Source: Legionella taurinensis
GTDB lineage: Bacteria; Pseudomonadota; Gammaproteobacteria; Legionellales; Legionellaceae
Reading direction: 5' to 3'
Assembly (NCBI RefSeq): GCF_900452865.1
Contig: NZ_UGOZ01000001.1
Span: forward strand, 744,001 to 808,000
DNA length: 64,000 nt
The first letter of the stretch is position 1. The number at the start of each line of letters is the position of its first letter. Below are positions 1 through 64,000 of the stretch, one piece after another. Both the position numbers and the translations under genes were made by a program. The notes under the pieces are model-generated. The model did no database searches. It was not told the DNA's origin and worked only from the letters and a program-made list of their open reading frames with translations.

Positions 1-116
1 TTATAGAAGCAACCGCTTGTTATCCCCATACTACGACAGATATCACCAACCTTAGCGCCAGCCTCATGCTCTTTGATTGCTTTGATTATCTGCTCTTCGC
101 TGTAACGTCTTTTCAT
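1..116 (-). CDS. IS3-family transposase OrfA, N-terminal part (cut by window edge)
   Basis: The minus-strand reading from the ATG at 116 gives 38 residues beginning MKRRYSEEQIIKAIKEHEAG and continuing into a GDICRSMGI helix-turn-helix. This is the typical start of the IS3/IS911-type OrfA DNA-binding protein, which acts with OrfB to move the element. A GGAG lies 8 bases before the ATG. The rest of the element is outside the window. The stop codon of the neighbouring prenyl synthase fusion is only 16 bases upstream, so the IS end must lie in or against that gene's 3' end. Confidence 0.85.
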   Translation of the reverse strand, partial: MKRRYSEEQIIKAIKEHEAGAKVGDICRSMGITSGCFY

Positions 117-132
117 TTTGAGTTCTCCATTG

Positions 133-2340
133 TCACAATTTTAATGGATTTCTCATCTTTGTCATGGGCTTATTTTTGGGGGATAGGTCAATGACAGGTT
201 CTACCGCTTTCCAGCCCTCCGCCACAAGATTTTTTGCAGTTTGAACGCAATGATCAATGACGCCTATTTCATTCAGCAAAACGACCACCTGATTCAACGC
301 CTCTCTTTTTTTATGAATTAAACTCTCATAGAGCCACCGCCGCTGAGACGCGTCTAATTGCGTGATGGCAAGAGCAATCGGTATGGTAATTTTCCCAGAC
401 ATGACATCTTCTTCCAGGGCGCGCGCATCGCCGCGGTAAGCCCTCACATCATCCATGTATTGGTAGGCTAAACCTACATTCAGTGCATAATGACCCACTT
501 GGGTCACTTGTTCCTCTGACGCATGCCCCAAAATAGCACCGATTTCCGCCAATGATTTGATATTGAGCCCCGTTTTTAAATTGTGCGTAGCCTCGATTGC
601 CTTTAATAAGTCGGTATTATCACCCTGATCAACAGCCTGGAGCAGCAGATCCTGCATACCGGCTATGTCTGCACATTGACCCACAATAGACGAAACAGCG
701 GTATCAAAATAAATTTTATAAATTTTTAACAGTTGCTCTGGGGTTAAGTTCGTTGTGTTCATAAGGCGATTGAAAAGAAAATACCCCAATAACCCCCCAT
801 TGATGGCTCTGTCTATCCCGTATAATTCATGAACCGTTGGTTTACCACGCCTTAATTTGGAATTATCCTGAATGTCATCAAAAATCAGCGTGGAAGACTG
901 CAGTATTTCTGCGATTACTGGCCACTCCCGGCACTGCTCAGAGTTACCACCTACTGCATTGATCACCACAAGACAAAAGAAAGAGCGCCAGCCTTTGCCT
1001 TTACGGAGTAGCATGTCGCGCAAAGGATTGACCCCCGCATCGTAAATTTTAACAGCAGACACATTGTGAATAATTTGTTGCAACTGTTCATCTTTAACCA
1101 AGGTCATCCCGAGATCGCTTGCCTGTGCGGGTAAATAGTAACGGTTAATCTCGTTCAAGACTAATCCCGCCATCTCCTCCATCAACCGGGTCTTACTTCG
1201 GAGAATTTTTTCGTTGTTTCCATAAATCTCAACAAATCCCACTCCCTCGGTCTCTTTCATGTTCTCTCGGTAACGAATGTTGATAACACCCTCGTAAAAA
1301 GCGAACGCAGTGAGGATTGTGATCACCTCCTGGTTATCAATCAAGGCTTCAATATACAATTCTGCATCGCACTCATCGAGTTTGATTTGCCATTTCACAG
1401 GATAGGTATTTAACGTGCGGTTACTCTGCCAGGTATCGAGCACTTGAATTGAAAAATGGGTATACGTTTTATAATTACCTACCTCGTCAATCACTTTAGC
1501 AATGGATTCAACGACCTCTGCTGTTTCTTTATCAAACACTTGATAAATGGAAAGTTGACGACCATCCTCCAGTTGAATGGAAAACCATATCCAACCTTTG
1601 TCTCCGATGGCTTTAGTGGATTTTTTATTATTAAGACTGAATTCATGATCGTACCAGCCCATGCCTTCAATTTCCTTATTATTTAACCTCCCCTTGACTG
1701 AGCCGTGGGGGATAAAATAATAAAACATCTGATCAACATTGTCATAATCACCCAATAAAGCGATACCCTCTTGACCATGCCGAATCGTTTTTTTATCCAT
1801 GCAAAACTCTAAATAGAGCACCTGCGAGTCATGATTAATTTCAATGCAATACAAACCGTCTTTTTTAAAAAAACTGGATTCACCAAAGTGTGCGGCAAAA
1901 TTTTCTTCATTCACTTCAAAGTCAATAGGCATAGACACATCAGGATAAATTTCTCTATTTTGCTCCATCATATCCGCAAGGTAATCCAACAGTTCATTTT
2001 TTCCTGTGCTTTCTCTGATTTTTTTGCTGTACCGTTTGGGTATTTCTTCATCGCAAATCGCCCAGTGCTGATGAGTTTTAGTTTCATGGTCAACCAGAAC
2101 GTAAATAATAAACAGGTTGTCATCGAGTGAATTTTGCGCTTTGACTTTGAAAAAACTAAAGAAAAAACTGTATTTTTTCAAACTTACTTTTTCATGAAAG
2201 TGGGTATTGAAATACCACCATTCAATTTTGGAGGGGTGAGGTAGATCCTGGATCCTTAAGTCAATTTCCTTATCAAAATAAGGAATATTGTTTTCCTGAC
2301 AACACTGAACAAATGCCTTGTTTCCTCTCATCATGTTCAT
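133..2340 (-). CDS. CrtC/AttH lipocalin-like domain fused to polyprenyl (GGPP-type) synthase
   Basis: This is a two-domain protein of about 735 residues. Residues ~30-390 resemble the carotenoid hydratase CrtC / kievitone hydratase family, with an EWWYFNTHF opening, a GMGWYDHEFS box and a WIWFSIQLEDG strand. Members of that family add water to, or protonate, prenyl double bonds. Residues ~430-735 are an all-helical trans-prenyl synthase with both aspartate-rich motifs: DDIQD near residue 488 (followed by KLRRGKPTVHELYG) and DDVRAYRGD near 630, then GKITIPIAL. The synthase half should make a C15-C20 diphosphate, and the first half may hydrate or cyclise it; that is inference. The ATG at 2340 is preferred over a TTG at 2346 because AAGG sits 6 bases upstream. 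The stop lies 16 bases before an IS3 OrfA start, so the last residues may be IS-derived. Confidence 0.8.
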   Translation of the reverse strand: MNMMRGNKAFVQCCQENNIPYFDKEIDLRIQDLPHPSKIEWWYFNTHFHEKVSLKKYSFFFSFFKVKAQNSLDDNLFIIYVLVDHETKTHQHWAICDEEIPKRYSKKIRESTGKNELLDYLADMMEQNREIYPDVSMPIDFEVNEENFAAHFGESSFFKKDGLYCIEINHDSQVLYLEFCMDKKTIRHGQEGIALLGDYDNVDQMFYYFIPHGSVKGRLNNKEIEGMGWYDHEFSLNNKKSTKAIGDKGWIWFSIQLEDGRQLSIYQVFDKETAEVVESIAKVIDEVGNYKTYTHFSIQVLDTWQSNRTLNTYPVKWQIKLDECDAELYIEALIDNQEVITILTAFAFYEGVINIRYRENMKETEGVGFVEIYGNNEKILRSKTRLMEEMAGLVLNEINRYYLPAQASDLGMTLVKDEQLQQIIHNVSAVKIYDAGVNPLRDMLLRKGKGWRSFFCLVVINAVGGNSEQCREWPVIAEILQSSTLIFDDIQDNSKLRRGKPTVHELYGIDRAINGGLLGYFLFNRLMNTTNLTPEQLLKIYKIYFDTAVSSIVGQCADIAGMQDLLLQAVDQGDNTDLLKAIEATHNLKTGLNIKSLAEIGAILGHASEEQVTQVGHYALNVGLAYQYMDDVRAYRGDARALEEDVMSGKITIPIALAITQLDASQRRWLYESLIHKKREALNQVVVLLNEIGVIDHCVQTAKNLVAEGWKAVEPVIDLSPKNKPMTKMRNPLKL

Positions 2341-3055
2341 TAACAACCTTATTTTGAAGAAAAATCAATAACTCAAATGGTTTACTGAATAATCTTTTAT
2401 TTTTTGTTTAAATTTTATTCACACATGATTTTAAGTGTAGCTTATCCTTTCAATGTTCGCCAATGCATGACATCTTTCTTTTCGTTGGCCATCCTCGGGC
2501 TTTCTATTCCTCCCAACCGTCTAACATAATCTTTCCGCCAGGCGATCATTGTCTTGGGATGTGTGCACGGCCCTCTTTATTATCACAACCTGCTGAAATT
2601 AAACATAAACCCGTATTTGTATTAGTTAAAATTTCCACCTATGGCTGCTCCAGCAGTTGGTGATTGAACAGCATCATCCCTTCCTGGTGGGAGGGATTTT
2701 TTATGCTTCACATAAATCCGACAACACCTCGGAGCGAATTTCTCTGAATCGATTGTACTCATCGACAAACACCACGGTTGGCTAAAGGAGTCGAAGTTAA
2801 CTAAGATTCCAAAATATAAACACTCAGCATTATGTGTGAGAAACAACCTATGATTTTGACAGGGAATGGGGGTACGTATACACCAGGCCAAGAAGAGGTT
2901 TAGGCGTAATGTAAACCGTCCAAATTTCCGAACATTATTAATCAACTCGTGTTTCATTCGGATTTGTAACTAATTCGAATAATTTGAAAATTGCCTGTCA
3001 GTAATCTAGGTGTTGATAACAGTGGTCGATTATTTAAATCGAAAAAATTTGAAGA
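2341..3055. other. 715-base gap between terpenoid genes
   Basis: No convincing intact gene is present. The two longest open frames (about 66 and 111 codons) have poor composition and no family signal. A minus-strand stretch near 2700-2785 reads like the tail of a protein (VVFVDEYNRFREIRSEVL) with stops just upstream, so it may be a relic. A rho-independent terminator for the plus strand lies at 2676-2702. The gap separates the fusion gene from the methyltransferase-like gene, so they may be transcribed separately. Confidence 0.5.
2676..2702 (+). terminator. Rho-independent terminator
   Basis: A 9-base-pair stem (ATCCCTTCC / GGGAGGGAT, one T-G pair) with a TGGT loop is followed directly by six Ts. 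It faces the plus strand although no plus-strand gene precedes it, so it may end an unrecognised small RNA or be left over from a lost gene. Confidence 0.65.
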
Positions 3056-4162
3056 CTAGGCTTCAGTAATTTTTAATGCCTGTGTCAATTCACTGAATAC
3101 TTCCGCTGGAATATTGCCTTTATGCGTTAAAATAAGCTTTTCCAAAATGGTTTTGACCGTTCTTTTGTCAACAACAAATTCTGAAACGATTGGATGAAAC
3201 AACGCAAGATCAACTTCCATCATTCGTTTAGCAATCCCTTTCATTTGAAAAATCTCATCTTTTGAAGGAGCTGGGATTGCCTTTATCATTTCTGAAAGTT
3301 TTTGCCATCTGGCCTTACCATTTGCATCTTGCTTAAGCCATGCTCTACCATAACTAGCGAGTAGATTCCAGTAACTGGCAAGTACACTCCGGAATCGATG
3401 AGGTACTCCAAATTCACGATATAAGCCTAGTAAATTCCCTGGGTTTGCAGCCTTTAGCGCTTCTTTTGCATTCACTCCATCTACAGCTGTATCATTTCCT
3501 TTGTAGTAGTCAATATTTATAATTCTCGCACCAAATTTTCCGGCAATCATTTGTAAAGCAAGAAATTTTGTAAAGTTCTGAAAATCGGTAGAACCCGCAT
3601 TTATTATTAAGTCTGCCTTACCATTCACTAAACCTGCCACAACGTCGGGTAACTCATCATATCTTGCATTGTAGGCTTTAGCCCGTTTAGAAAGTAATCG
3701 TTTATCTATAGTTGCTGCAGCTTTTTCAGCCAAAGGCGGATAAATTTCTACAAGTACCGCACTTGTTTGGCTTCTGTTACTTACTATTTCAAGTGTAATC
3801 TGACCTTCTCCACTACCCATTTCATAGATTAAAACGGGTTCATTTTTTCCCCTGGTTGCAATTATTTCTTCAACTATTGTATTAATAACTCTACCAAATA
3901 GTGCTTTATTTGGACTTGTCTCACCTCCCCAATCATAAGCTAATGCCATCGTTTCAATTTGTTCAGGACTCATTTTTGGAGATGGAATATAGTTTAGGAT
4001 TTCCGTGATGAGTTGCTGCATTAATTTAACACAATCAGCCTGCTGATCTAATTTATCAGCATCATTTAACTGTTGAATAAGTTGTTGTAATTTTTGTTTA
4101 TTTTCTAACAAATGATCAGCTAATTCGGCGCTCTGGCCATCTGGCGGTTGTTGTACATTCAT
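3056..4162 (-). CDS. SAM-dependent methyltransferase-like protein
   Basis: The product is 368 residues. After a helical, glutamine-rich N-terminus (~1-75), a Rossmann-type methyltransferase core begins near residue 108 with LIYEMGSGEGQITLEI, which fits motif I (hydrophobic-E-x-G-S-G-x-G). An acidic residue at the end of the next strand (VLVEIYPP) fits motif II. A later IINAGSTDFQNF stretch sits where motif IV would be. No standard substrate-specific motif was recognised. It lies between the Rv3378c-like gene and the prenyl synthase fusion on the same strand, so a tailoring role on a terpenoid is a reasonable inference. The family assignment is by motif only and could be a degenerate, non-catalytic fold. 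Confidence 0.55.
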   Translation of the reverse strand: MNVQQPPDGQSAELADHLLENKQKLQQLIQQLNDADKLDQQADCVKLMQQLITEILNYIPSPKMSPEQIETMALAYDWGGETSPNKALFGRVINTIVEEIIATRGKNEPVLIYEMGSGEGQITLEIVSNRSQTSAVLVEIYPPLAEKAAATIDKRLLSKRAKAYNARYDELPDVVAGLVNGKADLIINAGSTDFQNFTKFLALQMIAGKFGARIINIDYYKGNDTAVDGVNAKEALKAANPGNLLGLYREFGVPHRFRSVLASYWNLLASYGRAWLKQDANGKARWQKLSEMIKAIPAPSKDEIFQMKGIAKRMMEVDLALFHPIVSEFVVDKRTVKTILEKLILTHKGNIPAEVFSELTQALKITEA

Positions 4163-4401
4163 ACACTTGAATAGTTAATATAACCTTTCAAAAGTGTGGG
4201 TCTTTGGAGAGTTATTGTCAAATTTGGGGGCACAGCTTAAGTGGCATTCTTTTTTGAGCTGCCTGCTCCCATACCTTACTTTTATTCATTTCCACCTAAG
4301 ACAGCCGGACCAAACGAATCATCAATTACAATCAGCCAATGGTGCCGTTTTAATGGAAATCCCATCATTTTATGGTCTTGTTTTTTAGGGGGGAGAGGTG
4401 A

Positions 4402-5364
4402 CTATTTAGTCAGCCCAAGAATAGAATCGAAATCATCAATGAGCTCTTGCATCGCCACAAAGGCTGTTGCCATATTTTGTGAAGAGAGGCTCTGGGTTCT
4501 GTAATCCATCTCATGTGATACGGATTGTTTCGGCGCAATCAGATCTTCGATAATACGTTTTAATGCCCCTCGCTTCATATGAATAGGGGAATAGGGAGTG
4601 TAGAAAAATTTCATGTTGATGCCACTTGAAAACAAGGTTGGCATGGAGAGATAGGCCTTGCAGGACCCTTTGGCATTGGTCGATAAGGTAAAATGGGGAG
4701 GTGGTAATTCAAAACCATAGATAGCTCGAATAAAATAGCGATACAAGGTGTTGTTCACTTTATTAAAATCAGTCTCCACTTCAGAGCGTAATTGGTTATC
4801 GAGGTGTTCGCGGTCTGATGCCGACATGGCTTGGAAACGATGCCAAAGGGAATATAAAGGAATAGGGGAGATTTCAAAAATCAATTTTCGATTACCAGCG
4901 TTGTAAGGCCAGGTTTGCATAAAATCAATTAAACGTTGCCCATATTGATGTAGTACTGAAGTCGAATTGCTATCCATTATGGCCTCCAGGCCAACAAAAT
5001 AAGGATCAATTTGCATTTTTTTATAAGCGTCTTGCAAGGGTTGGCTAATGTAGGTCAAATAATAACGGGTCATCGTCTGGATGTATTCTGGACTTCTAGT
5101 TAAGGCAAGGCCAAGGGGGGGAGCGGCATCGATGATGTTTTGGCCCCCGAGTTCAAAAAAATTGAGAAGCAATTGACAATACGAGATAAACGTTTTTTCA
5201 GCATAATCGGCAAAATCGATTTTACCTGGGTTTTTGTTGTGCCTATTATACGCCAGTATGTAGGCTGAACGGGTTCCTCCTGGGCTGATTACTCCCGTTA
5301 ATCCTTCAGGAAAATGAGACCTCACGCGGTTTGCAAAGTCAGTCTCATCTGTTTTGTTACTCAT
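4402..5364 (-). CDS. Tuberculosinol synthase (Rv3378c)-like, cis-prenyltransferase-fold terpene synthase
   Basis: The product is 320 residues. From memory of Mycobacterium tuberculosis Rv3378c, several blocks line up in order: VISPGGTRSAYILAYN against its FPFDGTRRW region, a long helical section (YAEKTFISYCQLLLNFFELGG), and a C-terminal PTLFSSGINMKFFYTPYS block against PLLSSGKTSLYFTVAPS, followed by ALKRIIEDLI. Rv3378c uses a (Z)-prenyl synthase fold to convert tuberculosinyl diphosphate to tuberculosinol and 1-tuberculosinyladenosine. The aspartate of the DGTRRW motif is glycine here (PGGTR, residues 28-32), so chemistry or substrate may differ. The start is well supported by GAGGAG 7 bases before the ATG. 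It is the first of three same-strand genes with prenyl-diphosphate links. An unrelated function cannot be excluded. Confidence 0.6.
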   Translation of the reverse strand: MSNKTDETDFANRVRSHFPEGLTGVISPGGTRSAYILAYNRHNKNPGKIDFADYAEKTFISYCQLLLNFFELGGQNIIDAAPPLGLALTRSPEYIQTMTRYYLTYISQPLQDAYKKMQIDPYFVGLEAIMDSNSTSVLHQYGQRLIDFMQTWPYNAGNRKLIFEISPIPLYSLWHRFQAMSASDREHLDNQLRSEVETDFNKVNNTLYRYFIRAIYGFELPPPHFTLSTNAKGSCKAYLSMPTLFSSGINMKFFYTPYSPIHMKRGALKRIIEDLIAPKQSVSHEMDYRTQSLSSQNMATAFVAMQELIDDFDSILGLTK

Positions 5365-5648
5365 TACTCAGCTCCTCGGGACTACTGGCTCAATATTACA
5401 ACTATAGCATCCAATGCCATTTCAGCCTCAATGAGCGTATTTGCACTGAAAAATGCGTTTTAAATCAGTCAGCACATGAAGCCAGAATTTGCACCCTCAT
5501 TGACCACCAGACAATCAGATAAACAATGGGCAAGCAGTGCACTTGGATAAAAAATCTCAAGAACTCATTAAATCCTTATGGTATCCTGATCCATTCATTA
5601 TGACATTCTACCTGTTTCGAAGCAGAGCGGACGGTAAATAGAAGCGTT

Positions 5649-6089
5649 ATACTTAAAACCATTCTCTTTGAGCAGGATACCTTTATCGAAGATGATCTAA
5701 GGCAGTGGTACCTTAAATACGGTGAAACAATAAATCAGCCAATTACTCAACAGACAGGCCGTTTCTTTAAACCTCATGAGACAAGCTCCCATGCCCTGGT
5801 GATAAAACTCTGTAAGGATTTTGGCTTTGACGAGAAGCGAGTAATGAATAAGCCTGAGAAGAATTATTCTGCCGGGAAAGAGGAGATGGCTGCGGCACTA
5901 CCGTGCTAAGCCGGGGTTCGGCACACAGACCGAATCACCGGGGTATGGCGGTCTTGAGGCAGCTCTGAAAACGGGAGGTTAGCACGGGTGATTGGTAACG
6001 ACGCGCAGTTTGATGAATATCACTTCATGACCAACCTCAACAATCAGATTGGCTATTCGAAACACATGAATGTGATCAAGTTGGCTTAA
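5649..6089 (+). pseudogene. Decayed gene relic in two frames
   Basis: Three protein-like stretches follow one another but are broken by frameshifts and stops. The first, 5649-5909, includes FEQDTFIEDDLRQWYLKYGE and ends in TAA. A second in another frame ends at 5982 (WLRHYRAKPGFGTQTESP...). A third in the first frame runs 5988-6089 (NDAQFDEYHFMTNLNNQIGY). Composition and order suggest one ancestral gene, perhaps from a plasmid or integrative element, but no family was recognised. It occupies most of the gap between the terpenoid genes and the VIT1-type transporter; 5365-5648 holds nothing clear beyond the upstream region of the minus-strand gene. Confidence 0.45.
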
Positions 6090-6116
6090 ATCGATTCCCT
6101 CTTGGAGTTCTTATAT

Positions 6117-6806
6117 ATGAAACATGAAGAATATCATCGAATAGAACGAATTGGCTGGTTGCGTGCTGCAGTTTTGGGTGCGAATGACGGTATTATCTCT
6201 ACAGCTAGCTTGTTGATTGGTGTTGCTGCTGCCCATACGCCCTATAATGGGATATTTGTAGCAGGGATTGCCGGTTTAATTGCGGGGGCCATGTCGATGG
6301 CTGCAGGTGAATATATATCAGTAAGCTCTCAAGCGGATACAGAAAAATCAGCTTTACAGCGTGAGAAGAAAGAACTCGAAGAGAGCTTACCGAATGAAGT
6401 TGAAGAGTTAACCGCTATATACGTTAATCGTGGATTGGAACGCAGTTTTGCCCAGGAAGTTGTGAAACAATTGATGTCCAAAGATGCACTGGGCGCTCAT
6501 GCTCGCGACGAGCTTGGTATTACAGAAATAACAACGGCGCGCCCACTTCAGGCTGCAATTTTTTCTGCCGGCAGTTTTACGCTTGGCTCATTATTACCTT
6601 TGTTAATTATTTTTCTTGTTCCTAGAATCTACCTTATTCCATCCGTATCAATAATGGCGGTTCTATTTTTAGCATTACTCGGAGCAATGGCTGCAAAAGT
6701 TGGCGGAGCTCCAATAGCATTAGGATCATTGCGCGTTGTAATCTGGGGGACAATAGCGATGATTGTAAGTGCAGGCATTGGCTCACTGTTAGGTATAGCA
6801 GTATAA
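6117..6806 (+). CDS. VIT1/CCC1-family iron/manganese transporter
   Basis: The product is 229 residues. The N-terminus has the family hallmark RIGWLRAAVLGANDGIISTA, followed by a hydrophobic helix and GAMSMAAGEYISVSSQADTE, which provides the conserved glutamate-containing pore segment. A charged cytosolic stretch (~75-130) precedes three more membrane helices to the C-terminus. Family members move Fe2+ or Mn2+ out of the cytoplasm or into compartments. The ATG at 6117 has GGAG 9 bases upstream, so it is preferred over the in-frame TTG at 6102. Decayed relics lie on both sides, which suggests that the gene arrived with, or survived within, a degraded mobile region. Confidence 0.88.
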   Translation: MKHEEYHRIERIGWLRAAVLGANDGIISTASLLIGVAAAHTPYNGIFVAGIAGLIAGAMSMAAGEYISVSSQADTEKSALQREKKELEESLPNEVEELTAIYVNRGLERSFAQEVVKQLMSKDALGAHARDELGITEITTARPLQAAIFSAGSFTLGSLLPLLIIFLVPRIYLIPSVSIMAVLFLALLGAMAAKVGGAPIALGSLRVVIWGTIAMIVSAGIGSLLGIAV

Positions 6807-6823
6807 AATAGACTCGGTCTGCA

Positions 6824-7010
6824 ATGGCAAGTAACCACCTGGTTGGGATTAAAACAGCCTATGTCAGCGATGAGGTGAATTAGGAACACGGCAATACCCT
6901 GAAAAACCTGCACAACGAGCTTTTTCAAGCCCGAACGGGATCAATACAGGCTCCTTGCTACCAGGCTGAGTTTGTCCATATCGCTGACCCAGACCCGGTA
7001 GTTAGGAAAG
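6824..7010 (+). pseudogene. Decayed gene relic with in-frame stop
   Basis: From ATG 6824 a protein-like reading (MASNHLVGIKTAYVSDEVN) hits TAG and then continues in the same frame (EHGNTLKNLHNELFQARTGS...) up to the end of the neighbouring minus-strand gene. It is similar in style to the relic at 5649-6089 and may be part of the same lost element. No family was recognised. Confidence 0.3.
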
Positions 7011-7023
7011 ATGACAGGGATAC

Positions 7024-8034
7024 TCAGCCTTGGAGTGAGGTGTTTATTCCCGGAGTGTCCATACTTGATTGTTCGGCAAGCCTCATTTTAAAGAAACCTG
7101 CGTATTGCATAACCATTTTGAGAAGATCGTGATTAGCACCGTCTTTGAAAAATAAATGGGCTGGGTTGGGGTTGGATTTATCCGCCTGGTTATCGCCGAC
7201 TACGGCTAAGAATTGCAAGGATGGAGCAAGCGCTGCGCTCTGCAATAAAGCATGAATTTCTTTCAATCGCGCCAGGCTTTCCTGATGAGTCCTGGCTACC
7301 TCATCAGGTGAGGTAGTTGCAATGTAAAATTCAGGGTTATACTTCGCTCTGTATTCTTCGAGAGCTTGCAAAAACAGCGGTTCGTTTTCAACATGGTCAG
7401 AAATGGTTTGACCAATCAGTCGAATTAAATCAAGGACAGGGTCCAGATTCCCATCGTGTAAAGCTTCAATGGCATGCTCAATTTGTTCAAAAGAAATTAA
7501 ATCTCTTATTTGAGTAAAATCGTTGGCTTGCCTTGAGTTGCCAAGCGCAGGCATGCGGACTTGATAAATCGCTTCCATGAGTAAAGAAATAATATAATTT
7601 TTATTTTCAGTCCCTTGCTCTTCTTGAGTTTGCGCCGTTGGAATAGTTAATTCCGTTTTTAATTGAGCAGAAATGACTTTCAATCGTGCCATGGTTTTTT
7701 GATGAGATTCAATCAGATGAGCTGGCTTATGAGTATAATAGGTCACGGGGTTATGGCGCGCCACATCATAAACACGCTGATATTGATATAACTCTTCATA
7801 AAAGACATAGTCATTTTCTTCGCAGACCCCGATACGTTTAGTAATTTCTTTAATCAGTAAGAGGATGGTGTCGATATCGCCACTGTCTAATGTTCTCATG
7901 GTTTTTTTAACCATCTTGGCACCGTAATATCCGTACAGAGTCGAATCATGCCAGTCATGCGACTCAGCGGAGTAGCGTTTAAAACGTATAGTAAGTGCTT
8001 CGTTGACTAACTGAGCAATTATTTCTCTATTCAT
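7024..8034 (-). CDS. Hypothetical protein with internal tandem duplication (effector candidate)
   Basis: The product is 336 residues and mostly helical. Residues ~1-133 and ~145-272 are diverged copies of one unit. In both copies a short helix (IIAQLVNEAL / IISLLMEAIY) is followed by a D/SG-(D/N)-(I/L)-D stretch, an EN-x(2-4)-F-x(2)-(A/E)L-x(2)-Y segment, and a closing TH/SHQ-(K/E)-(T/S)-(M/L)-ARLK helix. The last ~60 residues are unique. There is no signal peptide and no recognised enzyme motif. Duplicated helical units of this sort are common in Dot/Icm substrates, but secretion is inference. The gene stands alone between relic DNA and another effector candidate. Confidence 0.7.
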   Translation of the reverse strand: MNREIIAQLVNEALTIRFKRYSAESHDWHDSTLYGYYGAKMVKKTMRTLDSGDIDTILLLIKEITKRIGVCEENDYVFYEELYQYQRVYDVARHNPVTYYTHKPAHLIESHQKTMARLKVISAQLKTELTIPTAQTQEEQGTENKNYIISLLMEAIYQVRMPALGNSRQANDFTQIRDLISFEQIEHAIEALHDGNLDPVLDLIRLIGQTISDHVENEPLFLQALEEYRAKYNPEFYIATTSPDEVARTHQESLARLKEIHALLQSAALAPSLQFLAVVGDNQADKSNPNPAHLFFKDGANHDLLKMVMQYAGFFKMRLAEQSSMDTPGINTSLQG

Positions 8035-8405
8035 GGGGTCGTCCTTAGGATTTAAGAGTATTTATTGTACTAAAAGTTTATTAAGTAATCATTATGTGGG
8101 TATTGTATACGATAATGACATAAGAAAAACGAGAAATGCGTTTCCACTTGTCCCTGGGTCGAAATGAGGATGCACCGGCGATAACAAAACTGGCGATGTT
8201 ATCAAATAGAACGCCGCTCTTCGCACTTTCAATGAGGCTCCCAGGACCAACAGCAAGTCAACCATTTTCAACACACAACCGCTTAATCATTTGGAATTGC
8301 TTAACTTTATTGCAGTATAATGAAAAACTTAGCGACAACGAACGAATTGGCAAGAATTCAAATTAAACGAGTAGATGACTTGATAAGTATTAAGGATTGA
8401 CAGCG
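8035..8405. other. 371-base intergenic region between divergent genes
   Basis: This separates divergent effector-type genes. A TATAAT at 8316-8321 upstream of the plus-strand gene is a possible -10, but the best -35 (TTGGAA, 8291-8296) is 19 bases away. No small gene was found. Confidence 0.3.
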
Positions 8406-9695
8406 ATGTTCCGTACAAGATTCAGTAACGATTTACCGCCTAAAGCAAAATTACCTGATGAAATAACGGCTGCGGAAGTAAAGCAATCTCTGGAATCAGA
8501 CAATGCTTTCTGTGAGCTAACTTACCGTAAAAAGCCTTGGTTATTTGGATTTTTTGGGAAAAAAGACGGCACCAGTGATGCAAAATATTACAGTCTAAAA
8601 AGTGAAATATCGGCGTTTGCGAGTGAATATTATCGGCTTTTTACCGATGGTCATAGTCCAAAATACCGTTCTGTTTATGATAGACGACGCGCGTTAGTAT
8701 TTGGTACCTACAGCACGCATTACCACCTATTTGATGATTATGTTTCAGAACGCTTTATTACTCAAAAAATTGAGAATTCGCTTACTCTTGAGCAGGTTTT
8801 TAAATTTCTGAGGTATTTGGGAAATGATGGTGTCCCCTTTAGCGCGCCCTACGTCGGGTACTATTACGGTGAGGCCGATAAGAAAAACTATTTTGTCAAC
8901 GCCATAAAACAAATGGATGAGTGGCATGAGCGTGCAATTCAGCGTACCCATGAAACATTGGATCCCTATCAAAGGGTGATGGAGGAAAAGGGTTTCCTGG
9001 CGCTGAAAGCGACGTTTGTGGATTTCCTGGGAAAAACAAAACACGCGTTGTTGTTCATGTTAGCGGAATACGAAAGTCAGTTTACCAAGGAAGGCAATTT
9101 GTCTGCTTACGAAATAAATGAAAAGCTGAGAGCCTATTATAACACCGCTTTGGAAGATTTTTGTCAGAAGCAACTCGATCCTGTTAAGGTTGAACTGATA
9201 AAAAATTATGAACATTATTTAATGAAAAACGGTCTACCTGAAATTATGGCAGTGGGTTACGCTTTGGGGGAATGGAGTTTTAAAGCGCGTGACATTCTTG
9301 TTGATACCAAAGAGTATAAGATTTTAAAAATTGATCACGAACGTTGCTTATGGGAAATCAGTCATACTTTATTAGTCGACATGGGTTTATATGAGCCAAA
9401 GAGTAAGGGAGTCATTGCTAATCACCAATCCATTTCATCCCAGGATATTGATGAGTTTCCCAAGCGAACCAATCCTCCACGGTTTTGGCCTTCCCGTGAG
9501 GATGATAATTATTACCCGGATTGGTTCCATCAGTTGCTGGACCAGGAAGAATTTAAAAAGCGCGCTTACACCACCTGGCTTGCTATCGCAGTCACACCTG
9601 ATCAACGATTCGTTCAATGGGGACGCTTTTTTTTAAACCCAGTTACAGTGAAAAAATCATTGAACATGTTGTTAGGCGTAAAAATAATTTGCTAA
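8406..9695 (+). CDS. Large effector-like protein, upstream part of a frameshifted gene
   Basis: The open frame codes for about 429 residues before a stop that follows a short out-of-frame tail. The body is hydrophilic, with a YYSLKSEISAFASEYYRLF segment (~57-75) resembling N-terminal regions I associate with Legionella effectors, then mixed helical sequence with no recognised active site. The ATG at 8406 has AAGGA 9 bases upstream, better than TTG 8397. After codon TTT at 9630 the natural continuation lies in the -1 frame (9632-10033). The junction carries a run of eight Ts and a UUUAAAC heptamer in the phase needed for -1 ribosomal slippage. The full product would be about 545 residues. It may instead be a pseudogene or a sequencing indel. 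Confidence 0.65.
   Translation: MFRTRFSNDLPPKAKLPDEITAAEVKQSLESDNAFCELTYRKKPWLFGFFGKKDGTSDAKYYSLKSEISAFASEYYRLFTDGHSPKYRSVYDRRRALVFGTYSTHYHLFDDYVSERFITQKIENSLTLEQVFKFLRYLGNDGVPFSAPYVGYYYGEADKKNYFVNAIKQMDEWHERAIQRTHETLDPYQRVMEEKGFLALKATFVDFLGKTKHALLFMLAEYESQFTKEGNLSAYEINEKLRAYYNTALEDFCQKQLDPVKVELIKNYEHYLMKNGLPEIMAVGYALGEWSFKARDILVDTKEYKILKIDHERCLWEISHTLLVDMGLYEPKSKGVIANHQSISSQDIDEFPKRTNPPRFWPSREDDNYYPDWFHQLLDQEEFKKRAYTTWLAIAVTPDQRFVQWGRFFLNPVTVKKSLNMLLGVKIIC
9627..9638 (+). promoter_or_regulatory. Candidate -1 frameshift / slippage site
   Basis: T8 at 9627-9634 is followed by AAAC. In the zero frame the codons are TTT TTT TTA AAC, so U UUA AAC fits the X XXY YYZ rule for -1 frameshifting. The shifted frame continues directly into 9632-10033. 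A ninth T would also join the frames, so polymerase slippage, phase variation or a homopolymer sequencing error are alternatives. No strong stimulatory hairpin is evident just downstream. Confidence 0.45.
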
Positions 9696-10033
9696 GAGCA
9701 CTTAGGCATTCAAAACAATTTGCTGAATTCATGACGCTCATCCCAGAGACAGAAATCGAATGGTTAGTTAAAGCCCATAACAAACGTTGGCATAAATACG
9801 AGGATGTTTGTATTTCTTTTGAGGGCATGAAGCAACGTTTATCCGAGCTTAAAGAGAATTTACAGCGGAAAAAAACAAGTGTGACCCATCCGTTAACCAC
9901 CTCTACACCATCGATGCACCGAGTCTATTTAAGTAAAAAGCTGGTGCAAAGAGGAGGGGGGGTGATGAGTGAAAGCCTGACTCAGCGTGTTTGGCTAAAC
10001 TCTCACACGCGGCAACCCTTAACGGATACCTAG
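9632..10033 (+). CDS. Downstream -1-frame continuation of the gene at 8406
   Basis: From 9632 the -1 frame reads FKPSYSEKIIEHVVRRK and continues for about 133 codons of lysine- and leucine-rich helical sequence (WLVKAHNKRWHKYEDV; MKQRLSELKENLQRKK), then a Ser/Thr-rich tail. No ribosome binding site precedes the ATG at 9617, so independent translation is unlikely. It is best read as the C-terminal part of the upstream protein, joined by frameshifting or separated from it by mutation. Confidence 0.5.
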   Translation, partial: FKPSYSEKIIEHVVRRKNNLLRALRHSKQFAEFMTLIPETEIEWLVKAHNKRWHKYEDVCISFEGMKQRLSELKENLQRKKTSVTHPLTTSTPSMHRVYLSKKLVQRGGGVMSESLTQRVWLNSHTRQPLTDT

Positions 10034-10087
10034 AAAAACCACATGATGCAACTATACTAAACTAATAATGTGTTTCCAGGAGCAATA

Positions 10088-13000
10088 ATGCATAACCCCT
10101 CCGCATCGAATCCCTTGATTTACACTGCGATTATGAATCTTGATGTTGAACAGTGTAACGACCTTTTAAATGAGAACAAAGTAAGTGATATAAATGAATT
10201 TTCAGAATTAATTACGGGCATTCTCACTGATTCTAAAATTAATGAACACCGTCGCTCGTTCGGCAAGGCAGTTCAGATTTTAGGCGGCCTGATTGACCAA
10301 GGATTGTCGCTTGACATTTACACATTACCTGAGGGTATTTTTCATCGTTTGTTTATGGAATATCCTGATACAGCGTATAAGATTATTGATAATTTCCAAA
10401 AAAAAATCGATACCGTTTCATTCCCGGTCTACAGTGATTTTCTGCAAAAAAATCTTCGTGCGATGCTGTACAGCTATTCCGTATTAGGCTTCCCGGATAA
10501 AAATGGCCCTGCTTTTAAAAAATGTTTAGACCTTATTTTTAATTTTTTAAAAGAAAATCAAATCGATTATACCCAGGCACCTGAATTTGAATTTTTGCAA
10601 GGTTATCAGTCCTCTTTTTGGCATTTAATGGAAACTATCGTGAAAAGTGATAGCCTGATATCGTTCCAATCACTCCGCGAATTTCCTGTTCTCGCACGAT
10701 CAATAGAGGTTTGGGAAGGGCTGGCTATACAAGAGGACAATCCTGAGATATTCAGGAAAATTTGGCTCGAGAACATGAAAAACAGGACTCAGGAGCAAAT
10801 TTTTTCTAAAATTACGGCGCTTTATCATGATCAAGCCTATAAATGTCTTGCAGTGGTTATGGAAAATTTAGAGATCAATGACGAAGTCATAAAGCACATT
10901 CACAATTTAAGAACAATAAGTTCTAAAGATCAATTTAATGCCATGAGGACAGGTGATTTTACACGATTTAAAATTAGGCATAATGGTGAGATTTTACTTG
11001 CTCTATTTAAAAATAACTATCGCCTTGCAGCAATTGAATTGTTTAACTTATCTGAAATAAAATCAGATGATACAAAAAAAGTAAAGGAGGCAATGGAATA
11101 TCCATTTTTAAATTTATTTTCATCTACTTCTTTCGACAAAATAAGAGAATTAGTTAACTCCATTCCTAAAGATCATCCGCATCGGCAAACCATCATAGAA
11201 GTTTATGAAGAGGTTAAAACGAAATATTGTGGTGCGGCGCCCTGTTTTTCGCGCTATGTTAAACCGAATCATACCAAGAAACTTAAACAGTTTTACGGAA
11301 AAAATGCAGGGAGTATCAACGAGGATATCCAATTTGGCGCTAAACGCATGGAATTAGTTCATGAACTTAATCGTTTATTATCTAATTCAACACGGGCCAC
11401 ACCCAGCAAGCCACCTTTTGACACCTTACCCCCCGGCAGTAAGTCGCAATTCGCGGCTTTCGTTCTTGAAAAAGTATCCGATCAGCTTCTTCAGACGGGA
11501 CGAAGTAAAGCAGTAGGTGAATTACGAGAGTCTAATGATTATGGCACACCTGTTCTATCGCAGTATGCCTTTGCACTACCTCTTATTACAACAGTGTTCC
11601 ATTCTTCAGATCATGTGAGAATACGTAAACAGGATTTCTCGGTCAGTTATGGCCTGTTTTATAATGATCTGCAAGTGAATAATGTTGAGGAAACTAAATC
11701 GATCTGGAGTGGGGATGCTGAGGATGTTATAGCAAAACCCAACTTACAATGGAGACATGGGATGGCATCCTTAAATGCCACCTGGCCTACTATTGAAAAC
11801 TTGTTTGCAGAAATCTGGTCTATGGATTTATCTGCTGCGGGAAAATATTCTGACTATCAGGATAAGCTAACGGTGTTTTATGAGAAACTGGCCGAATTAT
11901 CGTGGTTAATTGGAAACACCCAACCTCTGCAACGCGGCACGGGTAGCTTTGCTGAAACGGTAGTTGCATTGATGCATGTTCATCATGGTTTAAACCCGCC
12001 TGTTCTCAAAAATGATTTTCCACAATTGGACGTATTAAACATTACATTTCCATTAGAAACCTATAAAAAAATTTTCCCCTACTTTTTTGATTCATCCACT
12101 ATTCCTAAACACTTGAGGTCATTTACTAATCTACCTGATTTAGAAAAACGCTCTATCGCGCAACAAATGCACTGTTTATTTACCCAATTCCAACGACAAC
12201 CAGACAATAGTCGGTATGAACTCGATGAAATGGCAATTAACAGCATACTAAAAGACCATGCAACGAATAATAAACCACCCGTATTAACTTTTTTGAATCC
12301 ACAAAAAGATTTATTAGCCAAAACATCAAATTATTATTTTTCTCTCTTTAACAAAGCGGATAGCCCGGAACAAAAAACTCTCCTTGTTTTGACGATATTG
12401 CAGTTTTCTAAAAATAAAAATTTACAATTCGATATTGCAAAACAAATTTGTCGGGATAATTTTATTAGTTGCACGGACACGATGGATAAGGAGAAAGTAA
12501 TTAATAATGCGTTAAACGTTATCAAGAGTAATGGACTTGTAAATCCAGAAAACACGGACGAGAAAACAATTGAACGTTGGGAGCAGGCTGCAAAGGAAAT
12601 TGCTAAAACAGAAAAAGGGGAACCCGATAGAATAGTCCTCCCCAAGCTTGAAACTATTGCAATTAAACATGATACCGACAGTAAACAAGAGAGTTCCACT
12701 ATACCCAATAAAAATAAAGTGACCATGAGTATTACGAAGATCCCATTGAATGAAAGAGAAGAAAATATTTTGGCGGTTTATACGGTGTTAACGAATGATG
12801 AATTACTAAGGGATGCCAATGGAACCGTCCCAGCGATTATCAAGACCATACGCGACATGGTGGCGAATATCGACCCTTCTAAAGAAGAAAATATAAGCAA
12901 TGCTCTTATTGAAATCAAAAGGAAAATAGCTGAAAACAACGACAATCATTACAATGAGCATGCGAACGACATCGTCCAGGCATTTGCCAAACCAAGCTGT

Positions 13001-13096
13001 TGCGATTTTCGAAAAATCCGCGCGGCTTTAACAGCCAATCCTGTAATGGACGAACTAATGAAACCTGTCCGAAAAGATGGGCAGATAAAACTGTAA
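10088..13096 (+). CDS. Very large hypothetical protein, effector candidate
   Basis: The product is 1002 residues, cytosolic and AT-rich. The N-terminus (NPLIYTAIMNLDVEQCNDLL) has the look of an ankyrin-like or helical repeat start, and a long alpha-helical section runs to ~400. A central block (~480-680) contains PLQRGTGSFAETVVALMHVHHG followed by a PQLDVLNITFPLETY strand; this looks like a folded catalytic or binding domain, but I could not assign it. The C-terminal 150 residues are charged and end in a short basic tail. The ATG at 10088 follows AGGAG by 5 bases, so the upstream GTG at 10070 is rejected. Lack of a signal peptide, size and neighbours suggest a Dot/Icm substrate. Confidence 0.75.
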   Translation: MHNPSASNPLIYTAIMNLDVEQCNDLLNENKVSDINEFSELITGILTDSKINEHRRSFGKAVQILGGLIDQGLSLDIYTLPEGIFHRLFMEYPDTAYKIIDNFQKKIDTVSFPVYSDFLQKNLRAMLYSYSVLGFPDKNGPAFKKCLDLIFNFLKENQIDYTQAPEFEFLQGYQSSFWHLMETIVKSDSLISFQSLREFPVLARSIEVWEGLAIQEDNPEIFRKIWLENMKNRTQEQIFSKITALYHDQAYKCLAVVMENLEINDEVIKHIHNLRTISSKDQFNAMRTGDFTRFKIRHNGEILLALFKNNYRLAAIELFNLSEIKSDDTKKVKEAMEYPFLNLFSSTSFDKIRELVNSIPKDHPHRQTIIEVYEEVKTKYCGAAPCFSRYVKPNHTKKLKQFYGKNAGSINEDIQFGAKRMELVHELNRLLSNSTRATPSKPPFDTLPPGSKSQFAAFVLEKVSDQLLQTGRSKAVGELRESNDYGTPVLSQYAFALPLITTVFHSSDHVRIRKQDFSVSYGLFYNDLQVNNVEETKSIWSGDAEDVIAKPNLQWRHGMASLNATWPTIENLFAEIWSMDLSAAGKYSDYQDKLTVFYEKLAELSWLIGNTQPLQRGTGSFAETVVALMHVHHGLNPPVLKNDFPQLDVLNITFPLETYKKIFPYFFDSSTIPKHLRSFTNLPDLEKRSIAQQMHCLFTQFQRQPDNSRYELDEMAINSILKDHATNNKPPVLTFLNPQKDLLAKTSNYYFSLFNKADSPEQKTLLVLTILQFSKNKNLQFDIAKQICRDNFISCTDTMDKEKVINNALNVIKSNGLVNPENTDEKTIERWEQAAKEIAKTEKGEPDRIVLPKLETIAIKHDTDSKQESSTIPNKNKVTMSITKIPLNEREENILAVYTVLTNDELLRDANGTVPAIIKTIRDMVANIDPSKEENISNALIEIKRKIAENNDNHYNEHANDIVQAFAKPSCCDFRKIRAALTANPVMDELMKPVRKDGQIKL

Positions 13097-13607
13097 ACTC
13101 GAGCTACAGAATGCTTTAGCGGACGGTGAGAATCACTTGTACGGATTGCAAATCGATGGTTACTTGAGAGAACCCTGTCTTGCCCGCGGAGGCGGGCAAC
13201 CATTCGGATCCCGGTTGTTTTCTTGCCCCGGGACTAAGCTCAAGAGTACCTGATCGATGCCCGCCTCCGCGGGCAGGACACGGGTGGCTCTCCGCAATTG
13301 CCCACGAGTTTTTTTCCAGATAGCAATCATGTCGTCTGTACTTGATTTCTGGGTAACCAGGAACAGCCCATCCTTTAACTGGACGGCGCGTGCGCTGCTT
13401 GAGGGAGTCGATTTCACAAAATAAATAGTGTAGAAATCTTGTGTCCGAAGGAAACGATTTACGCTATCGAACCTTCCGCCACTAAGTTAGAGAGTTCGAT
13501 AATGCCTATCAGAGATAATACTATGCGTTAATGAAGCGATAGAAATCATTGACCCATAGGCTCGCAAGATTAATTATTAACACATTGTCAAATTAGGAAT
13601 GAAGCGA
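13097..13607. other. Intergenic region with REP-like pair and relic sequence
   Basis: After the stop of the large gene, 13166-13293 holds two inverted REP-like palindromes. A minus-strand open frame (~13417-13160) reads DGLFLVTQKSSTDDMIAIWKKTRG before running through the palindromes; this could be a scrap of an older gene but has no recognised family. 13430-13600 is AT-rich and probably contains the promoter of the next gene. Confidence 0.4.
13166..13293. repeat. Inverted pair of REP-like palindromes
   Basis: TGCCCGCGGAGGCGGGCA (13181-13198) and its inverted copy TGCCCGCCTCCGCGGGCA (13258-13275) each form a 7-bp GC stem with a 4-base loop. Flanks also match when inverted (GAGAG...CCTGTC.TGCCCG), so this is a head-to-head doublet of a ~40-base unit. 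A third copy lies at 27154-27171 and a worn copy near 20816-20840. Confidence 0.75.
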
Positions 13608-14459
13608 ATGAAGGATTTAATTTCAATAGACGAATTTATCGAAAAACATTTATCACAAGATGATGTGACCATGACCGGGCATATAAACAACAATGCTCTA
13701 CTCCCTGAGATAGCCAGGTATTTTGAAGATGAAGCAAAATATCCTGCTAAATCTATTTTGACATTACGAGTGAAGTTATTTAATTATTATAGTTGCATGC
13801 GAAATTTTGACGTTTGTGATTTTATTCATGCTGGAATTATAAATCAATTAAAGGATTGTAGCGATGAAATTTCAGCGTTCCAAAATGATAGAATCGCCGC
13901 ACAATATTTTGATACATTAGCTTACCAATATCGAAATTATAAGCCAAAGGAAGATTTTAAGTTAAGTGAGGAATTCTTCCTTAAAAGTGAAAAAATTCTT
14001 TTAAAATTACTTGCTGAAGACAAAGTGAATCGACAAGCCAATGCAGACATGCTTTTTGGTGTTATGTTAAGTCGGTTCTGGCTATATACAAATTACATGC
14101 AGGACCAAGATAAAGCAAAGCAGTTGATGCTTGAAATTGATGAGAAATATGTAACTCAAATCAGTCTTCCTACTTATTTAACTGCTTATTATTTTTTTGT
14201 TGGTTGTTATTATCTTAACAACAAGGATTATAAACGATCAGTTTCCGCGTTTAAACAAATTAAACAAGAAAGCACTGATGAAACAAGCTGGTTTTTTGAA
14301 CGGCTTCAAGGTCCAATAAAAGAAAAACTGAGTGAGGCGGAGAGTCACTTAGAAAATCAAAATAATCCTTTCGAATTTTTTCCTAAACAACAAAAGGCTA
14401 ATTCTTCTGTAGTTTTAACGTCGTCTGAGCATGAAAAGAAACGCTTTATTTCCAGTTGA
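13608..14459 (+). CDS. Hypothetical helical (TPR-like) protein
   Basis: The product is about 283 residues and strongly alpha-helical, with repeated Tyr/Phe/Leu-rich helix pairs (for example DTLAYQYRNYKP, YLTAYYFFVGCYYLNNKDYKRSVSAFKQI) that resemble tetratricopeptide-type packing. No catalytic motif or signal peptide is visible. The sequence is AT-rich like the neighbouring effector candidates. The ATG at 13608 is preferred because AGGA lies 9 bases upstream, whereas for the ATG at 13599 the same AGGA is too close. Function is unknown; a secreted adaptor is possible. Confidence 0.65.
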   Translation: MKDLISIDEFIEKHLSQDDVTMTGHINNNALLPEIARYFEDEAKYPAKSILTLRVKLFNYYSCMRNFDVCDFIHAGIINQLKDCSDEISAFQNDRIAAQYFDTLAYQYRNYKPKEDFKLSEEFFLKSEKILLKLLAEDKVNRQANADMLFGVMLSRFWLYTNYMQDQDKAKQLMLEIDEKYVTQISLPTYLTAYYFFVGCYYLNNKDYKRSVSAFKQIKQESTDETSWFFERLQGPIKEKLSEAESHLENQNNPFEFFPKQQKANSSVVLTSSEHEKKRFISS

Positions 14460-14468
14460 GCCCATAGC

Positions 14469-14507
14469 AAGCAACTGTCATGAGACCGTTGCTTTATCCT
14501 GTTTTTC
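14469..14507 (+). terminator. Possible weak terminator
   Basis: AAGCAAC / GTTGCTT pair across a 12-base loop just after the stop of the helical protein gene. A T-run (GTTTTTC) follows only after several bases, so termination may be weak. Confidence 0.3.
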
Positions 14508-14692
14508 TTAGTGTACAGTTAGATATTGAAAGATCTCCCAGTGTACGTGCCTGCCTGTAAACATCAATCGCTCGCCTGAATCCTTGAGTATACCAGCATC
14601 TAGTATGGGCTTTATGGGTGATGCGTTGATGGGTGGCCAACGTTACAGAACATTTAACGTAGTTGCTCCGGGGGGCGCGCTGTGTTTTCAAA

Positions 14693-16252
14693 TCAATGGG
14701 AGGGCTTATAGAACTCAAAATTATTTTTTCCTTTAGATTTCACTTGATATAAAGCAGCATCCGCATGTTGAATCAACGTATCCAAATCAGAGCCGTCTTG
14801 AGGATAAAGGCTAACTCCCATACTCAACGAGATAAAGATAGCCTGTTCTTTTATAAAGACAGGCTGTTGAATAGCATGAAACACGTGATTAATCACGGTA
14901 CACACTTCTTCTTGATTACTAATCTCTGACAGGATGATTAAAAATTCGTCCCCACCTTGTCGCCCCACGACATCTGAAGAGCGCACGGATGCTGTTAGAC
15001 GAGATGCGATCTCTATTAATAACAAATCGCCCGCATCATGACCAAACGTATCATTAATCTTTTTAAAGTCATCCAGATCCATAAACAACAAGGCGATGCT
15101 ACGTTTATGGCGCTTTGCATACGCCATAAATAATTGAAATGATTGTTCCAATTGCTTGCGGTTTGCCAGTCCTGTCAATGCATCATGGTAGGCCATCCTA
15201 ACCAGCTCGTGTTCGGCCCTTTTTTGAGCATCAATGTTTTGAATTTGAGCAATAAAATACAGGGGAGCACCATGTGCATCCCTAACTAATGAACCACTTA
15301 ATAAAATCCAAACTATGTCTCCATTTTTACGAATATAACGTTTTTCCATCTGGTAATATTTGATTGTGCCATTCAACAATTGGCGTACATGGCTTAAATC
15401 GGTTTGCAAATCGTCAGGATAGGTTATCCGCTGAAAATCGAGTTGTAACAGCTCTTCTTTTGTATAGCCTGTTATTTGGCACAGCGATTTATTAACCTTA
15501 AGCCAGCGTCCTTCCAAGGAAACTAAAGCCATACCGATTGCTGCATAATCAAAGGCCGAACGAAATCGTTTCTCACTTTCTGCTAAAATTTGATTGACCC
15601 GATGCAACTCTTTTGTTCGTTCACGTACTTTTTCCTCAAGCCGATGATTTAGAGATTCTAATCGCTCGGTTTGCTCTTCTTTTATGAGTTCATAATTATC
15701 AAAGATAAAAAACAATCCGATTAGATTGATACAAATAAACAGGATATCAAACCATGAATAGGCGGTATCAAAAAATGGAACCATGCGCCCTAAGACGATT
15801 GCAACCATAATAAAGAGTATCCATCGAAAGCCTATTCTTCGGCCTTTTAAAAAATACGCTGAGGCAGATAAGAGCAGAAAAAGAGATAATCGGGATGTAT
15901 TGTAGGGTGCTAATAGATAAATTGAATAAAAAATGATGAACGTCAGAACCAAGGCCAGGGTACTTATGAACTCTATTTGCTCTCTATGACGGCGATAATA
16001 GTAAAGCACACTAAAACAAACAATTGAAAATCCAAAATCAATCATCCCCATGAGTACACTATGTTGCCAACGTAAAAAACCCATCCCAAACGCTACAATA
16101 CCGGCAAAGGAGAAAACATTATTAAGAAAAATAGACTGATGTCTTATATTTTGCTCATTCTGATCGAATTGATGCTTGAATAATAAAAATTTGCTTAAAA
16201 TTTTTTTCATTCCATGGCCTGAATAAATAGTAAATTTCTTTATCGTTTTCAT
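14693..16252 (-). CDS. Membrane PAS-GGDEF diguanylate cyclase
   Basis: The product is up to 519 residues. About six hydrophobic helices (~30-190) form the membrane sensor. A short coiled coil (~195-225) leads to a PAS domain with PAC tail (~225-345; QITGYTKEELL, KRYIRKNGDIVWIL). A GGDEF domain fills the rest. The signature GGDEF (433-437) is intact, and an RxxD inhibitory site (RSSD) sits five residues before it. The enzyme should make cyclic di-GMP from two GTP, with product inhibition. An ATG at 16210 (AGG 7 bases upstream) may be the true start, giving 505 residues. It is transcribed alone. Confidence 0.9.
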   Translation of the reverse strand: MKTIKKFTIYSGHGMKKILSKFLLFKHQFDQNEQNIRHQSIFLNNVFSFAGIVAFGMGFLRWQHSVLMGMIDFGFSIVCFSVLYYYRRHREQIEFISTLALVLTFIIFYSIYLLAPYNTSRLSLFLLLSASAYFLKGRRIGFRWILFIMVAIVLGRMVPFFDTAYSWFDILFICINLIGLFFIFDNYELIKEEQTERLESLNHRLEEKVRERTKELHRVNQILAESEKRFRSAFDYAAIGMALVSLEGRWLKVNKSLCQITGYTKEELLQLDFQRITYPDDLQTDLSHVRQLLNGTIKYYQMEKRYIRKNGDIVWILLSGSLVRDAHGAPLYFIAQIQNIDAQKRAEHELVRMAYHDALTGLANRKQLEQSFQLFMAYAKRHKRSIALLFMDLDDFKKINDTFGHDAGDLLLIEIASRLTASVRSSDVVGRQGGDEFLIILSEISNQEEVCTVINHVFHAIQQPVFIKEQAIFISLSMGVSLYPQDGSDLDTLIQHADAALYQVKSKGKNNFEFYKPSH

Positions 16253-16485
16253 ACACTATAGATCATGAGGAGCCATTTAATCCATGAGTGCCATTGATAG
16301 ATATAGGAAAATTGATCGAGTAATACTTGATGATGGATATGGGGTGTCAATGTATCGTAACATTTGACCTATGTGCTGCAACGATTTATTAATCGACGAC
16401 AGTCATGTTTGGCACCACAAGTTCCTAAACTACTTGCTTTTTATCTGCAACACTATCCCAGGTCGCAAAATTCACCAGCCAAGCC

Positions 16486-17688
16486 TTAGAAATCCCTGCC
16501 TGTTTCCAGTTCCAGTAAACTCTCGCGCAAAACGTAGCTTTTTATCCTCAGAGAAAATTGATGCAATACATCCAGACCTGATTCTTCCGCTTTTTTGCAC
16601 CATTGGTTTAACGAGTCAATTAACTCCTTTTGAGACGATACTTTTTTTAACCAAATTTGCTGCAATGATTGACGATAATTATAAACAAGCTGTAATTGCT
16701 CAAAGCGATTGAGTAGGGCTAGCAAATGAGAATTAGCGTTTGTGGTTTCCTGACGTAATAAACGTTTAGCCCCCTTAAATAAATACCAATCTTTTTTATT
16801 TTTAATACGGGTATAGTTACGTTTTTCATTTTTCAAGATGGGAATAGTAACCTTTTTGTAGTAATCCGACATAATTTGAAAACGATTACTGATAATGGCT
16901 TTTATGGTATTTAAATCAACATACTCTTTGGTATCGACTCTTGCCAATTTGGGGGGTAGTTTTTTTACCTTGGCAAGCCCTAAAAAGGATAGGCAACGGA
17001 TATAAAACCAGCCTAAATCGAATTCCCACCATTTCACCGAAAATTTTGCAGACGAAGCGTAGGTATGGTGATTGTTATGAAGTTCTTCCCCCCCTATCAG
17101 TAAGCCCAAAGGAAATACATTGGTTGATCTATCAGAGCATTCAAAATTGCGATATCCCCAATAATGCCCCACGCCATTCACTACACCTGCAGAGAGCGGA
17201 ATCCAACTCATTTGTATTGCCCAAATAGTAATTCCAGGCAAACCAAACAGCAGCAAGTCAATGAAAAACATAAGTAATAAACCCTTGTTGGAATAGCGAG
17301 AGTACAGATTGCGCTCAATCCAGTCGTTTGGAGTGCCATGGGAATACTTTTCAATCATGTCTTTATCTTTTGCTGCTTCCCGGTACAATTCAGGAACCTG
17401 CCAAAAGACCTTTTTAATACTAAAGAGTTGTGGGCTATGCGGGTCTCCCTCAACATCGGTCATTGCATGGTGTTTACGATGTATAGCAACCCATACTCTT
17501 GTTACCATGCCCGTTGTTAACCAAATCCAGAATCGGAAAAAATGGCTCACGATTGGGTGCATGGTTAGAGCACGATGGGTTTGATAACGATGCAAGTAAA
17601 GAGTGACCGAAGCAATGGTGATTTGAGTTAGAACAAAAGTTGCTAAAATATACCCCCAAACTGTCATGTTTAAAATACCAAAAATCAT
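16486..17688 (-). CDS. Membrane fatty acid desaturase (delta-9 type)
   Basis: The product is 400 residues. The three histidine boxes of the stearoyl-CoA/acyl-lipid desaturase family are intact: HRYQTH (33-38), HRKHH (70-74) and HNNHH (204-208). NGVGH (171-175) supplies an extra histidine. Hydrophobic helices at ~5-28, 45-66 and 138-165 anchor it in the inner membrane, with the di-iron site on the cytoplasmic face. It should introduce a double bond into saturated acyl chains. The C-terminal ~130 residues are a charged helical extension longer than in minimal family members. GGAGG lies 7 bases before the ATG. A DUF3309 membrane peptide lies upstream on the same strand. Confidence 0.9.
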   Translation of the reverse strand: MIFGILNMTVWGYILATFVLTQITIASVTLYLHRYQTHRALTMHPIVSHFFRFWIWLTTGMVTRVWVAIHRKHHAMTDVEGDPHSPQLFSIKKVFWQVPELYREAAKDKDMIEKYSHGTPNDWIERNLYSRYSNKGLLLMFFIDLLLFGLPGITIWAIQMSWIPLSAGVVNGVGHYWGYRNFECSDRSTNVFPLGLLIGGEELHNNHHTYASSAKFSVKWWEFDLGWFYIRCLSFLGLAKVKKLPPKLARVDTKEYVDLNTIKAIISNRFQIMSDYYKKVTIPILKNEKRNYTRIKNKKDWYLFKGAKRLLRQETTNANSHLLALLNRFEQLQLVYNYRQSLQQIWLKKVSSQKELIDSLNQWCKKAEESGLDVLHQFSLRIKSYVLRESLLELETGRDF

Positions 17689-17816
17689 GGGGGAGCCTCC
17701 ATTCTCTGTGCTTAAGTCAACCCTTGTACCACATTATCTGCACGATTGGATACAGTGCGTTACTGCAATTGTATCTATTGCATGGTCTACCTGGTTGTGT
17801 ATAAGGCTCATTTCAA

Positions 17817-17984
17817 TTAGAACCCAATAGGTATTCTACCCAGTAGAACAAGGATCAGATAGATAACCAGGATAAGTCCAATAAGACCCATCGGTGTATA
17901 TCCCCAGCTTCTGCTATATCCCCATCTCGGTGCGCTGCCTAAAAGCAACAGGATGAGCAGAATGAGTAAAATTGTTCCTAACAT
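17817..17984 (-). CDS. DUF3309 small membrane protein
   Basis: This is a 55-residue protein starting MLGTILLILLILLLLGSAP, with a central RSWGYTPMGLIG and a second hydrophobic helix ending LVLLGRIPIGF. The two-helix layout and the SRSWGY centre match the DUF3309 family of short membrane proteins, whose function is unknown. AAGGA lies 8 bases before the ATG. It stands between the desaturase and a divergent small gene. Confidence 0.85.
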   Translation of the reverse strand: MLGTILLILLILLLLGSAPRWGYSRSWGYTPMGLIGLILVIYLILVLLGRIPIGF

Positions 17985-18036
17985 GATGGCTTTCCTTAAA
18001 GCAACCCTTCATACTTTAATTATAGTATTATTTAAG

Positions 18037-18065
18037 TTCAAACAGGTCTTTTATTGATCTATAAT
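18037..18065 (+). promoter_or_regulatory. Sigma-70-like promoter
   Basis: TTCAAA (18037-18042) and TATAAT (18060-18065) are separated by 17 bases, just upstream of the small plus-strand gene at 18094. The -10 is a perfect consensus and the -35 is weak. Confidence 0.45.
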
Positions 18066-18093
18066 TAAATGAATGGATGTAAAGGTTGATATC

Positions 18094-18267
18094 ATGGAAA
18101 ATAAACAAATAAGGGAGTCTCTACAAGAAATCATTAGGTATTTGGAGACTTATGACGAGGGGGGGCGCTTGCCTGTAAATCATTCGCTACCTCCTAAACA
18201 AACCCGGTTTTCCTCAATTAGAGATGTCGTGCGTAAGTTAAATGAAATTCTTAATTCCATACATTAA
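18094..18267 (+). CDS. Small hypothetical protein (57 aa)
   Basis: This is a short charged, helical protein (MENKQIRESLQEIIRYLETY...) ending in RDVVRKLNEILNSIH. AAAGG lies 8 bases before the ATG at 18094, and a promoter with perfect TATAAT is 28 bases upstream. No family was recognised. A longer start at 18073 has no ribosome binding site. The good expression signals support it as real. Confidence 0.55.
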   Translation: MENKQIRESLQEIIRYLETYDEGGRLPVNHSLPPKQTRFSSIRDVVRKLNEILNSIH

Positions 18268-18438
18268 TTTCATGCACAAACTCCCCCCCGCCAGCGGTTA
18301 ATTCGTTCAGACCTGAGTTTCTCGCTTAAGCCGATGCAAACGATCGGCCACTCTCAGTTGCCAATAAGGAAATAACGGAAAAAACCTGCATTCAAAGGGT
18401 TAGACGGACGAATCCCGGGGTAGCTCTAGCCAGCGAAG

Positions 18439-18471
18439 CCTGGGAAGTAGGGCACAGCCCCGTATCCCAGG
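18439..18471. repeat. Imperfect palindrome / hairpin
   Basis: CCTGGGA and TCCCAGG pair around an inner GGGC ACA GCCC stem. The surrounding bases (GGGGTAGCTCTAGCCAGCGAAG before, GCGGGCATGCG after) look like a dispersed intergenic repeat. No T-run follows on either strand, so a terminator is less likely. Confidence 0.5.
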
Positions 18472-18505
18472 TTATCTTGTAATGCGGGCATGCGTGCTTA
18501 TGAGT

Positions 18506-19345
18506 TTAACCCGTTGTGGAACGACGAGAACTGAGCGCTTGCATCAGCTGAATGAATACTTTAAATGATTGCAGATCGCGGTTATGGTAGGGCTTTTTTC
18601 TTCGAAAAATAAAACGAAACAACGCAATTTTAGATGCGCAGGCGAACACTTCCTCCACCACTTCAATGCGCTCTTGTTGCAAATAACTTAAAATGACATC
18701 AGCCTGCGCCTGGGGACTGAGGTTGAGCCGCAGAGAAGAGGACAACAAATACAATAACCAGTCACGTGCCTGGGCGCAATGGACAGGCATTACCGCACCG
18801 GGGTCGTCTTCAAAATCAACAAAGGCAACAGCCCCGTGCTCGGCAATCATATTACGAATAAAGGCCTGGCTTAAGTAGGCTCCTTTGCGATGAACCTCAA
18901 GAATCGCGGCCAGTGCTTGTTCCCAATAAACAAGGAAAGACTTTTCACCGGGATTTTTCAAACAAGCCTCGACGTTAGAGTGCCCCAGACAAGACATCAC
19001 AAAGTAGTCGTTCCCCACAGAAACCACCTTCGGTACCGGGACACCCGCAGCAGACAATGAAATCAAGCGTTTTATTTCAATGTCTTGAGTGAGTTTGCCG
19101 CCAGGAACAGGAATGCCTTGTAGAGCAGGGATGGAAAGGGCTTTTGTTATCAGGGTTAAAATAGAATATCCAATTTTACTGCGCTTCATGAGTTGCTTTT
19201 TAACAACGTAGCAGTTCCCTTCAAAATCGAAATGAAAGACCCTGTGTTTTGAAATGGCAGCGTGTTTCTCGGTTAGTGCAATGAGTTGTTCCCGTCCACT
19301 CAATCCCGTTCGTGCAATAAGGTTACAATTTAATACATTGGTCAT
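18506..19345 (-). CDS. BUD32/RIO-like kinase or phosphotransferase
   Basis: The product is 279 residues. A short N-lobe has a lysine pair in CYVVKKQLM (~45-53), an acidic helix (QDIEIKRLISLSAAGVPVPKVV) typical of the alpha-C region, and a hinge (YFVMSCLG). In the C-lobe AILEVHRKGAYLS stands for the catalytic helix, but the usual HxD is replaced by a shorter loop. FVDFEDDPG provides a DFG-like metal-binding Asp. This is the layout of Kdo-kinase/BUD32-like lipopolysaccharide or small-molecule kinases. The substrate is unknown. AGGG lies 6 bases before the ATG. Confidence 0.6.
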   Translation of the reverse strand: MTNVLNCNLIARTGLSGREQLIALTEKHAAISKHRVFHFDFEGNCYVVKKQLMKRSKIGYSILTLITKALSIPALQGIPVPGGKLTQDIEIKRLISLSAAGVPVPKVVSVGNDYFVMSCLGHSNVEACLKNPGEKSFLVYWEQALAAILEVHRKGAYLSQAFIRNMIAEHGAVAFVDFEDDPGAVMPVHCAQARDWLLYLLSSSLRLNLSPQAQADVILSYLQQERIEVVEEVFACASKIALFRFIFRRKKPYHNRDLQSFKVFIQLMQALSSRRSTTG

Positions 19346-19711
19346 CAGAAACCCTGGATTTAATGCTTACTTTCTTTTTTTGAAATCTGGGTGTGCCGAT
19401 AGTGTAATGGCTAATCCGCTTTTGCAACTCCTTTTTAATCTGCACTTTAAGAAAGGGCGCTTCTTATTCTTGAGGCATAGAGAGGCTTCACTACGGCGGG
19501 GGTTCTGGGTTCGACGTAAACGCAAACCGCTAAAGCCATGGTGATCGGTTTTATATCACTTGACTATTGCTGCATAAGAACTTAAGAACCACAGTAGTTC
19601 TATCTTGAGTTAGTGATTTATAGGTATACTAAGATAATGCGCTACCCTATTTACCGTTGTTTAACTTAAAATTGTAGAGTAACAGAAGTCCCACTTTCCC
19701 AATAAAAGTAT
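19346..19711. other. 366-base intergenic region
   Basis: This lies between a minus-strand kinase-like gene and a plus-strand acetyltransferase gene. A very basic 45-codon open frame (19410-19544, ends KRKPLKPW) has no ribosome binding site and is doubtful. The rest is AT-rich, with candidate -35 (TTGACT near 19559) and -10 (TATACT near 19624) elements that are not well spaced. Confidence 0.3.
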
Positions 19712-20206
19712 ATGAATATATCTACAAAACGACTCACGTTAAGACCATTCACATTAAGTGATTTGAAATTGCTCTACCACCTTCACTCTAATCCAACTGT
19801 AATGAAATACATCCCTAGCGGAATAAGAACAATGGAGGAAACATGGCTTGATCTCCATGACGATATTGCCCATCAAGAAAATCATGGTTTTAGCAAATGG
19901 GCTGTGTTTTTAAAAGACACCGGTGATTTTATAGGGCGAGCTGGTTGGGCTTCGATGGACACAACGGGTGAGGTTGAAGTCGGTTTTAAATTCTTTCCCC
20001 AATATTGGGGAAATGGATTTGCTACTGAAGTATTGCAAGCCTTGCTGGCTTGGGGAAAGGCCAATATCCAACGCCCACTAATAGCATTCGCTGACCCGGA
20101 AAATAACGCTTCAATTGAGGTATTAAGAAAATCCGGGATGATTTATTTGAGACAAGATGAATATGAAGGAAAGACGATAGTTGTTTATTCATTGAGCCAA
20201 TTTTGA
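19712..20206 (+). CDS. GNAT acetyltransferase (RimJ/RimL type)
   Basis: The product is 164 residues. It opens with RLTLRPFTLSDL, typical of the RimJ/RimL group, with a central EVEVGFKFFPQYWGNGFATEVLQALLAWG holding the acetyl-CoA-binding loop (QYWGNGFA; the family consensus is Q/RxxGxG/A). The following NNASIEVLRKSGM is the conserved helix that packs on the cofactor. It should transfer acetyl from acetyl-CoA to a protein N-terminus or small amine. A paralogue is at 48557. It is transcribed alone. Confidence 0.88.
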   Translation: MNISTKRLTLRPFTLSDLKLLYHLHSNPTVMKYIPSGIRTMEETWLDLHDDIAHQENHGFSKWAVFLKDTGDFIGRAGWASMDTTGEVEVGFKFFPQYWGNGFATEVLQALLAWGKANIQRPLIAFADPENNASIEVLRKSGMIYLRQDEYEGKTIVVYSLSQF

Positions 20207-20446
20207 TCTGCAGGAAGTGCCACGCTAATTATTATAAACACAGATCAATTTTATATTGTGCAATATTATTATTTCTAGATTAAGAAGCGGCTATTAACGA
20301 GACTTACCCTGTCCTCCGGTATGTCTATTAATACTCTGGAATAGAGCCCTCTTGCGTGTGGGAGCTGATCTGGTGTATCCGTGATTGACCGATTATAATT
20401 CACCTTACTCCTTTTGACCCTCTCCCTTAAACCAACCAGGATAATC

Positions 20447-20788
20447 ATGTCAAACTTACCCCCATGCCCTCAATGCCACTCAACGTATACTTACGAGGAC
20501 GGTGCCCAATGCATTTGTCCCGAATGTTCGCATGAATGGGTCCACACTGTGGAACAACCCGACACGCAATCAGAATCAGTTATAAAAGATGCCCATGGCA
20601 ACATTTTGCAAGACGGTGATACCGTGACGGTCATTAAGGATTTAAAGGTTAAAGGCTCATCCCTTACTCTCAAGGTGGGAACCAAAGTGAAAAACATTCG
20701 CCTGGTATCAGGTGATCATGATATCGATTGCAAAATTGAGGGTATCGGCGCGATGAAACTGAAATCACAGTATGTAAAAAAATCATGA
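20447..20788 (+). CDS. PhnA/YjdM-family zinc-ribbon protein
   Basis: The product is 113 residues. An N-terminal zinc ribbon has CPQC and CPEC pairs ([20 protein letters not shown]). A beta-barrel PhnA domain follows ([23 protein letters not shown] ... [10 protein letters not shown]). Length and both domains match E. coli YjdM (formerly PhnA). Despite its old name, the family is not firmly linked to phosphonate use. The ATG at 20447 has AGGA 5 bases upstream; the longer reading from 20414 is rejected. Confidence 0.9.
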
Positions 20789-20892
20789 CAAAAATGGGGT
20801 CCTCGCTAATCGCCTCCTGTCTTGCTCGCGCAGGCTAATGAGGAGGTGGATTACCGGTAATGTGCATTGGTAAGTTGAATCCGCCTTTCCAG

Positions 20893-21873
20893 TTACGTTG
20901 ACCTCGCTTTTGATAATTGCTCACACGCTTTTGCCTGGTCAAAAATCAATTGTTGATGCGAGAAAGGAAATAAATGCCCTTGTTTTGGCAATGGGTGTAA
21001 ATGGCAATTGGGTATCAGTGATGCGTTACGTTCCGCAAAAGCAAAGGGCACTAGCTTGTCATCGGTGCCGTGAAAAATATCAATCCGGGTCATCATGGCC
21101 CGTATATCGTAGTTCCATGGCTGATAAGTCAAACGCGCATCCATCGCTGTTCCCTGATAGCCTTTTTTAAAGCAATGAATTTGATCCAGCATAAAACGCT
21201 GTTGAGTGACAGGATCCATTAAGAGGGCAAGGTCCGACTCGTTGACGGCTTTTTTGATAAGCGCGTAATACCTGCCCGGAGTCCATTGAACCATCCACTG
21301 CATGAGCCAGAACATACTGTTAAATAGCCAGGGTTTGTTGAGTAACCGATAACCGAATTGATCAGCCTTGGGAAGCAAGGCGAGCAGTTCAGGCGTATCA
21401 AGCGGTGTATACCCCGCCAGCACAATACAGAAATCAATTAAATCCGCAATGGCATATCCGCAGGCCATTGTCGGAGCGCCGCCGCCAGACCACCCCATGA
21501 CCCCAAAGCGTTTCAGGCCGAGATGGTCTGCCAGGGCCTTGACATCCAATGGATAAGCCAACAGGGTTTGTGCAGGGTTAAAATCAGAAGACCCCATTCC
21601 CGGTCGATCAAGCACAATAAAGCGAAACCCATAATTTTTCGCTTCCGTATCGAAAAGCGCCCCTTCGACATGACACCCTGGAGCGCCATGGGCAAAAATG
21701 ATGGGATAGCCGTGGGGATCGCCAAATTCAGCATAAGCCAACTGTTTTTTACCGTCTCGAGAAAAAAAACAAGGCGAATTTTCCATAAAAAATCCAGTAA
21801 AAAAAAGCGCTTCATTTAAATTCTGGTTGATATTCCCAATAAAATACACCTCAACCGGTGTTTTATACTCCAA
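20893..21873 (-). CDS. Alpha/beta hydrolase
   Basis: The product is up to 326 residues. The fold signature is complete: oxyanion region FAHGAPGC, LDRPGMGSSD, nucleophile elbow GWSGGG, acid in FHGTDDKLVP, and histidine in KQGHLFPF near the C-terminus. Substrate is unknown; esterase and epoxide-hydrolase-like members share this layout. The start is uncertain: a TTG at 21873 follows GAGGTGG by 10 bases, while an ATG at 21785 would give 297 residues and begin just before the conserved core. It is convergent with the preceding PhnA gene. No signal peptide was seen. Confidence 0.85.
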   Translation of the reverse strand: MEYKTPVEVYFIGNINQNLNEALFFTGFFMENSPCFFSRDGKKQLAYAEFGDPHGYPIIFAHGAPGCHVEGALFDTEAKNYGFRFIVLDRPGMGSSDFNPAQTLLAYPLDVKALADHLGLKRFGVMGWSGGGAPTMACGYAIADLIDFCIVLAGYTPLDTPELLALLPKADQFGYRLLNKPWLFNSMFWLMQWMVQWTPGRYYALIKKAVNESDLALLMDPVTQQRFMLDQIHCFKKGYQGTAMDARLTYQPWNYDIRAMMTRIDIFHGTDDKLVPFAFAERNASLIPNCHLHPLPKQGHLFPFSHQQLIFDQAKACEQLSKARST

Positions 21874-21938
21874 AGATTGATAACCACCTCGATGTAAAAA
21901 TCATTCAAGGGTACTGTGCAATGGTCGAACAGGTCCCC

Positions 21939-23189
21939 TCATGAGTCGCCTCTTCCGGCAAAACCACGAGTCAGCGCACGCAATAAGGATTTTTCGTTGG
22001 AAAAAGGCAGGTCCTGCTGCAGACTCCAGAATGAAACCCCGCCCAGGCGCACCGTTTCGTTTGCTTTGTCAGTCAACGGATTATTCCCTTCAACATAATC
22101 AATTTTAGCCAGCACGGATTGGGGGCTGTCGCAACTGAGGAAGCGGGTTTTCGACGTATTTTCCAAGGCGATCAAACCGTAAAAAGTCACCGCCTGCCTA
22201 CCGTTGTTACCCTCATGGATTGCCTGGTTAAACAATTGGTCTCCATACCGTTGATAGGCGTCATCGTAACTGATCTGGCTGCTGATGTTGGCATCCAGGA
22301 CAGGCACATGAAGACCTGGATAGCGGGTATTGGCGTTTATTTGATGATTCTCCACATAATAGGAGTGACAATAAAAAGGCAATCCTAAAATCAGCTGATC
22401 GGCCGCCAATCCCTGGGTGTAATAATGATTGACCGCCTTATTACCGGAAGTCCCTGGGTAGGGGTAGGTTGTGTCTTCCTGACGATGAGTCTCATAGAGC
22501 GCTGCCCCAAGCTCGGTACGCGGGCCAAATGTACCGTAATGATCATAGGCCATTATTGTTGTCCAGTTCACATAGGCTTGCCATTCCCGCGCATGGGGGT
22601 AGTGGCGCCAATAAGCGCGGGTGGCGGGTACGGCATTACTGACACAGTAGCCGTCATCCTGAAGCGCCTCATGTAACTGTTGAAGCAGGGTGGTTACCCC
22701 CGCGATTTCATTTTCACTGGCCAATAACTCGTTTTCCCAATCGACATCGATTCCATCGAGTTGATAGTGCTCAAGTATTTTTTTTACTGAATTCACGAAC
22801 ACCGTGATTTGCTCGTCATTCTCTAAAAATCGAAAGCTGTCGCGGTCACCCCATCCGCCTATGGCAATCATGATGGGTAAATTCGGCCTTAACTGGCGTA
22901 ATTGTTGAATGGTTTGAACGTCGTCAGCATTGAGCTTAACCACTGTATTGCCTGCCTCGTCTCTGGCAAAACGTGCAAAGGCATAATTCACCAGGGTGAC
23001 TTTATCTAATTGCTCGTTTAATTTAGCGAGGTCCTTGTCTTTCAATCCCCAGGATGAATCAGCGCCCAGATAGGCGATGACCCGCTGGTGGTTTTGTTGT
23101 TGCACAGCGCAGTACGGAGTCCATGCCAGGGCAACCGGAGTCGCCAGGCTCAGTATCAAGGCAGTCAGGGGCCGCCGGAAAATAGTCAT
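21939..23189 (-). CDS. Secreted GH18 chitinase
   Basis: The product is 416 residues with a Sec signal peptide (basic start, hydrophobic core LTALILSLATPVALA, cleavage near residue 22). The glycoside hydrolase 18 catalytic motif DGIDVDWE is at residues 145-152, with E152 the acid/base. GGWGDRDSF (strand beta-3) and the MAYDHYG strand are also in place. It should cleave beta-1,4-GlcNAc polymers outside the cytoplasm, with a single catalytic domain and no obvious chitin-binding module. Secretion by a type II system is plausible for Legionella but is inference. Confidence 0.9.
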   Translation of the reverse strand: MTIFRRPLTALILSLATPVALAWTPYCAVQQQNHQRVIAYLGADSSWGLKDKDLAKLNEQLDKVTLVNYAFARFARDEAGNTVVKLNADDVQTIQQLRQLRPNLPIMIAIGGWGDRDSFRFLENDEQITVFVNSVKKILEHYQLDGIDVDWENELLASENEIAGVTTLLQQLHEALQDDGYCVSNAVPATRAYWRHYPHAREWQAYVNWTTIMAYDHYGTFGPRTELGAALYETHRQEDTTYPYPGTSGNKAVNHYYTQGLAADQLILGLPFYCHSYYVENHQINANTRYPGLHVPVLDANISSQISYDDAYQRYGDQLFNQAIHEGNNGRQAVTFYGLIALENTSKTRFLSCDSPQSVLAKIDYVEGNNPLTDKANETVRLGGVSFWSLQQDLPFSNEKSLLRALTRGFAGRGDS

Positions 23190-23369
23190 CGGTCATTCTC
23201 AGTCGTTTGCATGGAGCCGATTGTAGTTTTTTAGACCATGGATGGGTTACTGTTATTTTTGACAGGGTTGAAGCAGCGAGAACAAATCCAATGGAATAAC
23301 AGCCAGGGCAACAGGCGTTATCCTGGCGTTAAAAAGGTTCTTCTTAGCCTGTTGGCTCTGCATTCGCCA

Positions 23370-24929
23370 TTAATGGTTAACGGGCGAGTTACCGGGTTGC
23401 TTAACTTCATCCGATGAAGAAGTCGGTTTTACCTCATGAAATAAACCGACTTTACTGAGAGAACTTGCCACTTTCGCCTCCGCCTCAAGGACCTGAGCCA
23501 CGACTTCCTTAAGTCGCAGGGTCATCTTTTGAATATCGCTAAACCCGATGTAGCCGTAATGGGCCGTGATACGAATATTATTGGGGGGTCTGGTGTCCAC
23601 TTCAAACTGACCCAGCGAGCTTGGTTTTTTCAATTCCTCTTCCACAAGGCTGACATTTTTAAGTCCCTTAATGCGAAATACAATGGTAGCCCCTCGCTCT
23701 TCGGGCTGTTCAGGGGTGATCAGTTGAATCGTATCCCCCAAATGCTTCTTGAGAAGCGCGAGCAGGTAGAGGGTGAGGCATTCCGACTTGGCCATTAATT
23801 TATCCCACCCAATGGCAGACATGGTTTTGACATAGGTTTGAATAGGGGCCAAGGTGACAGGAGACGCATTGCTTGTCCGAAAAGCCTTAGCCCCCTTTGT
23901 TGCCATGATGGCCGGTGTGAAGCCGTTAATACAGCTAAACACTTTTCCGGACTCAGCGGCTTTCCAGCCCTGGATTGGAGGATACGCATTGAGGTCCGTG
24001 TTTTGGTTAACATAAATACCAAAAGGACTGCCGGCCGTGCCGCTGCAATGTTTATAACTACAGCCTACAGCATAAGTGACTATCTCAAGTTTTTTAAGGT
24101 CAATGGAGCGATTGCCTGCGGTGTGGGCTAAATCAAGGCCCACGATAATGTGGTTTTCTTCGATGGTCTTTTTCAGTTCCGCTAAAATAGCGGCAAGATT
24201 AAGACGCTGTCCTGTATTAAAGACCAGATCCGATAAGTGCAATACCTGGATTTCATGAGCGTGTTGCTTTACAAAATCAATAATGGCTTGTGAACTGTAC
24301 AATCCATTTTCATCCGCTGCCAATTTTAATGTGAGTGCATCCGGAGTGGGAGCCTGATTATCCTGAAACAATTCAAAATTTTTTGCAGTTTGTATTTGCC
24401 GTTTAATGACGGAATGAACAACAGCCTGATCAGAAAAAAATTCGGTTGCCAGATGGCAGATTTTTGTTTTTCCTGTTTTCCAGTCTTTTAAGGTGGGCTT
24501 GTAAAACGTGTCCAGCAGATTGCCTAAATTGGTGGATAATCCTGCCTGGGTAAAGACAAACTCGCAGGGATCGTTAAAACCCAACAGCTTTTGCATGGCT
24601 AAAATGGATTCCGGGTCTTCATCGCAATCAAACCAATTACCCCCAATGGATGCGGTGTCAGGAAAATGGCCTGAGTGAAGTTGTTCACGCTGCAATTTTA
24701 AAATGGCTTCGATGGCATGGATAGCCGGTACAAATACCGGTCCTAAGGAGTGACCGGCAAAAGGCGTGATTGGCCCTAAATCAAATAACTTGTTTAAATT
24801 AAGAGGATCGTTCTTGTCCAGCTCTGACGCAAACGTTGGGCTTAAGGCGTTTTCTTCTGTTTTAAGCAGGTCTTCAAACGCTTTCGGGTCAGAGGTTAAC
24901 AATCGCTTTATTTCCATACTGGATAACAT
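23370..24929 (-). CDS. kynU: Kynureninase-family PLP enzyme
   Basis: The product is 519 residues. Kynureninase features run in order: FAGHSLGP (family: GNSLG), a PLP phosphate-binding region FVFTQAGLSTNL, GLDLAHTAGN carrying the Asp that contacts the PLP nitrogen, and CSYKHCSG with the Schiff-base lysine near residue 293. These enzymes split kynurenine to anthranilate and alanine. The C-terminal ~40 residues are an extra charged tail, which makes the protein longer than the usual ~415-465. No tryptophan dioxygenase or kynurenine formamidase is adjacent, so the pathway context is not visible. The ATG at 24929 has GGGAG 6 bases upstream. Confidence 0.8.
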   Translation of the reverse strand: MLSSMEIKRLLTSDPKAFEDLLKTEENALSPTFASELDKNDPLNLNKLFDLGPITPFAGHSLGPVFVPAIHAIEAILKLQREQLHSGHFPDTASIGGNWFDCDEDPESILAMQKLLGFNDPCEFVFTQAGLSTNLGNLLDTFYKPTLKDWKTGKTKICHLATEFFSDQAVVHSVIKRQIQTAKNFELFQDNQAPTPDALTLKLAADENGLYSSQAIIDFVKQHAHEIQVLHLSDLVFNTGQRLNLAAILAELKKTIEENHIIVGLDLAHTAGNRSIDLKKLEIVTYAVGCSYKHCSGTAGSPFGIYVNQNTDLNAYPPIQGWKAAESGKVFSCINGFTPAIMATKGAKAFRTSNASPVTLAPIQTYVKTMSAIGWDKLMAKSECLTLYLLALLKKHLGDTIQLITPEQPEERGATIVFRIKGLKNVSLVEEELKKPSSLGQFEVDTRPPNNIRITAHYGYIGFSDIQKMTLRLKEVVAQVLEAEAKVASSLSKVGLFHEVKPTSSSDEVKQPGNSPVNH

Positions 24930-25054
24930 CAACAGCTCCCTGGTTAATTAGCCGTCCTGAGACGGTGCCTTTGAGGCAACGAGTATGCTGCGTTCACGGT
25001 ATTAGAGCAACGCCTTATTCGTTATTTTTCTATACAGAATGCGTAGGCATTATT

Positions 25055-25082
25055 TTTGCAGACACTTTGCTCATAGTATAAT
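25055..25082 (+). promoter_or_regulatory. Sigma-70-like promoter of the Fic-like effector gene
   Basis: TTTGCA (25055-25060) and TATAAT (25077-25082) with a 16-base spacer, 55 bases upstream of the ATG at 25137. Confidence 0.45.
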
Positions 25083-25136
25083 AAAATGGCCCGCAATGAT
25101 TAATTTTAATCCATTAATGGGTGGGCAGAAATCACG

Positions 25137-27149
25137 ATGGTCTATGTTTTAATTAAAAATTTACCGGAACTGTTAGCCGGTAATGATCCCCAGCAGGCAA
25201 TCAATGAAGCCGTTTCTAAAGTAAAACCAAAGTTGGTTTTTGATAGTTTTGCGAGCGCTCGTACCTACATCGATAACGAATTCAAGTTAATGTCCCCTGA
25301 TTACCGGGCAAAGTACAGTTATGGGTTTGTGGAGTTGGATGTAAAGCACAAAGACGATTTTAAAATCATACAATCCCAGCCTGAACACCTTGAGAAAGCT
25401 CTGAGTGCTTTCATTGTTAAAGAAAAACGAATGAATGCACAGTGGCTTGACATTAAAGAGCATGAAAAACAGCAATTAATGGACATGAAGTACCAGGCTT
25501 TTAAGTCAGAAGAGTTGTTGCTTAAAGAACCTTACCTGCGTGTTTTATCCAGGATGCCGGCTTCCCTGCGTTTCCTTTGTTTTATAGATTATGCGTTGTT
25601 TCATCATTTTAATGAGACCTGGACGGCTTACCATCAGCGGGAACCCGGATCCGTACGGGACTTGTTTAATGCCCATGCTCAATTATGTCAACGGCTTTTT
25701 TTAGACGGGCAGTCAGAGCCATTAACCTTAAAATACATTCAGGCATTGCAATCGGCATTGAGTCAGAATTTGTTCGCTAAAGAAGTCACGAGCCGAAGCG
25801 GCGCTCTGCGTGAAGGACATAACTCATTTCCAATTCTTAGGGATGCCGTGTCGCTCAAGGGGTTGATTGAACTGTTAAAAAGGATAAGAAACGATAATAA
25901 TGACGATGGTTTTATGATTGGCGAGTTAAAACAACTTGACGTCATGAGCCAGTTTTACACTGCGATGTCCGATGCGTTGCGTGTATTCTATTTACAAACC
26001 AAAACCCCCTTATCCTTTACGGCTTACAGCAAGGTTTTTATTGAATTAAAAGAACGGGTTGTGAAAGACACAGTCAAGGCAATTACTCGACAGCATCCAC
26101 ATGTCTCCGAATCCGTGATAAGAGAAGTGATTTTATCGGAGTGGCAAACCAACCGGATTGAGGACGGATGCCTCAATGAAGAAAAATACAAAAAGCATGG
26201 CTTAAGCTTGTTCGATTCTACATCGTTTCACCTGTTACACCTGGCTTCACAAACCAAAGTTAGGCCGTCTCAGTCAGAGTTAAAAATGGAATTGGCGCTT
26301 GCCCGTCAACATGCTCTGGTCAATCCTGGCGTTGTAGCGAAAAAAACGGATGAAGAACTGGAGTCCATGGCCAAAACCTTAATGGCTGAATTGAGCAGAC
26401 AACCGTTATCCATTTTAACGCCAGAAGCTAAAACAGCGGTGTCTCTGGCACAAAAAGCCATTGAGCAATATAACAAGGACCTCATTAACGTAAGAACCCC
26501 CGACGAGGCGATTCGCTGCATTGTATCCCTGGTGCATGAATTGGAGTTGCTCCACCTGTTCCATGATGCCAATTGCCGTACCAATTATTTCCTGCTTAAC
26601 GAGGCATTGCTCAAACTCGGCCTGAAAGCCACCATGCTTTACAACCCCAATCGTTTGGATTTGTACAGTGTTGCAGAGCTTGAAGAACAGGTAAAGCAAG
26701 GCATGCATCGTTTTGATTATGTAATCGCTGAGGCCAGTGAATTAGGGGAAATGAATGCCGACTGGTTGGGGAAAAAATCCAGTGCTGAACTTTACGAGAA
26801 CCTGTCAACCAAACTCAATAACGTAATCGCTGAGTTTACGCAGCGGTATGAAGCGCATCTTAAAAAACTGGAAAAAATGCTGGAACAGTCAGCGTCTGAT
26901 CAACGTCTGTTCTCAACGCATATAAATAACACGCTACTCATTCAAATCAAGAAATTATTTGAACAATTTAAAGGCGATGGTCATTTGCTGCAGTTGACTT
27001 CAGCGCTTCAGGTAATGGATAAAAAAGAAATGGAATACACCTTGGGGAAAGAATTCTTAAGCGAACTAGACAGCCTGTTGGCCCTTACCCGTTTGGATAC
27101 CGGCTTCTTCCAGGAATTGACCGCCAGTTATTCTAATTTACTGACCTGA
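25137..27149 (+). CDS. Fic (Fido)-like effector candidate
   Basis: The product is 670 residues. A Fic motif lies at 473-481: H-L-F-H-D-A-N-C-R, against the consensus H-x-F-x-D-G/A-N-G/K-R, followed by TNYFLLNEALLKLGL as the expected helix. The eighth motif position, normally Gly or Lys, is Cys. Upstream helices (~430-470) fit the Fic core, and NPNRLDLYSVAELEEQV follows. Fic enzymes transfer AMP, phosphocholine or other nucleotidyl groups to target hydroxyls. The N-terminal ~400 residues are helical and unassigned; the C-terminal ~120 form a coiled coil. It is first in a plus-strand run of three large effector-type genes. Confidence 0.7.
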   Translation: MVYVLIKNLPELLAGNDPQQAINEAVSKVKPKLVFDSFASARTYIDNEFKLMSPDYRAKYSYGFVELDVKHKDDFKIIQSQPEHLEKALSAFIVKEKRMNAQWLDIKEHEKQQLMDMKYQAFKSEELLLKEPYLRVLSRMPASLRFLCFIDYALFHHFNETWTAYHQREPGSVRDLFNAHAQLCQRLFLDGQSEPLTLKYIQALQSALSQNLFAKEVTSRSGALREGHNSFPILRDAVSLKGLIELLKRIRNDNNDDGFMIGELKQLDVMSQFYTAMSDALRVFYLQTKTPLSFTAYSKVFIELKERVVKDTVKAITRQHPHVSESVIREVILSEWQTNRIEDGCLNEEKYKKHGLSLFDSTSFHLLHLASQTKVRPSQSELKMELALARQHALVNPGVVAKKTDEELESMAKTLMAELSRQPLSILTPEAKTAVSLAQKAIEQYNKDLINVRTPDEAIRCIVSLVHELELLHLFHDANCRTNYFLLNEALLKLGLKATMLYNPNRLDLYSVAELEEQVKQGMHRFDYVIAEASELGEMNADWLGKKSSAELYENLSTKLNNVIAEFTQRYEAHLKKLEKMLEQSASDQRLFSTHINNTLLIQIKKLFEQFKGDGHLLQLTSALQVMDKKEMEYTLGKEFLSELDSLLALTRLDTGFFQELTASYSNLLT

Positions 27150-27153
27150 TGGA

Positions 27154-27171
27154 TGCCCGCCTGCGCGGGCA
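27154..27171. repeat. REP-like palindrome, single copy
   Basis: TGCCCGC CTGC GCGGGCA lies immediately after the stop codon of the Fic-like gene. It has the same 7-bp stem as the doublet at 13166-13293. A short open frame across it (27150-27337) is not considered a gene. Confidence 0.7.
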
Positions 27172-27350
27172 GGGCGTTCATGCCCTCCGAGAAGGCAGAC
27201 AACGATTGGCCAAAGGGGCTCGATCGCTAGGCGTGGAAATGCTGTCCTGGCTCAAAGGAGTAGGGATTTTGCAGTTGACCAAAAAAAGAATAATTTGCCC
27301 AATAATATTCCTTGGTGCTACTATTTTAATGGGTTAGGCATTCAGGGGTA

Positions 27351-30300
27351 ATGAAGGTGAACGAGTACATTGAGCTTTATGAACAGCATAAATACGAAGG
27401 GCATTCGACCATTGATTCGCTTCTTCTCACCTTAAATACCCTAAAGCAGAACCGGGAAGACTGGATTAACCAGAATAAGCTTGGGTACTTTGGGATCGGA
27501 TTACGGTTCGACAAAAATCCTTTTTTTCAGCCGAAAGTCACACAAAAAAATATAACCATTATAGGCACGATCATTGACCAGTTAAATGCGCTCAAAGCCA
27601 GTGAGGATTACCAGCGCGAGGGAGAGACAGCCGAAACCCGTCTTAAAATGCTCAATATATTGGGAACTCAGTGTAACGAATTATCAAAAAAGGGCGAAAC
27701 CCAGCAATTATTTAATTACGTAATACAAGAAGAGGGTTCGATTGATTTTTCCATGCGGGAAAGTAGCCTGATTACACCCTCACCCGTGGATATCCTTACG
27801 GAGAAGAGGGAGCCATACGTCGATGAACAAACGTGGGTTTGCCCTTCTGTTCAAGAGCTCATTGAATCCAAAGGGATTCCGGGTAATTTGTTTGATCCCG
27901 CTGAAACGGATTTAACGCTTGAGCATGACCTTCACGAGCATGTGCAATGGGCCTACAATTATATTTATCAGTACGCCTATCCCACCTCGTACGAAGAAAC
28001 CCCCATTGCACGATTCCATCATGGCATCCAGCATGTGACCCGGGCGGCTAACTATGCGCGTGTATTTGCTAATTTGTACAGGAAATACGGTGATGAGGAA
28101 GCACAGCATTTAACCGAAAACGATATAAAGCTCATTCAAATTGCTCTGTTATTTCATGATTCGGCGCGCGAAGGAGATAACGAGGATTTATGGGACCACG
28201 AAAGTGCCATTCTGTTGTATTATTATCTCACCCGCGTTTTGCATGTGGATAGACAGACAGCAAAGCAGGTTGCTGAAGCCACTGCCAATAAGGACCCCAG
28301 TCCTGAGAAAGGCTATTTTGAACTCAATGAGGACGAAGACGGACAACTCTCCTGGCAGTTTTCTCAATTTGAAGAGGGATTGTTCCCCCCAAAAACCATT
28401 TATCAAAAAATAATTCATGACTGCGATTGCCTTGATATTATCAGGGCGAGAAACCAATACGATGCCAACTACCTTGATTTTTATAAGGAGATCGCCAGCC
28501 AGAATGAGCTGGCTTTGGAAGAAATGGCTGAACTCATTATTGAAGCCAGGGGTCTTATTCATCACCAGGGTGATTCCTATATCACCAAAGACGAGGCGAG
28601 TAAGCTTGAATATGAAAATGAAGAGGCGCATGCACGAATCATTGCAGACATGGATTCCGGCGCTTACCCTGTCCTTCAGGCCTTGCACGAGCGATTATTA
28701 TCCGTCGAAGAATTGCAAACCCTTACTCTGGTTGATCTCACGCCTTTTGATGAAACAGCGCCGATGACTGAACAAAACCTGACGGCGGCGCTCAGGGAAG
28801 GACGGATTCTGGCTCGCGGCGTTACCACGCCGAGCGCTTTGCCGAAACCCAAAGCCAATAAGCCGATCCTGCCTGACGAAACACTGGCTGAAAAAGAAAT
28901 AAGAAAATCAATGCGCGCTGATGGAATTAACACCAAAAGCAGAAAAGAGCCTCCAAACCCAAAAGACAAAAACCCACTGCGTTCTACATCCATTCTGGGG
29001 TACGGGAGCGGCGTTTATCCCGCGGCGGGCCTGTTAATTTTTAACCCCAACTTGAAGCAGATCCGGCGCGTGTCAATCGAAGATTTTGACAGCGGCCGAG
29101 GTCAAAAAGCGCATTTAGCCCATTTGCAGGAGAAAGAATACAACGAATCCCAAGAGATGGTCGGGCAGGAACTGGACGATCTTCGCCAGAAAATGAAATT
29201 GGGTTTATTTGGCAAAAAAAACCAGCAGGGTTCAAATTACGTTGAAATTTTATATGACATCGACCGGTACGACGCGATTTTCTTTACCAACGATCCAACC
29301 ATAGGCAATTACATTGCTTATGATGATTTTAATCCTGCTCACCGGTTCTCGCCATTATTGCAGGCTGTTTATTTACAGAAACAATACGAAAGGCAATACG
29401 AAGCCACACGGGCGGCCTATCGCGAACGCTACGGTGAAGAAGGTGAGGCATTGTTCCTCCAACGATTTGGCTCTGACCCACGGTTGCCCATTCATGAATA
29501 TTCCGGCTTAAACAATAGCCTGGTTCCTTGTGATGCGGCGTTATTGACAGAGGAAAACATTGTGCACATGTGGGTGGACATGTGCTCTGATTTCATGAGG
29601 GATAGCCTGCTCCATTTGGATGAGGACACGAGCCATTATGTTCATGATTCATTTTTCTATTCGTTAAACGTCGAGGACATCAAGGTGTGCAGTATGTACA
29701 AGATCAAGGTAAACACCCTCGCACAAAAAAATCAACCGGCTGATTTAAGTTACGATGAGCCTCTAAGAAAACAGGTGTCGGATGCCATTGAAAAGGCCAG
29801 AGAGAACATAGTCGCTGAATACGAACACAGCCTGTTAGAAAAACTGGGGAACAATCAAGAGTCTGCCTTATCCACAACAGGCTTTTTAGTGCTCCAATAC
29901 AGCCCGCACCTCAGGGAACAGGCTGCCGATAAAATCAAAGCGGATCTGCTTGACTTTGTTTATTCAGGAGAGTTGGATGCCTGCCAACTAGCCAGCATAA
30001 GCCTGCCGGATGTACCGATTTCGACCCTGGATATCCCTCACTGCAATGCAAAAGCAAGGAATGCCTTTTGTAAAAGTAAGCTGATAAAAGCCTTTATTTT
30101 GTGTCAACAATCAGGATTAGACAATGAAGCTCAACTGATTCGCAATAAACTGGGTGAGTGGGCCGAACAACTTCTGAGTAATAACGATTCGGGCGAATCA
30201 GCACTGAATAAACGGCTTAAGTTACGGCAGTTGATGATGTTAATGGATCCTGAAAATCCGTTATTACCGGCGATAGATGCCAGCGTGCAGGCGTTGGTTA

Positions 30301-31160
30301 GTCAACTAATCACTGAGTATGCGGGTAACAAATCCTATTTGCAATCAAGTCATCTGCTGATAAAAACCCTTCACGCGGCGGGCTACCCCAGGTCTCAGTA
30401 TCAAGACGACTTCCGTGTTGTTTTTGATAAAGTGAATGAGGTGCTCCCGGCGCTTCGTCCGTCGGACTGGACTTATTACGTCAAGGTAATCAAATTATTA
30501 AAAGAAGAGCCAGCCCCCGTGATTACCCGCTGGATCGCCGAGTATGAAGACAAGATTTACAATGGGGAGGAACTGCTGATTGCCTTTAAAAACTTAGATT
30601 TTACGTTCAACGACGAGAACCTGGAATTGTTCAACGTGCTGGTGCAAAAACTCCATTACAACATGCAACCCAGGCCTTATGTGCAGCTTTCCTATTGGTT
30701 TAAGTTAATCAAAGAATTGGAGGGACTGACAAAGAATCACCAGTTTTCAGAATCACAATTGAAAATCCTAAGCGACCGATTGGGTGAAATGGCTGGGAAG
30801 CTGATTGAGGAAGCGCAATTGACGTCGCCTTTTTACTCCTACTACTCGCAAGAACATAAAGGCTACCTTAGATTAACTTCTTATGCGGAAGAAATAAATA
30901 CCATTCTTAAAGCCAATTCGTTACCAGTCCCTGATTCCTTGATTAACGAATTCAATGCCGCATTATCCGCGCTGGATCAATTCGATTTAAACCAAATCCA
31001 ATTCAATAAAGCCCGAATTCATCTGGTCAAGGCGGTTCACAGTCAATTGCCACGGCCTGAAGAAAGGGCGCACGTGCTGGAAAAGATTGCCGATTTTATG
31101 AGTACTAAAGCGCAGGATGAAAAAGAGGCGATTAAGCCAAGTCCGGCGGCGGGTCTTTAG
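27351..31160 (+). CDS. SidE-type phosphodiesterase-domain effector candidate
   Basis: The product is 1269 residues. Residues ~190-440 contain the HD-like phosphodiesterase signature of SidE-family effectors: FHHGIQH at 222-228, LLFHDSARE with H269-D270, then a WDHES segment and a downstream IHDCDCLDIIR. In SidE and Dup proteins this domain attaches or removes phosphoribosyl-ubiquitin. A conserved middle block (~525-640) includes LRSTSILGYGSG and LLIFNPN, but I could not trace a complete R-S-ExE ADP-ribosyltransferase site. The last ~500 residues are helical. The true start may be GTG 27357, since AGGGG is 2 bases from ATG 27351 but 8 from GTG. Confidence 0.72.
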   Translation: MKVNEYIELYEQHKYEGHSTIDSLLLTLNTLKQNREDWINQNKLGYFGIGLRFDKNPFFQPKVTQKNITIIGTIIDQLNALKASEDYQREGETAETRLKMLNILGTQCNELSKKGETQQLFNYVIQEEGSIDFSMRESSLITPSPVDILTEKREPYVDEQTWVCPSVQELIESKGIPGNLFDPAETDLTLEHDLHEHVQWAYNYIYQYAYPTSYEETPIARFHHGIQHVTRAANYARVFANLYRKYGDEEAQHLTENDIKLIQIALLFHDSAREGDNEDLWDHESAILLYYYLTRVLHVDRQTAKQVAEATANKDPSPEKGYFELNEDEDGQLSWQFSQFEEGLFPPKTIYQKIIHDCDCLDIIRARNQYDANYLDFYKEIASQNELALEEMAELIIEARGLIHHQGDSYITKDEASKLEYENEEAHARIIADMDSGAYPVLQALHERLLSVEELQTLTLVDLTPFDETAPMTEQNLTAALREGRILARGVTTPSALPKPKANKPILPDETLAEKEIRKSMRADGINTKSRKEPPNPKDKNPLRSTSILGYGSGVYPAAGLLIFNPNLKQIRRVSIEDFDSGRGQKAHLAHLQEKEYNESQEMVGQELDDLRQKMKLGLFGKKNQQGSNYVEILYDIDRYDAIFFTNDPTIGNYIAYDDFNPAHRFSPLLQAVYLQKQYERQYEATRAAYRERYGEEGEALFLQRFGSDPRLPIHEYSGLNNSLVPCDAALLTEENIVHMWVDMCSDFMRDSLLHLDEDTSHYVHDSFFYSLNVEDIKVCSMYKIKVNTLAQKNQPADLSYDEPLRKQVSDAIEKARENIVAEYEHSLLEKLGNNQESALSTTGFLVLQYSPHLREQAADKIKADLLDFVYSGELDACQLASISLPDVPISTLDIPHCNAKARNAFCKSKLIKAFILCQQSGLDNEAQLIRNKLGEWAEQLLSNNDSGESALNKRLKLRQLMMLMDPENPLLPAIDASVQALVSQLITEYAGNKSYLQSSHLLIKTLHAAGYPRSQYQDDFRVVFDKVNEVLPALRPSDWTYYVKVIKLLKEEPAPVITRWIAEYEDKIYNGEELLIAFKNLDFTFNDENLELFNVLVQKLHYNMQPRPYVQLSYWFKLIKELEGLTKNHQFSESQLKILSDRLGEMAGKLIEEAQLTSPFYSYYSQEHKGYLRLTSYAEEINTILKANSLPVPDSLINEFNAALSALDQFDLNQIQFNKARIHLVKAVHSQLPRPEERAHVLEKIADFMSTKAQDEKEAIKPSPAAGL

Positions 31161-31240
31161 GAGTGTCAACTGAAAAGCAATCATTGGGTGCTGCCACGTT
31201 GTCAAGAAGGGAGTCGAATAGGGTAAAAAATATCAATTTT

Positions 31241-31268
31241 TTGATTAATTGCATTTTTTTACTACAAT
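31241..31268 (+). promoter_or_regulatory. Possible promoter of the kinase-like effector gene
   Basis: TTGATT (31241-31246) and TACAAT (31263-31268) with a 16-base spacer, 30 bases upstream of the ATG at 31299, inside an AT-rich stretch. Confidence 0.4.
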
Positions 31269-31298
31269 TTTAATAGATTCACTTATTGCAGAGTATTT

Positions 31299-32540
31299 AT
31301 GCCTCTGTCAGCCAAAAACATTACCTCCTACGGAGTCGATGTAACCCCTCATTACCTGGGGAGTGAGAATCAGTCGTTTAAAATTTTTCGCTACGAAAAA
31401 GCGGTTTATGCAGTCCGTTATGACGGCGAGGACGCGATTGATTTTGTCCACCTCTGGGGGAGTCATAAAGGGGAGATGCAGAGTAAAAATGAATACCTGG
31501 GTGCGGGAGTATTTGGTCAGGTATTTAAGAAAACAGAGGATAAAGCGTTTAAAGAACTAGGCTCCAGACACTACAAAGGGACGGAAATTAAAAAAAACCT
31601 GACTATTCTCGAGCAGAAATTTTTACTGAAGGAGCAGGGCATTGACGAGTATTTTGTCTTAGGCCTCTGGAACATTAAAGACAAAAGCCATGTGGTTTTT
31701 AATATGCCGAAGCTGTCGCTTAAGAACCCAACGAAAGACCATTTAAAACCCCTGTATGAGCAGTTTGTTCTTGGTCTGAAAAAATTAAACGAGCGGGGTT
31801 ATCATCATCCTGATTTAGCCAATCATCCCTGGCATACCAGCCCGCAAAATCTGCTTCCCACCGCTGAGGGCATTAAGGCAATTGATTTGGATGAAGGATT
31901 TTGTTCCAATGAGTCCAGTGACGAAAAGAAAGTGTTTGGCAGAGATCAATGGTTGTATGTTTATAACTATCGCTTTCCTCCTGAAAACACGGTACATAAT
32001 CAATGGCGCCAGGAAATTGAAAATTGGTATAACAAACACAAAGGGCAGGCGCTGTCTGATCATCTTCCAGCGCTGTTAACGCTTCATCATCAAGGCAAAA
32101 TTGCTTTACCTGCCAGCATTGTCAATGAACTTCATCTTAAAAATTCAGAGAAGGCAGTGGAGGAATACCGTGCTGGAAGCAAAGAAAACAGGACCCATGC
32201 TTTTCATGAAGTCAGCGTGGAAGATACGACTCATGATCGCTTTAAAAGCGACTACAAGGGGATAAAAGGCGATGCTTTAAAAAGAAGCATTCTTAGAGCC
32301 CTTAAAGATGAACTGGCTGAAGCAGAGACAAAAGAGGAGCTTCTGGGAATTAAAACCCGCTTCTTAAGCTCGCCCGAAATGGACATTCTGAATACGCCAC
32401 AAGGTAAATTCACGCACAAACTTAACCTTAAAACCGATTCAAATAAGGCCGTGGAGAAACTCTTTGCGGCAGCAGAGAAAAGAATAAATGACGCTGATTC
32501 AGTAAAGACAGCGGACAAGTCAGTTATGGGGAAATTTTAA
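31299..32540 (+). CDS. Protein kinase-like effector candidate
   Basis: The product is 413 residues. Eukaryotic-type kinase landmarks are visible: glycine-rich loop GAGVFGQV (68-75), candidate ATP lysine K85 in KAFKEL, a catalytic loop with HPD (170-172) in place of HRD, N184 (PQNLL) for metal binding, and DLD (196-198) for DFG. The stretch between HPD and N184 is longer than usual. The C-terminal ~150 residues are charged and helical. It should phosphorylate a protein or small molecule if active. Third of three adjacent effector-type genes, with its own likely promoter. Confidence 0.68.
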   Translation: MPLSAKNITSYGVDVTPHYLGSENQSFKIFRYEKAVYAVRYDGEDAIDFVHLWGSHKGEMQSKNEYLGAGVFGQVFKKTEDKAFKELGSRHYKGTEIKKNLTILEQKFLLKEQGIDEYFVLGLWNIKDKSHVVFNMPKLSLKNPTKDHLKPLYEQFVLGLKKLNERGYHHPDLANHPWHTSPQNLLPTAEGIKAIDLDEGFCSNESSDEKKVFGRDQWLYVYNYRFPPENTVHNQWRQEIENWYNKHKGQALSDHLPALLTLHHQGKIALPASIVNELHLKNSEKAVEEYRAGSKENRTHAFHEVSVEDTTHDRFKSDYKGIKGDALKRSILRALKDELAEAETKEELLGIKTRFLSSPEMDILNTPQGKFTHKLNLKTDSNKAVEKLFAAAEKRINDADSVKTADKSVMGKF

Positions 32541-32746
32541 ATATCACCGATCCAGACTGTGTAGGGTTGTCATTGGAAATCATCCAGGTTTCAATCAATC
32601 CTGGCAGAAACCCTGGCCCAACCTGTGTTGCCTGCGGCAGAGCGAGTCTTAAGGTGTAAATCGATTTAAATTGACAATGGATAAGACGCTTCATAAAGTT
32701 AAACGCTTAAACGCACAGTTTAAGTCAACCTTAAGCGGAATAGTGT

Positions 32747-33904
32747 ATGACGAACGTATGGACAGGCATAGTCTTCCCGATTACTTACCTTTACCTCGTA
32801 AGGATAATGGGTGTTTTTTTGTTTACGCCTATTTTTTCTGCTTCGATTGAAAACATTTCTCACGCCACCCCTTTTTTAGTGGGTGTGGCGATAGGAATAT
32901 TCGGCTTGACACAAGCCATCCTTCAAATCCCTTTTGGTCTGTGGTCGGATAAATTCGGCAGGAAAAAATTAATCAACATTGGTTTGTACAGTTACCTGCT
33001 GGGGAGTGTGTTGGGGATTATGGCGGGCTCGATCTACACGCTGATCCTTGCCCGCGTTGTTCAGGGGTTGGGCGCCATTTCGGCTGTTTTAAGCGCTTTG
33101 ATGGTGGATTTGACTCCTGAATCTGTCCGGTTGAGAGCGTTTGTTTTTATCGGCATTATGATTGCTATTTTGTTCATGGTGTGTATGGTTACCTCGCCGC
33201 TTCTCGTGGATTATTTCGGTTTATCGGTTTTATTTTATATTCTGGCAGGGTTGTCATTGATAGGGCTTATGATTAATCAGTATGTCATCCCCAATCCGGG
33301 CAAAAACCTTATTCCGAGTATTGAGCGCGCTTCGATAAGGGACTTGCTTAAGGACAAAAAATTATCGGTTCTTAACCACAGTATTTTGATTCAGCACCTG
33401 CTGGTGTGTTCGACGTTTTATGCAGTTCCTATTGTATTAAAACATTTAGTCCAACGAGGTGAGTTAAGCAGTGTGTTTTATTTTTATGCCCCTGCGCTGA
33501 GTCTGAGCTTTGTTTTGATAGTCCCCCTCATCCGACTTTCTGAAAAATACCGGCTGGCCAAACCGTTTTTTCTCTTAGCCATTGCGATATACAGTGTCAT
33601 TCAGTTCAGCATGGGTTTTAAGCCGGGAATTCTCACCCTTATTTTGTTGTTTACGCTGTATTTTGTCGCCTTTAATTTCATTGAAAGCAATTTATACGCT
33701 TTCATTTCGAACCATAGTTCACCTGCTACCCGCGGAACGGTGCTTGGCTTATTTAACAGCTATCAGTTTTTTGGCTTTTTCCTTGGCGGAGTATGTGCGG
33801 GGGTAATTGATCAGTTTTTTTCGCTGCATGCCCTCTTCATTTTTAATGGCCTGCTCACGCTGGTGTGGTTTTTTTATTCCTTCCGCCTGTTTAAGCAGGG
33901 GTAA
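32747..33904 (+). CDS. MFS transporter
   Basis: The product is 385 residues with about 12 membrane helices. Motif A of the major facilitator superfamily is clear in the first cytoplasmic loop (GLWSDKFGRKK, ~65-75), and LARVVQGLGA follows in helix 4. It resembles YajR/drug-H+ antiporters without the C-terminal domain. Substrate cannot be told. Its terminator overlaps the end of the coding sequence. Confidence 0.88.
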   Translation: MTNVWTGIVFPITYLYLVRIMGVFLFTPIFSASIENISHATPFLVGVAIGIFGLTQAILQIPFGLWSDKFGRKKLINIGLYSYLLGSVLGIMAGSIYTLILARVVQGLGAISAVLSALMVDLTPESVRLRAFVFIGIMIAILFMVCMVTSPLLVDYFGLSVLFYILAGLSLIGLMINQYVIPNPGKNLIPSIERASIRDLLKDKKLSVLNHSILIQHLLVCSTFYAVPIVLKHLVQRGELSSVFYFYAPALSLSFVLIVPLIRLSEKYRLAKPFFLLAIAIYSVIQFSMGFKPGILTLILLFTLYFVAFNFIESNLYAFISNHSSPATRGTVLGLFNSYQFFGFFLGGVCAGVIDQFFSLHALFIFNGLLTLVWFFYSFRLFKQG

Positions 33905-33915
33905 ACAGGCTTTTT
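33885..33915 (+). terminator. Rho-independent terminator overlapping the MFS stop codon
   Basis: GCCTGTTTA and TAAACAGGC form a perfect 9-bp stem around an 8-base loop, followed by five Ts. The stop codon TAA (33902-33904) lies in the second arm. Confidence 0.8.
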
Positions 33916-33939
33916 GTCAAACCTTTACAGGAGAAACAG

Positions 33940-34410
33940 TTGAAAATAAAGAAGGGAGTTCAATTCATTCTCTGGATTATTGCCATTCAGGGCATGGGGT
34001 TTCTTTTCGGCCTGTTAACCAAAGCCAATATTTCCTGGTATGAACACTTGAATAAGTCGAGTTTAACGCCTCCGCCCTGGGCATTTCCAACGGTCTGGAG
34101 TCTGTTGTACCTGCTGCTTGCCATCGTCGGATGGGCCTTGTGGACTGATAGGAAAGAGCCGCGTGTCAGGCCATTGTTTTACCTTTATTTGTTACAACTG
34201 GTTATGAACTGGAGTTGGACGCCTTTCTTCTTTCAGTGGCATTGGACAGGTTTTAGTCTGCTGTGGATTATTCTCATTGCCAGTCTGACAGGGATAATGA
34301 TTTATCGGCTGTATCCTGAAAAAAGGACCCTTGCCGTCTTGTTAATTCCTTACCTGGTCTGGCTCGCGTTTGCAGCTTACCTCAATGGGGTTATCTGGCT
34401 GTCGAATTAA
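33940..34410 (+). CDS. tspO: TspO/MBR family membrane protein
   Basis: The product is 156 residues with five hydrophobic helices. Family signatures include SSLTPPPWAFPTVWSLLYLLLAI and the NWSWTPFFF segment, as well as a C-terminal PYLVWLAFAAYLN. TspO proteins bind porphyrins and related tetrapyrroles and have been tied to stress responses. The start is an unusual TTG, well supported by AGGAG 6 bases upstream. A terminator separates it from the MFS gene. Confidence 0.9.
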   Translation: MKIKKGVQFILWIIAIQGMGFLFGLLTKANISWYEHLNKSSLTPPPWAFPTVWSLLYLLLAIVGWALWTDRKEPRVRPLFYLYLLQLVMNWSWTPFFFQWHWTGFSLLWIILIASLTGIMIYRLYPEKRTLAVLLIPYLVWLAFAAYLNGVIWLSN

Positions 34411-34445
34411 GGAATTTCCAGACACTTTTGCCGGAATAGGAATAA

Positions 34446-34465
34446 CCCTCTTGCGGGGAAGAGGG
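34446..34465. terminator. Hairpin between convergent genes
   Basis: CCCTCTT / AAGAGGG stem with a GCGGGG loop, downstream of tspO (plus) and of the small double-glycine peptide gene (minus). T-runs on either side are short, so it may be a weak two-way terminator. Confidence 0.4.
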
Positions 34466-34493
34466 CGGTGCAATGAGCATGAAGAGAACGCGA

Positions 34494-34664
34494 CTAATCT
34501 TTAAAATGGGTATTGTTGTAGTCATTTTCTTCTTTGCTTCGCTGATCTTCTCTCCAGCTGTCGTTCCATTTTCCGGAGCCGCCAGAAATTTTTTGAAGAT
34601 CTTTTTCAGCAATTTTTTTGGTTTTATTTAAGCGTTTTTGGGAGTGAGCGGGTGTCTTTTTCAT
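34494..34664 (-). CDS. Double-glycine leader peptide (bacteriocin-like precursor)
   Basis: A 56-residue open frame starts MKKTPAHSQKRLNKTKK and continues IAEKDLQKISGG|SGKWNDSW. The segment LQKISGG matches the double-glycine leader consensus (E/L-x-x-I-x-GG) that C39-peptidase ABC exporters cut. The mature part would be 27 residues (30-56), starting SGKWNDSW, polar and charged, ending NNTHFKD. GGA lies 8 bases upstream and a TATACT -10-like element further up. No transporter or immunity gene is adjacent, so export would rely on a system elsewhere. Real, but function (bacteriocin, signal or none) is inference. Confidence 0.55.
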   Translation of the reverse strand: MKKTPAHSQKRLNKTKKIAEKDLQKISGGSGKWNDSWREDQRSKEENDYNNTHFKD

Positions 34665-34718
34665 ACTGTTAATCCAAGTTTCTTGACTTATTTAAGCATA
34701 GTATAAAAAGATTAAAAT

Positions 34719-35372
34719 TCACTGCCCGCAACGTTCCATTTTTGCCAATACGCTATGAAGAAGCGGATCCGCCTGTTGAATAAACGGGGCTTGCTCTTCA
34801 ACGGTGTGGTTAAACCGATAAAGGTATTGCACTTTAAATTTGGTGTTTACAAACAACGGCTCATCAATCGCCTTGTAATTCCCCTTGTCAAAGAACGCTG
34901 ACAATTTTTTATTGCAGCCGGGTGGAAGGAAAAAACCATTAATACTGCGTGCCTCGCTGTGTTTTTTTTCACCCTCTGCAGCGCAGGGGGAATGCGACAG
35001 AAAAATGGTGATGTTAATGATTTTTTGTTCGGGAAACGTGGCTTTAAACTGGGTTAGTACGTCAGGAAAACCGCGAATCAGATTTTCTTCTGCGTGATTG
35101 GACTCTGGAAATACTGAGGGTACGTTATCTGCCAGCATGAACCGATAAAGGCGTTGTGTTTTTTCCTCATCCTCATGCTTTGAGGTCGGACCTGACAATT
35201 CGTTGCTGATGCCTATTTTGGCTTTAGCCTGTTTGAGAGTGGCAATTTGCGGGGATGGATTACTTCGAAAAACAAAATAAGCCTGCCCGTTTAAACTAAT
35301 GATGGCGATCACTTCGTTGGGTTTGCGTTGCAAAACGGCCATTGTTTCTGAAAGGGAGCGGTACAGCTTCAT
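34719..35372 (-). CDS. Cytidine-deaminase-fold-like protein (effector/toxin candidate)
   Basis: The product is 217 residues. NHAEENLI places HAE at 93-95, and FLSHSPCAAEG gives Pro-Cys at 129-130, as in zinc deaminases (HAE ... PCxxC). The second cysteine is not two residues on; the nearest is C153 (LPPGCNKKLSAFF), so there is an insertion of about 20 residues in the zinc loop, as in some toxin deaminases. If zinc is bound, the enzyme could deaminate a base, nucleotide or protein side chain. No signal peptide or immunity gene is visible. The fold call rests on these motifs only. Confidence 0.5.
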   Translation of the reverse strand: MKLYRSLSETMAVLQRKPNEVIAIISLNGQAYFVFRSNPSPQIATLKQAKAKIGISNELSGPTSKHEDEEKTQRLYRFMLADNVPSVFPESNHAEENLIRGFPDVLTQFKATFPEQKIINITIFLSHSPCAAEGEKKHSEARSINGFFLPPGCNKKLSAFFDKGNYKAIDEPLFVNTKFKVQYLYRFNHTVEEQAPFIQQADPLLHSVLAKMERCGQ

Positions 35373-35574
35373 CTATTCTTCCTGTGCTATCGGTCAGTCA
35401 ACGTCTAAGCACTATATTGTTCTCTCGGAGTACGGTCAATAGAAATACAGTCAGTTTTTTTTAATGCAGATTGGTGAGAGTATATCCTGGCCTTTTACCG
35501 GGGTTTAAGCTTTAATTTGCAAAATGCGCGATCTCAACCAAATAATATACCAAGGAAATCCAATTAAGTACCGC

Positions 35575-36948
35575 ATGAAAAAATGGACTGGTTTTCTTAT
35601 CGTGCTGACGATAATGGTTTTGGGGGCTTATTACGTGATGGGATGGATGGCCATGCGTACGTTAAGCCAAAATATCAACGCCCTGCCTGACAGCCCTGTC
35701 TTTACCATCGAACTGGAAAAATACCATCGCGGCTGGTTTTCATCGCATGCTCTGTTGCACTTCAAGCTCCATGTTCCACCCCAGGCCATCACCGGGGCGG
35801 ATGGGCAGACGACCATGGGGCCGCCTGTGACCATTCGGCTTGGATTTCCTCTGCTGATTCAGCATGGCCCTGTCATCGTGACCGAGACGGGCCTTCGTTT
35901 TGGAACAGCGCAGGTAACGACCCGTCCCGCAACCCATTATGGCGCATTGATCAGTTACCTGAACAAAACCATCATGACATATACCCTGCCTGCGATGACG
36001 CTGTACACGGAGATCAATCCTTCGCTGGGCGGTTTTCAGTTCGATTGGCAAGGGCTTCGCCTCTGGCTGGGGTTGTCGCCGCATTTAAACGGGTTTGAAA
36101 GCCATCTTAAGGCGGGTGGTTTAACCATTCACTCCAAGGATTTTAAGTTAAAACTTCAGAAAATCGTCAGTGAGACGGAATCAACACGCTATCAGGAGTG
36201 GTTGTGGGTGGGGAAAACCCGGCTTTTCCTTCCTTCCCTAAGCTTTAATACCCCCGGGCAGACGTGGTTTGATCTGAAGCACTTTGATTTGACCGTCACC
36301 AATCAGGTGGAAGATGACAGCCTGCGCTTTGATTGGCAATTGTCCCTGCAATCGCTGTTTGCAAACAACAAGACCTATGGTCCGGCCACGATGAAATTGA
36401 GCATTCGCAGGGTGGATATGGCCGCTTTTGCGAAAATCAACCAGCAGCTATGGAATTCCGCGGCGCAAAGCAACCCGGACAGGGCGATGATGGCCGTCAT
36501 GATGGCATTGCCTGACTTGCTCGCCAAAGGGCCTGTTATCGAACTGTCGGCGTTTGATTTAACCCTGCCTGAGGGCAAGGTTCTTGGCCATTTTAAAGTG
36601 ATTTTCCCTGAGGTTCATCCCAAAGACGATGCAACATTCATGAAAAAAGTGCACGGTGAAGGGCAATTCCGCGCGCCGGCGAAGGTTGTCAAAGCCCTGT
36701 TGATGGCGTCACTGACACAGCATGCTAAGACGTCTGTCCCTGCGGCTTCAAGGGAGCAGGCCCTGACCTTAGAGGCGGCTAACCCTGTCCCTGCCAATGA
36801 ACACCCGGATGTCGAACAACAGGCCGATCAACTGCTTAAGGATTACGTCAGCCGGGGTATTTTAAAACAGGAAGGGGAAGACTACGTGTTAACCTTTAAG
36901 TTGGAAAATGAGCAATTGATGGTCAATGGCCAACCCTTCAAGCCCTAA
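35575..36948 (+). CDS. DUF945 (YdgA-like) protein
   Basis: The product is about 457 residues. It has one N-terminal membrane helix (KKWTGFLIVLTIMVLGAYYVM), then a large beta-rich extracytoplasmic domain. IELEKYHRGWFSSHALLHF matches the YxRGWFSS signature of DUF945/YdgA, found near the start of the domain. Function is unknown; family members are inner-membrane anchored. ATG 35575 starts right at the membrane helix; ATG 35524 would add 17 residues and neither has a strong ribosome binding site. Confidence 0.85.
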   Translation: MKKWTGFLIVLTIMVLGAYYVMGWMAMRTLSQNINALPDSPVFTIELEKYHRGWFSSHALLHFKLHVPPQAITGADGQTTMGPPVTIRLGFPLLIQHGPVIVTETGLRFGTAQVTTRPATHYGALISYLNKTIMTYTLPAMTLYTEINPSLGGFQFDWQGLRLWLGLSPHLNGFESHLKAGGLTIHSKDFKLKLQKIVSETESTRYQEWLWVGKTRLFLPSLSFNTPGQTWFDLKHFDLTVTNQVEDDSLRFDWQLSLQSLFANNKTYGPATMKLSIRRVDMAAFAKINQQLWNSAAQSNPDRAMMAVMMALPDLLAKGPVIELSAFDLTLPEGKVLGHFKVIFPEVHPKDDATFMKKVHGEGQFRAPAKVVKALLMASLTQHAKTSVPAASREQALTLEAANPVPANEHPDVEQQADQLLKDYVSRGILKQEGEDYVLTFKLENEQLMVNGQPFKP

Positions 36949-36953
36949 GGTGC

Positions 36954-36977
36954 GGGCGTGAAAAATGATTCACGCCC
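36954..36977. terminator. Hairpin between convergent genes
   Basis: GGGCGTGAA / TTCACGCCC, a perfect 9-bp stem with a 6-base loop, lies between the DUF945 gene and the convergent coiled-coil gene. No T-run follows on either side, so it may act as an RNA end-protecting stem rather than a classic terminator. Confidence 0.4.
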
Positions 36978-36985
36978 AAGCGTCA

Positions 36986-38386
36986 TTAAGTCATCAACTG
37001 CTGGGTAGCAATGGCGCCCAATGCCACCGTAATGTGGCTTATCGTGGCATTGCTCGGCAGGTAGCTTTTAAAAAAGCCATAATAATCGGGTTCATTCGGC
37101 GGGGGGCTGGTGTGCAATTCGTTGAGGTCATCATCAGTGCTTGTCTCTGATGCTTCTTCGCTGAGGCCTTGTTGGGTATCTGCCGTTTCCTCCTGTGTGG
37201 TCGGCGTTTGCATCGCCTGTTGGGCCAGCAGTTTGTGGTATTGATCCTTAAGGAGTTGCTTTTCCTCCTGTAAATCGCGCAATTGCTGGAGCAGTGCCTG
37301 ATTTTTTTGTTCCTGTTGGGTTAATTTAACCTTTTGAAGTCGCTCGTGGGTTTGTTCATAATTTTTCTGTACCTCCTGAAGATGGTATTGCAATTGATGG
37401 CGGTATCGTTCCCAATCCCTGGCCGAGGACAATTCCTCGTTTTGGCTGATGGTAATTTGCTTGAGTTCATCGTCATTGATTTCAAGATGCAGGGCTTTTT
37501 CCGCGTTTTCGTAGTGCAGGGCGGAGTCCTGGAGTGATTCGATGAGTTCAACAGAAAAAAAACAGGATTTTATCCAGTAATAGCATTGTGTGTACCAGGA
37601 CAGTTGCTCCCAGCGGCTTCGGCAGGAGTAATAATGTTTACTGGCTGCGTTGAAATGATTTATTTTTTGTTCGAATGAGGCAATCTTTGCCTGAATTTCG
37701 GAACGTTGGGACGCAAAAACGGTGAGCTTTTTTTCAAGTTTTTTGCAGGCTTCAAGTCCTGAGGTGTCTTCAGGAGGGATCGATAAAGGCTTGAGCTCAA
37801 TGGGTTCAATGGGTAGTATTTCTTTTTCTTGCGGGGCGGGCACGGAAGCGAACAGCTTGACCAGCCGGGTAATGTAATCCTTGGGACTTTCCGTATCTCC
37901 CCTGTCTAACTGCTCATTGATGAGAGGAATGCCATTCTGTACGCAATAGGGTTTAATCTCATCGAGAAGGGCTAAGGCTTGGCAGGCGGTCGATTTTTTC
38001 TTGTCCTCGACGGATTTAACGACAAACGAGCGAAGCATCCAAATCGTGCCTTCATACTGAACGTCGCGGTAATTTTTCAGGTGCTGGTAGTAGACAATGG
38101 CAAAAATTAAGCTTTCCCGGCTGGTGATCTTCGGTAAATGAAATTCGTAATCCGCTTCTTCTGTTTTGAATGCGATTTTATTGTTAAATTTCACTGCCTC
38201 TTGATGCAGGTGATTAGCCACTTCCTTAATTTCGGTGATCCCCTGCGTCTCGATCTGAAGCCCGATACGAATTAAGTTCCTGGCGATTTGAATTTGCCGT
38301 GTGTACTCTGGATTGGTTTTGACCTGGGGGAGTTGGTTGATTACGTCTTTAAAGCATTGCCAATAAACAGTCATCGAAATCATCAT
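36986..38386 (-). CDS. Coiled-coil protein, effector candidate
   Basis: The product is 466 residues. The N-terminal ~165 residues are helical (an unknown domain with YEGTIWMLRSFVVKSVEDKKK). A proline/glutamate linker (~190-205) leads to a long coiled coil (~215-395) rich in Gln, Glu, Lys. The C-terminus has an acidic Ser/Thr block (EEASETSTDDDLNEL) and ends in a hydrophobic helix (ISHITVALGAIATQQLM). The acidic block before the C-terminus resembles E-block Dot/Icm signals. Either of two adjacent ATGs (38386, 38383) may be used; AGGA spacing favours 38383. Confidence 0.65.
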   Translation of the reverse strand: MMISMTVYWQCFKDVINQLPQVKTNPEYTRQIQIARNLIRIGLQIETQGITEIKEVANHLHQEAVKFNNKIAFKTEEADYEFHLPKITSRESLIFAIVYYQHLKNYRDVQYEGTIWMLRSFVVKSVEDKKKSTACQALALLDEIKPYCVQNGIPLINEQLDRGDTESPKDYITRLVKLFASVPAPQEKEILPIEPIELKPLSIPPEDTSGLEACKKLEKKLTVFASQRSEIQAKIASFEQKINHFNAASKHYYSCRSRWEQLSWYTQCYYWIKSCFFSVELIESLQDSALHYENAEKALHLEINDDELKQITISQNEELSSARDWERYRHQLQYHLQEVQKNYEQTHERLQKVKLTQQEQKNQALLQQLRDLQEEKQLLKDQYHKLLAQQAMQTPTTQEETADTQQGLSEEASETSTDDDLNELHTSPPPNEPDYYGFFKSYLPSNATISHITVALGAIATQQLMT

Positions 38387-38474
38387 CAGTCCTTTTAGAT
38401 CATCCCTCGTTTTAATGTAAAGGGGTTAGGTAAAAAAATCTACACTTCTTTTCCAGGAGGAGGTGTGAAGACCG

Positions 38475-39215
38475 CTAGGCAATTGAATGGATTAACGTTT
38501 TAAGTCGAAAGGCGTCGTTGGGGGCGCAACATTTTTCATCATTATCAAAATAACAGAAGACCGGTTTTCCTTCGTCGTGCCAGGCGACTATCTTACTGGC
38601 GTAACGTTTGAGCGTCTCGTCGTCGTAAGAACCCTGATAGGCCGAAGGGTCAGGGCCGTGCATGCGAATGTAGATAAAGGAGCCGGTCACCACCTCCGGA
38701 GACTGGTAAGTTTTAAAGTCATAAAAACACAGGCTCATGCCATGCTGGTGCAGTAATTCATAAAGCGCGTCGCAAAACCAGCTTTTATGACGAAACTCAA
38801 AGGTGTACAGGTATTGCTTGGGCAGACTTTCAACAAAAGCCTGAAGTACCGGGATATTGACAGGCCAATAGGGTGGAAACTGGAAAAGTATGGCCCCTAG
38901 TTTTTCCTCAAAATGACTGAATGCCTGGAGCAGGTTGACGGTACTTTCAGTTATGTCGCGTAAACGCTTGATGTGGGTGATGTAACGGTTGGCTTTGCAG
39001 GAAAAAACAAAGTCCGGTGGCGTCATGGCCACCCATTTCCTGACATTTTTTTCTTTGGGAACCTGATAAAAACTGTTGTTGAGTTCAACGGAAGCAAACG
39101 TCTGGGTATAACAGGGCAAAACCTGGTCGGGTTTTATTTTTTCAGGATAGAAAATCCCTATCCAGCCAGGATAGCTCCAGCCTGACGTGCCGATATGAAC
39201 CCCCTTTTTTTCCAT
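38475..39215 (-). CDS. DUF72 family protein (YecE-like)
   Basis: The product is 246 residues. Family landmarks: HIGTSGWSYPGWIGIFYP at the start, FASVELNNSFYQVP, FSCKANRYITHIKRL, GAILFQFPP, a FEFRHKSW strand and a closing YFDNDEKCCAPNDA. DUF72 proteins adopt a TIM-barrel and their activity is not established. ATG 39215 is chosen because AGG lies 6 bases upstream; the longer frame from 39305 begins in poor sequence. Confidence 0.9.
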   Translation of the reverse strand: MEKKGVHIGTSGWSYPGWIGIFYPEKIKPDQVLPCYTQTFASVELNNSFYQVPKEKNVRKWVAMTPPDFVFSCKANRYITHIKRLRDITESTVNLLQAFSHFEEKLGAILFQFPPYWPVNIPVLQAFVESLPKQYLYTFEFRHKSWFCDALYELLHQHGMSLCFYDFKTYQSPEVVTGSFIYIRMHGPDPSAYQGSYDDETLKRYASKIVAWHDEGKPVFCYFDNDEKCCAPNDAFRLKTLIHSIA

Positions 39216-39357
39216 GATGAGCCTGCAAGAAGTCCTTTTTATAACTATAGACGCTGGGGCCGAGCCGCGGGCGACAGGGCAACATTTTGATCTGTTAATA
39301 ATCACATAATAATTTTTAATTACAATTAGATTATGTTTTGATTATTTTGTTGCAAAA

Positions 39358-41274
39358 ATGAAAACAATTGCTATTGTAGGCGGCGGTCCCATCGGTTTGT
39401 ATCTGGCCATCCGGTTGAGCCAGGTCTTAGGCAGTCAATTGAGTGAATTTAAAATCATCATCATTGAACCGAAACTCAATGATTACAATCGGCCGGGCAT
39501 TGTTGCAAAGAATGTGCTGGACTTGATTGAACGGCACATCAAACTCGGTAATGAGGTACTGAAAGCCAGTGATGACAGTGACAGTTCCATCTTCATCGGC
39601 CGGCTGGAAGCGGCTTTGCTCAAGGAGGCAAAGCATTACCCCATCCAGTTTGTAAAAGCCGCTCTGACCGGCATGAGCCCGCAGGGGGATTTACTGCTTG
39701 ATAATGGCCAGCGCCTGACGTGTGATTACGCGTTTGATTGCACGGGAGCAAGGCGCAAACTGATTTCCTCAGTCAACAGCCAGTTGTCACCTGGGACCAA
39801 ATTCACGGTTTCAACGGTGGCTGATAATCCCAGGAAAAATCATTTTGTTGCCTATGTGACCATGGATACCACCAATGCTGCACGAATGATTGAAGACACC
39901 AAAAGGGATCCTTTGCAGCGTGCATTGGGGTTGCAGCGTTTGCGCAGTGAATTTAAATGGCCTGAATTTGTTGAGCCGGAACTCAGTCAACGCCGCTACA
40001 CCACTGACGAGTCGGTGCTTTTTTATCTTTATTATGAAACCCCGCCGCAGTTTAATTCGATTTCCCAATCCAAACAGAAGGAGTGGTTGTCGGCGTTAAT
40101 CGAATTCAAGACAGGCCATGCGCTTAAGTTCCACGTCGAAGACGATCCTCTGAAATTCAGCGCTTTTGTTGTCGATCCGGACAAGGTGAATGAAGTCTAT
40201 CTGCAAACCAGTGCCTTGCCCTTCATTGCGTTACCTATGGGTGATGCGCACATCAAACCGGATTTTCGCCTGGGAATAGGAATTCGCAGCGGCGTTTTAA
40301 GAGCAGAATCGTTTATTACGGCATTGGTTAAAAGCGGCGGAATTATACCTGGGGCATTAAAACCCTATGAGGTGTTGGTGCAAAATCCCATGGGATGGCA
40401 TGAGCAGACCCTGCAATCGGAGTACCGCCTGGAGAAAGAAAAAATAAAAAATGCCCTGCCCCAAACGAAAAAAATGTACATGGCGGCTTTATCCCAGGCC
40501 GAGACCGATATCGACCGGTTAACGCTTGAGGCTGGCCTGGATGACATCAATACACAACTCGCACTGGAACAGCTGGCTCTGGCCAGAGAGCATTTTGCGA
40601 TTGCCGCACATGAAAAAAGCGACCAACAGCCTATCCGACGAATTCGTCTATCCAAAACCAGTGTCGTTCTTCAGGAGGAAGCCTTGCGCGATTGCGAGAA
40701 AGCCTTATTTAGTGCCCTGGAATTGATGCCAGCCCATAAACAGAACGTTGTTAAAGACGAATTGCTTGATTTGGCGAGGAGTTACAAGGAGGTTGCCGGC
40801 CGGCTTTTTCTAAATGACCAGAAAGCGACTGCGAAGATTTATTACAAGGCCGCGGCTAACCTGTTAGGCACCTTTTTTTCAGCGGAATACTCCTTGGAGT
40901 TAGTGAAAATATATTCCAATTTATTAATCATTGCCAAACAACAAGAGCAATATAACTTGTTGGAAAATTACAATAATCTGGCTTTACAATGGTTAAAGCG
41001 TCAGGATGAGTCCTTACCTGAGGTTAAAAAATTAAAGGATAAGATCCGGTATAATCATTGTGAAGGCATCCTGACGCAGATAGCGAATGAAGCGAAAAAA
41101 GAAACACCGGATAAACAGGTGATGGCCAAACTGGAAGAAGCAGAAATCAATTATAGCCAATTACAGAGTCAGGAGCTGTTATCCGAGGTGGAAAATAAGA
41201 AGCTCGGGGCGCTTATGGACAAAATAAAGCAAAGCACCTTAAAAAACACCCAGACAATTGATAAAACAACCTAA
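39358..41274 (+). CDS. MICAL-like FAD-dependent monooxygenase with helical C-terminus
   Basis: The product is 638 residues. An FAD Rossmann fold opens the protein (IAIVGGGPIGLYLAIRL, GxGxxG at 8-13), an IIEP acidic end of beta-2 follows, and AFDCTGARRKL (~120-130) and LPMGDAHIKPDFRLGIGIRSGV (the GD motif, ~290-312) complete the flavin site. The C-terminal ~270 residues are helical, with repeat-like Ala/Tyr/Leu pairs resembling TPR. The layout recalls MICAL-type flavoprotein hydroxylases fused to an interaction domain, seen among secreted effectors. Substrate unknown. No strong ribosome binding site. Confidence 0.7.
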   Translation: MKTIAIVGGGPIGLYLAIRLSQVLGSQLSEFKIIIIEPKLNDYNRPGIVAKNVLDLIERHIKLGNEVLKASDDSDSSIFIGRLEAALLKEAKHYPIQFVKAALTGMSPQGDLLLDNGQRLTCDYAFDCTGARRKLISSVNSQLSPGTKFTVSTVADNPRKNHFVAYVTMDTTNAARMIEDTKRDPLQRALGLQRLRSEFKWPEFVEPELSQRRYTTDESVLFYLYYETPPQFNSISQSKQKEWLSALIEFKTGHALKFHVEDDPLKFSAFVVDPDKVNEVYLQTSALPFIALPMGDAHIKPDFRLGIGIRSGVLRAESFITALVKSGGIIPGALKPYEVLVQNPMGWHEQTLQSEYRLEKEKIKNALPQTKKMYMAALSQAETDIDRLTLEAGLDDINTQLALEQLALAREHFAIAAHEKSDQQPIRRIRLSKTSVVLQEEALRDCEKALFSALELMPAHKQNVVKDELLDLARSYKEVAGRLFLNDQKATAKIYYKAAANLLGTFFSAEYSLELVKIYSNLLIIAKQQEQYNLLENYNNLALQWLKRQDESLPEVKKLKDKIRYNHCEGILTQIANEAKKETPDKQVMAKLEEAEINYSQLQSQELLSEVENKKLGALMDKIKQSTLKNTQTIDKTT

Positions 41275-41299
41275 AGGCTTGAGATAGCCGCTGCGGGCC

Positions 41300-42937
41300 T
41301 TAGAGCGAATCGATTGATTCATTGAAGGCAACGACCTGATTTCTGCCATTGTGTTTGGCGATATACAACGCTTTATCCGCGGCATTAATCAAGGGTTGAA
41401 CCTCCTTGAGCGGCGGGCAGCAGGCAATCCCCACGCTGAGCGTGACCACGAAATGGTGATTGTCGGCCTCAAATTGCAACTGGGACACCTGGTGACGAAA
41501 ATTGTCGCAGATGCGAATGGCATGGGCCTGCTGCACTTCAGGCAGGACGACAGCAAACTCCTCACCGCCATAACGGCCGATAATGTCTGAGCGCCGAAAG
41601 GAATTCTGCAGCAGAATAGCAATTTTACGGATGACCTGATCGCCCACGGGGTGGCCGAAATTGTCATTGATTAATTTAAAATGATCGATGTCCAGCATGG
41701 CAAACGACAGGGGCCTTTTATTACGCTGAGCACGCGATACTTCATTTTCAAGACGCTGGATAATGTTGGTGTGGTTATACAGTCCGGTAAAGCTGTCTTT
41801 GACCATGAGTGATCCCAGTACCCGGGCCCGTTTGGCACGGGACGTCAGGACATGAATCAAATCCTGAGGCTCAACGGGTTTTAACAGGAAATCATCACCG
41901 CCAAGGTTCAACGCGGACAATTGTTTGACGCGATCGCCTTCGCTGGAGAGAAAAACAATGGGAATCCCGGTGTATTGCGGTTCCTGCCGCAGCAGGACGG
42001 CCAGTTCAAGGCCTGTGCATTCCGGCATATAGATATCCATAAGCAGCAAATCCGGTTGAAAATCTTCAATGGATTCAATGAGTGCCAGCGGGTTGGTAAT
42101 AAAGCGCGCCTCCATGCCGGCTTCTTTTAAAATCAGGGTGTAGTATTCCGCAACCGAGATCGAGTCATCAATGATGAGGATGCGGTAAGGCTCCCGCGGT
42201 TGGCCGATGGTGATTTGAATTAATTTTTTAGCCAGCAGAAAAGGATCGAGGGGTTTTTGATAAAAATCCGTGCTGCCAAGACGGATGGCTCTAAGCCGGG
42301 TTAGGATATCCCCCTGACGGGCTAAGCAAAACAAAGGGATGGACCGTTTAAATTGGCTTAAGAAATCGGTTAAGAATTCGGTCTCTTTCTCTCTTAGGGA
42401 ATCCAGATCAATGAGGATGGCTGCGGGTATCTTTTTTTCAATCATGTCCTTGAGCGATACCGCCTGAGTTATTTTGAGTAATTTTAAATCTGATTCCTCC
42501 AGATTTTTTTTTAATTCTTCTGCCAGCGAATCGCTATTGCTTAATAAATACACCAGTGATTCCTGCGGCTTTTTTGCAACCTTCACCGGACCCGGGGAAG
42601 GGGTCTCGGCGATACAGTCAGTCAGGATCAATTCCAGGTATTTCAGTAATTGTTCTATCTCGCGTTGTTCGTTCAACGAAAGAGGATCAGGGCGCTCCAG
42701 CAGGGATTTTAAATAAACTTCCAGCGCGCGGGCGGCTTTTCCCAATTCAGTATAGCCATAGGTTCCTGCCGAGCCGCACAGGCTGTGGACATTGCGATGA
42801 AAATCAATCAGACGCGCTTTATCCCATTCTTTCAGCAAAGCGGTCCATTCCTCCCGCAGGGTCTCGATTTTACCGGGCAGGCTTTGGCGATACGTTGCAA
42901 ATAACGCGTTTAACTTATGCTGTACATCTTCGTTCAT
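41300..42937 (-). CDS. Hpt-REC-REC-GGDEF signalling protein
   Basis: The product is 545 residues. An Hpt domain (~1-100) carries the phospho-accepting H51 in FHRNVHSLCGSAGTYG. A receiver-like domain (~125-245) comes next; it seems degenerate, as its LLS start lacks the paired acids. A full receiver (~250-370) has IDDS and LLMDIYMPECTG with the phospho-Asp. A GGDEF domain ends the protein, with GGEEF at 457-461 and the inhibitory RRSD site five residues before it. It likely makes cyclic di-GMP under phosphorelay control. Its start overlaps the preceding CheY-like gene by 4 bases. Confidence 0.9.
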   Translation of the reverse strand: MNEDVQHKLNALFATYRQSLPGKIETLREEWTALLKEWDKARLIDFHRNVHSLCGSAGTYGYTELGKAARALEVYLKSLLERPDPLSLNEQREIEQLLKYLELILTDCIAETPSPGPVKVAKKPQESLVYLLSNSDSLAEELKKNLEESDLKLLKITQAVSLKDMIEKKIPAAILIDLDSLREKETEFLTDFLSQFKRSIPLFCLARQGDILTRLRAIRLGSTDFYQKPLDPFLLAKKLIQITIGQPREPYRILIIDDSISVAEYYTLILKEAGMEARFITNPLALIESIEDFQPDLLLMDIYMPECTGLELAVLLRQEPQYTGIPIVFLSSEGDRVKQLSALNLGGDDFLLKPVEPQDLIHVLTSRAKRARVLGSLMVKDSFTGLYNHTNIIQRLENEVSRAQRNKRPLSFAMLDIDHFKLINDNFGHPVGDQVIRKIAILLQNSFRRSDIIGRYGGEEFAVVLPEVQQAHAIRICDNFRHQVSQLQFEADNHHFVVTLSVGIACCPPLKEVQPLINAADKALYIAKHNGRNQVVAFNESIDSL

Positions 42938-43323
42938 GCCTGTCTTTCCCAGGCCGATTTAATCTTATCGGCCAATGTCATCGGATCAAAAGGTTTGGAA
43001 ATCACTTCCAACGCACCCATGGACATGTAGTGCTGTATTTCTTCGCTTTGGATTTTTGCGGTCATGAAAATCGCTGGGATTTGCACATAACCTGGCATTT
43101 TACGCAGTTCGCTTAAGGCTGTTGGGCCATCCATGCCGGGCATCATGACGTCGAGAAGCAATAAATCGGGTGCTGTTTCTTTAGCCGCTTTAAGGACCTC
43201 AAAGCCATTCGTGCAATAAATCACCTCAAAGCCGCCTAAATCTTCCAGCGCGATTTGCGCGATTTCCCTGATGTCCGACTCGTCCTCGGCATAAAGAATG
43301 GTATTAAGAGTTTTGTTGGACAT
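42934..43323 (-). CDS. CheY-like response regulator
   Basis: The product is 129 residues, a single receiver domain: YAEDESD acidic pocket, LLLLDVMMPGMDG with the phospho-Asp, FMTAK with Thr/Ala-Lys, and ISKPFDP with the conserved Lys-Pro. It overlaps the hybrid kinase gene upstream by 20 bases and the GGDEF gene downstream by 4, so the three are translated from one message. It probably shuttles phosphate between the kinase and the Hpt protein. Confidence 0.92.
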   Translation of the reverse strand: MSNKTLNTILYAEDESDIREIAQIALEDLGGFEVIYCTNGFEVLKAAKETAPDLLLLDVMMPGMDGPTALSELRKMPGYVQIPAIFMTAKIQSEEIQHYMSMGALEVISKPFDPMTLADKIKSAWERQA

Positions 43324-45988
43324 AGTGATCTTCCTTTAATGGTTCAGGAAACAGATTCTTAATTTTAGTCAACAGTTCATTATTGGTGATTTTTGATTTC
43401 ACCAGTGCATCAATGACATAGCGCGAGAAATCCTTATCCAGTTCGGTCGCTGAATAGACGATAACCGGAATCTGGCGCTGGGCAAGTAACGGCAGCAGCG
43501 AACTGCCATTGCCGTCAGGCAGGAGGAGATCAAGAATCACGGCATCCACCTTGGTTTGCAGCAATTGAGTCTTGGCTTTTTTAAGGGTATCCACGGCAAT
43601 GAGATTGACCGTTTTACTTAAGACCTCGTGAATGATTTTCTGGGTATCGGCGTCATCTTCAATGTGTAAAACCACGGGCAGACTGTTTGATTGCGGATGG
43701 TGAATGCGCGAAATGGCCTGCGTTAACTTGCCAAAATTGATGGGTTTCTCCAGCCAGTCAATGACGGAGAGGGCATCGCCGTTAATGATTGCCTGCCCTG
43801 TTTCGGCGATGATGGAGAGGACAATAATGGGTAAATCATGGGTTTTCGGTGAATTGCGCAATTCACGGATAAAGGTAATACCATCCTGGTCCGGCAGGAT
43901 TAAATCAAGCAGAATGGCTTCGTAATTGTGTTTTTCGAGCAGCACTTTCGCTTCGCCAACAGACCCGGCGATGTCGCATTGCCAGCCGGACGCTTCCATG
44001 AGCAGGCTTAAATACTTCGCCTGGTCGAGGTCATCTTCGCAGATTAGAAACCGTTTCTCATCGGCGGCAGGCGTACTGATTTCTCCCGCTGGCATGTAAG
44101 CACTGCTTGGCAAGTCGAAGTAGAAGGTCGTACCCTCACCCGGCTGGCTGCTGAAATTGATGCTGCCCCCAAGCTTCTCAATAATGATTTTACTGATACT
44201 CAAACCTAAGCCGGTACCGCTTTTTCCGCGTGTGGAGGAGGAGTCAGCCTGAGAAAATTTCTGAAAAATCCGGGGCTGAAATTCAAGCGGAATACCTGAT
44301 CCCTGATCCGTCACTGAAACCCGAACCTGTTCGCCGTGGGTGGATAAGGAAATGGACACTTTACCGCCCTGGTTGGAAAATTTAACGGCATTGGAAATTA
44401 AATTGGCCAAAACCTGCATGAGACGGTGGGGATCGGCCTGGACATAGGTATCCGGCAGGCCGTCTTTGAGTTCAATGTCGATGCCGTATTTTTCGCCATA
44501 GGCTTTGTTGGCGATGACGGCTTCGTTGACCAGTTTGTTTAATTCGACGGACTGGATGTCAAACACCATCTTGCCGCTTTCAATTTTCTCCATATCGAGG
44601 ATGTCGTTAATCAGCAGCAATAGGCGCTCGCAGTTTTTATTGGCGATGTCCAGCAGTTTTTTAGCCTTGTCTGAAAATTCCCCCACAGTACCGCCCATGA
44701 TTAAACCCAGTGAACCTAAAATGGACGTCAGCGGCGTTCTTAATTCATGGCTGACCACGGAGACAAATTCGCTTTTGATTTTTTCAGTCTGTTTCAGTTC
44801 GGTGATGTCGTGAATGGCAATCACTGCCCCTAAGGCATAGCCGTCTTCACGGATAATGGGTTGTCCGTCAATCACCACGTTGCGGGAGATGCCATTTTTG
44901 AATCGCAGTACAAGTTCCTTGCCATGGATGCGTTTTCCTCGCAGTGCCTGGCAAAGCGGCGTGTCTTCCGCTGCAAGTGGCGTCTCCTTGTTCAATTCAT
45001 ACAGTTCAAAATAATCGACTTGTTCCATCACCTGCGGGTTTTTCATCTCGCCGACAAATTTGTGCAGGGCCTGGTTAAAAACCGTAATCCGCCCCTGCGC
45101 ATCGCAGGCGATGATGCCGTCATCCAAATTATTGAGCATGGCATTTAGAAATTCCTTCTCATTTTGTATGGCATTGAGCATTTTTCGGTAATAGGTGGAG
45201 ACAGTGAGGGCAAGTGCAATAATCAAACTGGTCACTCCGGCAATAAAGAGTGCCATCCAGGTTGGATGGATGGTGGTGGCGTGCTCCATGTTCATGCCGG
45301 CCAAGGGGGTAAAGAGAGCAGCGGCCATGCCTGTGTAATGCATGCCGCAAATGGCGATCCCCATGACCAGTGCGCTGCCTGTTTTAAACAGTAACTGCTG
45401 CCTTCCGGTTCGTTTTGTGCTTTCAATGGTCAGCCATAAGGCCGCTTCCGAGGCAAAAAGAGCAATCAGAATAGAGAGGGTAAATAAACCGGGAAGGTAT
45501 TGAATATTGACATGGGTTTTCATGCCCTCCATGCCCATGTAGTGCATGGTGGCAATCGCCAACCCAATGAGGACGCCGCCTTTGGCGATATCGGCGAAGG
45601 GACGTTTCTGATCCTTTAAGATATAGAGGGCAAAAGCCGATGCGGCAATGGCAACCAGCATGGAGGAAATAGTCCATATCAGCTCGTAACTCATGGGCAT
45701 CGCCATGATAAAAGCCAGCATGCCAATAAAGTGCATGGACCAGATGCCGGCGCCCATGGCAAAGGCGCCGCCTGTTATCCAGTAAATTTTATATTGTGGG
45801 GATTTTTCCGCGCGAAGCCTGCCCACAAAGTCTAAGGCAACGTAAGAGGCTAAAACAGCAATGACATAGGATAAAATGACGAGTTTCAGATCATAGCGGC
45901 CTGTTAATAGATCGTCAGGCAGAGGGCCTGTGTGGAACCAGTTCAAATCCATTTTCATAGTCATCTCTAGTGTGGCTGGCCTCATCAT
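43304..45988 (-). CDS. MHYT-PAS hybrid sensor histidine kinase with two receivers
   Basis: The product is up to 894 residues. Three MHYT-type repeats (MHFIGMLAF, MHYMGMEGM, MHYTGMAAA) lie in seven membrane helices (~25-260); MHYT domains are proposed copper-dependent gas sensors. A PAS domain (~285-405) follows, then HisKA with VVSHELRTPLTS, HATPase (NLISNAVKFSN, GTGLGLSISK), and two receivers (ICEDDLDQ...LLDLILPDQDG; HIEDDADT...LDLLLPDGNG). The second receiver's lysine region is DALVKSK. ATG 45958 is an alternative start, with AGAG 6 bases upstream. First gene of the operon. Confidence 0.92.
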   Translation of the reverse strand: MMRPATLEMTMKMDLNWFHTGPLPDDLLTGRYDLKLVILSYVIAVLASYVALDFVGRLRAEKSPQYKIYWITGGAFAMGAGIWSMHFIGMLAFIMAMPMSYELIWTISSMLVAIAASAFALYILKDQKRPFADIAKGGVLIGLAIATMHYMGMEGMKTHVNIQYLPGLFTLSILIALFASEAALWLTIESTKRTGRQQLLFKTGSALVMGIAICGMHYTGMAAALFTPLAGMNMEHATTIHPTWMALFIAGVTSLIIALALTVSTYYRKMLNAIQNEKEFLNAMLNNLDDGIIACDAQGRITVFNQALHKFVGEMKNPQVMEQVDYFELYELNKETPLAAEDTPLCQALRGKRIHGKELVLRFKNGISRNVVIDGQPIIREDGYALGAVIAIHDITELKQTEKIKSEFVSVVSHELRTPLTSILGSLGLIMGGTVGEFSDKAKKLLDIANKNCERLLLLINDILDMEKIESGKMVFDIQSVELNKLVNEAVIANKAYGEKYGIDIELKDGLPDTYVQADPHRLMQVLANLISNAVKFSNQGGKVSISLSTHGEQVRVSVTDQGSGIPLEFQPRIFQKFSQADSSSTRGKSGTGLGLSISKIIIEKLGGSINFSSQPGEGTTFYFDLPSSAYMPAGEISTPAADEKRFLICEDDLDQAKYLSLLMEASGWQCDIAGSVGEAKVLLEKHNYEAILLDLILPDQDGITFIRELRNSPKTHDLPIIVLSIIAETGQAIINGDALSVIDWLEKPINFGKLTQAISRIHHPQSNSLPVVLHIEDDADTQKIIHEVLSKTVNLIAVDTLKKAKTQLLQTKVDAVILDLLLPDGNGSSLLPLLAQRQIPVIVYSATELDKDFSRYVIDALVKSKITNNELLTKIKNLFPEPLKEDHYVQQNS

Positions 45989-46065
45989 GAAGCCATTCTG
46001 CTTTTCTTAGTATAGCTATTTTCCAAGTGGATGAATAATTGTTCGTTTATTTCGTTTAAATGCTG

Positions 46066-47211
46066 TTATTTCATGGCTTGAATGAGGTAAATGATGCCGT
46101 TGTAGTCATCTGACAGGTAAAGCACCCCTGCTTTACCTTCCACCACGTGGACCGGCCTGCCCATGACTTTTCCATTCTTTAAAAAGCCGGTGATGAAATC
46201 CTCTTCGCTTACGTGTCCTCCTGCGACGGTGAGCATTACCACTTTATAACCGACTTTCACCGAGCTGTTCCAGGAACCATGCAAGGCGACTAAGGCTTTG
46301 CCGTACCAGGGGGATTGCCGGTTTTTAATAAAAGTCAGGCCTAAAGGCGCCTGGTGTGCGTCAAATTCAAACACCGGGGGGAGGGACTGTTTAATCTGTT
46401 GCTCATGCCCCTGGCCGTAGTCAGGATCGGGTACGCGGTTACCGTTGGCATAGGGCCAGCCATAAAATTGATTTTCTAAAATGACATTGAGTTCCTCAGG
46501 GGGGAAATGATCGCCTAATAAATCGCGGCCATTTTCGGTGGCATACAATTTGCCATCCTCAGGCGACCAGTCAAAACCCACGGAGTTACGCAGACCGCGG
46601 GCATAAATGCTCAGTTGCGACTCGCCGGGCTTAAAACGGCTGAGGGTGGCGCGCAGCGGATTTTTTTCAAGACAGGCATTGCAGGAGGAGCCAATAGCGA
46701 CATAAGCGTAGCCGTCAGGTCCAAATCGAATCGTGCGCGTCCAGTGCCCGCTGCCGGAGGGCAGGCCGGTAATGAGTCGCTTATACTCCCCAACGGTAGT
46801 TCCGGTGTCTTCCTGAAAGGCAATGCGTCCAATGGCATTCTCTTCAGCCACGTACAGGTAACCGTCATGAACATCCATGCTGTGGGGTTTTTGCAGGCCT
46901 TCAATCAAAACCCGCCGTTGTTGTGGTTGTTGATAAGGGATTAAAAGCACACGGCCTTTAAAGGGTTCGCTAACCAGTAAATCGCCCGTGCTGGTGACGT
47001 GCATAAAACGTGGATTTTCAAGATGTTTAATGTAGGGCTTAATCGTAACCTGAGCCTTGGAGGCCAGTGCTGTAGGGCTTGCTTTTAAAAAAGGAAGGGC
47101 TCTGCCAACTAATTCCCCCAGGGCAATATTAAATCCCAACAGTGGCAGACTTAAATAAATCAAGCCGCAAAGGCTGAGCGCCACCACTGAAATGACCAGC
47201 AGTTTTTTCAT
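46066..47211 (-). CDS. Membrane-anchored PQQ-type sugar dehydrogenase (sorbosone dehydrogenase family)
   Basis: The product is 381 residues. An N-terminal hydrophobic helix (LLVISVVALSLCGLIYLSLPLLG) exports or anchors it. A six-bladed propeller follows, with GSGHWTRTIRFGPDGYAYVAIGSSCNAC, ARGLRNSVGFDWSPEDGKLYATENGRD and LGDHFPPEELN, matching the soluble glucose/sorbosone dehydrogenase family, which binds PQQ and calcium. The cofactor set cannot be proven by eye. The ATG at 47211 has AGGG 5 bases upstream. Confidence 0.85.
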   Translation of the reverse strand: MKKLLVISVVALSLCGLIYLSLPLLGFNIALGELVGRALPFLKASPTALASKAQVTIKPYIKHLENPRFMHVTSTGDLLVSEPFKGRVLLIPYQQPQQRRVLIEGLQKPHSMDVHDGYLYVAEENAIGRIAFQEDTGTTVGEYKRLITGLPSGSGHWTRTIRFGPDGYAYVAIGSSCNACLEKNPLRATLSRFKPGESQLSIYARGLRNSVGFDWSPEDGKLYATENGRDLLGDHFPPEELNVILENQFYGWPYANGNRVPDPDYGQGHEQQIKQSLPPVFEFDAHQAPLGLTFIKNRQSPWYGKALVALHGSWNSSVKVGYKVVMLTVAGGHVSEEDFITGFLKNGKVMGRPVHVVEGKAGVLYLSDDYNGIIYLIQAMK

Positions 47212-47254
47212 CAATGCCCTCTTTATTCTGGGTTAACCGGGGCAGTTAAATCCC

Positions 47255-47479
47255 TTATCCTTTCGAGGAGCGCGGATCGTGCCCGTGGCTGTCTTTAACG
47301 GCTATTTGTCCGTTTTTGTTATGAATCACCAGTTCAGACTGGGTGCTTCGGCTCATGATTCTTGCCTGATTTACCGCTTCTTTTTTAGTTGAATAATGGC
47401 CAAGGGTTGACTGAACATTGGTTTTTTTAATATCCCAACCGCCTTTGGCATTGGGTACGACATGGTGCTCATTTCTCAT
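47255..47479 (-). CDS. DUF2188 protein
   Basis: The product is 74 residues. HHVVPNAKGGWDIKKTNVQ, followed by ALA-type repeat spacing (STKKEAVNQARIMSRSTQSELVIHNKNGQI), matches DUF2188, a small beta-alpha-beta family of unknown role often linked to stress. The tail KDSHGHDPRSSKG is typical too. GGAG lies 6 bases before the ATG. It may be co-transcribed with the downstream dehydrogenase. Confidence 0.9.
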   Translation of the reverse strand: MRNEHHVVPNAKGGWDIKKTNVQSTLGHYSTKKEAVNQARIMSRSTQSELVIHNKNGQIAVKDSHGHDPRSSKG

Positions 47480-47647
47480 GGGAGTCTCCCTGCTTAATCA
47501 CATGGATTGGACTTTTCATGAACAGTATAGTCAAGCCCTTTAAAAGGTGTGAAACCGCATGGACCATAACTAATGAAATTTACCCAATCTGACCATATAT
47601 AATTCAGCTATACTTTGCTAAGGATCATTGAATTCGAAGAATCAGGG

Positions 47648-47995
47648 ATGAACCAGAATTCAAGCACATATTCGTCTTTTGCCGTCGCGTTGTTAAAAAA
47701 ATCACGCCGGAATCGAGGCGTTCTGAATGCCGTCCTTCGTTTGGCAGTCGCTGTGTTGTTGTTTATCACCACCACGTCTTACAGGCAGGTTAATCGCTTA
47801 ATCGTAGACAGTCAATGGATTAACCACACCCATCGCGTCATTCAAAATGTGGAATCCACCCGGTATGGAATGATGGATGCGGAATTGCGTCAGAGGGCTT
47901 ATCTGCTGAACGGATCGTCCCGGCTTTTGGCCGATTTCACTGTCATTAAAACGACGCTGGCCGTCGAATTAACCAGGCAGACGCGCGATACCTAA
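47648..47995 (+). pseudogene. Truncated CHASE3-domain sensor
   Basis: About 115 residues: a membrane helix (VLRLAVAVLLFITTTSY) followed by VDSQWINHTHRVIQNVESTRYGMMDAELRQRAYLLNGSSR, the start of a CHASE3 sensory domain. A full protein would continue through CHASE3, a second membrane helix and a kinase or cyclase, but the frame stops at 47995 just 10 bases before a convergent gene. It is best read as the 5' remnant of a sensor gene. A TTG start at 47615 is also possible. Confidence 0.6.
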
Positions 47996-48004
47996 ACCTG
48001 TCGG

Positions 48005-48457
48005 TTAATAATCATTGATTTTTAACGACAAACTCTGAATGAGGAATGGCGATTTCGATTTTAACATGGTGTTCGCGGGCACGACCAAGAGTGAAAAATC
48101 GATAATGATTGACAGCTCCGGTATTTGATACGATTGATTGATTCGCCAGCATTGGGAAGTACCGCAAGGTCCGGAGGCAGTGATGCGGGCGGCGGTAAGG
48201 GGTTTGGGATGAAGAATGAGTTTTTTAACTTTAATGAGCTCAAGCCTGTCCCTGAAAAAATGGTTCATTGGCCACCAGGCGGCAGGGTAGTAATTTCGTT
48301 TGACCTTGTCGATGTCGGTGGGGGTGTCGCCATAACTGGCAGACAGGGTATCCATCAGGGTTTGCTGTACCCAGGCCGTGACATTGTGAGGACCTGTTTT
48401 GGCATGGGCGCAAAAAAGGAGGAACAGCACAATAAAGGCCATTAACTTGTGGTTCAC
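48005..48457 (-). CDS. IcmL/DotI-like periplasmic protein
   Basis: The product is 150 residues with a signal peptide (MNHKLMAFIVLFLLFCAHA). The mature part follows the IcmL/DotI periplasmic domain layout: AWVQQTLMDTLSASYGD, then a Y-P-A-A-W-W segment, FFRDRLELIKVKKLIL, and a C-terminal strand pair with SYQIPELSIIIDFSLLVV. True IcmL/DotI has a membrane anchor and cytosolic N-terminus; this is shorter and secreted, so it is a paralogue outside the dot/icm loci, as is common in Legionella. A cysteine pair (PCGTSQC) is an added feature. Function unknown. Confidence 0.7.
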   Translation of the reverse strand: MNHKLMAFIVLFLLFCAHAKTGPHNVTAWVQQTLMDTLSASYGDTPTDIDKVKRNYYPAAWWPMNHFFRDRLELIKVKKLILHPKPLTAARITASGPCGTSQCWRINQSYQIPELSIIIDFSLLVVPANTMLKSKSPFLIQSLSLKINDY

Positions 48458-48556
48458 AATTCAAATCCTTTTGTTTTGCGATAATTACAAGAATAGCCTA
48501 TTTTGCACAAGGTTGGTCATGCCATACGAGGCCAGCCCTAAGGATCAGGAGAACGT

Positions 48557-49060
48557 ATGCAGCCTTATGTGATTAAAACGCAAAAATTAGGGTTACGACC
48601 CATCCGGGAAGAGGATGTGAAGTACCTGGAAGAAATTGACAAGGATCCAGTGGTTAAAGAATATTTTCCTGAAGGAACGTTAAGCCGGCGTGAAATCAGG
48701 GAATTTATTCAGGAAAGCCTTGAAAATCATGAAAATAAAAATTTGCCCTGCTTTGTGATTTTTCGTTTGAAGGACAGGCGTTTCGTAGGCGAGGCGTATT
48801 TTGACCAGCTCGAAAGCGGTGAAATTAAGGTCGGTTACCTGTTCCATCGTCAATTCTGGAATCGCGGCTATGCCACGGAGGTACTAAAGGCCCTGCTCAA
48901 CTGGGCGAAAAAAAACATCAAGGCGGATTACATTATTGCGTATGCGGATAAAGAGAATGTGGCGTCATTCCGTGTCATGCAAAAATGCGGTATGCGGTTT
49001 TATAAAGAAGCGCATTTTCTAGGCATGGATTGCAAATTTTATCGCATTCGCAATCGCTAG
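48557..49060 (+). CDS. GNAT acetyltransferase (RimJ/RimL type)
   Basis: The product is 167 residues: KLGLRPIREEDVKYLEEIDKD start, GEIKVGYLFHRQFWNRGYATEVLKALLNWAKKN with the acetyl-CoA loop (RQFWNRGYA), and ENVASFRVMQKCGM at the end. It is paralogous to the gene at 19712, with the same length and motif spacing. CAGGAG lies 5 bases before the ATG. Its 3' end overlaps argE by 4 bases in convergent orientation. Confidence 0.88.
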   Translation: MQPYVIKTQKLGLRPIREEDVKYLEEIDKDPVVKEYFPEGTLSRREIREFIQESLENHENKNLPCFVIFRLKDRRFVGEAYFDQLESGEIKVGYLFHRQFWNRGYATEVLKALLNWAKKNIKADYIIAYADKENVASFRVMQKCGMRFYKEAHFLGMDCKFYRIRNR

Positions 49061-50226
49061 CTGCCCGCCTGCCCGCAAAAGAACTGGATGACATTTTTTA
49101 AGACATGCTCACAGATAATCAATTGATCCAATGTCACAAATTCATTGGGGCGATGCGCCTCGGCAATGTCGCCCGGACCGCAGATAATGGTGGGAATTCC
49201 CATGTCCTGAAAGGCGCCGGCTTCGGTTGCATAAGAGACTTTAAGCCGCTCTTTCACGCCGGTAACAGTCCTTAATAAATGGGTAATGGGTGCGTCTTCG
49301 CGTGCTGTAAAACCGGAGGCGTCAGAGACCTGATCAAAATAAATCGCTGCTTCCTTATAGGTCGTTTGCATCTCGGGCAACAATTGCTCGTTAATGTGGT
49401 TCTCCACCTGGCTTCGGAAATGCTCTAAAGGAAATTCGGGAATGTAGCGAACTTCCAGCATGAATTCACAGATCCCGGGAATGATGTTGGAGGCATTACC
49501 GCCACTGATTAAATTGGTGGATATGGTGGAGTAAGGGATATTAAATGCGTCATCGAAAGGCCCTATGGCTTTTAAATGATTAAATAAATCATTGATATAG
49601 GTAATCAGCCGGCTTGCATACTCGATGGCATTACAGCCTTCGGTGACCATGGAGGAATGCGCGGCTTTGCCCTGGACCTGGCAATGGTAAACACGCCGCG
49701 ACTTTTCCCCCACAATCGGTTTCATGCCGGAGGGTTCACCAATGATGCAGCCTTCGGGTTGAAGCGTGATCTGTTTCAGGTAGTCGGCCACAAAATCAAC
49801 GCCCAGGCAGCCGATTTCTTCATCGCAGGTGAAAGCAAAATGCACCGGCTTTTTCAGGGTGGAGCGTTTGAGTTCAGGCACCATGGCCAACACGACAGCC
49901 AGGAACCCTTTCATGTCGCAGGCGCCGCGACCGTAAATTCGGCCGTCTTTTTCAACCGCTTGAAAAGGATCCGTTTCCCAGAGCTGGCCGGCCACCGGTA
50001 CCACATCGGTATGACCGGATAATAACAGCCCGCCCTGGCGGCTGCCGTCACTGGCAGGCAGGGTGGCGAGCAGGTTGGCTTTATCATCCGCTGTGCCAGG
50101 AATGATGGTGGCCTCGATTTGATGAGATTGAAACCAGCCTGCTATTTCATGAATCAATTCCAGGTTGCTGTTGCTGGATACAGTATTAAAACTTATCAGG
50201 CGGTGGAGCCATTCAAATTTATTCAT
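49057..50226 (-). CDS. argE: Acetylornithine deacetylase (ArgE, M20A)
   Basis: The product is 389 residues. Metal-binding motifs run in order: SGHTDVVPV (His, Asp), RGACDMKGF (bridging Asp), TCDEEIGCLG (catalytic Glu and ligand Glu), and CGPGDIAEAHRPNEFV near the C-terminus (His ligand). The central AAHSSMVTEGCNAIEYA matches the lid domain. It removes acetyl from N2-acetylornithine in arginine synthesis. The gene is monocistronic in this window, with no other arg genes nearby. Confidence 0.9.
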   Translation of the reverse strand: MNKFEWLHRLISFNTVSSNSNLELIHEIAGWFQSHQIEATIIPGTADDKANLLATLPASDGSRQGGLLLSGHTDVVPVAGQLWETDPFQAVEKDGRIYGRGACDMKGFLAVVLAMVPELKRSTLKKPVHFAFTCDEEIGCLGVDFVADYLKQITLQPEGCIIGEPSGMKPIVGEKSRRVYHCQVQGKAAHSSMVTEGCNAIEYASRLITYINDLFNHLKAIGPFDDAFNIPYSTISTNLISGGNASNIIPGICEFMLEVRYIPEFPLEHFRSQVENHINEQLLPEMQTTYKEAAIYFDQVSDASGFTAREDAPITHLLRTVTGVKERLKVSYATEAGAFQDMGIPTIICGPGDIAEAHRPNEFVTLDQLIICEHVLKNVIQFFCGQAGS

Positions 50227-50351
50227 TTTTGATCAAAGTGGTTGTTTATGAACATAAAAAATGGTATCAAGTGTGTCTACATTATCGGTTTTTCAAGGGA
50301 TTGTAAAAAAGTAATCGTCAATCCCTGAAGACCCAACCATGAGGTTTGGCC

Positions 50352-51569
50352 ATGCCAGAGATTATATCCACACCCTCAAAAGGGGTGGTTGAAGGTGAAG
50401 ACAGGGAACATCATTTTGCTTACTTTGAAACCCAAAACGAGCGATCCGATCAGGAAGATGCGCTGGCCTGGCATACCCTGGGTGAGAATCAGCTGCGATC
50501 ATTAAGCCCTCAACAGATAGGACAACGCCTCTGGACAACCTGCAAGCTGCTCGATGAGCGGGCGAAAGACTTGCCTGAGGAAGCAGGAACAACGGCCTGC
50601 ATGACCGTTTTTGATGGCAGGGACAGTGTGATTACTGCCTCCGTTGGCGACAGTGTTGCCTTTTTGGTCGCCTATGGAAAAAAAGGAGACGTCATCAGTG
50701 CAACCCGATTAAATGCCACCCTTCATCACCCTGTTGTCCAGTCAGAGAAAGAACGCATTCTTAAAGCCGGCGGCAGTATGGATGCCAACAAAATCAATGG
50801 GGTTCTTTCGGTTTCCCGCGCCATTGGCGACTACGATACCCTCGATATCCACGGGAAAAAATTAGCGATATCTGACGCCGCGGTGGACATTGCCAGTATC
50901 GGTCAGCTATTGCACGAGGAGGAAGAGCCTGTCAGCAAAATTCAACTGATTTCAACCTGCGATGGTTTCACCGATGGTGCTGAAGACACCAGCACTGAAA
51001 GTCAGGTGATGTATTTATTGACCTGCCTTGCACGGATGAATAAGCCGGGCTTCAAGACAGAAGCTGATATTGCGGCATTCCTTGCAGCCTGTGCCATCGA
51101 ATCCCACTCAACGGACAACATCTCCATCGCGGTTCAAACCCTGGTGTACGGGGAGCCGGTATTTCTTGGCGTCTATGACGGCCATGGCGGCAATCAAATC
51201 GCCCACGAGGCAGCGATGTGGAGCGGCAATGTTTTTTTAGAACAATGTCAACTTTCACAAAGCGAGTATGAGCAACAATCATTAAGTACGGTTGAGCATA
51301 AAGAACGCTATGAGAAAGAGAATGAAAAAGCCGTGCATTTTGTTGCACAAAAGCCGCCTTATTTTTTGGAAAAATCACCGTCCTTTTTGAAGGCAACGAC
51401 AGCGAATGAAAAAGTATCCGTGGTCGGTCTCAAGGAAGAATCCTTATCGCAAAGCAGTCCTTTTTTACAAGGGACTAAATCGAGCGCATCTCAGGGATTT
51501 TTTGGTAAAAATCCCCTGAACAATGAAGAAAAAAAAGAGCCAGGCGATGTGATCACCCTGGCGAGTTAG
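50352..51569 (+). CDS. PP2C-family phosphatase with relocated DGHGG motif (permuted)
   Basis: The product is 405 residues. PP2C landmarks: RSDQEDA (QED at 34-36), GTTA (79-82), VGDS (99-101), ERILKAGG, VLSVSRAIGDYD, STCDGFTDG and STDNIS (D255). The VYDGHGG motif, which normally follows QED, instead lies at ~274-280 (D276), right after STDNIS. This order is what a circular permutation would give. All metal ligands therefore seem present. The last ~100 residues are a charged, Ser-rich tail that may be a secretion signal. ATG 50352 has GAGG 7 bases upstream. It probably dephosphorylates Ser/Thr in a host or bacterial target. Confidence 0.72.
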   Translation: MPEIISTPSKGVVEGEDREHHFAYFETQNERSDQEDALAWHTLGENQLRSLSPQQIGQRLWTTCKLLDERAKDLPEEAGTTACMTVFDGRDSVITASVGDSVAFLVAYGKKGDVISATRLNATLHHPVVQSEKERILKAGGSMDANKINGVLSVSRAIGDYDTLDIHGKKLAISDAAVDIASIGQLLHEEEEPVSKIQLISTCDGFTDGAEDTSTESQVMYLLTCLARMNKPGFKTEADIAAFLAACAIESHSTDNISIAVQTLVYGEPVFLGVYDGHGGNQIAHEAAMWSGNVFLEQCQLSQSEYEQQSLSTVEHKERYEKENEKAVHFVAQKPPYFLEKSPSFLKATTANEKVSVVGLKEESLSQSSPFLQGTKSSASQGFFGKNPLNNEEKKEPGDVITLAS

Positions 51570-51696
51570 GGTTTTATGCCAATCCGCCGGAAGAAAAACA
51601 ATTTTTTTCCATTGTTAAGTGGTTCAGACAGTATTATGCTTGTCCTGTTGTTACTGATAACTCAAGGTAGCGCTAACAAATGAACTGGGGCATTGT

Positions 51697-52674
51697 ATGG
51701 AAAATGCGATTGTAGTTATCGGGACATCTGCAGGCGGTTTAAATGCCTTAAAAAATCTTTTAAGCGAACTTCCGGCGGAATTTCCAGCGCCTATTCTGAT
51801 TGTTAAACACATTTCGTCCACTGTGGAGAATATGTTGCCTTCCCTTTTGGGCAGAATTTGTAAATTACCCGTCATTGAAGCCCGCAATAATCAACCCATT
51901 CAACCAGGCCATATTTATATTGCTCCCCCTAAATTTCATATGGTGATTGACGACGGCCATATTGCAACGCAGGAAGGTCCAAAGGTTAACCATTCGCGTC
52001 CGGCCATTGACCCTCTTTTTTATTCCGCGGCACTGCATTATAAAGAAAAAACCATTGGTATTTTGTTAAGCGGCATGCTCGATGACGGAAGTGCCGGTCT
52101 TTTAGCCATTAAAAAATGCGGGGGTATTACTCTTGTTCAGGATTTAAAGGAAGCGGAATACCCGGATATGCCTAAAAACGCCTTAAAAAACGTGCCTATC
52201 GATTATTGCCTTAACGTCAGGGAAATGGCTGCTCTGCTCATCGAATTAGTCACCAAAAAAATAAAAAACAACAGCGCGCCCTCCTCGGATATCCAGATGC
52301 TGGAACTGGAGTTTGCCATGAATTACATGCCTGCGCATCGAGTCAATATGGATGAAATTGCTACGCCTTCGGTTTTTACCTGCCCCGATTGCCAGGGTGT
52401 CTTATGGAAAATTAAAGACGACAATTTTGAGCGATACCGTTGCCATGTTGGGCATGCCTTCAGCAGGGACGGTTTGGTGGACGCTTATGAACAAAGTACT
52501 GAAACGGCCTTGTGGGCCGCGTTGAGGGCATTGGAAGAAAAAGAAAAACTGGCTCACAATGTGGCTGAAAAAGCACGGGAAATGAAATCAGAAAATGAAA
52601 AATACTTTGCCCAAAAAGCGGAAGAGGCTCGACGGTATGTAGACACCATCCGGGGCTTATTACTCAATAAGTAA
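51697..52674 (+). CDS. CheB-type methylesterase domain protein without receiver
   Basis: The product is 325 residues. A CheB catalytic domain (~1-190) has IGTSAGGLNAL (nucleophile S11), VKHIS (His) and SGMLDDGSAGL (Asp). No N-terminal receiver is present. A C-terminal zinc-ribbon-like module (TFTCPDCQG...CHVGHAF; actual start VFTCPDCQG) is followed by a helical tail. Such CheB-like proteins sit with CheB-CheR fusions in non-chemotaxis signalling. The gene is followed by the CheB-CheR-PAS gene. Confidence 0.88.
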   Translation: MENAIVVIGTSAGGLNALKNLLSELPAEFPAPILIVKHISSTVENMLPSLLGRICKLPVIEARNNQPIQPGHIYIAPPKFHMVIDDGHIATQEGPKVNHSRPAIDPLFYSAALHYKEKTIGILLSGMLDDGSAGLLAIKKCGGITLVQDLKEAEYPDMPKNALKNVPIDYCLNVREMAALLIELVTKKIKNNSAPSSDIQMLELEFAMNYMPAHRVNMDEIATPSVFTCPDCQGVLWKIKDDNFERYRCHVGHAFSRDGLVDAYEQSTETALWAALRALEEKEKLAHNVAEKAREMKSENEKYFAQKAEEARRYVDTIRGLLLNK

Positions 52675-52792
52675 TTGACTCGGGTTACCCGTAGTGCTGC
52701 TCTTACTGATTTAAAGTAGGATACCAGACCTTTATCGCCCTGTAGTGATGACTTTGGATGGGGAATAAAATAACCAAAAAAACGACCTTGAT

Positions 52793-55687
52793 GTGGACAG
52801 TATGGTAAACGAATTAACAACACCGGATGATGATCTTTTTATTGTGACGATTGGCGCCTCAGCCGGTGGCCTTGAGACCTTAAGAACATTCTTCTCTTGC
52901 CCCTCCATTCAGGCGAATATGGCGTTTGTTGTTATAACCCACTTAAATCCAAAGCAACCGAGTATGCTGCCTGAACTTTTGCAGAGTTGCACTGCTTTGA
53001 CGGTTGTGTCCATCAGTAACGAGGAAGTCGTACGGCCCAATCATGTCTATGTACTCCCTCCGGGTAAGAATGTCATGATTCATCACGGTATTTTAAGGCT
53101 TATCGAGCCTAAAACACCCGATGAATTAAAAATGCCCATAGATTATTTTCTTCGCTTTCTGGCGCTGGATAAAAAAGGAAAAGGGATTTGTATTATCCTG
53201 TCAGGTACTGGCAATGACGGCACAGCCGGATTAAGAACGTTGAGGGAACAGGGCGGACTAATTATTGTTCAATCAGCCGCGTCTGCCCGCTATGACGGCA
53301 TGCCAAAAAGCGCGATTAATACCGGCCTTGTTGATTATATTTTGCTGCCAGAAAAAATGTATCCCTTTTTGTTGGATTACATTGCGCATTTCCACGATAA
53401 GAACATTGTATTACTCGATAGCGTGGCGGAAGAAATCAACCAGATACTGGTGTTATTGAATAACCATACCGGCCATGATTTTTCCCTCTATAAACCGAAC
53501 ACTATTTTTCGCCGCATCCAAAAGCGACTCCATATTCTGCAGATTGATGATCTTTTCTTTTATATCAAATACCTTTATCAAAATCCCAATGAACTGGATA
53601 CTTTGTTTAAAGAATTATTAATCAATGTTACGAATTTTTTCCGGGATCCTGAGGCGTTTGAGGTTCTTAAAAAAATCATCCTTGAAAAAGTCATGGACAA
53701 CAAGCCCCAGGATTATTCGTTACGGGTCTGGATACCCGGGTGCTCCACTGGCGAGGAAGCGTATTCCATCGCTATCCTTTTACAGGAGTGTATGGATAGG
53801 GTAAAGCAGCGGTTTAATATACAGATTTTCGGGACGGATATTGATCAGGATGCCATTGAAATTGCCAGAACAGGCGTGTTTCCATCCAGCATTTCTTCCG
53901 AAGTTTCCCAAGAGCGGCTGGAGCGTTTTTTTGTAAAGGAAGGAGACACTTATAAAATCAATATCGACACACGCAAAATGATCATTTTTGCGGCACAGAA
54001 TTTGATAAAAGATCCACCGTTTACCAAACTCGATCTTTTGAGTTGTCGAAATTTATTAATTTATTTAACATCGCAGCTTCAAAAAAGAATTCTGCCTTTA
54101 TTTCATTACAGTTTAAAACCCAATGGCGTGTTGTTTCTTGGCACATCCGAGACGATTGGAGGCTCTGGGGATTTATTTACTATTCTGGATAGGCGATGGA
54201 AAATTTTTGAACGAAAAGGGGGCGCCACATCATTTCAGGCAGTCATTGATTTGCCTTCGAGCACGCCATTATCTGAATTTTCGAGTATGAAAGTTACGGA
54301 AAAGATTATGTACGAAAATGAACCCAATCTGACATTAATTATTGAGCAATTGTTGCTTAAAAAGTACACGCATCCTTGTGTGGTTATCGATGACGACGGA
54401 AGTATTGTCTACATCTACGGTCGGACAAGCCGCTTTCTGGAGTTCGCTGCAGGAGAAGCGAGGTTGCATTTCCTGGAAATGGTTCGCCCCGAACTGAAGG
54501 CCAAAGTATCGTTAGCCATACGCAATGCGGCCTCTCAAAAAAAGGAAATTGTTTTTAATGCCCTGCAATACAAAGACCATGCAGAAATTAAATACCTGAA
54601 TCTCAAGGTCAGGCCTATTTTTGAAGCCGAGGCATTGCATAAAAAATTACTGATGATTGTTTTTGAAGAAATAGCGACTTTTGGGCAAAACCATGAAAAA
54701 GGGCGCAGACGGCTGGAAACCAAGGATGAACTTGAAAAAAAGATTACCCAGCTTGATCAGGAATTAAAATACACCAAGGAAAGCCTGCAGACGACCATTG
54801 AAGAACTGGAAACTTCCAATGAAGAACTGAAATCGAGTAATGAGGAACTGCAGAGTACCAATGAAGAGCTGCAGAGTACCAATGAAGAGATTGAAACGTC
54901 CAAAGAAGAATTGCAGTCATTAAATGAGGAATTGACCACGGTCAATGCAGAACTTGAAAGCCGTATCGAACAATTATCCAGCGCCAATGACGACATTAAA
55001 AACCTGCTGGATAATACCGAAATCGCTACCATCTTTCTTGATAAAGACTTGTGCATTAAGCGATTTACCCCCAAAGCCACGGAAATCATTAATTTGATTT
55101 CATCCGATGTTGGCCGCCCCATCAGCCATATTGTCTCCAATCTGCAATACGACAATCTGGTTGATGATGCGAGGACGGTGTTACAGACCCTGGAACCGAC
55201 GACGAGGGAAGTCATGGATAAAAGTGAACACTGGTATGTGGTTCGCATCATTCCCTACCGCACGGTAACCAATGTGATTGATGGCGTCGTCATCACCTTC
55301 CTTAATATCCATGCGCAAAAGAAAGCAGAAAATGCATCCCTTGCATTAGAAAAAGAGGTGCTGACGCTCAGTGAAATCAACCAAATGTTATTGAACAGAT
55401 TGCCGGAAGCGGCTGTGTTATTAACCTCAGACTACAAAGTGGTTTTTGCTAACCCCAAATTTGAAAGTTTAGCGGGCCTCGTTAACAGCAAGTTAACGGG
55501 GTACTCCTTGTTTAAGTTAAAAATAAATTGGGATCACGAAAAATTGAAGCAATTACTGAATCAGGGAACGCAATTGCCGGAGAATCTGGATAATAAAATT
55601 AACATTTTTAATAATAAAAGCAAGTTGGTGAGCACGTATAAATACCCTCAATCAATGATACTGCTTTGTCTGTTTGACGAGGTATGA
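52793..55687 (+). CDS. CheB-CheR-PAS fusion signalling protein
   Basis: The product is 964 residues (GTG 52793; ATG 52802 also possible). CheB methylesterase (~12-195; IGASAGGLETL, SGTGNDGTAGL), CheR N-terminal and SAM methyltransferase domains (~215-485; WIPGCSTGEEAYS for cofactor binding, LLSCRNLLIYL), a PAS-like segment (~525-640), a regular coiled coil of repeated E-E-L-x-S-x-N units (~650-740), then PAS (~740-850) and a final PAS-like domain. Such fusions methylate and demethylate receptor-type glutamates in sensory circuits. It lies between the CheB gene and a histidine kinase on the same strand. Confidence 0.92.
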   Translation: MDSMVNELTTPDDDLFIVTIGASAGGLETLRTFFSCPSIQANMAFVVITHLNPKQPSMLPELLQSCTALTVVSISNEEVVRPNHVYVLPPGKNVMIHHGILRLIEPKTPDELKMPIDYFLRFLALDKKGKGICIILSGTGNDGTAGLRTLREQGGLIIVQSAASARYDGMPKSAINTGLVDYILLPEKMYPFLLDYIAHFHDKNIVLLDSVAEEINQILVLLNNHTGHDFSLYKPNTIFRRIQKRLHILQIDDLFFYIKYLYQNPNELDTLFKELLINVTNFFRDPEAFEVLKKIILEKVMDNKPQDYSLRVWIPGCSTGEEAYSIAILLQECMDRVKQRFNIQIFGTDIDQDAIEIARTGVFPSSISSEVSQERLERFFVKEGDTYKINIDTRKMIIFAAQNLIKDPPFTKLDLLSCRNLLIYLTSQLQKRILPLFHYSLKPNGVLFLGTSETIGGSGDLFTILDRRWKIFERKGGATSFQAVIDLPSSTPLSEFSSMKVTEKIMYENEPNLTLIIEQLLLKKYTHPCVVIDDDGSIVYIYGRTSRFLEFAAGEARLHFLEMVRPELKAKVSLAIRNAASQKKEIVFNALQYKDHAEIKYLNLKVRPIFEAEALHKKLLMIVFEEIATFGQNHEKGRRRLETKDELEKKITQLDQELKYTKESLQTTIEELETSNEELKSSNEELQSTNEELQSTNEEIETSKEELQSLNEELTTVNAELESRIEQLSSANDDIKNLLDNTEIATIFLDKDLCIKRFTPKATEIINLISSDVGRPISHIVSNLQYDNLVDDARTVLQTLEPTTREVMDKSEHWYVVRIIPYRTVTNVIDGVVITFLNIHAQKKAENASLALEKEVLTLSEINQMLLNRLPEAAVLLTSDYKVVFANPKFESLAGLVNSKLTGYSLFKLKINWDHEKLKQLLNQGTQLPENLDNKINIFNNKSKLVSTYKYPQSMILLCLFDEV

Positions 55688-55738
55688 GGGCAATAACACT
55701 ATTTATCCAATCAATGAGTTAATTTAGATGGTTTAAGG

Positions 55739-57310
55739 ATGTATATGCTAGTTAATTCTTTGGACGAAAATAAAGTAAATGAACTGAATTTAAAACTGAC
55801 CCTCTACGAAAAAATAATACAAAGGCAGTCGGATGAAATTCAGACACTCAGCTCGGAATTGCATGAAGTAAAAGGCATAGCTAAAGAAGCGCAGGCATTT
55901 AATCCCTGTGGGTTTTTGGTCTTTGATCGTTCGTTTGTTATTCATGAAATTAATGTGCAAACCACCGTACTGCTGGGTCGAGAGGCCAATGGCCTGGTAG
56001 GGAAATCATTTCTTAATTTTTTAAGTGAGAATTCCGCTGCCAAATTGATGAGGTGCGTCGAGGTTTTTCTGGAAGAAAAATACAGCCGAAAATACGAGCT
56101 TGAAATTTTTTCGGCTAAGGGAATTAAATACGTGCAGTTGCAATTTATTCTTTGCCGAAAGCAGCTCATTCACGGCTACTTATTTGATGTCACGAAGGAA
56201 AAACTGCATGAATTAAAACTCATGGAGCTAGAGAAATCGGTTAATTCCCTCAATAGTATTTATCAAAACATAAGCAGCGCGATTGCTCTCCTGGATAAGG
56301 ATTTTTATTTGCAAACCTTAAATCAGGCTTTCGCGATGGCCTTTTCAAGAATTTTTTCATGCAGAATCAAGGTAAATGATAACCTCATGAGGGTTCTGGC
56401 TGATTTTCCTGAGCTGAAAAATAAAGTCGTTGCGGCCTGTTCACAGGCGGCTCGCGGCCACAGGAATTTTATTCTGGTTGAAAATAAAACGCATAAAGCC
56501 GATGCCTATTACTGCTATGAATTTCATTTTTTCCTGCCTGACAAATCAACCCATAAAAATGAAATTATTTTTAAGATAAGCGATTTAAGCCATGCCCGGT
56601 TAAAAGATTACCAGGACGGCAAACAACGGGCTGAAATTGAACGTGTCAGTCGTTTCAATCTCATTGGCGAATTAACGTCTGCACTGGCCCACGAGATTAA
56701 CCAGCCATTGACAGCCATCAAAGCCTACACTCGCAGCTGCTTAAAAAAAGTAAAGGACAGTGAGGAACATCCGCTTGAATTTCCGCTTAAACAAATTGAA
56801 CGCCAGGCAGAACATGCCGGAGAAATTATTCATAAAATGCGAAATTTTAAAGAGGGTGTGCTTTATCTTGAGCAAACGAACATTAATTATTTAATCCGCA
56901 AGACCATTGGCTTTTTATACCATGATTTAGCCCGGTTAAAATTCAACTTTAATTTTTTGAGTAACATACCCAGTACCATGGTGGATCGGGTTAAAATCAT
57001 GCAGGTGATTTTAAATCTGGGCCGTAACAGCATTGAAGCGTTGAAAGGGGCTGATGTCGAGAATCCTGAAATCACGTTAGCCACTCATTTAACCAACGAT
57101 CATATTGTGGTGTATTTTCAGGACAATGGCCCGGGTATTCCACCCGAAATCCAGGATAAGATTCTTCATTCCTACTTCACCACCAAACCACAAGGCACAG
57201 GGCTGGGTCTGTCCATTTGCCGGACCATCATCATGGCCCATGGCGGGGTTTTATCGGTACACAAAGTCGCGCAGGGCGCGTGCTTCGTATTCACGCTGCC
57301 TGTGACGTAA
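55739..57310 (+). CDS. PAS sensor histidine kinase (FixL/NtrB-like)
   Basis: The product is 523 residues, cytosolic. After a short coiled coil there are two PAS-like domains (~45-160 and ~165-290). HisKA carries the phospho-His near residue 318 in ALAHEINQPLTAIKAY, the HEINQPL form typical of FixL/DctB-type kinases. The ATPase domain has NLGRNSIEAL, VYFQDNGPGIPPE and GTGLGLSICRTI. No receiver is attached, so a partner regulator must be elsewhere. ATG 55745 is better placed relative to AAGG than 55739. Third in the CheB cluster. Confidence 0.9.
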   Translation: MYMLVNSLDENKVNELNLKLTLYEKIIQRQSDEIQTLSSELHEVKGIAKEAQAFNPCGFLVFDRSFVIHEINVQTTVLLGREANGLVGKSFLNFLSENSAAKLMRCVEVFLEEKYSRKYELEIFSAKGIKYVQLQFILCRKQLIHGYLFDVTKEKLHELKLMELEKSVNSLNSIYQNISSAIALLDKDFYLQTLNQAFAMAFSRIFSCRIKVNDNLMRVLADFPELKNKVVAACSQAARGHRNFILVENKTHKADAYYCYEFHFFLPDKSTHKNEIIFKISDLSHARLKDYQDGKQRAEIERVSRFNLIGELTSALAHEINQPLTAIKAYTRSCLKKVKDSEEHPLEFPLKQIERQAEHAGEIIHKMRNFKEGVLYLEQTNINYLIRKTIGFLYHDLARLKFNFNFLSNIPSTMVDRVKIMQVILNLGRNSIEALKGADVENPEITLATHLTNDHIVVYFQDNGPGIPPEIQDKILHSYFTTKPQGTGLGLSICRTIIMAHGGVLSVHKVAQGACFVFTLPVT

Positions 57311-57354
57311 ATAATAAAAAAAGAGTTCCAAATAAAGCGACCATATGATTCAAT

Positions 57355-58485
57355 ATGGTAAATAAATCGCCATGTTTTCTCGCTGTGAAATACAATCAGA
57401 CGCTCAAAAATCGCGGTGCGATCAGCAATCCCGAAGGTCGTTTTGAAAAAACAGTTTCCGAGCGGTTTGATGATGGTTGGGATTTGGAAGAGGAGCGGTT
57501 GCCGCCGCTTGAAACCCTGTTGATACCGGAGACCTCCAAAAGCATCATTACCCACAATGATTCACCCGACCTGAGGTTTAATCAATCCATTAATCCTTAT
57601 CGCGGCTGTGAGCACGGCTGTATTTATTGCTATGCCCGTCCCAGCCATGCGTACATGAACTTCTCGCCAGGGATCGATTTTGAAACCAAAATCGTTTATA
57701 AAAAGGACGCAGCCACGCTGCTTAAAAACGCCCTTAATGCACCGCGATACCGGTGTGAGACTCTGGTCTTAGGCGCCAATACCGACCCTTATCAGCCGGC
57801 AGAGTCGAAATTAACCATTACCCGCCGTATTCTTGAGGTGTTGCTTGATCACCGTCATCCAGTGGTGATTATTACCAAAAATGCCATGATTGAACGTGAC
57901 TTGGATCTTTTATCGGAAATGGCTCGTCTGAATCTGGTGAAAGTCGCTGTCAGTGTCACCTCATTATCCCCCCAATTAAAACACATCATGGAGCCGCGTA
58001 CGTCAGCGCCGTCAGGAAGGCTTCGCGCCATCCGCCAGTTGACTGAGCGAGGTATTCCGGTGCAGGCCATGGTGGCGCCGGTTATTCCGATGATCAATGA
58101 CATGGAACTGGAACAGATCCTTAACGCGGTAAGCGATGCCGGCGCTCGTTACGCCAGTTACGTGCTTGTCCGTCTCCCCTATGAAGTGAAAATCCTGTTT
58201 CGTGAATGGCTGACTGAGCATTTTCCCGACAGGGCTGACCATGTGATGAGCCTGATTAACCAGATGCGCGGCGGCAAGGATTACGATGCGACATTCGGCA
58301 AACGCATGCGCGGGGAGGGGGAGTACGCGAAATTACTGCAAACCCGCTTTCGTCTGGCCTGTAAACGCTATCAGTTAAATTGCCAGCCTGCATCGGAACT
58401 GGCCCTGCATCACTTTAGAAAACGGCCTGAAAAGGAAGGCCCGCACCAATTGACCCTCTGGGATGAGTATTGGGGGGGCGAATAG
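57355..58485 (+). CDS. Radical SAM protein (PA0069/SplB-like family)
   Basis: The product is 376 residues. GAISNPEGRFE begins the conserved domain; NPYRGCEHGCIYCYARPSH holds the CxxxCxxC cluster ligands that bind the 4Fe-4S centre. ETLVLGANTDPYQPAES, VSVTSLSPQLKHIMEPR and GIPVQAMVAPVIPMIND follow in the expected order for PA0069-type proteins, related to spore photoproduct lyase. The reaction is unknown. It lies 44 bases after the kinase gene. Confidence 0.9.
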   Translation: MVNKSPCFLAVKYNQTLKNRGAISNPEGRFEKTVSERFDDGWDLEEERLPPLETLLIPETSKSIITHNDSPDLRFNQSINPYRGCEHGCIYCYARPSHAYMNFSPGIDFETKIVYKKDAATLLKNALNAPRYRCETLVLGANTDPYQPAESKLTITRRILEVLLDHRHPVVIITKNAMIERDLDLLSEMARLNLVKVAVSVTSLSPQLKHIMEPRTSAPSGRLRAIRQLTERGIPVQAMVAPVIPMINDMELEQILNAVSDAGARYASYVLVRLPYEVKILFREWLTEHFPDRADHVMSLINQMRGGKDYDATFGKRMRGEGEYAKLLQTRFRLACKRYQLNCQPASELALHHFRKRPEKEGPHQLTLWDEYWGGE

Positions 58486-58545
58486 CCATTCATTTTTCGT
58501 CCGTAATTTCATAAGATAGGAAATCAATCATGGAAAGGAAAGGTG

Positions 58546-58944
58546 ATGGCTAAACAACCTAAACGACGGAAAAAGAAGGGGAACACTGATTTTGCCACGT
58601 TTGCAGAAAAAGTATCCGTGGCGGTGGGTACCTCTTGGTGTTTCTTATTGGCGTTAAGCTTTGTGTTGCTCTGGGTGGTGACAGGCCCTCTGTTTCATTT
58701 TTCCGAAGGATGGCAATTAGTCATCAATACCGGCACAACCATTGTGACTTTCCTGATGGTTTTTTTAATTCAGAACACTCAGAACCGCGAAACCAAAATA
58801 ATCAATTTGAAGCTCGATGAGTTAATCAAATCCCATAAGGGGGCAAGCAATACCTCGATTGATCTGAATAAACTCAGTGATGAGGAATTAAAATCGCTCG
58901 AAAAGCATTACCATACCTTATGTAATAAACGAACCGGGCAATGA
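58546..58944 (+). CDS. Low-affinity iron permease family protein
   Basis: The product is 132 residues. A basic start (KQPKRRKKKG) leads to two membrane helices (SWCFLLALSFVLLWVVTG; LVINTGTTIVTFLMVFLIQ) and the hallmark NTQNRETKIINLKLDELI. The family (PF04120) was named from yeast Fet4 similarity; transport activity in bacteria is not established. ATG 58546 has AGGA 6 bases upstream. Confidence 0.88.
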   Translation: MAKQPKRRKKKGNTDFATFAEKVSVAVGTSWCFLLALSFVLLWVVTGPLFHFSEGWQLVINTGTTIVTFLMVFLIQNTQNRETKIINLKLDELIKSHKGASNTSIDLNKLSDEELKSLEKHYHTLCNKRTGQ

Positions 58945-58947
58945 TGG

Positions 58948-58975
58948 GCAAAAGCCTGATGTATCAGGCTTTTGC
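58948..58975. terminator. Bidirectional terminator
   Basis: GCAAAAGCCTGAT / ATCAGGCTTTTGC, a perfect 13-bp inverted repeat with a 2-base centre, lies between the convergent iron-permease-family and HAD-like genes. The A4 and T4 arms give T-runs on both strands. Confidence 0.75.
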
Positions 58976-58990
58976 AGTGGGGAGGCTTTA

Positions 58991-59857
58991 TTACTTCGGT
59001 CCTGGGGCGGACAGGGTGGTTGTGTCAATGTCGCGGTGTTTTGACGGTTTATGCGAAAAGAAAAGGCAGGAAGAAATGGTTTCGACTGTGTCGTCGTCAT
59101 CCGCATGCGTCGGGGGTGACAGGGTTTTAACCTGAGGGTAGATGGCGGAGGATACCGATTGCACAAAATCAGGCAGCCCGTTTGAAAACAAAGCCAGCCG
59201 CTCAAGGTTCATGTCCATGATGGCGGCTAAACGGAGGTAGCCCGGAAGGGCAGTAATGGAGTCATTGCTGTCCAATGCTATGTCCAGTTCATACATTTCA
59301 CCATCATACAGTCTGATGTGTAGTTGAATGCCGGAGGGAATAAAATTGCGATAATTCCCAAACACTTGTTCAATTTGATCGATGTCTTCACGACGTCCTG
59401 TCCATACCTCAAAAACAATCGCCTCATCCGGATTATCCTGTGCTGCTTTGTAGAGTTGCGCAAAAAGCAGGGGGATAATGGAATGACCAGCCTTTCCCTC
59501 GGCGGGCTGCGGGATGCTGAAGGTGTTGTCAATCAGGCTTTTGATGGTGCGATGAAACGATTCTCCAGGCTGACGCTCCTTGAGGATGTCGTCCATTAAC
59601 AAAGGGTCTGGCCTGGCACCCAGGGCCTTGCTGATTGCCAGCGCTGCCGGGCAATGGCTGGGGTTAAAATCACGTCGCGTCGAGCCAATGAAGACGTTCG
59701 TTTGAGTAAAAGCCTTGCCTTCTTTTTTTAATTGTTTAAGAAGCATTTTATTGGCGGATTGAACCGCTTTGCCGATGCCTTGTTTGGAAACACGCTCTAA
59801 ATACCTCGTATTCAATAAACAGCCATCAAAAGCAAAAGATAAATACCGTATCGTCAT
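58991..59857 (-). CDS. HAD-like protein with missing nucleophile (effector candidate)
   Basis: The product is 288 residues. The start RYLSFAFDGCLLNT resembles the HAD motif I hydrophobic-D-x-D-G, but the first, nucleophilic Asp is Ala9; D11 remains. SIIPLLFAQLYKAA and a later VWTGRREDIDQIEQVF match helices I associate with Legionella HAD-like proteins. The C-terminal ~70 residues hold an acidic THADDDDTVE block and a Ser/Thr tail. It may be a catalytically dead binding protein. The gene is convergent with the iron-permease-family gene and shares its terminator. Confidence 0.6.
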   Translation of the reverse strand: MTIRYLSFAFDGCLLNTRYLERVSKQGIGKAVQSANKMLLKQLKKEGKAFTQTNVFIGSTRRDFNPSHCPAALAISKALGARPDPLLMDDILKERQPGESFHRTIKSLIDNTFSIPQPAEGKAGHSIIPLLFAQLYKAAQDNPDEAIVFEVWTGRREDIDQIEQVFGNYRNFIPSGIQLHIRLYDGEMYELDIALDSNDSITALPGYLRLAAIMDMNLERLALFSNGLPDFVQSVSSAIYPQVKTLSPPTHADDDDTVETISSCLFFSHKPSKHRDIDTTTLSAPGPK

Positions 59858-60578
59858 TTTGCACCTTGGAATTTAAAATTAAGTCAGACTGGATTTTGAT
59901 CGTGAGAATAAGGCAGGCACAGTCACATTGACTTGCAATGACTGGCATTAAGAAGGTCTTAAAAACCGGATAACTTAAAATCTCTCAATACAATCCAGCG
60001 TAGATAAGAAATTTTTAATAAGTTACCAGTCCTCCGTTCGTTTACGCCCTTAAGGGATTTGTTAACGACTAGTTAATTGCAGATGAATAGATTACCTGAC
60101 TTAGATTAAGAAATTATTAATTTGTAAAAAAAATGTTAATTTCAACTGCGATCATGACGCGCTCGATAAGTTACCATAGAGGCGTTCTCTACCCTATTTT
60201 CAGGATGGGTTGGATTAAGTCAAACGTAATTAATTACTTGTCTTTGCGGCATAGGTACAACGTGGCATCGTGTCCACTCTCAAAATAGCCCTTCGCTGCA
60301 ATGGGCTTGTCAGCTTCTTTTTTGAACAGTTTAAAGTCATTGTCAGTTTTGGAGCTCCTTTACGATGACAGCGTGGTAAGGCGTTTAGGCTGGCGTTGAA
60401 CAAATCTCTCGTTTGTTTGCTTGGATTAACGCCATATGGAATATAATCATATAAGAAAATAATAAGGTAACCAGGCAAGAGGCAGTGGTTGGAAAAATAC
60501 AACACCTCCCTCAAGCCGCTCACGATCCTGTCAAATCATCTTTAAATCAGGGTCAGGTTATGAAAAAAGGACGGGTCA
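59858..60578. other. 721-base intergenic region upstream of the MaoC-Pta operon
   Basis: No intact gene is seen. It is AT-rich at 59950-60180. A minus-strand frame at 60234-60359 without a start codon reads like a protein tail (KLFKKEADKPIAAKGYFES..., ending LYLCRKDK) and may be a relic; AGGAG in its upstream part is notable. The promoter of the MaoC-Pta operon should lie in 60380-60560, but no strong -35/-10 pair stands out. Confidence 0.4.
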
Positions 60579-61985
60579 ATGGACAAGGAATTTCTGGAAA
60601 ACATCACCTTTGAGGAGCTCATGCCGGGCCAGCAGGCCAGTTTGAGCAGAACGCTGAATCCGAATGACATTGCCCTGTTTGCGGTGATGTCAGGGGATGT
60701 TAACCCGGCTCATCTCGATGCTGATTTTGCCAAAAGCGACATGTTTCGCGGCATCGTTGGCCATGGCATGTGGTCTGGCTCGCTCATTTCCGCCTTGCTT
60801 GGCACAGTCTTGCCAGGGCCGGGGACCATTTACCTTGAGCAGGATATCCAGTTTCGAAAGCCAGTCCGCTTAGGCGACACCGTCACCATTACCCTTACGG
60901 TACGGGATAAATTCCCGGCGAAATCCATTGTGACGCTGGATTGCCGAGGGGTAAACCAACGCGGGGAGACGGTGATTGAAGGATTAGCCACCGTGCTTGC
61001 ACCGACGAAAAAAATCCGCGTGGCCAAAGCGGATTTGCCGCATGTTGAAATTCATAACCATGACCGCTTTCAGGCCATTATCCAATCCTGCCAGACGATG
61101 GAGGCTGTGCGCACGGCGGTGGTTCATCCTGTCAAGGACACAGTGCTTGCCGCGGTAGCGGATGCCGTGAAAGCCGGCCTGATTACCCCTGTCCTCATCG
61201 GTCCAAAGGTTAAAATTCAGGACGCCGCCAGGCTGGCGGGGATTGATATCAGTCAATGGGAGTTGATTGATACACCGCACAGTGACGCTGCCGCGGGCAG
61301 AGCGGTGGAACTGGCCGCGGCGGGAAATGCCGATGCCATCATGAAAGGGTCGTTGAGTACTCACGAGTTATTAACCGCCGTTGTCCCAGCCAGCGCCAAC
61401 CTGCGAACCAAATACCGCATCAGTCATGCCTATGTCATGGATGTACCCTCCTACCATAAACCGCTCATTATCACCGATGCGGCTATCAATATCGCACCGA
61501 ATGCGCTCGAGAAGGCGGACATCTGTCAAAATGCAATTAGTCTTTGGCGGGTTTTATTTGGCGAGGCGGAAAAGCCCAAAGTGGCTATTTTAGCCGCCAT
61601 TGAGTCGGTTAATCCGATCATGCAGGCGACCGTGGATGCGGCCATCCTGTGCAAAATGGCGGATCGCGGCCAAATCGTGGATGGCATTCTGGATGGACCG
61701 CTGGCCTTTGATAATGCCATCAACAGGCAGGCCGCCGAAGAGAAGGGCATTGTCTCGCTGGTGGCGGGGGATGCCGATATTCTGCTCGCTCCCGACATTG
61801 ATTCAGGAAACATTCTGGCCAAACAGCTGACCTTCTTAGGGAATGCCGATGCGGGCGGTATTGTTTTGGGGGCGCGTGTTCCCATTATTTTAACCAGCCG
61901 TGCCGACTCCCTGCGCACCCGGCTTTTATCCTGCGCGTTGGCGGTTAAAATGGCCGCTGCCCGCAAAGCGGGGAAAATTAAATGA
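60579..61985 (+). CDS. Bifunctional MaoC-type enoyl-CoA hydratase / phosphate acetyltransferase
   Basis: The product is 468 residues. A MaoC hot-dog domain (~1-150) has DVNPAHLDADFA (hydratase 2 motif) and a following GHGMWSGSLIS. The phosphotransacetylase/butyryltransferase domain (~155-468) has AVADAVKAGLITPVLIGP, ADAIMKGSLSTHELL, ITDAAINIAPN and a closing GIVLGARVPIILTSRADS. It could hydrate enoyl-CoA and turn acyl-CoA into acyl phosphate. The next gene, acetate kinase, overlaps by 4 bases, so acyl phosphate would go on to carboxylic acid plus ATP. AGGA lies 7 bases before the ATG. Confidence 0.92.
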   Translation: MDKEFLENITFEELMPGQQASLSRTLNPNDIALFAVMSGDVNPAHLDADFAKSDMFRGIVGHGMWSGSLISALLGTVLPGPGTIYLEQDIQFRKPVRLGDTVTITLTVRDKFPAKSIVTLDCRGVNQRGETVIEGLATVLAPTKKIRVAKADLPHVEIHNHDRFQAIIQSCQTMEAVRTAVVHPVKDTVLAAVADAVKAGLITPVLIGPKVKIQDAARLAGIDISQWELIDTPHSDAAAGRAVELAAAGNADAIMKGSLSTHELLTAVVPASANLRTKYRISHAYVMDVPSYHKPLIITDAAINIAPNALEKADICQNAISLWRVLFGEAEKPKVAILAAIESVNPIMQATVDAAILCKMADRGQIVDGILDGPLAFDNAINRQAAEEKGIVSLVAGDADILLAPDIDSGNILAKQLTFLGNADAGGIVLGARVPIILTSRADSLRTRLLSCALAVKMAAARKAGKIK

Positions 61986-63109
61986 GCGACTCGATTTTAG
62001 TGATTAATACAGGGTCTTCGAGCATTAAATTTCAGGTATTCAACTGCAGGCCCGTGTTAAAATGCCTGCGCAAGGGTAAGATTGTTGATTTAGGCTTAAA
62101 CCCTTCCTTTATGGCCATGGATAGTGCAAATCAGGCACAGACTCTTGCCCTTCCGGCCGATTGCAATCACGAAGAGGCCTTGCATTTTCTCTTCCGTTGG
62201 TTTCAGGAGCAGAATCAGGGAGGGCCGATTAACACGGTGACGCATCGCATCGTCCATGGCGGTGAACGCTACACATCCAGTGTGGTGATCACGCCAGAAG
62301 TAATGGCTTATTTGCGGCAATTATGTCCTTTAGCCCCCTTACACCAGCCGCACAACCTGATGGCGGTCGATATTTTCAGCGCCTTTAAGCCGGAATTAGT
62401 GCAAATTGCCTGTTTTGATACCGCCTTTCACGCGGGGCATGATCCTTTATTGACGGCCTATGCGCTCCCGCAAACCCTTCGTGATCAGGGCATTCGTCGT
62501 TATGGTTTTCATGGTCTGTCCTACGAATGGCTGGCTCATTCATTGCGCCAGAACGAACCGGAGTTGATTAAAAAACGCCTGGTCGCCGCCCATCTGGGGA
62601 ATGGCGCCAGCCTGTGCGCCATGAACAATGGCTGCAGCGTGGATACCACCATGGGCATGACTGCGCTTGACGGCCTGCCCATGGGTACCCGGTGTGGGAG
62701 CCTGGATCCGGGTGCTGTCATTTACATGACCCGCGAGCTTCAACTCTCCCCGGATGAGGCCGAGTCTATTCTTTATTACGAGTCAGGGTTGCGGGGTTTA
62801 TCGCAATGGACCCAGGATGTTCGCCTCCTGCAGAACAGCGAAGACCCCCGGGCCCGATTTGCACTCGACTTTTTTTGCCTGCGGACTGCGCAATTTGCCG
62901 GCATGATGGCGGTGTCCCTGGGCGGCATCGATGGCCTGGTATTTACTGGGGGAATCGGAGAAAACGCAGAGACTGTCCGCGACCGTATTGTCCATTCCCT
63001 TGATTTTTTAAGACCCTTTGAAGTCCGCGTCATCGAGGCCAATGAAGAACACATGATGGCACTGCACACACTGACAGTGCTTGAAAATCAGAAGGAGGAA
63101 CGCACATGA
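61982..63109 (+). CDS. ackA: Acetate kinase
   Basis: The product is 375 residues. ASKHA features: ILVINTGSSSIKFQVF (phosphate 1), HRIVHGG, RRYGFHGLSYEW, VAAHLGNGASLCAM (phosphate 2), DTTMGMTALDGLPMGTRCGSLDPG and VFTGGIGENA (adenosine site). It moves phosphate between acetyl (or other acyl) phosphate and ADP. ATGA overlaps both the upstream and the downstream gene, so the three are translationally coupled. Confidence 0.93.
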   Translation: MSDSILVINTGSSSIKFQVFNCRPVLKCLRKGKIVDLGLNPSFMAMDSANQAQTLALPADCNHEEALHFLFRWFQEQNQGGPINTVTHRIVHGGERYTSSVVITPEVMAYLRQLCPLAPLHQPHNLMAVDIFSAFKPELVQIACFDTAFHAGHDPLLTAYALPQTLRDQGIRRYGFHGLSYEWLAHSLRQNEPELIKKRLVAAHLGNGASLCAMNNGCSVDTTMGMTALDGLPMGTRCGSLDPGAVIYMTRELQLSPDEAESILYYESGLRGLSQWTQDVRLLQNSEDPRARFALDFFCLRTAQFAGMMAVSLGGIDGLVFTGGIGENAETVRDRIVHSLDFLRPFEVRVIEANEEHMMALHTLTVLENQKEERT

Positions 63110-63860
63110 CCCATTTAAAAGGGCTGATTGTCGGCATAGCCAATAACGATTCCATTGCCTGGGGATGTGCGAAAGTCCTGCATGAGGCAGGCTGTGAACT
63201 TGCGATAACCTATCAGAATGAAAAAACCAGAGCCTACATCGAACCCCTGGTCAATGAAATTGCCTGCCCCATAGTCATGCCGCTGGATGTCAGGGAGGCG
63301 GATCAGATGGATGCCTTGTTTGAGCGCTCCAAACGCATTGGGGCCGTCTGGATTTCCTTATCCACGCGATTGCTTTTGCGCCGAAAAGCGATTTGCAGGG
63401 GCGTGTGGTGGATTGTTCCCGCGAAGGATTTATGGTCGCCATGGACATTTCCTGCCATTCATTCATTCGCTTGGCTAACGCGGCGGAACCCTTGATGAGT
63501 CATGGCGGAAGCCTTATCACCATGAGCTATTACGGATCAGAAAAAGTCGTGCAGAATTACAATGTGATGGGACCAGTGAAGGCGGCATTGGAAGCCACGG
63601 TGCGCTATCTGGCCATTGAACTTGGCAGTAAAAAAATAAGAGTCAATGCCATTTCCCCAGGACCGGTCAGTACCCGTGCAGCTTCAGGGCTTACTGATTT
63701 TGATGAACTCATGGAAAAAGCCGCGCAGAAAGCCCCGCTGCATCAACGAGTGACCATCGAAGCCATTGGTGAAATGGCGGCTTTTCTTGTGTCCGAAAAA
63801 GCACAAGCCATTACCGGTCAAATCCTCTATGTTGATGGCGGGTATAATATTCAGGATTAA
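63106..63860 (+). pseudogene. fabI: FabI-type enoyl-ACP reductase, frameshifted
   Basis: The first frame (63106-~63335) reads LKGLIVGIANNDSIAWGCAK, then leaves the family after FERSKRIG. From about 63339 the frame one base back reads WGRLDFLIHAIAFAPKSDLQ and continues with SCHSFIRLANAAEPLM, the catalytic Tyr-x6-Lys (NYNVMGPVKAALE), RVNAISPGPVSTRAAS and a closing ILYVDGGYNIQD at 63860. One missing base at 63324-63343, perhaps in the G4 run 63340-63343, accounts for it. FabI reduces enoyl-ACP in fatty acid elongation and is usually essential, so either another copy exists or the indel is an error. Confidence 0.85.
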
Positions 63861-63882
63861 GCCTGGATTTGGCGCGAGACGC

Positions 63883-64000
63883 TTATTTTCTGTTCAGCGG
63901 TTTGGCTTGACGGAAAAAATGGTTAAACAGAAAATAGAGTATCCCCATGCGGCTTAACGGCATGCTTTTCAGGCTTTTATTTTTTAAAAATGCAGCCAGA
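63883..64000 (-). CDS. 3' end of an unidentified gene (cut by window edge)
   Basis: The minus strand entering from 64000 is open in one frame for about 38 codons to a TAA at 63883. It reads LKNKSLKSMPLSRMGILYFLF and ends FFRQAKPLNRK. The composition is protein-like. Too little is present to name it. It is convergent with fabI, 22 bases apart. Confidence 0.45.
   Translation of the reverse strand, partial: LAAFLKNKSLKSMPLSRMGILYFLFNHFFRQAKPLNRK

What the first reader, a model, noticed from the sequence alone, without database searches (positions are those of the whole stretch)
133..5364. Candidate terpenoid biosynthesis cluster reminiscent of the mycobacterial tuberculosinol locus
Three same-strand genes combine a trans-prenyl synthase joined to a CrtC-like prenyl hydratase domain, a methyltransferase-like protein and an Rv3378c-like (Z)-prenyl-fold terpene synthase. 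In M. tuberculosis an analogous set (prenyl synthase, cyclase Rv3377c, Rv3378c) makes tuberculosinyladenosine, linked to blocking phagosome acidification. A similar pathway in an intracellular Legionella-type organism would be striking. The grouping and motifs are seen; the pathway is inferred.
Basis: partly seen in the sequence, partly recalled or inferred. Interest (0 to 1): 0.92.

Follow-up and report, generated by a model that had tools for sequence, protein, structure and literature searches.

The report
Tuberculosinol-like terpene locus in Legionella
A Legionella-group genome carries a small gene set that includes a distant relative of the tuberculosis enzyme that makes lysosome-blocking terpenes, and its close relatives hold nearer versions and decayed parts of the same pathway, so this kind of chemistry is probably not unique to mycobacteria.

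The parts
4402..5364 (-). gene 3: cis-prenyltransferase-fold, Rv3378c-like terpene synthase / prenyl transferase (320 aa)
3056..4162 (-). gene 2: probable class I SAM-dependent methyltransferase (368 aa), weak
   Evidence: sub-threshold Pfam/NCBIfam methyltransferase hits, motif EMGSGEG; present in 3 of 143 family genomes, split in G007; structure job not finished
133..2346 (-). gene 1: CrtC/lipocalin - trans-prenyl diphosphate synthase fusion (737 aa)
   Evidence: Pfam, PDB, near-full-length fusion matches in 4 of 11 genus genomes
1636..2226 (-). CrtC N-terminal lipocalin domain (aa 41-237); carries D233 in GWYDHEF, the likely equivalent of RgCrtC D268
   Evidence: PMC4717167 passages; mapping by eye
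1219..1602 (-). Lipocalin_9 second barrel (aa 249-376)
286..1026 (-). trans-polyprenyl synthase domain (aa 441-687); FARM DDIQD intact, SARM DDVRA
133..189 (-). replaced C-terminal tail of gene 1; the same tail recurs at five other places in the genome
   Evidence: a transposase-like ORF (by eye) lies on that side at L035:8042-8860

Best explanation
The window holds a specialised-terpenoid locus that is a divergent member of the tuberculosinol/kolavelool type. Gene 1 builds an all-trans prenyl diphosphate with its synthase domain (supported by homology and an intact DDxxD). Its fused CrtC-type lipocalin domain then protonates the terminal C=C of that chain and hydrates or cyclises it; this step is inferred. 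It is chemically the job that a class II diterpene cyclase (Rv3377c) does in M. tuberculosis. Gene 3, which has the Rv3378c fold (predicted), then ionises the diphosphate and hands the prenyl group to water or a small acceptor (inferred). Gene 2 may methylate the product, as fits the Herpetosiphon O-methylkolavelool pathway (inferred). The ancestral locus probably used a true class II cyclase, not found in this genome but left as fragments 1.7 kb from the gene 3 orthologue and about 3.7 kb from the decayed paralogue in Legionella rubrilucens.
Against: Gene 3 lacks the P-loop Asp (Rv3378c D34 is G29 here) and the second Arg. Profile A3 alone reaches 3wqk only at E 0.42, and against either Legionella homologue singly it scores within the shuffle range (23.4 and 26.1). 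AF2 confidence is moderate (pLDDT 65; the five models range 37-65) and its alignment included the Rv3378c-like homologues. CrtC H239 and W241 equivalents are not conserved in the fusions (by eye). G004 has the fusion without a gene 3 orthologue or gene 2, so gene 1 can exist without them, though that genome does hold an Rv3378c homologue elsewhere. No Rv3378c-like gene was found in the plasmid collection that holds the Tolypothrix and Streptomyces canus fusions. Intergenic gaps are 239 and 709 bp. Gene 1's C-terminus is replaced in this genome. Against G005, dN/dS is 0.66 for gene 3 (few changes) and 0.38 for gene 1.
Confidence: 0.45

Rival explanations
1. A decaying tuberculosinol-type island: the class II cyclase is gone, gene 3 and its paralogues survive for a while and act on plain GGPP/FPP (giving linear alcohols) or on nothing; gene 1 is a neighbour with its own role.
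For: Cyclase only as fragments in G005 and as a two-frame gene in G004; Rv3378c-like copies decayed in G004 and G005; gene 2 split in G007; gene 1 end replaced in the own genome; gene-1 and gene-3 fragments at a second own-genome site.
Against: In the own genome three Rv3378c-like genes are full length with no internal stop; gene 3 and gene 1 show dN/dS 0.14 and 0.13 against G007.
Confidence: 0.3
2. Gene 1 belongs to a separate prenyl-lipid or squalene/carotenoid-like pathway (hydrated, then glycosylated prenyl lipid) and its proximity to gene 3 is incidental.
For: A squalene/phytoene-synthase-type gene (PF00494) occurs in exactly the same 4 of 11 genus genomes as the fusion, next to a GT2 gene and a second similar ORF (by eye). 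In Tolypothrix the fusion protein also carries sulfotransferase and glycosyltransferase domains and lies among ABC exporter genes. G004 has the fusion next to a desaturase and an SDR, without gene 3.
Against: Three of those four genomes are close relatives, so the co-occurrence is phylogenetically confounded; gene 1 and gene 3 are near neighbours in G000 and G007 and fragments of both lie together at a second site in G000.
Confidence: 0.2
3. Gene 3 is a non-catalytic or differently acting cis-prenyltransferase relative (no P-loop Asp), for example a prenyl-diphosphate binder or a partner subunit.
For: P-loop Asp position is Gly in gene 3 and in its 31% paralogue.
Against: A Legionella homologue at E 7.6e-58 to Rv3378c also lacks the Asp (Asn), and both tyrosines mutated in the Rv3378c structures are kept in gene 3.
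Confidence: 0.05

Closest known systems
M. tuberculosis Rv3376-Rv3377c-Rv3378c terpene nucleoside locus (with the GGPP synthase Rv3383c in the wider operon)
   Same: Gene 3 has the predicted Rv3378c fold and remote homology; a trans-prenyl synthase is in the set. In relatives, an Rv3378c homologue (E 7.6e-58) is convergent with a class II cyclase gene, and a second island carries a HAD gene, an accessory prenyl synthase and Rv3378c-like genes.
   Different: No class II cyclase found in the window or its genome; CrtC domain instead; methyltransferase-like gene added; gene 3 only about 18% identical in structural alignment and without D34; product unknown; HAD not compared with Rv3376.
Herpetosiphon aurantiacus kolavelool synthase and O-methylkolavelool cluster
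   Same: With tuberculosinol synthase, the only cis-PT-family terpene synthases named in PMC8131916 (passage); turns kolavenyl diphosphate into kolavelool (PMC9440906 passage); an O-methylated end product (paper title in reference lists), so a methyltransferase fits there too.
   Different: That its substrate comes from a class II cyclase is recalled; no CrtC fusion that I know of. Its sequences could not be fetched here.
Carotenoid 1,2-hydratase CrtC / AttH lipocalin family
   Same: PF07143 and PF17186 over cut-off; AttH 2ich E 6.4e-15; acid residue kept.
   Different: Fused to a prenyl synthase; other CrtC key residues not conserved (by eye); no carotenoid genes seen beside it.
CrtC-prenyl synthase fusions in Tolypothrix sp. 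PCC 7601 and Streptomyces canus plasmids
   Same: Same domain order; 27.6% identity over 96% and 27.3% over 71% of gene 1. Of 353 plasmid records with a match, 2 (both Tolypothrix) cover at least 80% of gene 1 in one place.
   Different: The Tolypothrix protein adds sulfotransferase and glycosyltransferase domains; no Rv3378c-like gene found in the plasmid collection; I found no product reported.

Membership tests
cis-prenyltransferase-fold terpene synthases (Rv3378c type) | cis-prenyltransferase fold closest to Rv3378c | tested here: met
cis-prenyltransferase-fold terpene synthases (Rv3378c type) | sequence homology to the family | tested here: met
   (against a profile of two Legionella homologues that match Rv3378c); direct profile to 3wqk only E 0.42.
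cis-prenyltransferase-fold terpene synthases (Rv3378c type) | two active-site tyrosines (Y51, Y90) | tested here: met
   aligned to gene 3 Y54 and Y94 (weak alignment); that they matter is taken from PDB mutant titles and recall.
cis-prenyltransferase-fold terpene synthases (Rv3378c type) | P-loop Asp (D34 of Rv3378c) | tested here: not met
   gene 3 has Gly (PGGTRSA), its paralogue Gly, the two nearer Legionella homologues Asn. That this Asp is catalytic is recalled.
tuberculosinol / tuberculosinyladenosine locus | class II diterpene cyclase (DxDD) beside the Rv3378c-like gene | tested here: not met
   window genome: none found. Present as two ORFs in G004 and as fragments in G005.
tuberculosinol / tuberculosinyladenosine locus | Rv3376-like HAD gene | tested here: inconclusive
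tuberculosinol / tuberculosinyladenosine locus | makes tuberculosinol or its adenosine adduct | not testable with these tools
   needs chemistry
carotenoid 1,2-hydratase (CrtC) | CrtC and Lipocalin_9 domains | tested here: met
   both over cut-off
carotenoid 1,2-hydratase (CrtC) | H239, W241, Y266, D268 (RgCrtC) | tested here: inconclusive
   D268 equivalent kept (D233); Y266 position appears as Trp or Phe-neighboured Trp; H/W not conserved among 6 fusions. Mapping by eye; RgCrtC itself was not aligned.
trans-prenyl diphosphate synthase | PF00348 domain and first Asp-rich motif (FARM DDxxD) | tested here: met
   PF00348 2.2e-40; DDIQD or DDVED in 6 of 6 fusions
trans-prenyl diphosphate synthase | second Asp-rich motif (SARM DDxxD) complete | tested here: not met
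   DDVRA in gene 1: first two Asp kept, third lost; also incomplete in G004 (DDTLA) and Tolypothrix (DDVIN), complete in S. canus (DDVID)

The most novel reading that the evidence does not exclude
One Legionella lineage holds an old, native family of tuberculosinol-type islands (prenyl synthase, class II cyclase, HAD, several Rv3378c-like enzymes). It belongs to the pool from which the mycobacterial terpene-nucleoside locus could have come. The window shows an offshoot in which a CrtC lipocalin domain fused to the prenyl synthase has taken over the class II cyclase's alkene-protonating step.
Probability: 0.25. Interest if true: 0.92.

Novelty: new variant of a known kind. Interest (0 to 1): 0.76.

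Why it matters
The source of the M. tuberculosis terpene-nucleoside genes is an open question; PMC11476799 (passages read) says initial efforts to find orthologues of Rv3376, Rv3377c or Rv3378c outside mycobacteria failed. Relatives of this window include an Rv3378c homologue at E 7.6e-58 convergent with a class II cyclase gene, in a genus known for life inside amoebae and macrophages. That makes origin and function comparable. If the CrtC fusion does the cyclase step, it would be a lipocalin-fold entry into class-II-type terpene chemistry.

Tried and rejected
Single-sequence searches of gene 3 in Pfam, NCBIfam and PDB gave nothing usable, so the link needed profiles and a structure. BLASTP of gene 3 or its paralogue against the nearer homologues is weak (E 0.013, 0.13, 0.087). 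Profile A3 against PDB alone: best row an endoribonuclease (0.014), Rv3378c 0.42. hhalign of A3 against each homologue singly was weak (prob 2.4 and 5.4, scores 23.4 and 26.1, inside the shuffle range up to 26.8); only the two-sequence profile A4 was strong.

Considered: phytoene/carotenoid pathway. PF00494 is over its cut-off in 4 of 11 genus genomes, but NCBIfam squalene-synthase models match below cut-off, and I made no search for a carotenoid desaturase. Considered: 'the paralogue's neighbour is the housekeeping prenyl synthase'. I think not: G007 has no 297-aa copy, while a 301-306-aa synthase match occurs at another place in each of the 11 genomes; that the latter is the housekeeping enzyme is inferred. 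Plasmid searches for gene 3 and for the G004 Rv3378c homologue: no match. Viral contigs with profile A4: 200 pattern stretches, none a relative. Class sample with profile A2: 2 of 369 genomes, the own one and a marginal hit (9.7e-4, 236-aa frame) that I did not study. Phylum sample with the G004 homologue: 1 of 398, the own genome. Promoter- and terminator-like sites were near chance (18 against 15.6, 7 against 5.1). An inverted-repeat search for the mobile element's ends found none. The methyltransferase call on gene 2 stays weak; its structure job was not finished when I stopped. Foldseek proper was not run; the fold result is the VIA-align second look, and a family absent there is not excluded.
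Full report
WHAT IS THERE. The three ORFs lie on the minus strand at 4402-5364 (gene 3, 320 aa), 3056-4162 (gene 2, 368 aa) and 133-2346 (gene 1, 737 aa). Gene 1 has CrtC (PF07143), Lipocalin_9 (PF17186) and polyprenyl synthase (PF00348) domains, all over their cut-offs. Its best solved relatives are GGPP synthases and AttH. Gene 2 has only sub-threshold methyltransferase hits. Gene 3 has no meaningful family match and no PDB match below E 1 as a single sequence.

WHICH GENOME. The window is part of a 3.15-Mb genome. Gene 3 is 98% identical to Legionella rubrilucens NZ_LNYT01000020.1, which has the same length and match place as contig C20 of genome G005, so I take G005 to be that species. Gene 3 orthologues occur in 3 of 11 genus genomes (G000, G005, G007). 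Near-full-length gene 1 fusions occur in 4 of 11 (those three and G004 at 47%). Gene 2 occurs in 3 of 143 family genomes and is split in G007.

THE CLASS II CYCLASE. Tuberculosinol needs a class II diterpene cyclase (PMC4004862 passages). PF13249 gives 0 of 11 genus genomes. PF13243 gives 1 of 11, G004, below cut-off. With G004's own cyclase ORF as query, 2 of 143 family genomes match: G004 and a fragment in G005; the window's genome gives none. In G004 the cyclase is in two overlapping ORFs of different frames (L045:5809-6606, with YDTAW; L045:6575-7411, with the DADD form of DxDD). The second matches class II cyclases, best 6vpt at 2.1e-29; that 6vpt is Rv3377c is recalled. It is convergent with the Rv3378c homologue. 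In G005 a cyclase C-terminal fragment (L033:4080-4286) lies 1.7 kb upstream of the gene 3 orthologue. A second, N-terminal fragment (L029:4878-5279; best PDB match a labdadienyl diphosphate synthase, 5.2e-11) lies about 3.7 kb from the decayed 31% paralogue. So both gene-3-type loci have a cyclase remnant nearby in that lineage.

THE SECOND ISLAND. In the own genome it reads alcohol dehydrogenase, Rv3378c-like gene, other genes, HAD hydrolase, KefB-like transporter (by eye), FPP-synthase-type gene, 31% paralogue. G005 and G004 keep the same frame with different parts decayed; in G004 a permease-like ORF stands where the paralogue would be. The Mtb locus is HAD (Rv3376), class II cyclase, Rv3378c (PMC11476799, passages), with a GGPP synthase in the wider operon (PMC3470408, abstract and passages). 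The composition is similar; whether the HAD genes are orthologous could not be tested.

GENE 1. FARM DDIQD is intact; in the SARM the third Asp is lost. CrtC enzymes hydrate an isolated terminal alkene and are proposed to do so by squalene-hopene-cyclase-like protonation from D268 (PMC4717167, abstract and passages). CrtC accepts terpenes including geranylgeraniol (4%), farnesol (17%) and geranyllinalool (25%) (PMC12402844, passages). The equivalent acid, D233, is Asp in 5 of 6 aligned fusions (three of them close orthologues) and Glu in the sixth; other CrtC key residues are not conserved (mapped by eye). Similar fusions exist in Tolypothrix, where the same protein also has sulfotransferase and glycosyltransferase domains and lies among ABC exporter genes, and in Streptomyces canus. 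The fusion itself is therefore not new in the databases; two searches found no paper on it.

LINKAGE AND SELECTION. Genes 3, 2 and 1 keep order and strand in G007. In the own genome an N-terminal gene 1 fragment and a gene 3 fragment lie together at another site, next to NUDIX and nucleoside hydrolase genes like those that flank gene 3 in G005. Between the own genome and G007, dN/dS is 0.14 for gene 3, 0.13 for gene 1 and 0.18 for the part of gene 2 compared. Between the own genome and G005, gene 3 and gene 2 differ very little (dS 0.017 and 0.013) while gene 1 has dS 0.090, which suggests recent exchange; there dN/dS is 0.66, 0.27 and 0.38 for genes 3, 2 and 1, on few changes for the first two.

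MECHANISM. Shown by homology or prediction: a trans-prenyl synthase fused to a CrtC-type domain, and an Rv3378c-fold enzyme. Inferred: prenyl diphosphate synthesis, then protonation at the far end by the CrtC domain, then loss or transfer of the diphosphate-bearing end by gene 3, then perhaps methylation. Only two cis-PT-family terpene synthases are named in PMC8131916 (passage): tuberculosinol synthase and Herpetosiphon kolavelool synthase. The rival that this is a decaying island with the cyclase lost is nearly as good. The rival that gene 1 serves another pathway is supported by G004, which has the fusion but no gene 3 orthologue, and by the PF00494 gene in the same four genomes.

IN PRINT. 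The ten full-text searches (of these 20, 60 and 131 name Legionella) listed no paper that, by title and abstract start, describes Rv3377c/Rv3378c-type genes in Legionella; long result lists were seen only in part. The library holds open-licence papers only. Rv3378c with Legionella gave two papers with one or two mentions each (listing only). PMC11476799 states that orthologues outside mycobacteria were first sought without success (passages); the Herpetosiphon enzyme is a known relative in print.

VERDICT. Observation confirmed; homology part of the interpretation supported; product and phagosome role unproven. A new variant of a known kind, with an unexpectedly close relative of the tuberculosis pair in a sister genome.

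Noticed in passing
L045:5809-8380 (G004:C23): A class II diterpene cyclase in two overlapping frames, convergent with an intact gene that matches Rv3378c at 7.6e-58; nearest thing to the tuberculosis pair seen here.
   Followed up: yes
L028:291-9490 (own genome, 2.676-2.686 Mb): Second island with two further Rv3378c-like genes, a HAD hydrolase and an accessory FPP-synthase-type gene; decayed in different ways in G004 and G005.
   Followed up: partly
L031:6415-6826 (own genome, about 1.132 Mb): Fragments of gene 1 and gene 3 side by side, next to NUDIX and nucleoside hydrolase genes like those that flank gene 3 in L. rubrilucens; the cluster may have moved.
   Followed up: partly
L047:7448-8404 and L048:7224-8186: Squalene/phytoene-synthase-type gene in exactly the 4 of 11 genus genomes that have the CrtC-prenyl synthase fusion, beside GT2-like genes.
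   Followed up: partly
window 3056-5364: Genes 2 and 3 are much closer to L. rubrilucens (dS about 0.015) than gene 1 is (dS 0.09): likely recent exchange between species.
   Followed up: partly
window 5650-5910: By eye, a remnant of the C-terminus of a protein that is intact upstream of gene 3 in G007 (L030:9771-11246).
   Followed up: no
window 27351-31160: 1269-aa ORF with a SidE phosphodiesterase domain (PF12252, 8.8e-8), so effector-like.
   Followed up: no
window 23370-24932: ORF with a kynureninase C-terminal domain (PF22580, 4.1e-9).
   Followed up: no
L033:2952-4007: An inosine-uridine type nucleoside hydrolase (PF01156) lies between gene 3 and the cyclase fragment in L. rubrilucens; curious given that Rv3378c makes an adenosine adduct, but may be chance.
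   Followed up: no
L054:9661-14190 (Tolypothrix sp. PCC 7601 plasmid): A 1509-aa protein with sulfotransferase, glycosyltransferase, CrtC and prenyl synthase domains, among ABC exporter genes.
   Followed up: partly
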